32,264 nt of DNA from an uncultured Pseudomonadota bacterium (GTDB lineage Bacteria; Desulfobacterota; Binatia; Binatales; Binataceae). Shown piece after piece: positions 1-32,264 of this stretch; positions within the stretch are counted from its first letter, which is position 1; each line of letters begins with the position of its first letter. The notes under the pieces are model-generated. The model was not told the DNA's origin. It did not search any database and was given only the letters and a program-made list of their open reading frames with translations. Both the position numbers and the translations under genes were made by a program. Location of the stretch: the NCBI GenBank assembly GCA_937889395.1, contig CALAOW010000086.1, forward strand, positions 1 to 32,264. Direction: 5' to 3'.

Positions 1-29
1 GTGCCGAATCCACTACCCTTGGAAACGCC

Positions 30-350
30 ATGGATGCACCGATGATGAACGAGGTATTGCCCGATCTGCTCGAGGAGATGGTTTATATGCTCAAGCAGCA
101 GGGTGCCGATCCGCTGGAATCCAGGTTGCGCGCTCTGAGAATCGAGTCGGTCTGCGACTGTGGCGACGAGAATTGCTCGAGCTTCGCGACCGCCGTCGAA
201 GTCAAAGTCGCCAACTATGTCGAGCTGCAATCGATGGAAGGTCAGGTCATCATCGATCTGAACGCCGACGACGAGATCTGCTTCATCGAGGTGCTCGGCC
301 GTCCCGACGTGAAGTACCTGCTCGAAGAATTTTACGACGCGCAGAGCTGA
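30..350 (+). CDS. small conserved-type hypothetical protein with CxCGxxxC motif
   Basis: 106-aa ORF; 'SVCDCGDENCSSF' Cys motif followed by 'GQVIIDLNADDEICFIEVLGRPDVKYLL'. Confidence 0.6.
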   Translation: MDAPMMNEVLPDLLEEMVYMLKQQGADPLESRLRALRIESVCDCGDENCSSFATAVEVKVANYVELQSMEGQVIIDLNADDEICFIEVLGRPDVKYLLEEFYDAQS

Positions 351-371
351 CCCGGCGCGCGCCGCGCGACT

Positions 372-1223
372 CTAGCCCGCCGCGCGCTTTTGCGGCGCGA
401 CGCGAAACCGCTCGACGAATTCGATCACCTCGGCGGCGACGCGCTCTTTCTCGCTGTCCACGGTAATCACGTGGTAGCTCTCCTCGAGCTCGACCGCGCG
501 TTTCTCGGGAGCGCCGAGATGTTTCATCACGTAGCCGACATTTTTGCGCATCGGGCACGTGTGATCGCGCCTGGCGTGCATCACCAGCGCCGGCTGCGTG
601 ATACGCGCCAGCATCGGCTTCACCAGCGCGCTTAAATCGAGCAGCTTCATCGGCGCCGACAAGGGCATCAGACGGCAGCTGGGATGGATCGACCGCGCAG
701 CCGCATCGTGGATATCCGACTCACCCGGATTGAGCAGGTAGATCCGGTCCACCAACGAACCGAGTATCCCGCGCAGGCCCCGCAGCATGATGGTCGTTGA
801 GGCCGGCAGAAAAAACCCCGGCGCAAGCATCGCGAGCCCCGCGACCGCCTCGCCCTGATCGGCGGCCAGCCGCGCCGCCAGCACAGCTCCCGCCGACAGT
901 CCCACCACCACGTTCGGCTCGCCGAACTGGCGCAGCTCCTCCAGGCCGTTGACGACGCTTTCGTACCAGTTGTCGTAGCCCGCCGCCCCCAACTCCTCGG
1001 GGGTTGCGGCGTGACCCGCCAGCTTGACGCCTCGCACGCGTACGCCGCGCGCCGCCAGCCGCTCGCCGAGGTAGCGCATCTCGTATGGAGTCCCGGTCAG
1101 ACCGTGGATCAGCAGCGCGCTCACACCCGCGCCGGGAAGGAAAAACTCGTGCGTATCGACGCCCGCTGAGTTACGCGACGCAGCCTCGGCGGAATCGGAA
1201 GAATCGGAACTCATCCCTGGCAT
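372..1223 (-). CDS. alpha/beta hydrolase (carboxylesterase/monoacylglycerol lipase type)
   Basis: 'LLIHGLTGTPYEMRYLGERLAARG' oxyanion region and 'VVGLSAGAVLAARLA' nucleophile elbow (GLSAG); start reassigned to the internal Met (MPGMSSDSSDS) because the longer ORF overlaps the upstream gene. Confidence 0.85.
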   Translation of the reverse strand: MPGMSSDSSDSAEAASRNSAGVDTHEFFLPGAGVSALLIHGLTGTPYEMRYLGERLAARGVRVRGVKLAGHAATPEELGAAGYDNWYESVVNGLEELRQFGEPNVVVGLSAGAVLAARLAADQGEAVAGLAMLAPGFFLPASTTIMLRGLRGILGSLVDRIYLLNPGESDIHDAAARSIHPSCRLMPLSAPMKLLDLSALVKPMLARITQPALVMHARRDHTCPMRKNVGYVMKHLGAPEKRAVELEESYHVITVDSEKERVAAEVIEFVERFRVAPQKRAAG

Positions 1224-1246
1224 TGCCGCGCGCCCGGCGCGCTCCT

Positions 1247-4429
<3,183 letters not shown>

Positions 4430-4483
4430 TCGACTCGCCGGATATCTCTCGAAACTTGAGCCGGCGCGTCGGGCCGTATTGAC

Positions 4484-5332
4484 GTGAGACGCAGCTTCCT
4501 CTGGCGTAACCGCGTGCTGCTGACCAGCGGCGCGCTGCTCATTGTGTCGCTTCATCTGATCTCGACCGGAGTCCATCCCGGCGATCTCGCGGCGCGTCCG
4601 GAGTCCGCATTTCTGGAAATCATCAGTCCGATCGACGCTGCGTTTACCCGTTTCAGCGACGGCGCTTCATCGATCGTCAACGACTACCTCAACCTGGTTC
4701 ACGTGCGCGAGGAAAACGCCCATCTGCGCAACGAGCTGGCGCGGGTCAAGGGCGATCGCGCGCGCCTGGTCGAGCTCGAGGTCGAAAATCGGCACCTCGG
4801 CGAAATGCTCGAACTCAAGGACGTGCTCGGCGCCAACGCAGTTGCCGCCAACGTGATCGGCAGCGACGCCACCGGCCTTTCACGCACCCTGATTCTCGCC
4901 TCGGGTTCGAGCGACGGACTTCGTCCCGGCATGGCCGTGCTCGCCAACCAGGGCGTGGTCGGCAAGATCATCGCCATCAGTCCGCACGCCTCGCGCGTGC
5001 TGTTGATCGACGACCACAACTCCGCGCTCGACGGTTTCGATCAACGCTCGCGCGCGCGCGGAATCGTCGCCGGGCTGGTCGATGATGGATTGATACTGAA
5101 GTACGCCGATCGCTCGCAGGACATCCGGGTCGGCGATAGTATCGTGACCTCGGGCCTCGATGGAATTTTCCCGCGTGGCCTGCTGGTCGGAACGATCAAA
5201 AGCGTGCACCGGGGAGGGCCGGGCTTGTTCCTTGGCGTAAGGATCGAACCGGCGGTTGATTTTCGCGAACTCGAACAGGTGCTGATCGTCACTCAACCGC
5301 CGCCCCACCTCGACGACGGGGCCAAGGACTGA
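4484..5332 (+). CDS. mreC: rod shape-determining protein MreC
   Basis: N-terminal TM, coiled coil 'ENAHLRNELARVKGDRARLVELEVENRHL', beta domain 'VIGSDATGLSRTLILASGSSDGLRPGMAVLANQGVVGKI'; position after mreB. Confidence 0.95.
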   Translation: MRRSFLWRNRVLLTSGALLIVSLHLISTGVHPGDLAARPESAFLEIISPIDAAFTRFSDGASSIVNDYLNLVHVREENAHLRNELARVKGDRARLVELEVENRHLGEMLELKDVLGANAVAANVIGSDATGLSRTLILASGSSDGLRPGMAVLANQGVVGKIIAISPHASRVLLIDDHNSALDGFDQRSRARGIVAGLVDDGLILKYADRSQDIRVGDSIVTSGLDGIFPRGLLVGTIKSVHRGGPGLFLGVRIEPAVDFRELEQVLIVTQPPPHLDDGAKD

Positions 5333-5337
5333 CGGAT

Positions 5338-5844
5338 TTGCGCCTCACCCTGCTGTTCGCGGCGTTCGTGGTGCTGGGATTGGCGTTTGAATCCGCGGTC
5401 CCGCACCTGGTTTCTTTTCGCGCGCTGATTCCGAACCTGATCATCATACTGGTTGTCGATCTCGGCCTGCGCCATCATGGCGTCCTGCCCGCGATGCTGG
5501 CGTTCGCGATGGGCTACGCGACCGACGCACTGGCCGGCTCGCATCCCGGCCTCAACGCCTTCATGATGACGATGGTCTTCCTGGTGAGCTACGAGATTTC
5601 GACCCGGCTGATGGTGGCCAACGCGATGGTCGGCGCGACCGTGGTGTTCTTCGGTGTGATCGCGACCGCGCTGGCCACCGTTGCCTTCGCCGATGGCTTC
5701 AACGCACTTTCCGACACCGGCTCGATGCTTGGGGGACTGACGCTCGAGGCCGCCATCTCCGCGATAGTCGCGCCGTTCATCTTTGCGATGCTGGCCGCAA
5801 GCAAGCGGATGGCGGGATTGCCTGGGAGAGCGGCGCGCGAATAG
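5338..5844 (+). CDS. mreD: rod shape-determining protein MreD
   Basis: Hydrophobic 168-aa protein between mreC and mrdA; TTG start. Confidence 0.88.
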   Translation: MRLTLLFAAFVVLGLAFESAVPHLVSFRALIPNLIIILVVDLGLRHHGVLPAMLAFAMGYATDALAGSHPGLNAFMMTMVFLVSYEISTRLMVANAMVGATVVFFGVIATALATVAFADGFNALSDTGSMLGGLTLEAAISAIVAPFIFAMLAASKRMAGLPGRAARE

Positions 5845-5864
5845 ATTGAGAGTGGGAACCATCA

Positions 5865-7751
5865 GTGGCGAAGTTCCACATCCCTAAAAGCAACCGGCCC
5901 GTTCCGCTTCTGGAACCGCGAATCGCGGCGTTGACCGCCCTGATGTTTGCGGTTTTCGGGCTGGTCTCCGTGCGCCTGTACTACCTGCAGGTTCTGCATC
6001 ATCAGGAAAATGTCGAGCTGGCGGATCGCAACCGGATCCGCATCCAACGCGTGCCCGCGCCGCGCGGGCTGGTTTTCGATCGCAATCACCGTCCGCTGGT
6101 CGATACGAAGCCGTCGTTCGACGCGCAGCTCGTGCCCGAGGATTCCGACAATCTTTCGCTCACGATTGAAAGGCTCGAGCGCTACACCGGCGGAGATCAA
6201 ATCGCCGGCAAAATTTCCGACGCCGACGAGGCGGGCCGCCCGCCCTACGAGCCCGTCACCGTCGCCGAGCGTCTTGGATGGCAACAGGTGGTGGCGCTCG
6301 AGGCGCATCAGCTCGAGCTGCCCGGCGTCAGTCTCCAAATCACCCCCGCGCGGCATTACCTGTACGGCCAGCTCGCCGCGCATCTGCTCGGCTACGTCGG
6401 CGAGGTGACCAAGAACGATCTGATCCAGAAGGCCGACTACCGCATGGGCGACGAGATCGGAAAATTCGGCCTCGAGCGCGTGTGGGAGAGTTCTCTGCGC
6501 GGCGACGCCGGCGGACAGGAGATCGAAGTTGACGCCGTGGGGCGGCGCCTGCGCGTGCTCAAGGAAATTGCCGACAAGCCCGGCGAAAGCATCGTCATGA
6601 CCATCGATCTCAATCTCCAGCAGGCCGCGGAGCAGGCGATGGCCGGGAAGAACGGCGCCTTCGTCGCGCTCGATCCGAGAAACGGCGACGTGCTCGCGAT
6701 GGTTTCGCATCCAGCCTTCGACCCCGACATCTTTGGCGGCGGCGTGAAAGCGTCGGCGTGGCGCGAACTGACGACCGACCCGAACCATCCACTGCAAAAT
6801 CGCGTCACCCAGGGAATTTATCCACCCGGCTCGACCTTCAAAATCGTCGATACGATAGCAGGACTCCAGGAAGGCACGCTGAATCCTGATACTGCCTACA
6901 ATTGCCCCGGCGGATTGTGGTTCGGCGGACGCGAGTATCATTGCTGGCGCAAACAAGGCCACGGCACCGTCGAGCTGCACGATGCGATCGTGCGCTCATG
7001 CGACGTTTATTTTTACAACGTCGGAGAAAGGCTTGGCGTCGATCGGATTGCGAAATGGTCCAATCAGCTCGGACTCGGAATCAAGAGCGGCATCGATCTC
7101 GATCACGAGAATCCCGGCACCATCCCGTCGTCGGCGTGGAAGCAGAAGCGCTTCCACGAGCGATGGTATCCCGCGGAAACGCTCTCGGTCGCCATCGGCC
7201 AGGGTTACGTCGCGACCACGCCGCTCCAGATGGCGCAGGTCGCCGCCCAGGTCGCCAACGGCGGCATCCGCTATCGGCCGCAATTCGTCAAGTACGTCGA
7301 GGGACTCGACGGCAATATCGCCAAGTCGTATCCGCCGGCGATCGAGAACCGAATCAAGATCGATCCGGACGACCTCGAAGTCGTCAAGGACGCGATGGCC
7401 GACGTCGTCAACGGCGCCGGCGGCACCGCGCACAAAGCCCATCTCGACGATGTCATCGTATGCGGCAAAACCGGCACGGCCCAGGTCGTCGGCAGCAGCG
7501 CTCCGGTCGGCGAGAGCGAGGCAGATGACAAGACGCCCGACCAGTTCAAGGACCACGCATGGTTCATCGCGTTCGCGCCAAAGGATCATCCGACCATCGC
7601 CGCAGCCTGCATCATCGAGCACGGCGGTCATGGCGGCAGCGCGTCGGCGCCGGTGATTCACGACGTCTTCCAGCGCTACTTCCAGCTCAATCCTCCCCCG
7701 CCCAAACCTGAAATAGCGCGCGTGCTCGAAGACGCCTCGCCATCTCAATGA
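5865..7751 (+). CDS. mrdA: penicillin-binding protein 2 (peptidoglycan D,D-transpeptidase)
   Basis: 'PPGSTFKIV' SxxK motif, 'SCDVYFYNVGERLG' SxN-type motif, 'CGKTGTAQV' KTG motif; GTG start; upstream of rodA. Confidence 0.96.
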   Translation: MAKFHIPKSNRPVPLLEPRIAALTALMFAVFGLVSVRLYYLQVLHHQENVELADRNRIRIQRVPAPRGLVFDRNHRPLVDTKPSFDAQLVPEDSDNLSLTIERLERYTGGDQIAGKISDADEAGRPPYEPVTVAERLGWQQVVALEAHQLELPGVSLQITPARHYLYGQLAAHLLGYVGEVTKNDLIQKADYRMGDEIGKFGLERVWESSLRGDAGGQEIEVDAVGRRLRVLKEIADKPGESIVMTIDLNLQQAAEQAMAGKNGAFVALDPRNGDVLAMVSHPAFDPDIFGGGVKASAWRELTTDPNHPLQNRVTQGIYPPGSTFKIVDTIAGLQEGTLNPDTAYNCPGGLWFGGREYHCWRKQGHGTVELHDAIVRSCDVYFYNVGERLGVDRIAKWSNQLGLGIKSGIDLDHENPGTIPSSAWKQKRFHERWYPAETLSVAIGQGYVATTPLQMAQVAAQVANGGIRYRPQFVKYVEGLDGNIAKSYPPAIENRIKIDPDDLEVVKDAMADVVNGAGGTAHKAHLDDVIVCGKTGTAQVVGSSAPVGESEADDKTPDQFKDHAWFIAFAPKDHPTIAAACIIEHGGHGGSASAPVIHDVFQRYFQLNPPPPKPEIARVLEDASPSQ

Positions 7752-7767
7752 CAGGAGTGCGGCCCTG

Positions 7768-8874
7768 ATGGCGGGCGGCGATCGCAGATTCATACTTCAT
7801 TTCGACTGGACGCTGTTCATCCTGGTTTTTGCGTTGGCCGGAATCGGGCTGGTCAGCGTCATCAGCGCGTCGTACGCGGGTGCGCATCGCACGTGGGACC
7901 CTCTGGTAATTCGCCAGTTGATTTGGATCGCGGGGGGCACAGTCGCGATGCTCATCGCGGTCCTTGTCGACTATCGAACTCTGCAGGCCTACGCCTACCC
8001 ATTTTATGTGGTGGTGATCGGACTCCTGATCGCCGTAATGATCTCCGGCCACGCCACCGGTGGATCGCGCCGATGGATCAATCTGGGCGCCTTCCATCTC
8101 GAACCCTCCGAGCTGGCCAAGCTCGCCGTCGTGCTCGTGATGGTGCGTTATCTGCGTGAGGAGCCGCCGAAAGGGGGATGGGGCCTGCGCCATTTGATCA
8201 TCCCGTTCATCCTGCTCGGCATCCCTGCGGCACTCGTGCTCAAGCAACCCGACCTTGGCACGGGACTGATACTCGTGCTGATCACCATTACGCTGGTTTT
8301 CGTGGGCGGCCTGAATTTGCGCACGATGCTGGTGCTGGCGATAGCCGCGATGCTCGCGGCTCCGCTGAGCTGGCACTATCTCAAGCCTTACCAGCGCCAG
8401 CGCATGGTCAGCTTCATCAATCCGCAGGCCGACCCGCTCGGCTCCGGCTACCACATCATCCAGTCTGAAATCGCGATCGGCGCCGGAGGCCCATTCGGCA
8501 AGGGATTTCTGAACGGTACGCAGGCGCGGCTGAATTTTCTGCCTGAGCAGAGCACCGATTTTATTTTCGCGGTTTTTGCCGAGGAGTTCGGTTTGGCAGG
8601 CGCCCTGCTTTTGTTGACATTGTACGCGAGCGTGATTGCGCGTGGCGCATGGATCGCCAGACACGCGCGCGACCGCTTCGGCGCGTTGCTCGCGGTCGGA
8701 TTGACGGCGATCGTCTTCTGGCAGGTGGCGGTCAACATCGGGATGGCGACCGGGATGCTGCCGGTGGTGGGAATCACGTTGCCGTTGGTGAGTTACGGCG
8801 GCTCGTCGCTGATCGCGATGATGGCGGCGATGGGCATTCTGATCAGCATCAACACCCGCCGCTACCTGTTCTGA
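7768..8874 (+). CDS. rodA: rod shape-determining SEDS glycosyltransferase RodA
   Basis: SEDS family: 'RRWINLGAFHLEPSELAKLAVVLVMVRYL', 'KQPDLGTGLILV', 'LPEQSTDFIFAVFAEEFGLAGALLLL', 'LPLVSYGGSSLIAMMAAMGIL'. Confidence 0.97.
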   Translation: MAGGDRRFILHFDWTLFILVFALAGIGLVSVISASYAGAHRTWDPLVIRQLIWIAGGTVAMLIAVLVDYRTLQAYAYPFYVVVIGLLIAVMISGHATGGSRRWINLGAFHLEPSELAKLAVVLVMVRYLREEPPKGGWGLRHLIIPFILLGIPAALVLKQPDLGTGLILVLITITLVFVGGLNLRTMLVLAIAAMLAAPLSWHYLKPYQRQRMVSFINPQADPLGSGYHIIQSEIAIGAGGPFGKGFLNGTQARLNFLPEQSTDFIFAVFAEEFGLAGALLLLTLYASVIARGAWIARHARDRFGALLAVGLTAIVFWQVAVNIGMATGMLPVVGITLPLVSYGGSSLIAMMAAMGILISINTRRYLF

Positions 8875-8897
8875 GTTTCTTCGATGAGGTAAAGCAC

Positions 8898-9143
8898 GTG
8901 GCTCACAAGAAAAAGTTCACCGATCCGACCGACATCGAAATCATCGAAATTCATGCCCGCTTCGTCGAGGCGATGGAGAATGTCAGGCTCGAAACGATAA
9001 GCCCCGAGATGAAGCAGCGCTATTTGGCGATCATGAAATCGCTGACGGAAAAGCTCGCCATGCCGAGCAAGCCGCTGCACGAAATTCTGGGCGAGATGAT
9101 GGCCGAGGCCGGTCCCATGATCTTCCAGGCGATGCAGCGCTAG
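8898..9143 (+). CDS. small hypothetical protein, last gene of the mre/rod cluster
   Basis: GTG start preceded by 'gatgagg' 23 bp after the rodA stop; 81 aa 'VAHKKKFTDPTDIEIIEIHARFVEAMENVRLETISPEMKQRYLAIMKSL...'; the longer 8649 ORF overlaps rodA out of frame. Confidence 0.65.
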   Translation: MAHKKKFTDPTDIEIIEIHARFVEAMENVRLETISPEMKQRYLAIMKSLTEKLAMPSKPLHEILGEMMAEAGPMIFQAMQR

Positions 9144-9152
9144 CGAGTGCGG

Positions 9153-10493
9153 TTACGCTTCGAAGGCGTAGGCAGCCTCTTCATGCTCGCTGAGATCGAG
9201 TCCGACCTGCTCCGCTTCGGGCATCACGCGCAGTCCGACCAGTGCGTCCGTCACCTTCAGCAGAATCATGCTGCCGATGAACGAAAACGCCATGCTCGCG
9301 ACGACGGCTGTCGCCTGTACGAATAGCTGGCGCGGATTTCCATAGAAGAGACCGTCGGCGCCAGCGGCGTTGACCAACACGCTGGCAAACAGCCCGGTCG
9401 CAAGCGCGCCCCATATTCCGCCGACCGCGTGCACGCCGACCACGTCGAGCGCATCGTCGTACCCGAACCGCGACTTCATCCGGACCGCGCTGTAGCAGAG
9501 CACGCCTGCGACTGCGCCGATGATTATCGCCGGGACGGGGCCGACGTACCCCGACGCCGGAGTTATTGCCACCAGGCCCGCCACCGCGCCGCTCGCCGCG
9601 CCCAGCACAGTTGGCTTGCCGCCGATCCACCATTCCGCCACCACCCACGTCAGCGCTGCGGCCGACGCGCCAAGATGAGTCGCGACGAATGCGGACACCG
9701 CCAGGCCGTTGGCGGCCAGCGAACTTCCCGCGTTGAACCCGAACCATCCGACCCACAGCAATCCCGCGCCGGTGACGGTCATCGTCAGGTTATGCGGCTG
9801 CATCGGCTCATGCGGGAAGCCGCGGCGCTTACCGACCATCAGCGCGGCGGCGAGTGCGGCGACGCCCGACGAGATGTGAACGACAGTGCCGCCGGCAAAA
9901 TCGAGCGCGCCCATTTGGTGAATCCATCCGTCGACGCCCCATACCCAGTGCGCCAGCGGATCGTAAATCAGAGTGACCCAGAGGATGCTGAAAACCAGGA
10001 ACCCCTTGAATGACATTCTCTCCGCGATCGCGCCGGTGATCAGTGCGGGCGTGATCACGGCAAACATGCACTGGTAAATCATGAACGCCTGATGCGGCAC
10101 GGTCGCCGAATAGGCGGCATACGGCTGTGTGGCGCTGACGCCGCTCAGGCCAGCCCACGAAAGTGCGCCGACTAAAGCGCTACCGGGCGCGAACGCGAGG
10201 CTGTAGCCGAACAGCACCCATTGGATCGACACGATCGCGACCAGGATGAAGCTCTGCATCAACGTCGAGAGCACGTTCTTGCGCCGCACCATCCCGCCGT
10301 AAAAGAGCGCGAGTCCCGGAATCGTCATCATCAGAACCAGCGCGGACGAGAGCAGCAGCCATGCGGTGTCGGCGCCTTCGATTTTTGGCGCGGCGGGAAC
10401 TTCCGCGGCCGCCGGCGACGCGAACGCCAGACACAATGCCACGCACAGCACGATAGGGTTGCGAGCGAGCGAGCGGATTGATTTCGGAACCAT
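9153..10493 (-). CDS. amtB: ammonium transporter (Amt family)
   Basis: Signal peptide then 'DTAWLLLSSALVLMMTIPGLALFYGGMVRRKNVLSTLMQSF', 'FAGGTVVHISSGVAALAAALMVG', 'DVVGVHAVGGIWGALATGLFA'. Confidence 0.96.
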   Translation of the reverse strand: MVPKSIRSLARNPIVLCVALCLAFASPAAAEVPAAPKIEGADTAWLLLSSALVLMMTIPGLALFYGGMVRRKNVLSTLMQSFILVAIVSIQWVLFGYSLAFAPGSALVGALSWAGLSGVSATQPYAAYSATVPHQAFMIYQCMFAVITPALITGAIAERMSFKGFLVFSILWVTLIYDPLAHWVWGVDGWIHQMGALDFAGGTVVHISSGVAALAAALMVGKRRGFPHEPMQPHNLTMTVTGAGLLWVGWFGFNAGSSLAANGLAVSAFVATHLGASAAALTWVVAEWWIGGKPTVLGAASGAVAGLVAITPASGYVGPVPAIIIGAVAGVLCYSAVRMKSRFGYDDALDVVGVHAVGGIWGALATGLFASVLVNAAGADGLFYGNPRQLFVQATAVVASMAFSFIGSMILLKVTDALVGLRVMPEAEQVGLDLSEHEEAAYAFEA

Positions 10494-10615
10494 CTTCGAC
10501 CCCTCCAGGCTTGCTAGAGCCTTGGCGATCAGCTTTTGCAGCTCTCAGTTGCGAGTGAACCTGCCTGACTTTTCCGAAAAAAACAACTTTTCATTTTGCA
10601 ATGCGGATTGTGCGC

Positions 10616-10648
10616 AAAAAAAGAGGCGGCTCGGATGAACCGCCTCTT
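10616..10648 (-). terminator. Rho-independent terminator downstream of the acyl-CoA dehydrogenase gene
   Basis: Inverted repeat aagaggcgg (10621-10629) / ccgcctctt (10640-10648); T-run on the minus strand (A-run 10616-10622 on plus). Confidence 0.85.
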
Positions 10649-10672
10649 CGCGAGCATCGGGTTGGATGATTC

Positions 10673-11860
10673 TCAGCCCTTGGGGAGTAACAGGATGCGC
10701 TCGCCGATCATGTTCTTCTGCACCGGCGAGGTGCCACCCGCGATCGTCAGCGACTCCGAGTACAGAATCCGGCGCATCCAGTCACCCTCCGGCGCGAACG
10801 GCGTATGGCCCTCGATCAGTGCGTACTCGCCGAGCAGCCGGGTGATGAACTTGGTCATCCGCTGTCCCAAGTCGGTCGAGAGCAGCTTGGAAATCGACGC
10901 TTCGGGTCCGGGCTGCTGACCCTTGAGGCGCTTGGAGAGGCTGCGCAAGCCGTTGTACTTCTTGGCGGTCGTTTCGATCGCGAACTGCGCGATTTGCTGG
11001 CGGATGTCATTGTCCTCGATCGCCGGCCGGCCATTTATCTGCACGGCTTTGGCGACCTGGACGAGTGCATGGAGCAACTGTTCGGTGCCGCCGAGCGTCT
11101 CGCCGATTCCGAACCGCTCGTGCATCAGGGTCGCGACCAGCACCTGCCATCCCATGTTGAGCGGGCCGAGCAGGTTTTCCTTGGGCACGCGCACGTCCTC
11201 GAAAAAGATCTCGTTGAACTCGCTGTCGCCGGTGATTTGCTTGAGCGGACGCACGCTCACCCCGGGCGCCTTCATATCGACCAGCAACGCGCTCATCCCC
11301 TTGTGCTTGGGCAGGTCGGGATCGGTGCGCACGAAGAGCTGCACGAAGTCCGAGCGATGCGCGATCGTGGTCCAGACCTTCTGGCCGTTGACGATAAACT
11401 CATCGCCCTTGAGCTCGGCGCGGCACTGGATCGACGCGAGGTCCGAGCCCGCGCCCGGCTCCGACAGCCCTTCGCACCAAATCTCGTCGCCGGTGAGGAT
11501 CGGATTGAGGTAGCGTTTTTTTTGCTCGTCGGTCCCCCATTGCATCAGGGCCGGCCCGGTCATGATCACGCCGAGCACGTTGCATCCCATCGGCAGGTTG
11601 AGGCGGCCGAGTTCCTGCTGAAAGATGACCTGCTCGATGAAGGTGGCGCCGCGGCCGCCGTATTCCTTGGGCCAGGTCAGACCGGCCCATCCCGCGGCGT
11701 AAAGTTTTTTGTGCCAGGCCTTGAGACGAGCCCAGATTGCGTCGCCACCGCCGGCTCCGAGGTCATCGATGCTGCCCATAGATTGAGGGCGATTCTCTTC
11801 GAGCCAGCGCCGCACGTCCATCCGATAAGCGTCCTGTTCGGGGGTCCAGGTAAAATCCAT
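10673..11860 (-). CDS. acyl-CoA dehydrogenase
   Basis: 'MDFTWTPEQDAYRMDVRRWLEENRP', 'WCEGLSEPGAGSDLASIQCRAELKGDEFIVNGQKVWTTIAHRSDF', 'MHERFGIGETLGG'. Confidence 0.95.
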   Translation of the reverse strand: MDFTWTPEQDAYRMDVRRWLEENRPQSMGSIDDLGAGGGDAIWARLKAWHKKLYAAGWAGLTWPKEYGGRGATFIEQVIFQQELGRLNLPMGCNVLGVIMTGPALMQWGTDEQKKRYLNPILTGDEIWCEGLSEPGAGSDLASIQCRAELKGDEFIVNGQKVWTTIAHRSDFVQLFVRTDPDLPKHKGMSALLVDMKAPGVSVRPLKQITGDSEFNEIFFEDVRVPKENLLGPLNMGWQVLVATLMHERFGIGETLGGTEQLLHALVQVAKAVQINGRPAIEDNDIRQQIAQFAIETTAKKYNGLRSLSKRLKGQQPGPEASISKLLSTDLGQRMTKFITRLLGEYALIEGHTPFAPEGDWMRRILYSESLTIAGGTSPVQKNMIGERILLLPKG

Positions 11861-12023
11861 TTGGTTCGCAAATCTCCTCTTTCAGTGACCGGTGCGTTCA
11901 GTATTCGGCCACGTCAGACAGGCCGGATACTTTAGTATCTCTTGAGTAGCGCCCATGCGGCGCGCGGAGCAAGCCCCGCGCGCGCGGGGGCGGTGCTGTT
12001 TGGCTACCGCACGACGATGCTGC

Positions 12024-12473
12024 TCAATTCCCACGCTCTGGCAAAGAACCCTCGGGCGCGAACTGCACCTTCTGACCAGCAAAGATTGCTTCAAACGACA
12101 GTTGAGTCTTTGAGGAACCGGCCGTCACGACGATTCCGTAGGTGCCTGGGTGGGGAAGAGGCATGTTGATGTTGATTGCGACGGGTATCTTCACTGATGC
12201 CCCTTTGGGGAAATCCGGAGCGAGCTGACCAGTTTCCACCTGGCCTTTCATTTCCGGGATTATTGGAACTCCGGCCTCGTCGGCAACTACAACGCTCAGC
12301 GGGTATTTGATACCGACTTCATTGGACGTGAAACCAAGGCCCATCGCGATGGCAAGATGAACTGGCGCCGGGTAGCTTGCCGCTCGGAACACGTTCCATC
12401 CGCCGCCCAGCACAAAGATTTTGCCGCCAACCGCTTGGGCCGCATCGGCGAGCAAAGCGTATTCGATCTTCAT
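12024..12473 (-). CDS. DUF6941-like hypothetical protein
   Basis: 'MKIEYALLADAAQAVGGKIFVLGGGWNVFRAASYPAPVHLAIAMGLGF' resembles the DUF6941 N-terminus; C-terminal beta-rich 'HPGTYGIVVTAG'. Confidence 0.65.
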   Translation of the reverse strand: MKIEYALLADAAQAVGGKIFVLGGGWNVFRAASYPAPVHLAIAMGLGFTSNEVGIKYPLSVVVADEAGVPIIPEMKGQVETGQLAPDFPKGASVKIPVAININMPLPHPGTYGIVVTAGSSKTQLSFEAIFAGQKVQFAPEGSLPERGN

Positions 12474-12547
12474 TTTTTCAGACCTCCCATGCGCGTGCTT
12501 CATAGCAATACGTGGATATAGTCGCTGTCAAACGGCTACGGCTCATA

Positions 12548-13846
12548 TTAGTGAGACGCGCGCGTCAATTCGGATTCGGCGGCGGACTGCGCGTTGAGGA
12601 CGCGGACGATATTCTGCGCCATGAAGCTGCCGAGCAGTTTCTCGCGCGCGGCGGAATCGAGCTTGCGCGCCTGACGGCTGACCTCGGCGCCGCGCTCGAG
12701 CATCGCGGCCTCGAGCGGCCGGAAATGATCCCATGCGATCGGCGCCAGGCGCTCAGGCGCGATCGCGACGAGATCCTGAATCTTCTTAAAGCGCCACCAT
12801 GGCGAGTCGGACGAGGCTCTTTCACCGCCAGCGGCCAGAACCGGCGGGAGCGTCCCGGCCACGAACAGTGGAAACGCGATCGCGGTGCACGGCGCGGCGA
12901 ACGACGCCCATAGCATGGGGATTGTGTCCGCGCCGGGCGCGGGGAGTTCGGCGACCATGCTGGCCGTCGTGCCGGCGGCTGCGCCGTGCATGCATAGCGT
13001 CGGAGAATCGTCGCGCGCGGCGGGGTCGCCGGCGGGCGGAGTTTCGCCACGCGCGCCGTGATCGCGGATTATCGCGAGCATCTCGCCGACGGTGCAGCGG
13101 CCGTTTCGCGAGACCAGTTCGCGGCTGCGCGCCAGGCGTCCGCGCGCAGTCAGCGGATCGTCCGCGTCCTTGTTCGAATATGCGGCGGCGAAGTCGAACG
13201 ATGATTCACTGTGGCACCATCCGCGAGCGCGCGCATAGCTTTCTACATCAGGCGAGCCAAAGCCGGCCGTGTCGATCGTGAGGCAATTCGAGATGCACGC
13301 GCGATCTGCGACGCGGCGCGCGATCCATTGGCGGCCGGAACTTTCGAGCACGTAAGCGTCGGCATGATCGGCGATGATGAATCCGCCGCTGTAGCGGAAA
13401 TCAACGCCGTAGAAGGCGGCGCCGCCCTGCCCGTAGCGTTCGATCAACGCGCCGATAATTTCGGTCGCTTCGCGCGCGGTCTTCGAGCGCTCGAGGCCGA
13501 GGCGGACGAGATCCATCCCAAGCAAGCCCGGCGAAGGGAGTATCTCGCGCGTGAGCACGGCTTCGTTGCCGATCGCGACCCCATACTCGTTGAGGCCGTG
13601 TTCGAAACCCCAAAGCCAGAAGGGGCGCGAGCCGATCACGGCGGCGGTCTCGGCGACCTGCGGGATTTCGAGGTACTGGGATTGGACGGTCGCGCCTTGG
13701 GGATGGACGCGGCGCGGCGACTGAAACAGCGGCTGGCATTCGCGCGGCGGGCGGTCGGAGTTTTTGGCCAGGATGGTGGCGCCGGCCCGCGTGTGCGGCG
13801 CGAGAACGACGATAGTGTCGCAGGAAGGAAGGGGTGATGCGGCCAT
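12548..13846 (-). CDS. C69-family peptidase, secernin-like
   Basis: 'SCDTIVVLAPHTRAGATILAKNSDRPPRECQPL' Ntn-like N-terminus, 'GFEHGLNEYGVAIGNEAVLTRE', 'GMDLVRLGLERSKTAREATEIIGALIERYGQGG'; Met at 13846 preferred over the GTG at 13903. Confidence 0.85.
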   Translation of the reverse strand: MAASPLPSCDTIVVLAPHTRAGATILAKNSDRPPRECQPLFQSPRRVHPQGATVQSQYLEIPQVAETAAVIGSRPFWLWGFEHGLNEYGVAIGNEAVLTREILPSPGLLGMDLVRLGLERSKTAREATEIIGALIERYGQGGAAFYGVDFRYSGGFIIADHADAYVLESSGRQWIARRVADRACISNCLTIDTAGFGSPDVESYARARGWCHSESSFDFAAAYSNKDADDPLTARGRLARSRELVSRNGRCTVGEMLAIIRDHGARGETPPAGDPAARDDSPTLCMHGAAAGTTASMVAELPAPGADTIPMLWASFAAPCTAIAFPLFVAGTLPPVLAAGGERASSDSPWWRFKKIQDLVAIAPERLAPIAWDHFRPLEAAMLERGAEVSRQARKLDSAAREKLLGSFMAQNIVRVLNAQSAAESELTRASH

Positions 13847-13856
13847 GAATAAATTA

Positions 13857-13885
13857 ATTGTAGTGAAACCCACCGTGGGTTTCAG
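13857..13885 (-). promoter_or_regulatory. putative sigma-70 promoter of the C69 peptidase gene
   Basis: Minus strand: CTGAAA - 17 nt - TACAAT, 10 nt upstream of the ATG at 13846; the spacer contains most of a palindrome. Confidence 0.4.
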
Positions 13886-13935
13886 CAGGGGTGACCCCTG
13901 CACCCAGTGTTAAAACAAAGATGCGGGCCCCGCAT
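13865..13935. repeat. three tandem short palindromes
   Basis: gaaaccca-ccg-tgggtttc (13865-13883); gcaggggt-g-acccctgc (13885-13901); atgcggg-c-cccgcat (13921-13935). Confidence 0.85.
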
Positions 13936-14189
13936 ATTACAAAGCGCTCGACAGCCACAGCGAGGACGGCAACGGCAGCGTGACCTTCAACTGGTCGCTG
14001 ACAACGGCGGACACCGGCGCGGACGGAATAACCATTCAGGAGCTGGCGATATTCGCCAATCATGCCAGCGCGGGACTCCCCGGAACGACCGCGCCGACTC
14101 CGATGCTCGCGCGCAAGACGATAGCACCAATAGTCTTCAGCGCGGGAATGAGATTCGGCGCTTACATAGACGCTTACCTACTGAAGTAG
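13914..14189 (+). pseudogene. phage tail/tail-fibre-like C-terminal gene fragment
   Basis: Open frame without an N-terminal start after TAA 13911-13913: 'AGPAYYKALDSHSEDGNGSVTFNWSLTTADTGADGITIQELAIFANHASAGLPGTTAPTPMLARKTIAPIVFSAGM...'; resembles phage tail-associated proteins ('TPMLARKTIAPI'). Confidence 0.4.
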
Positions 14190-14191
14190 CA

Positions 14192-14293
14192 ATGCCTACA
14201 CTAGTCGAAGCAGCCGAGTTCACCTCCAATGAGGTGTATCAAATTCAGCAAGTAACGTATTGGGTCCGAGGTCTGCGCGATGAGAAAGCTTAG
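14192..14293 (+). pseudogene. short ORF whose N-terminus resembles a phage structural protein; apparently truncated
   Basis: 'MPTLVEAAEFTSNEVYQIQQVTYWVRGLRDEKA'; overlaps the downstream hicA-like ORF by 14 nt. Confidence 0.35.
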
Positions 14294-14510
14294 CCCTGTC
14301 CACTGGAAGAGGCTCAGATGCGTGTTCGAGCACGACGGTTTCGTCTTCAAACCTGGCAAAGGTGACCATTGGAAGGGTGAAAAAGCGGGCGTCGCCAGAC
14401 CGATCATCATTCCGGCTTACGATGAGGTAGGTCTCGACATAATTCGATCATGCATGCGGACGTCAAGAATGACGCGCGAACGTTACCTGCAATTGCTGAA
14501 AAAGTGTTGA
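14280..14510 (+). CDS. hicA: HicA-family (YcfA-type) mRNA interferase toxin
   Basis: 76 aa; 'HDGFVFKPGKGDHW' (catalytic-His-like G-x-H) and 'RPIIIPAYDEVGLDIIRSCMRTSRMTRERYLQLL' typical of the HicA C-terminus. Confidence 0.65.
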   Translation: MRKLSPVHWKRLRCVFEHDGFVFKPGKGDHWKGEKAGVARPIIIPAYDEVGLDIIRSCMRTSRMTRERYLQLLKKC

Positions 14511-14516
14511 ACGCGA

Positions 14517-14828
14517 TCACGCGGAAGCTGCGCGGGAATGCGCGCGCTCGATCGAAAATGGCAGCGGCACAGTCACTTCCTTCCGGCCGCGCGCAGCGGG
14601 TTTCAATTTCTGATGGCGCCCGACAGCGGGCACAAACCCCGCTTCGCGCAACACGACTTCCAGCGTGCCACGCTCGTAACAACTGAGCAGAAAAGTCGCG
14701 AGCGCGTCCTTCAAATTGCGCTCGGCGTGTTCGCGCGTGTGACCCTGCGAATGAACATCGAGCAAATTACACGAGGAGATGAACCATTTGCCCTTTTTCC
14801 TAACTTGCGCGGGGAGTTTGAATTCCAT
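14517..14828 (-). CDS. hicB: HicB-family antitoxin-like protein
   Basis: 'MEFKLPAQVRKKGKWFISSCNLLDVHSQGHTREHAERNLKDALATFLLSCYERGTLEVVLREAGF' HicB fold pattern. Confidence 0.75.
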   Translation of the reverse strand: MEFKLPAQVRKKGKWFISSCNLLDVHSQGHTREHAERNLKDALATFLLSCYERGTLEVVLREAGFVPAVGRHQKLKPAARGRKEVTVPLPFSIERAHSRAASA

Positions 14829-14882
14829 TGAGGCTTGCATATCGGCGACCTGCTGATGGTCGTATCATAGCTGCTCACGCCG

Positions 14883-15626
14883 GTGAATCGTAAGAGCCCA
14901 TTTTCGTATGTCTGCAATGCGTGCGGGCGATGCTGCCATGACAAGGTAATCACGCTGTCGCCGTATGACGTGCTGAGGCTCGCGCGCGCCGCGGGTATCA
15001 CGACGCGCGAGGCGATCGCTCGTTACACGATTCGGCGCGGATCGATCCTGAAGTTCACCGACGGCGGCGCGTGCGCGGCGCTCGAAGGCGCGCGCTGCGG
15101 GGTCCATCGCGGACGCTCGCTCGCATGCCGGCTCTATCCGCTCGGTATTGAAAATGGCGAAGACGGAGACGGTGATAAATTTGTGACGCTCGATCCCGCT
15201 GCAGGCTCGCTTGGCGTGTATGGCGACGACGGCGCGGTGAATGACTTCCTCGACGCACAGCGCGTCGGATCGTATCTCGAAGCGAACGCCGGCTGCGCGT
15301 CGTTGATGGCGGTCTTTCGCGAACGAATCGCGGCGACGGCCGATTTCGATCGAGTCGAGCCGCGCGAGTTCTGGCGGCGCGCCGTTCGCGAGGCGCTGGC
15401 CGAGTCGGGCTACGACGCGAATCCGCTCATCGACGCGATATTCGATGTGGGCGGAATCGGATGCGCCGCCAGCGGTGATGCAGAAACGATTGCGGCGCAT
15501 CTGGAACGACTTGCGGAGATGATTCGGGGCGAGTCGAATGCAGAGTTGCTCGCGGCGGCGGCGGTGATGCTCGCGGTGAGCATTGGGCAGGGGCCAGCCG
15601 CTGCACATACTGACGCCGAGATTTAG
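14883..15626 (+). CDS. YkgJ-family Cys-cluster (Zn/Fe-chelating) protein
   Basis: 'YVCNACGRCCHDKVITLSPYDVLRLARAAGITTRE...CAALEGARCGVHRGRSLACRLYPLG'; GTG start. Confidence 0.88.
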   Translation: MNRKSPFSYVCNACGRCCHDKVITLSPYDVLRLARAAGITTREAIARYTIRRGSILKFTDGGACAALEGARCGVHRGRSLACRLYPLGIENGEDGDGDKFVTLDPAAGSLGVYGDDGAVNDFLDAQRVGSYLEANAGCASLMAVFRERIAATADFDRVEPREFWRRAVREALAESGYDANPLIDAIFDVGGIGCAASGDAETIAAHLERLAEMIRGESNAELLAAAAVMLAVSIGQGPAAAHTDAEI

Positions 15627-16213
15627 TTCGAGGTTGGAGGGGCGGGCTTGGCTTGCGCGGGAGGGGCTGCGTGGGCTACGCCCAGGTCGTTTAGGATTTC
15701 GATGGCGTGGGTGGATGGATCGACGCTCGGATAGACTTTCAGGACCTTGCCGTTCTCGTCGATGACGTAGGTAATTCGCCGATCGAGGCCGAGGATCGGA
15801 ATCCCGTTTGCGGCGCCGTAGGCGGTCGCAATCTTCTTGCCGGGATCGAGCAGGAGCGGAAAAGGCAGACGGTTTTTGCGGATGAAATCCTTGTGCGCTT
15901 GCGCCGAGTCGATGCTGCATCCGAGCACGACCAGGCCGGCGTTGGTGTAGCGCGCGTAGCCGTCGCGGAACGCGCACGCCTCTTTGGTGCATCCCGAGGT
16001 TTGATCCTTGGGATAGAAATAGAGGATGACTTTTTTGCCGTGGAAATCGGCGAGCGAGACCGGGGCTTCAGTTTCGCCGCTAACCATCTGCGTGGTGAAC
16101 GGGGGCGCGATCTGTCCTTCCTTGAGCAATTCGGCGCGCGCGATCCGCGGCCGTAGCGCGATGGTGACGACGATCACAGCGATTGCGATTAGTCCGACGG
16201 TGAACATTTTCAT
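15623..16213 (-). CDS. exported peroxiredoxin (Bcp/AhpC-TSA type)
   Basis: N-terminal TM/signal; 'VILYFYPKDQTSGCTKEACAFRDGYARYTNAGLVVLGCSIDS', 'FPLLLDPGKKIATAYGA'. Confidence 0.9.
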   Translation of the reverse strand: MKMFTVGLIAIAVIVVTIALRPRIARAELLKEGQIAPPFTTQMVSGETEAPVSLADFHGKKVILYFYPKDQTSGCTKEACAFRDGYARYTNAGLVVLGCSIDSAQAHKDFIRKNRLPFPLLLDPGKKIATAYGAANGIPILGLDRRITYVIDENGKVLKVYPSVDPSTHAIEILNDLGVAHAAPPAQAKPAPPTSN

Positions 16214-16273
16214 GCACGTCTCCCCCTTTCGGGCTTAAATCCGGGCGGGGCTGGCAAGTTCCCGCGATGAAGA

Positions 16274-17200
16274 TCAGATGTAGTAGAGCCAGTCGCGGTA
16301 ACGCGGCTCGCGTCCGTGCAAAGCGGCCTGGAAGACCTGCTGCACCCTGGCCGTGATCGGGCCGGGCATCCCGGGGCCAATCTTGCGATCGTCGAGCTCG
16401 ACGACCGGAGTAACTTCGGCGGCGGTGCCGGTCATGAAGGCTTCGTCGGCGATGTAGAACGCGTCGCGGGCAAAATTTTCCTCGCGCACCTCGATGCCGG
16501 AATCGTGGAGAATCTTGATGACGGCGTCGCGAGTGATTCCCGCCAGCACCGACGTGAGCGGCGGCGTGCGCACGACACCGTCGCGAACCACGAAGACGTT
16601 CTCGCCGCTGCCCTCGGCCACAAAACCCTCGGTATTGAGCAGCAGCGCCTCGTCGTAGCCGCTGCGGCGGGCCTCATAGCCGGCCAGGATCGAGTTGACG
16701 TAGTGACCGGTGGCCTTCGCCGCCGGCATCATCGAGTTGTGATGGAATCGCACGAACGATGACGTCTTGAGCCGCACGCCCTTGGCGATGCTGTCCTGGC
16801 CGAGATAGGCGCCCCATGGCCATGCGGCGATCGAGACGCGAATCTTGTTGCCGCGCGCCGAAAGTCCCATCTCACCTTCGCCGAAGAACACCAGCGGCCG
16901 GATATAGCATTCCGCGAACTTGTTGATGCGCACGACGTCGGCGCATGCCTTGAGCAGTTCCTCCTGGCTGTACGGAACCTCCATCTCGACGATGTGGCCG
17001 GAGTCGACGAGGCGGCGGATGTGCTCGCGGGCGCGGAAAATCGCGGAGCGGCCGTCGTCGCTCTTGTAGCATCGCATTCCTTCGAACACCGCCAGCCCAT
17101 AGTGCAGGCTGTGGGTGAGGACGTGAACGGTGGCCTCGTCGTACGGGACCATCGCGCCGTCCATCCAGATTCGATCGGAGCGCAGATTGTTCGCGGCCAT
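16274..17200 (-). CDS. ilvE: branched-chain amino acid aminotransferase
   Basis: 'DRIWMDGAMVPYDEATVHVLTHSLHYGLAVFEGMRCY', 'ATGHYVNSILAGYEARRSGYDEALLLNTEGFVAEGSGENVFVVRDGVV', 'EAFMTGTAAEVTPVVELDDRKIG'. Confidence 0.95.
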   Translation of the reverse strand: MAANNLRSDRIWMDGAMVPYDEATVHVLTHSLHYGLAVFEGMRCYKSDDGRSAIFRAREHIRRLVDSGHIVEMEVPYSQEELLKACADVVRINKFAECYIRPLVFFGEGEMGLSARGNKIRVSIAAWPWGAYLGQDSIAKGVRLKTSSFVRFHHNSMMPAAKATGHYVNSILAGYEARRSGYDEALLLNTEGFVAEGSGENVFVVRDGVVRTPPLTSVLAGITRDAVIKILHDSGIEVREENFARDAFYIADEAFMTGTAAEVTPVVELDDRKIGPGMPGPITARVQQVFQAALHGREPRYRDWLYYI

Positions 17201-17293
17201 AGTGGAGTCAAAAGTAATCGATGGGCGGAAGTTAGTCGATGGGTGCCCTCGCGGTATCGCGCCCGGCGAAGCGATCGACACCGTCGCGGGTGG

Positions 17294-18604
17294 CTAGTCG
17301 CGGCGAGTGGGATCCGGCGATGGAGGCGGATTCAGATCGCCCGACGGCGCGGTGCCGCCGTGGCGCGGGCGGCGGCGGCGGCGCCTGCGGCGGTGGCGTT
17401 CGCTGCCGGGCGGCTGCGCGGCGTCGGCACTGCCGCGGTCGAGCGAGCCGTGGCCGGGGCTTAGGCTGTCGGGGTCGGCAAGGAATCGGAACATGCGCGT
17501 GGGATCGATCGAGTAAGTCGGCGCGGTCATCTCGAAGAACATCCGCGCGTCGGGAAAGTACGGCCGGCGCATCAGGCGCCGCGTGCGGCGAGTGGGCGCG
17601 GCGAGATTCTCGAAGGCCTCGAGTATCAGGCGCATCTGCTCGGTGTCGCCGCGCGCGAAGCCGCGCGCGCGAAGCTCGCCGAGCAGATCGACGCGGCGGT
17701 CGGCGGCGCGGCGGTGCTCGTCGCGATACAGGTCGAGCATCAGCGCGGCCAGCACGATCGAATGATCGGGGGCAAATCCGCTTGCGATCGCGCGGCCGAG
17801 CGCGGCCATGTTGCGGACGGCGGGCTGCTCGGCGAGCATGGCGCCGCGCGATTTCAGATGAGCGGAAAGAATCGGGATTACGTACTCGAGCAATCCCATC
17901 TCTTCCATCAGGACCAGCGCGTGAGCGGCCTCGGGCTGGCCCAGCGTCTTGTAAGTTTCCTCGACCAGGCGCGGCACGGAGGCCTTGGCGAGATCCGCGC
18001 GATGACGCTCGATGGCGACGCGCGTGGCGGGCTCGATTTCGAAGCCGAGCTTGGCGGCGAATCGCACCGCGCGCATCATGCGGACGGGATCCTCGCGCAT
18101 CCGCAACTCGGGGCCGCCGATAGTGCGGATCAATCGAGCCCTGAGATCGTCAACTCCGCCGGGAAAATCGATCACGTGAAAATTCTGCGGGCTGTAGAAC
18201 AGCGCGTTGACGGTAAAGTCGCGCCGAAACGCGTCTTCCTCGGGCGTGCCGAAAGTGTTGTCGAGACGAATCAGCGGATCGTCGGTGTCGGCGACCGCCT
18301 CGGCCTGGCGGCGGAAGGTGGCGACCTCGACATTCTGGCGGCCGAAGAAAACGTGGACCAGGCGAAAGCGCCGGCCTATCAGCCGCGAGTTGCGGAACAG
18401 CTCGCGGACCTGCTGCGGATGCGCCGAAGTGGCGACGTCGAAGTCCTTGGGCTTGCGCGAGAGCATCAGGTCGCGCACCCCGCCGCCGACCAGGTATGCG
18501 TCGTAGCCGGCGCCGGCGAGGCGATAGAGGACCTTGAGCACGTTGGCGTCGATATCGCGGCGCGAGATGGGATGCTCGGCGCGCTCAAGTATGCGAGGTT
18601 CCAA
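17294..18604 (-). CDS. pcnB: poly(A) polymerase / CCA-adding-type nucleotidyltransferase
   Basis: 'YDAYLVGGGVRDLMLSRKPKDFDVATSAHPQQVRELFRNSRLIGRRFRLVHV' class II NTase core; 'RREDPVRMMRAVRFAAKLGFEI'-type motif (LRMREDPVRMMRAVRFAAKLGFEI); Arg-rich C-terminus. Confidence 0.93.
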   Translation of the reverse strand: MEPRILERAEHPISRRDIDANVLKVLYRLAGAGYDAYLVGGGVRDLMLSRKPKDFDVATSAHPQQVRELFRNSRLIGRRFRLVHVFFGRQNVEVATFRRQAEAVADTDDPLIRLDNTFGTPEEDAFRRDFTVNALFYSPQNFHVIDFPGGVDDLRARLIRTIGGPELRMREDPVRMMRAVRFAAKLGFEIEPATRVAIERHRADLAKASVPRLVEETYKTLGQPEAAHALVLMEEMGLLEYVIPILSAHLKSRGAMLAEQPAVRNMAALGRAIASGFAPDHSIVLAALMLDLYRDEHRRAADRRVDLLGELRARGFARGDTEQMRLILEAFENLAAPTRRTRRLMRRPYFPDARMFFEMTAPTYSIDPTRMFRFLADPDSLSPGHGSLDRGSADAAQPPGSERHRRRRRRRRPRHGGTAPSGDLNPPPSPDPTRRD

Positions 18605-18745
18605 TTCCGTTTGCCCGAATTCGCTCCAAAGCTAGCACGATACTGCCCGGGCTTCATCGTTCCCGCGGGAACGCTTAGCGACGCGCGCATCCTGCCATGA
18701 AGCGAGAAAAGGGTTACGCTAGGCGACAGCAAAGGAGACTGCTAC

Positions 18746-19276
18746 ATGAACAAGTTTGAAATCGACCTTAAAAAAATTCGCGAAAACGCACGCAAACATA
18801 TGGAAGAGGGCGCCGTAACGGAGGGCTACAAGGCGGATCGCCAGCAGGTGCTGAAGGTGCTCAACGAGGCGCTGGCGACGGAGATAGTCTGCGTGCTTCG
18901 CTACAAGCGCCATTACTACATGGCGCAGGGGATCAGCTCCGATTCGGTCAAGGCGGAATTCCTGCAGCACGCCACCGAAGAGCAGCAGCACGCGGATTGG
19001 ATTGCCGAGCGAATTACGCAGCTTGGCGGAGAGCCGGACTTCAATCCCAAGGGACTCGCGGACCGCTCGCACTCGGAGTACGTCGAGGGCAAGACGCTGG
19101 TCGACATGATCAAGGAAGACCTGGTCGCCGAGCGGATCGCAATCCAGACGTATCAGGAAATCATTCGATGGCTGGGCGATGGCGATCCGACCACCAAGAT
19201 ACTGATCGAGCAGATCAACAAGGTGGAAGAAGAACACGCCAACGACATGTCGGATTTGCTCACCAAGATGGGCTGA
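18746..19276 (+). CDS. ferritin-like / bacterioferritin-type protein
   Basis: 'LNEALATEIVCVLRYKRHYYMAQGISSDSVKAEFLQHATEEQQHADWIAERITQLGGEPDFNP...MIKEDLVAERIAIQTYQEIIRWLGDGDPTTKILIEQINKVEEEHANDM'. Confidence 0.9.
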   Translation: MNKFEIDLKKIRENARKHMEEGAVTEGYKADRQQVLKVLNEALATEIVCVLRYKRHYYMAQGISSDSVKAEFLQHATEEQQHADWIAERITQLGGEPDFNPKGLADRSHSEYVEGKTLVDMIKEDLVAERIAIQTYQEIIRWLGDGDPTTKILIEQINKVEEEHANDMSDLLTKMG

Positions 19277-19392
19277 CGATTCCGCTTCACGACGGGGACG
19301 CGGGTTGACAAAGTCAGCGCGCGTGAACTATCTGGAATTTAACAGCGCGCGGAGTATGCCGTGTCGCAATCGGGCCACCGGAGAATGCCAGG

Positions 19393-20697
19393 ATGAAGCC
19401 CGCACCTCTCTTGCTCTTCTCTCTTCTCGCCGCGACGGCGGTAGTCGCCTCGTTCACTCTGGTTAGTGCTCAAGGACCCGGTCCGATTGCCGATCCCAAG
19501 TCCGAAAACCAGGCGGGTTTCCCGGCCGATCTCTATTCGTCGGTGATTCCACCTGACAATCCGCAGACGCCGGCGAAGATTGCGCTCGGCAAGGCACTGT
19601 TTTTTGACGCTCGCTTGTCCGCGGATGGCAAGATATCGTGCGACCACTGTCACGCTCCCGCCAAGGGCTTCACCGATCAGCTTCCGACCTCGATGGGTAT
19701 CCGCGCGCAGTTCGGCCAGCGCAACGCGCCGACGATCCTCAACGCGCTGTTCAACGTGACGCAGTTCTGGGACGGACGCGCGCCAACGCTCGAGGCGCAG
19801 GTCGAGGGCCCGGTAACCAATCCGGTCGAGATGGGTATGAAATCGGCCGACGACGCGGTCGCGAAGATCAAGGCGATTCCCGAGTACCAGAAGCAATTCC
19901 AGGATGTGTTCGGGCACGACATCACGTTCGCCGATATCGAGCGCGCGATCGCCGCGTACGAGCGCACGCAGCTTGCATTCGACTCGCCGTTCGACAAGTT
20001 TATCGGCGGCGACCAGAGCGCAATCAGCGATTCGGCCAAGCGAGGATGGTCGATTTTCAACGGCAAGGGCCGCTGCATGTCGTGTCACGGATGGAATCCG
20101 ACGCAGCCGCTGTTTACCGATCAAAAGTTCCACAACATCGGCGTGTCGGCGCATAACGCCAACTTCGTGCCGCTCGCCCGCAAAGCGCTCGACACGCTCA
20201 GCAAGAGCGGCGGTGGCGAGCAGGAGATCGACAAGCTGGCTATCGGCACCAACATGAGCGGGCTCGGCCGTTTCCTGGTGACCAAGCAGCCGCATGATAT
20301 CGGCGCGTTCCGCACCATTAGCCTGCGCAACCTGCTGGTCACGCAGCCGTACTTCCACGACGGCTCGCAGGTCACGCTGTGGGACACGATCGATCATTAC
20401 AACAAGGGCGGCGTGCAGAACCCGTACCTGGACGGCGGGATCGTTCCGCTCGGCCTCAGCGAAGCGGAAGAGGACGACCTGGTCGCGTTTCTCGCCAGCC
20501 TGACCAGTCCCGAATACGAACAGGCCGCCAAGCAGGAGTACGACCTGCAGTTCAAACGATCGCGCACGGACAGGCCGCAGCGCGATACCGCCGCCGCCAA
20601 CGGCGACAAAGGACACGGGCCGGGATTGGCGGGACCGTTCGGCGACATCGGGCCTGTGCAGAATCAAGAGAATCCGGCGCTGCTCGGCGGCGACTAA
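19393..20697 (+). CDS. diheme cytochrome c peroxidase (MauG/CCP family)
   Basis: Signal peptide; two CxxCH motifs (CDHCH, CMSCH); 'ALGKALFFDARLSADGKISCDHCHAPAKGFTDQ', 'LRNLLVTQPYFHDGSQVTLWDTIDHYNKGG'. Confidence 0.95.
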   Translation: MKPAPLLLFSLLAATAVVASFTLVSAQGPGPIADPKSENQAGFPADLYSSVIPPDNPQTPAKIALGKALFFDARLSADGKISCDHCHAPAKGFTDQLPTSMGIRAQFGQRNAPTILNALFNVTQFWDGRAPTLEAQVEGPVTNPVEMGMKSADDAVAKIKAIPEYQKQFQDVFGHDITFADIERAIAAYERTQLAFDSPFDKFIGGDQSAISDSAKRGWSIFNGKGRCMSCHGWNPTQPLFTDQKFHNIGVSAHNANFVPLARKALDTLSKSGGGEQEIDKLAIGTNMSGLGRFLVTKQPHDIGAFRTISLRNLLVTQPYFHDGSQVTLWDTIDHYNKGGVQNPYLDGGIVPLGLSEAEEDDLVAFLASLTSPEYEQAAKQEYDLQFKRSRTDRPQRDTAAANGDKGHGPGLAGPFGDIGPVQNQENPALLGGD

Positions 20698-20726
20698 CCT
20701 GATGAAGGATCAAAGGCAGGCGCGCG

Positions 20727-21875
20727 ATGGCTGCTCGGCATAAGAGCGTCGAAACCAAGTACATGGAAGATCGCGATGCGGTCCTGCGCGGATTGCGCGG
20801 TCTCGACCGGCGGACATTTCTGAAAGTGTTGGCCGCGACGACCGGGGCCGTGATGGCGAAGAGCCTCATGCCGCCGCATTCGTTCCAGCTCGTCGAAGTC
20901 GCCAACGCCGCGCCCGACAAGACCGCCAGTGCGGCCGGGATGGCTGGCAAGCCGCCGTTCACCTTCGCGTACGTCTCGGACACGCATCTCTATCAGCGCA
21001 CGCTCAACCAGCGTTTCGTGCGTGCGGCAGTCAAAGCGGTCGATGACGTGAACGCGCTCGATCCGCAGCCCGACTTCGTGCTGTTCGGCGGGGACCTGGC
21101 TCAGCTCGGGCGGCGCGAAGAGCTCGATCTCGGAATGCAGATTCTCGCCGAGCTGAAGGCGCCGGTGAAAATGATGGTCGGCGAGCACGACTGGTTCTAC
21201 GACTTGGGCGACGCGTGGCAGGAGATGTTCGGCCCGCCCAACTACTCATTTGACTGGAAGGGCGTGCACGTGGTGGTGCTGATGAGCGTGCACGAGAAGG
21301 ATTTCTGGACGGCGCGCAAAATGACGCCGGCACAGAGGATGCGAACAGTCGCGGGCCTCGACAACGGGATACAGTCACGCTTCGAAGTCGGCGACGACGA
21401 GCGCAAGTGGCTCTCCGCCGACCTCGCCAAAGTGCCGCACACCACTCCGTTGCTCGTCTTCTCGCATTCGCCGCTCTACAAATACTATCGCAACTGGAAT
21501 TTCTGGACCGATGATGCCGAGCAGGTGCAGGCGATTCTGAAGCCCTACCAGCACGTGACGGTGATCCACGGCCATACGCATCAGATGCTCTACAACCAGA
21601 TCGGGAACATCAGTTTTTACGGGCTGCTCTCGACGGCGTGGCCGTGGCCGTATGCTCCGACCGGGCTGCCGCCGTTGACTATTCAGATGAACCGGGCGGA
21701 TCCGTTCGATCAGTTCGACGGACTGGGCGACGGCCGGATAGATGTGCGCGCCGACGGATTGGCGGACAAGATCTACAGCCTGTGGGATCGCAACCCGGTC
21801 ACGGTGAAGGCCGACTACCTGGTTTCGCACGGCAAGATCGCGCGGCCGCCCGCGCCACAGTTCCCGAGCTACTGA
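20727..21875 (+). CDS. Tat-exported calcineurin-like metallophosphoesterase
   Basis: Tat-like 'LDRRTFLKVLAATTGAVMA'; 'YVSDTHLY', 'FGGDLAQLG', 'VGEHDW', 'VFSHSPLY', 'IHGHTHQ'. Confidence 0.9.
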   Translation: MAARHKSVETKYMEDRDAVLRGLRGLDRRTFLKVLAATTGAVMAKSLMPPHSFQLVEVANAAPDKTASAAGMAGKPPFTFAYVSDTHLYQRTLNQRFVRAAVKAVDDVNALDPQPDFVLFGGDLAQLGRREELDLGMQILAELKAPVKMMVGEHDWFYDLGDAWQEMFGPPNYSFDWKGVHVVVLMSVHEKDFWTARKMTPAQRMRTVAGLDNGIQSRFEVGDDERKWLSADLAKVPHTTPLLVFSHSPLYKYYRNWNFWTDDAEQVQAILKPYQHVTVIHGHTHQMLYNQIGNISFYGLLSTAWPWPYAPTGLPPLTIQMNRADPFDQFDGLGDGRIDVRADGLADKIYSLWDRNPVTVKADYLVSHGKIARPPAPQFPSY

Positions 21876-21905
21876 GGGCGGGGAAAAAGCTTCCTCGAGG
21901 CGAAT

Positions 21906-22661
21906 ATGACCCGACGATCGATCGCATTGGTAACCGCTGCCGGATGTGCCGCGATATTCGCAGCCCTGGTGCACGCACCGCGGCTTCGAGCGCAACCAGC
22001 CCCTCCCCTGCCTGTCCATCAAGTGCCGGATTCGAAAAACGGCGGCACGGTCGTGATGCTCTGCGACGGCAAGACCAGCGTGGAAGTGAAAGACCTGAAG
22101 CCTGGCCAGTCGATGACTCATGCGCAGGCAGTCGCGGTCACGCGCGAGTTGATGGCGCAATGGCAGCGCGAGCATCCGAACGAGAAATGGGAGATGGCGC
22201 AGACAGGCCAGCCGTCTCAGCCGCTACCGGCCCCGTCTGCAGCATCGGGCGCCGATGCCGCGGCCAAGGCAACTGGCGCGAAGCCGCTATCGAAGGGAAC
22301 GCAGCAGGGCGACACCTACGCGAGCTTCACCGATCGCGATTACAAGGTTTGGAAGGATCAGACCGACAACTTCGTCGCGGAAGGGAACCAGCTCTTCCAC
22401 GACGGCGCTGCGCTGGGCGGCACGATTGGCGTGAGCTGCGACATGTGCCATCCGGACGCGTCGAATACGCATCCTGAGACTTATCCGAAATACCAGGTCC
22501 AGCTACAGCGCGTGGCGCTGCTGCGCGACATGATCGATTGGTGCATCGAGAACCCGGTTAAGGGCAAGGCGCTCGCTCCCAACGATACGAGACTGCGCGC
22601 GCTCGAAGCCTACATCCTCGCGCAGCGCAAAGGCGTCCCACTCGACTACGGCAAGCATTGA
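21906..22661 (+). CDS. monoheme c-type cytochrome (SoxA/TsdA-like heme domain suspected)
   Basis: Signal peptide; single CxxCH in 'GVSCDMCHPDASNTHPETYPKYQVQLQRVALLRDMIDWCIENPVKGKALAPNDTRLRALEAYILAQRKGVPL'. Confidence 0.8.
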   Translation: MTRRSIALVTAAGCAAIFAALVHAPRLRAQPAPPLPVHQVPDSKNGGTVVMLCDGKTSVEVKDLKPGQSMTHAQAVAVTRELMAQWQREHPNEKWEMAQTGQPSQPLPAPSAASGADAAAKATGAKPLSKGTQQGDTYASFTDRDYKVWKDQTDNFVAEGNQLFHDGAALGGTIGVSCDMCHPDASNTHPETYPKYQVQLQRVALLRDMIDWCIENPVKGKALAPNDTRLRALEAYILAQRKGVPLDYGKH

Positions 22662-22773
22662 GCGGCCGCGCTCTTGAGCAGCGCCTTGGCGTCTTTCAAG
22701 CCGGCGGTACCGAAGCTTTCGGTCAATCAGCCATAGATCTCGTTCGGCTTCGCGCGCGCGGAGGATGCGAGTG

Positions 22774-23220
22774 TTAGCTGCGACGCGTACCAAGCCGAAG
22801 CAACATCAACATCAGCATCAGACGATCGTTACGCGGTTTGAGCTGGGGTACTGTTCCCTTTTCGGCCAACATGCCGCGAAGCGCCGCGTCGCCGAAGACT
22901 TCGAACACGGCCCGCTCGTCCATGCCAATTGAGAATTCTTGCGATAAAACGGCATTTTCCGGTAGCGGGTGCGCAACTGAAAACCGTCCCCACGGACTGA
23001 TCGGAGGGTTCCATAAGTGAAGATCGAGCGAAATGCGATCGGGGACGCTAATGATCGGAGAGGTTTGCAGGCGCTCGAACGATGGATTATTGAGCAAGGC
23101 GCCCGATTGTGACGCCAGCAGAAGCATCGCCGCTCCAAAAACCGAAACCAATGCGATCATCGCCGCGTGCCAATCCCGCGCGCCGATAGTGACCATGGGT
23201 AAGTGCGCTTGCAGTTTCAT
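22774..23220 (-). CDS. hypothetical single-TM protein
   Basis: 148-aa ORF with one hydrophobic segment 'HAAMIALVSVFGAAMLLLASQSGALL'; no family recognised. Confidence 0.5.
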   Translation of the reverse strand: MKLQAHLPMVTIGARDWHAAMIALVSVFGAAMLLLASQSGALLNNPSFERLQTSPIISVPDRISLDLHLWNPPISPWGRFSVAHPLPENAVLSQEFSIGMDERAVFEVFGDAALRGMLAEKGTVPQLKPRNDRLMLMLMLLRLGTRRS

Positions 23221-23310
23221 CGTGTGTCCGCCCCCAGATCGAGCAAGAACTGCGCCTGCAATAAGTTTTACTTGTTGAGCACTCTGCGCTGAATAAGAAA
23301 TGCTACCACA

Positions 23311-23838
23311 TCAGCGCCAGCGGTAAAAGAGCCAGGCGCGCTCCGAGATCGCGGCGACGTAGAACAGCGCCACGAGCGGCGCGAGGCCGCGCACGATAGC
23401 GCCGGCAAGCGCCGGCGGCGGTGCGATCGCGAGCGCGATCACGAGCGCATAGTTGATAATCCCGCCCCAATGACCGAGCCGGCTCCTTACCGGACCCGCC
23501 GCGCGCTGGCCGATCACGGCCGAATCGATCGCGTACTGGCTGAACGAAAGCGCGATGAGGATCGGGATGTAAAATGGTATCGCGCCGGCCGCCGCCTCGG
23601 ATAAAAGCGCCGCCAGCACGAACGTCACATCGGCAATTGCGTCGAGCCATCGCCCGCTCCCGCTCGCGACGCCCAGCCGCCGCGCGATTCGCCCGTCGAT
23701 GAAATCGCTGCCCACGGCAACTATCGCGACTATCGCGAATGCCAGCCGTCCCTGATGCCCATGCGCGGCGAGATTGATCCATACTGCGGCCAGCACGAAC
23801 CGGAGCGCGCTCAAGCCGTTGGGTATCTGCGCGAGCAT
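23311..23838 (-). CDS. CDP-alcohol phosphatidyltransferase family protein
   Basis: Motif 'SDFIDGRIARRLGVASGSGRWLDAIAD' matches the DG-AR-G-D-D signature; multiple TMs; internal Met start preferred. Confidence 0.88.
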   Translation of the reverse strand: MLAQIPNGLSALRFVLAAVWINLAAHGHQGRLAFAIVAIVAVGSDFIDGRIARRLGVASGSGRWLDAIADVTFVLAALLSEAAAGAIPFYIPILIALSFSQYAIDSAVIGQRAAGPVRSRLGHWGGIINYALVIALAIAPPPALAGAIVRGLAPLVALFYVAAISERAWLFYRWR

Positions 23839-23910
23839 CGCGGCGGCGCCGCGGCTGCCGTGTTTCACTGTTTCGCTCGCAAGCGCCGAATGCTCTACAA
23901 TCGTTCCCTT

Positions 23911-24894
23911 ATGCCCGGAAAAACTTCCCGCCCGATTCAGGTCGTCAGCCACGGTCCGTCATGCCTCGACGGTGTGATGGCGGCGGCGGCGGTGGCGCGC
24001 TTTTACGATGGCCATAAAGTCTTCACGACGCTTGCCGGCAACAACGACGCTGACCGCGTTATCCACGACCTGACGCTCAAGTCCGAGGACGCCGGTAACG
24101 GAGACGAAATCTGGATCACCGATTTGTCCTGGAACTCATCGGCGACCGGCGCGCATCTGGTGGAGTTGAGTGAACGGGGCGCACGGATTTACTGGATCGA
24201 TCATCACCGCACCGCAGTCTCCCGCGCCGATGCCCCCGAGTTCAAGGTGCCGTTCGCCGGCAAAGTTCTCAGCGAACAATATTCGGCGGCGCGCCTGACG
24301 TTCAATTTTCTCAAACGAATGGGGCGCGACCTTCCCGAGCGCCAGCGCGCCGAGTTCGAGGCTTTCCAGCCCTTCGTGATGATAGCCGACGATCACGATC
24401 GCTGGATCCACAAAATTCCCGAGTCTTCGGATTGGGCGCTCGCCGTGCAGACGCTCGGCGGAACTTCATCGTATCGCGAAATCCTGAAACTGCGCGAGCC
24501 GCGGATGAGCCGCAAGCTGCGCGCCGCGTTCGAATCGGGTCAGGATGCGATGCGCCGCAGCGTCGAATTGGCCCACGCGACGATGGTCGATCGCCCGCTC
24601 GACAACGGAATCACGGTGCGGACGGCGTGCTGCTTCGGCTACAGCAGCGAAGTCGCGGCGCATCTCTACAAGGGACAGACTCGCACGGTCATTGCGCTGT
24701 TCGATCTGCGAAGCCAGGGCGTCAGCCTGCGGCGCAGCTCCGACTGCGACGTCGATTTGTCAATCCTCGCGCAACACTATGGCGGCGGCGGTCATGCCGC
24801 AGCGTCGGGCTTCGCGCTTCCCGATTTGCGCCGTCTTCCGGCCGAGCGGCTGGCTGAAATTCTAGGCGATCAGCTCGAAAACTCGCCGATCTGA
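23911..24894 (+). CDS. DHH-family phosphoesterase (DHHA1 C-terminus)
   Basis: 'SHGPSCLDGVMAAAAVARFY', 'ITDLSWNSS', 'IYWIDHHRTAV', C-terminal 'HYGGGGHAAASGFALP'; start 23911 or 23890. Confidence 0.9.
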   Translation: MPGKTSRPIQVVSHGPSCLDGVMAAAAVARFYDGHKVFTTLAGNNDADRVIHDLTLKSEDAGNGDEIWITDLSWNSSATGAHLVELSERGARIYWIDHHRTAVSRADAPEFKVPFAGKVLSEQYSAARLTFNFLKRMGRDLPERQRAEFEAFQPFVMIADDHDRWIHKIPESSDWALAVQTLGGTSSYREILKLREPRMSRKLRAAFESGQDAMRRSVELAHATMVDRPLDNGITVRTACCFGYSSEVAAHLYKGQTRTVIALFDLRSQGVSLRRSSDCDVDLSILAQHYGGGGHAAASGFALPDLRRLPAERLAEILGDQLENSPI

Positions 24895-24964
24895 GCTGAC
24901 GCGAAGCCGCCTTTTACCTGCATCGGCTTGCATTTTCCCGCTCGGTATCCCCCTTGCCTCAATT

Positions 24965-25014
24965 TTGACAATTGGCATAGACTGACTGTACGTTCATTTG
25001 ACTGACCATCCAGT
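24965..25014 (+). promoter_or_regulatory. putative promoter/operator region of the TetR-RND operon
   Basis: TTGACA (24965-24970); TGACTGTACGTTCA (24983-24996) palindromic at TGA..GTAC..TCA; GACTGAC repeated at 24980 and 25000 (20-bp period); ACTG-N6-CAGT 25001-25014. Confidence 0.45.
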
Positions 25015-25020
25015 TTTCTC

Positions 25021-25632
25021 ATGACGAAGGAAGAAGTAATCAAGGAATACCGGGTGCGGGAGATCCTCGATGCCGCACGCCGCGTGATGGCTCGATACGG
25101 CATGCAGGGCACCACCGTCGATCGCGTCGCCGAGGAAGCGAAGGTCGCCAAGGGCACCATCTACCTCTACTTCGATACCAAAGACGAGCTGGTCAATGCC
25201 GCGGTAATCGAGGGTCTGCGCGAAATGGCGGCGGAGGTTCTCGCTTCGGACGATCCGTCGAAGCCGCCGCTGGAACGAATCCGCAGACTCATCCTGGCCC
25301 AGTTCCGAATTCAGTCCTCGAACCAGGACTTTTTGAAGACACTTATCATCGGCAATTCGCTGGATATCGAGCTCGAATCGCAGCCCGGCCGCGAATTCAT
25401 GCGGGTCTATGCCGGCCATCTCGATTTCGTCGCGTCGGTGCTGCAGGACGCGATCGATCACGGCGCGATTAGGCGAATCGATCCGCAATTCGCGGCATTC
25501 ATGCTCGGCGAGATGCTGACCGGATCGCTGCGGCGGCGGCTGCTCAAGCTGGCGTCGAGTCCGCTCGAATCGGATGCCGAAGCAGTCGTGGAACTTTTTC
25601 TAAAAGGGATTGCGACGATTCCATGCGACTGA
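25021..25632 (+). CDS. TetR/AcrR-family transcriptional regulator
   Basis: N-terminal HTH 'ILDAARRVMARYGMQGTTVDRVAEEAKVAKGTIYLYFDTKDELV'. Confidence 0.96.
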   Translation: MTKEEVIKEYRVREILDAARRVMARYGMQGTTVDRVAEEAKVAKGTIYLYFDTKDELVNAAVIEGLREMAAEVLASDDPSKPPLERIRRLILAQFRIQSSNQDFLKTLIIGNSLDIELESQPGREFMRVYAGHLDFVASVLQDAIDHGAIRRIDPQFAAFMLGEMLTGSLRRRLLKLASSPLESDAEAVVELFLKGIATIPCD

Positions 25633-26729
25633 AGTCTTTCAGGGTTTCGGCTTTCGCCGGACTGGCGGCCGCGCTGGGCGCGTTGGCGCTTTGTGGATGC
25701 CATCAACCGGCTGCGGCCGAAGTTGAAAAGGATAAGACGGGACCGGCGCCAATTTCGATCGCGGTCGCCACGGCGCATCAGCAGAGTCTCGATCGCACGG
25801 CCGAGATGCAGGGCGCGCTTTTCCCGCGCGAGCATGCGGTGATGTCGTCGGAAGTCGAGGGCGCGGTCGCCCAGGTAGCCGCGGACTTCGGCGACAAGGT
25901 TACCGCCGGCCAAGTGATGATGAAAATCAACCCGCGCGAATATGAACTGCGGGTTGAGACCGCGCAGGCTGCGCTCGATCAGGAGCGCGCCAAGCTTGCC
26001 AACTCGACCGCGCGCTACAATCGCGCCAAGGCGCTCAAGCAAGAGGGGACCATCTCGCCCGAGCAGTTCGATCTAATGACGTCGCAGCTGCGCGTCGATC
26101 AGGCTGACACGGAATCGGCGGAAAAGGCGCTCGCGATGGCGCGCAAGAAACTTGGCGATACCGAAATCAAGGCGCCATTCAGCGGTTCCGTCCAAAAGCG
26201 GATGGTCTCGCTCGGCGAGTACGTCTCGCCCGGCAAAGAGCTTTACGAACTGATAGCGACCGATCCGATCAAGCTGCGCTGCCCGATGCCGGAACGGTTC
26301 GTGCCGCTGGCGCGAGTCGGCATGCCGGTGAAGCTTACGATCAACGCCAAGCCCGGTGCGTGGTACACGGGAAAAATCACGCGCATCGCGCCGGCGCTCG
26401 ATGAAAGCAGCCGCACGCTGCTGATCGAGGCCGAAGTCGCCAACCCCGACGGCGCGCTGAAGCCGGGATTCTTCGCCCACGTGACCATGGATCTCGGCCG
26501 CGATCGCGCGCTGTTCGTACCCAGCCTGGCGGTGCTGCGCTACGCGGGCGTCGCGCGCGTATTCATCGTCGATGGGGGAGTCGTTCGCGCCCGCGAGGTG
26601 ACCACCGGCAGCGTCGTTGGCGACCAGATCGAAATTACCGCAGGGCTGAAGGAGGGCGAGCACATCGCGGTCAGCGACGTCGATCGCCTGGCCGACGGCA
26701 CCGCGGTGATCGCGAAAGAGCAGTCATGA
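25623..26729 (+). CDS. RND efflux periplasmic adaptor (MFP) subunit
   Basis: Lipoprotein-like N-terminus 'LCGC', 'VAQVAADFGDKVTAGQVMMKINPREYELRVETAQAALDQERAKLANSTARYNRAKALKQEGTISPEQFD', 'KAPFSGSVQKRMVSLGEYVSPG'; overlaps TetR by 10 nt. Confidence 0.95.
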   Translation: MRLKSFRVSAFAGLAAALGALALCGCHQPAAAEVEKDKTGPAPISIAVATAHQQSLDRTAEMQGALFPREHAVMSSEVEGAVAQVAADFGDKVTAGQVMMKINPREYELRVETAQAALDQERAKLANSTARYNRAKALKQEGTISPEQFDLMTSQLRVDQADTESAEKALAMARKKLGDTEIKAPFSGSVQKRMVSLGEYVSPGKELYELIATDPIKLRCPMPERFVPLARVGMPVKLTINAKPGAWYTGKITRIAPALDESSRTLLIEAEVANPDGALKPGFFAHVTMDLGRDRALFVPSLAVLRYAGVARVFIVDGGVVRAREVTTGSVVGDQIEITAGLKEGEHIAVSDVDRLADGTAVIAKEQS

Positions 26730-29700
26730 TTCTCGCCGACCTGTGCGTGCGCCGGCCGGTGTTCGCCACGATGTTCGTCGGCGCGCTGGTCGTGCTCGGA
26801 TGGTTCTGCTACATGCGCCTGGGCGTCGATCTGTTTCCCAAGGTCGATATGCCGACCGTGATGGTCTCGACGTTCCTGCCCGGCGCCGCGCCCGAGGAAA
26901 CCGAGGCGCGCGTCACCAAGCCGATCGAGGAAGCGGTCAACACCGTCAGCGGAATCGACGAGATGCGCTCGAACACGCTCGAAGGCGTCTCCCGCGTCAT
27001 TATCGAGTTCAAGCTCGAGCGCGGCCTCGACGACGCCATGCAGGACGTGCGCGACAAGATTTCATCGGTGCTCGATCAGCTGCCCGAAGGGACCAAGCCG
27101 CCGCTGGTGCAGAAGTTCGACCTCGACGCGGTGCCGGTCGTGACGATCACGCTCACCGGCTACCAGAGCCTGAAAGAACTCACCGAGCTGGCGCGCCGGC
27201 GCCTCAAGGAACCGCTCGAATCGGTTGACGGGGTGGGTTCGATCGATATCGTCGGCGGACGCGAGCGCGAAATTCACGTCGCCGTCGATGCCGACAAGCT
27301 GCACGCGACGGGAGTAACGATTCAGCAGGTCGGTGCCGCTCTGTCACGGCAAAATGTCGAGTACCCCGGCGGGCGCATGAAGCAGGGGATGTCCGAGGAG
27401 ATGCTGCGCACGCTCGGCCGTATCACCGAGGTTCCCGATTTCGCCAAGGTTATCGTCAGCGAGGTCGAGGGCCGGCCGGTCACGGTCGGCGACGTCGCGG
27501 CGGTCGAGGATGGGGTCAAGGAACCGCGCTCGCTGTCGCGCTGGGACAACAAGAATGCGGTGTCGCTGGTGGTGCGCAAGCAGTCGGGCGAGAACACAAT
27601 CGCGGTCGTCGATCACGTCAGGGAGCGCTACGACACGATCAAGGGCACGCTCCCGCCGGGCGTCGAGGTGATCTTCACGCGCGACGCGTCGGCGTTCATC
27701 CGCGACGCGGTCCACTCCGTGCAGGAGCATCTCGTGCTCGGCGGCATCTGCGCGGCAATCGTGGTGTTCTTTTTTCTCGGCTCGATTCGCTCGACGCTGA
27801 TCGCCGCGGTCGCGATTCCCGTTTCGATCATCTCGACTTACTCATTGATCTTGTGGATGGGTTTCACGCTCAACCGCATGACTCTGCTCGCGCTGACGCT
27901 CGCGGTCGGAATAGTAATCGATGACGCCATCGTCGTGCTCGAAAATATTTTCCGCTTCATCGAAGAAAAGAACATGGACCCGATCTCCGCCGCGAAAGCG
28001 GCCACCGCCGAGGTCGGGCTGGCCGTCAGTGCAACTACGCTCTCGCTGGTGGTCATCTTCGTACCCGTGGCGTTCATCCACGGTGTGATGGGCCGGTTCC
28101 TGAATTCGTTCGGCTTGACGATGGCGTTCGCGATCATGGTGTCGCTGCTGGTCTCGTTTACGCTGACCCCGATGCTGTGTTCGCGCTATCTGAAAGACAA
28201 GTCGGAGGGTGGCGCGAAACATAACAGCTCGAAGGACTGGAAAATTTTCCGGTGGATCGAGGACTACTACGCCCTCGCGCTGCGCTGGTCGCTCGATCAT
28301 CGATGGGTGCTGGTCGTCGCGTCCGTCGCGTTGGTCATCTCGATTCCGTTCCTGGCCAGACTGGTCGGCGCGAGCTTTATGCCCGATGACGACTCGAGCG
28401 AATTCGCGGTCAACATCCGCACGCCGCCCGGATACTCACTCGCGCATACCGATCAAATTGTCGCGCAGATCGAGGACCGGCTGCGCACCATCCCCGAAGT
28501 TCGCGATCTGTTCACCACCGTCGGCGACACCAACGGGGACGATCGCGTGACGGTCGCTGAAGTTGATGCGAAACTCTTCCCGCTCGACCAGCGCCACCGC
28601 AGCCAGGAACTCGTAATGGCCGACGCACGCAAGTTGATGGACGCGTTCCCGGCGCTGCGCGTGAGCGTCGATCCGATCAAGCCGTGGGAGCAGGGCGGCT
28701 ATCACGAAATGGCGGTCGAATATGCCATGCGCGGTCCCGACCTCGAAACGCTGCGGACGTATGCCGACAACCTGATCACGCGGTTCAGAAAAATCCCGGG
28801 CATCGTCGATCTCGACTCGAGCTATGAAGGCGGGCTGCCGGAGCTTCAGGTCAACATCGATCGCTCCAAGTCGGCCGACCTGGGCGTGTCGGTGGACGAT
28901 ATCGCGCAGACGATGCGCACGATGGTGCAGGGCGACGTGATCTCGCGCTTTCGCGAGGGTCAGGATACCTACGACGTGCGCCTGCAGTTGGCCGAGAAGG
29001 ATCGCAACAATCCGGCCGTGGTCGCAGGGCTGACGATTCCTTCAAGCAAAGTTGGGCAGGTGCGCCTGGACAACGTGGCGACGCTTACGCACGGGACGGG
29101 CCCGGTGCAGATCGATCGGCAGGATCGCCAGCGTAACATCTCGATCGTCTTCAACCTCGCGCCCGGATTCGCGATGAACAAGGTGATGGACGCCGTCACG
29201 CGCGAGGTCAACCAGATTCATCTGCCGCCCGGCTATGTCACGAGGTTCGGCGGTGAGAGCAAATTTTACGACGAGATGGTCACCGGCTTCGTGGTCGCCT
29301 TCCTGCTCTCGATCATCTTCATGTACATGGTGCTGGCGGCGCAGTTTGAGAGCTTCGTCCATCCGATCACGATCATGTTGTCGCTTCCGCTGGCCGTCCC
29401 GTTCGCGCTGATCTCGCTGTTCGTCTTTCGCGAGCATCTGATGCTGTTCTCGACGCTTGGCATTTTGCTGCTGTTCGGCATCGTGAAAAAGAACTCGATC
29501 CTTCAGCTCGATCAAACGCTCAACCTGCTCCGTGCGGGACTGCCGCGCCGCCAGGCGATCCTGACCGCGAATCGCGATCGGTTGCGGCCGATTCTGATGA
29601 CCACGGCGGCGCTGGTCGCGGGCATGATCCCCGTGGCGATTGGGCAGGGCGCCGGCGACAGCTCGATTCGCGCAATCGCGCTGGTGGTGATCGGTGGTCA

Positions 29701-29857
29701 GACGCTGTGCCTGCTGATCACCCTGCTGATTACCCCGGTCGCTTTCTCGCTGTTCGACGATATGGAGAATTGGTTCCGCAACTTCCGCAAGCCTCCCGCA
29801 CGGCTCAAGCTCGTAGAGCCTCTGTACGACGAGCCCGAACGCCACGCGATCAACTAG
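26726..29857 (+). CDS. RND (HAE1-type) efflux permease
   Basis: 1043 aa; 'LADLCVRRPVFATMFVGALVVLGW', 'GIVIDDAIVVLENIFR', 'LGILLLFGIVKKNSIL'; ATGA overlap with the MFP gene. Confidence 0.97.
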   Translation: MILADLCVRRPVFATMFVGALVVLGWFCYMRLGVDLFPKVDMPTVMVSTFLPGAAPEETEARVTKPIEEAVNTVSGIDEMRSNTLEGVSRVIIEFKLERGLDDAMQDVRDKISSVLDQLPEGTKPPLVQKFDLDAVPVVTITLTGYQSLKELTELARRRLKEPLESVDGVGSIDIVGGREREIHVAVDADKLHATGVTIQQVGAALSRQNVEYPGGRMKQGMSEEMLRTLGRITEVPDFAKVIVSEVEGRPVTVGDVAAVEDGVKEPRSLSRWDNKNAVSLVVRKQSGENTIAVVDHVRERYDTIKGTLPPGVEVIFTRDASAFIRDAVHSVQEHLVLGGICAAIVVFFFLGSIRSTLIAAVAIPVSIISTYSLILWMGFTLNRMTLLALTLAVGIVIDDAIVVLENIFRFIEEKNMDPISAAKAATAEVGLAVSATTLSLVVIFVPVAFIHGVMGRFLNSFGLTMAFAIMVSLLVSFTLTPMLCSRYLKDKSEGGAKHNSSKDWKIFRWIEDYYALALRWSLDHRWVLVVASVALVISIPFLARLVGASFMPDDDSSEFAVNIRTPPGYSLAHTDQIVAQIEDRLRTIPEVRDLFTTVGDTNGDDRVTVAEVDAKLFPLDQRHRSQELVMADARKLMDAFPALRVSVDPIKPWEQGGYHEMAVEYAMRGPDLETLRTYADNLITRFRKIPGIVDLDSSYEGGLPELQVNIDRSKSADLGVSVDDIAQTMRTMVQGDVISRFREGQDTYDVRLQLAEKDRNNPAVVAGLTIPSSKVGQVRLDNVATLTHGTGPVQIDRQDRQRNISIVFNLAPGFAMNKVMDAVTREVNQIHLPPGYVTRFGGESKFYDEMVTGFVVAFLLSIIFMYMVLAAQFESFVHPITIMLSLPLAVPFALISLFVFREHLMLFSTLGILLLFGIVKKNSILQLDQTLNLLRAGLPRRQAILTANRDRLRPILMTTAALVAGMIPVAIGQGAGDSSIRAIALVVIGGQTLCLLITLLITPVAFSLFDDMENWFRNFRKPPARLKLVEPLYDEPERHAIN

Positions 29858-29938
29858 CGGCGCGCGTCTCCGTCTTCAATCTTCGCCCTGCGTTCTGATA
29901 CTCTCGCAAAATTATTGAGCGCTGGAGACAAACCAATA

Positions 29939-30298
29939 ATGGGCCAAATCGTAATCGTTCTTGCACTCGGGCTTGCCGCGGGCATACTCGGCGGATTCGT
30001 CGGCGTCGGCGGAGGCGTCCTGATCGTCCCGGTGCTCGTGCTGGTACTCGGCTTCGATCAACATCTCGCGGTGGGCACCTCTCTGGGCGCGCTGCTGCCT
30101 CCGGTCGGAATCCTCGGTGCGTACGAGTACTACAAGCACGGCCATCTCAACGTCACGTATGCGCTGCTGCTGGGCTTGGGCTTGCTGATCGGTGCTTACA
30201 TCGGCGCGGTGTACGCCGTAAAGATGCCCGGGACGACTCTTCGCCGCATCTTCGGCATATTCCTGCTGCTGACCTCGCTTCGGATGCTGTACAAATAG
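29939..30298 (+). CDS. half-size TauE/SafE-family membrane protein
   Basis: 'LGLAAGILGGFVGVGGGVLIVPVLVLVLGFDQHLAVGTSLGALLPPVGILGAYEYYKHGHLNVTYALLLGLGLLIGAYIGA'; only one TauE/SafE repeat (~119 aa). Confidence 0.88.
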   Translation: MGQIVIVLALGLAAGILGGFVGVGGGVLIVPVLVLVLGFDQHLAVGTSLGALLPPVGILGAYEYYKHGHLNVTYALLLGLGLLIGAYIGAVYAVKMPGTTLRRIFGIFLLLTSLRMLYK

Positions 30299-30368
30299 AT
30301 TTATCGCGCCGTTGTGCACGCGATTCGATTTCCTTGCGCTGGCGGATTGCCCTTACTAAGTTCGCGAT

Positions 30369-30794
30369 GTGGACCCGGCGCTCGAAAAAGCACTCAACCT
30401 TTTGCTCGAATCCGAGCGCGCCGGAGTGATTGCTCTCGGCACGCTCATCGCCGACGTCAAGCAGGACGAACTGAAGAAGTTCCTGTCCGGCTCGCGTGCG
30501 ATGGAACAGCGCAATGCCGAGGAACTCGAGGCTCTGATTCGCGACAACGGCGGCAACCCGTCCAGCGGCATCGGGCCGTTCGCCGGCAAAGTCGCCGCGC
30601 TCGAGTCGATTCGCGATCGCCTGAACCTGATGTCACGCGGTCAGGAATGGGCCGCGCGCAAAACCGAAGTCGCGCTCGCACTCGCCCCCGAAGACGGCCC
30701 CATACACGACTACCTGACTGCGATGGCAAATCGGCATCGCGCTGAAGTGGAATGGGGCCGCGCGGAAGTTATCCGCCTCATGTCAGCCGGCTAA
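30369..30794 (+). CDS. DUF6306-like, helical ferritin-like protein
   Basis: 'LNLLLESERAGVIALGTLIADVK...LNLMSRGQEWAARKTEVALALAPEDGPIHDYLTAMANRHRAEVEW'; GTG start at 30369. Confidence 0.65.
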   Translation: MDPALEKALNLLLESERAGVIALGTLIADVKQDELKKFLSGSRAMEQRNAEELEALIRDNGGNPSSGIGPFAGKVAALESIRDRLNLMSRGQEWAARKTEVALALAPEDGPIHDYLTAMANRHRAEVEWGRAEVIRLMSAG

Positions 30795-30844
30795 GGGCGT
30801 ACACGCCCGAGCTTAAGTCTCCACCCGAGACGACTCTTGCGAGG

Positions 30845-30875
30845 TTGCGCGCGCGGCGCGATAATCTTGGCCCTC
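30845..30875 (+). promoter_or_regulatory. putative promoter of the truncated tRNA-Val
   Basis: TTGCGC - 19 nt - GATAAT, immediately upstream of the tRNA 5' end at 30880. Confidence 0.35.
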
Positions 30876-30879
30876 CGGT

Positions 30880-30921
30880 GGACGCATAGCTCAGCCCGGT
30901 TAGAGCGCTTGCCTCACATGC
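30880..30921 (+). pseudogene. 5' part of tRNA-Val(CAC), truncated in the anticodon stem
   Basis: GGACGCA TA GCTC AGCCCGGTTA GAGC G CTTGC CTCACAT GC then unrelated 'ctttccgggcc'; expected GCAAG, variable loop, T arm and acceptor 3' strand absent. Confidence 0.85.
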
Positions 30922-31109
30922 CTTTCCGGGCCATCAGCCACACCAATCCAATACGAAAAACCCCAAAGAACCAAGGGCGTTCTGATCGAGCGGGTGATGG
31001 TCGCCAACTCTCTCCAAACGAGCCCACGGCACAGAACCGACACAGTTGGCGGCATCACAAGAGACCAGTTCTGTCAAACGCGAATTGGCTTCGTTTGGTA
31101 GTTTTGCAT

Positions 31110-31391
31110 TTAACTTCTCTCCTCATCTTTGCCCGTGAAGTTCACGTTTACGTCCACCACCTCTGGCGCGGGGACCACCTGACCCTGGCGTGCGGCTTGA
31201 AAGCGTTGAAGCTCGCGCAGCGAGTTGTCGCGCGACCGTTCAATTGTCCTTCTGTAACGTAGCAGGAGCGCGATGGCCGTCCGCTTGCAGGAAAACGCTC
31301 GTGCTATCGCGTTGATGGCCTCTTCAGTGGATGGCGCGCCCCGTTCGCCTTCGGCTCGATCCTGTGTGTGGCGAATTACTGATTTCACCAA
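31110..31391 (-). CDS. small hypothetical protein (accessory region)
   Basis: 93-aa ORF '...LLLRYRRTIERSRDNSLRELQRFQAARQGQVVPAPEVVDVNVNFTGKDEERS'; TTG/GTG start lies in the loop of a strong hairpin. Confidence 0.35.
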   Translation of the reverse strand: MVKSVIRHTQDRAEGERGAPSTEEAINAIARAFSCKRTAIALLLRYRRTIERSRDNSLRELQRFQAARQGQVVPAPEVVDVNVNFTGKDEERS

Positions 31392-31414
31392 GAATCAGCA
31401 ATTCGCCACACACA
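31363..31414. repeat. long inverted repeat / hairpin
   Basis: tgtgtgtggcgaatt (31363-31377) / aattcgccacacaca (31400-31414) perfect 15 bp; one mismatch, then ctgatt (31379-31384) / aatcag (31393-31398); 8-nt loop. Confidence 0.95.
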
Positions 31415-31565
31415 CGCCTTCGTCCGCGGCAGCGCGCTCCACCGCATCGCGAATCTGATCGATCATCGCGAACGTGAAAGCGTTGAGCTTTTCGGGCTGA
31501 TTCAACCGCACCGTGGCGATTGAATCGTCAAGCTCGTATTCGATGTTCGATGCTTCGGAATTCAT
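31395..31565 (-). pseudogene. N-terminal fragment of an enoyl-CoA hydratase/isomerase
   Basis: Manual translation: 'MNSEASNIEYELDDSIATVRLNQPEKLNAFTFAMIDQIRDAVERAAADEGVCVANC*'; crotonase N-terminus ending at the hairpin. Confidence 0.75.
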
Positions 31566-32055
31566 GCCGACGCCGTGCTCTTTGGACGCGTACTCGACTT
31601 TGACGCATAGCGAGAGTCTGTCCCCGAACGCAACCGCTTCGCGCGACCGTTCCGATTGTTGCGATGTCGAGAGGGGCCGTAACTACAGAAAACTCTGAAA
31701 ACCGCCTAATCTCTATTTTTTCGCACCTTTCCGGAGTTGTAGGCACAGGCGGGCGGATGGCTGTGGCTGCTCAAAACTCCATCTCGTGTGGATTCTGGGC
31801 TGCGGCGAGTACTGTGCGATGAAGCGCACGAGCTGGATCCCCGATCGGGCGGGTCAGTCCGGGTAGTTGGTATTTCGCCATGTGGATTTTGCACGCGATG
31901 GCATGGCTTGCCACACAGGCGCCAGCGTCGGAGATTGCGCAGTCCTCGAAAGCGGATCAGGCGGCGAGGCGTCGTCTGAAGATCTCTATATTCGGAGGTC
32001 TTTCGATCTCGATCAGGGGGTCCGCTGCTTGTGGTTCAGATGGCAACCCGTCTAA

Positions 32056-32264
32056 TTTGAGCGCATCAATTCGATACCGATTCTCGCAGCCGCCCAAATT
32101 CCGGTTCAGATGGAATTTTCAGTAGGACAACTGCCGCAAGCCGATATCGTGAGCCTGCACTGCACGCTGCTGCCGCAAACCCAAGGAATTATCAATGCTA
32201 AATCCCTGATCATGATGAAACCGAGCGCCTTTCTCATCAACACGTCGCGCGGTCCGCTGGTCAT
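32056..32264 (+). pseudogene. 2-hydroxyacid dehydrogenase (NAD-binding domain), 5'-truncated, runs off window
   Basis: Frame 32056 onward: '...[59 protein letters not shown]'; no upstream GxGxxG region in the window. Confidence 0.7.

Follow-up and report, generated by a model that had tools for sequence, protein, structure and literature searches.

A Tail-to-Tail HicA/HicB-Like Pair as a Probable Old Inversion within a Class 2-Like hicBA Module

The window analysed here, 32,264 bp long and equal to the entire contig C86 of a draft genome (2.75 Mb, 206 contigs), carries a hicA-like toxin gene (14280..14510, plus strand) and a hicB-like antitoxin gene (14517..14840, minus strand) that are adjacent but converge from opposite strands, their stop codons being separated by 6 bp (14511..14516). 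An earlier note on this DNA had described HicA-type and HicB-type reading frames facing each other across such a gap, and both are found where it had placed them. The best explanation, to which we give a probability of roughly 0.7, is that they form a type II HicA/HicB pair whose toxin gene was inverted relative to the antitoxin gene in an ancestor of the family. The layout would most likely go back to an old inversion inside a Class 2-like hicBA module that has since been inherited, because it recurs together with its neighbours in a second genome, called G441, and both genes are under purifying selection.

The hicA-like gene begins with ATG at 14280, ends with TGA at 14508-14510 and encodes 76 amino acids, a predicted mRNA interferase of dsRBD-like fold with His30 in a G-D-H motif. 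The comparison with Pfam models proposed in the earlier note gives a mixed outcome for the single sequences. Against PF07927 (HicA toxin) the window HicA reaches 18.2 bits, under the cut-off of 27 bits, and the window HicB alone has no match in either Pfam or NCBIfam, while the G441 orthologue of HicA scores 27.1 bits, only just above the cut-off. The canonical HicA proteins of G051 and G045, two genomes of the same class, have 48.6 and 35.5 bits, respectively, and it is because these relatives and G441 reach the cut-off that the family identity can be considered secured. The window protein also aligns over its full length with clear HicAs, and all aligned sequences have the histidine of the G-[SD]-H motif. 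Single-sequence searches of PDB sequences gave no meaningful match. The AF2 model has a pLDDT of 93, and its best Foldseek match in the PDB is 1whz (TM 0.78), followed by the HicA structures 5yrz, 6g26, 4p78 and 6hpb; the E-values are weak, 4e-3 at best. Among the matched HicA toxins are those of S. pneumoniae, B. pseudomallei, Y. pestis (4p78, HicA3) and E. coli. The model and the alignment thus give the window protein the dsRBD-like HicA fold with the catalytic histidine, and profile, predicted fold and conserved residue together support its identity. Since HicA cuts RNA in the known HicAB systems, where HicB binds and blocks it (PMC11594946, PMC10865869), the window HicA would be an mRNA-cutting toxin.

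For hicB, whose stop codon is at 14517-14519, two starts were considered, the ATG at 14840, which gives 107 amino acids, and an inner ATG at 14828. The former is more likely, because the hicB genes of G441 and of another family member, G004, start at the matching codon, and an AGGT is visible by eye upstream of it. Of the span 14280-14828 given previously, the hicA coordinates and the hicB stop therefore hold, while the hicB end probably has to be moved outwards. Aligned to a profile of canonical HicBs, the protein obtains an hhalign probability of 96.5 (E 9e-10), and its AF2 model superimposes on the HicB N-domain of 6g1c with an rmsd of 0.9 Å over 54 columns/residues (Foldseek). Both results point to a partial RNase H fold at the N-terminus. 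The C-terminal part of the model consists mostly of strands, with moderate confidence, and neither the profiles nor the model reveal an HTH or RHH, that is, there is no recognisable DNA-binding domain. The profile-profile match and the RNase-H-like N-domain support the assignment as HicB, which by analogy with the known systems would bind HicA as a protein and block it. Taken with the profile scores of the relatives, these folds and alignments bear out the HicA-like and HicB-like identities originally proposed.

We now turn to the counterpart in G441, which belongs to the same family (class Binatia) as the window but to another genus. Here, hicA (C77:607-840, plus strand) and hicB (C77:846-1169, minus strand) also converge, with 5 bp between the stop codons, so that the neighbourhood survey suggested in the earlier note does return the same layout in a second genus. 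As in the window, a divergent CxxCxxCC gene (PF03692; window 14883..15626, plus strand), a conserved neighbour by which the slot can be recognised throughout the family, comes after hicB. The other side of the G441 pair is occupied by the apparent 5' end of an acyl-CoA dehydrogenase gene, and in many family members such a gene directly adjoins the CxxCxxCC gene. The first nine positions of this G441 contig (L151), TTCCGATCT, resemble a leftover sequencing-adapter end.

Between the two genomes the proteins are 62% (HicA) and 65% (HicB) identical. The silent sites are saturated in hicA (pS 0.89) and strongly diverged in hicB (dS 1.28), while the replacement rates are low (pN 0.23 and dN 0.32, respectively), which indicates purifying selection on both genes. 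The identities of hicA at the three codon positions are 0.64/0.79/0.43. When neutral evolution was simulated to the same nucleotide identity, with 500 runs for each gene, the protein identity never exceeded 0.49 for hicA and 0.50 for hicB; the observed HicA value of 0.62 is above every run. Since the layout recurs at the same slot and the protein identities surpass all neutral simulations, the pair of reading frames is not a product of chance. In the trees, the HicAs of the window and G441 form one clade (98/95), as do the HicBs of the window, G441, G004 and G016 (100/100). The trees place the pair no more finely than in one subfamily, and by sequence both proteins are shown to belong to one Class 2-like hicBA subfamily.

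How rare the convergent layout is was assessed by drawing HicA relatives from GTDB contigs, 395 genomes of the phylum, 148 genomes of the class, viral contigs and 40 further places on the phylum list, and scoring the nearest HicB for each locus. hicB followed by hicA on one strand is found at 107 of the 111 loci, which correspond to ca 102 distinct places because G045, G051 and one locus of the window's own genome were collected more than once, and the end of hicB usually overlaps the start of hicA in these canonical relatives. The other four comprise one locus cut by a contig end, one (L004) that has no profile match but is a co-directional hicA-hicB judged by its ORFs, and the two convergent pairs. 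Among the loci surveyed, the convergent layout thus occurs in only two genomes, from two genera of one family. The window's genome has four other hicA/hicB loci (L001-L004), all co-directional, three of them hicBA and one hicAB, and one canonical hicBA was found among the viral contigs. The earlier assertion that canonical hicAB pairs are co-directional is consistent with these counts; the order it named is not, as the nearest co-directional relatives are hicBA, with the antitoxin first. PADLOC, Rfam and phage-record searches returned no match, and a plasmid search returned one weak match, to Thermus. At one surveyed locus (L100, Acidobacteriaceae PLQW01000136.1, ~1990-2232), a hicBA with an intact hicB, the hicA that follows is divided between two reading frames and is apparently a broken toxin.

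Class 2 hicBA modules combine a small HicA with a small HicB of 63-103 codons that has a partial RNase H fold and no recognisable DNA-binding domain (Gerdes 2024, PMC10865869). The window pair has the same HicA/HicB make-up, including the HicB that lacks such a domain, and its nearest sequence relatives are hicBA pairs of this kind, but its HicB of 107 amino acids is just over that size range and its hicA is inverted to face hicB, with no shared operon, overlap or translational coupling. The Class 2 arrangement of hicB upstream of hicA in one operon is found neither in the window nor in G441. The hicAB systems of E. coli, Y. pestis and B. pseudomallei (Classes 3 and 4) share the HicA fold and the HicB N-domain, but there hicA comes first, the genes are co-directional, and a HicB with HTH or RHH represses the operon. 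The survey by Gerdes names 14 HicA contexts, none of them convergent (PMC10865869), and in the titles and abstracts that a literature search listed, there was no report of a hicA/hicB pair in convergent or opposite orientation. TADB 3.0 describes the typical locus of types II to VII as a tandem pair of genes on the same strand, and TAfinder 2.0 keeps the one-strand operon criterion (PMC10767807). The window genes are two adjacent protein genes, but not on one strand, and finders with this requirement would miss convergent toxin-antitoxin pairs. A conserved pair of this kind suggests that similar ones go missed, and also that co-transcription is not required for keeping a HicA toxin safe. How modules with a HicB lacking a DNA-binding domain are regulated is an open question raised by Gerdes (2024, PMC10865869), and the window pair offers a natural test of how such a HicB keeps the antitoxin above the toxin.

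In this explanation, HicA would cut mRNA, and the HicB protein would bind HicA and block it. The tail-to-tail layout means that the genes are transcribed separately, and a transcript coding for the antitoxin cannot serve to make the toxin. hicA would thus be without translational coupling to hicB and each gene would need its own promoter, so that safety would require a higher expression of hicB than of hicA. Scans for promoters and terminators yielded nothing convincing for hicA or hicB. By eye, one can see a TATGAT and the AGGT mentioned above before the hicB start, and a Shine-Dalgarno-like GAGGT region (14267..14272, plus strand) shortly 5' of the hicA start. The TATGAT, which is -10-like on the minus strand, is located in the 42-bp intergenic region (14841..14882), which likewise precedes the CxxCxxCC gene.

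Because the terminator scan detected nothing terminator-like in either gene of the window or in the gap between them, the two transcripts probably overlap at the 3' ends, unless termination occurs inside the facing gene, and this overlap may damp hicA further. Regulation by antisense read-through, as put forward in the earlier note, is thus possible, but any such damping of hicA is a hypothesis only. A stronger version, in which the head-on layout is itself the regulator and the hicB transcript serves both as the message for the protein antitoxin and as an antisense RNA silencing hicA, would make the pair a type I/type II hybrid that replaces the lost translational coupling; we consider this rather unlikely. 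Type I modules in which the antisense RNA overlaps at the 3' end, for example yonT/SR6 (PMC5848175), are similar in having convergent units whose 3' ends would overlap, but their antitoxin is an RNA, whereas the facing gene in the window encodes a conserved HicB protein.

The history of the slot bears on whether the two genes work together. hicB is present there in the window, G441, G016, G004 (C-terminus lost) and G019 (broken), and hicA in the window and G441 only. The slot survey of family genomes thus yields hicB without hicA in G004, G016 and G019, neither gene in most genomes, and hicA without hicB in none. This pattern fits a toxin-antitoxin pair, although the numbers are small. As the solitary hicB is damaged in two of the three cases (G004 and G019), the losses in relatives look as if the toxin went first and the antitoxin later, an order that would be expected if HicB protects against HicA. 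The genomes with an occupied slot are spread over three genera on the CxxCxxCC tree, which suggests an old pair with many losses; a transfer among members of the family is a conceivable alternative. The closest sister species lack the pair. One of them, G005, keeps the hicB upstream region (window 14831-14882 vs L050 1-110) at 94%, although hicB is gone. From the hicB start on, the G005 sequence is unrelated, so that the boundary of a deletion or replacement lies close to window 14831. No co-directional ancestor was seen at the same slot in the survey, and the inversion is for this reason something that we infer.

Another option, which we also consider unlikely, is that the inverted hicA has been tamed, with HicA being an RNA-binding protein that is non-toxic or weak, and HicB retained in a different function, for example together with the divergent CxxCxxCC gene. 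The three genomes with HicB but no HicA have it beside or near the CxxCxxCC gene each time, and the window HicA has a fairly long branch on the tree in addition to its low Pfam score. However, the catalytic His, R40-P41, I44-P45 and R66 are all retained in the alignment, the G-D-H variant also occurs in the canonical relatives L105, L107, L110 and L113, and the broken hicB of G019 and the truncated one of G004 are what one would expect of an orphan antitoxin.

Directly upstream of the window hicA there is a scrap of phage-tail sequence (13928..14251, plus strand), a frameshifted duplicate of the 3' end of a tail gene and the start of the next gene. It is 92% identical to the copy on contig C9 and ~92% identical also to copies in sister species, and the similarity ends just 5' of hicA, at ~14251 or perhaps 14275. 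The intact tail gene (G000:C9:32548-32872), adjoined by a gp53-like tail-fibre gene (PF21882), is matched in 23 of 58 relatives, most of them in the same family, and the tail cluster is therefore likely resident. Bordering the scrap is one copy of a dispersed palindromic repeat (13851..13928), with the parts GAAACCCACCGTGGGTTTC and GCAGGGGTGACCCCTGC, that occurs in ~50 places in the genome and also beside C69 in the sister species. The scrap is a separate insertion, and neither element is part of the pair.

With the scrap so close to hicA, and with hicB solitary at the slot in G004 and G016 and sister species lacking both genes, one could think of unrelated orphan genes, a resident hicB and a hicA that arrived with the scrap, that are chance neighbours and not a functional pair. 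The earlier note had likewise offered orphaned halves joined by a phage-linked rearrangement. This scenario is improbable, as G441, where such a convergent pair occupies the same slot with no scrap upstream, already largely refutes it; moreover, the HicAs of the two genomes are sisters, both genes share a subfamily with co-directional hicBA partners, and both are under purifying selection. Our first idea, based on 58 relatives, had been that hicA was inserted once, with the tail scrap, next to a resident solitary hicB; it was dropped when an order-wide search found the G441 pair. To return to the inherited inversion, the comparison with G441 indicates that the scrap did not bring hicA and hicB together. 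The sequence upstream of hicA was inspected for the 3' end of a former hicB, and no clear remnant was seen. The scrap may have displaced the native hicA promoter, and hicA may be poorly expressed in the window, since the scrap is directly upstream and no promoter-like site was found.

Finally, an assembly artefact, by which pieces that lie apart in the cell were joined, is very improbable: the genome is a draft in many contigs and the ~50-copy repeat is ~350 bp from hicA, but the convergent junction is present in two separately assembled genomes, the flanks C69 - hicB - CxxCxxCC match those in G016, and the tail scrap differs from the intact copy by 8%.
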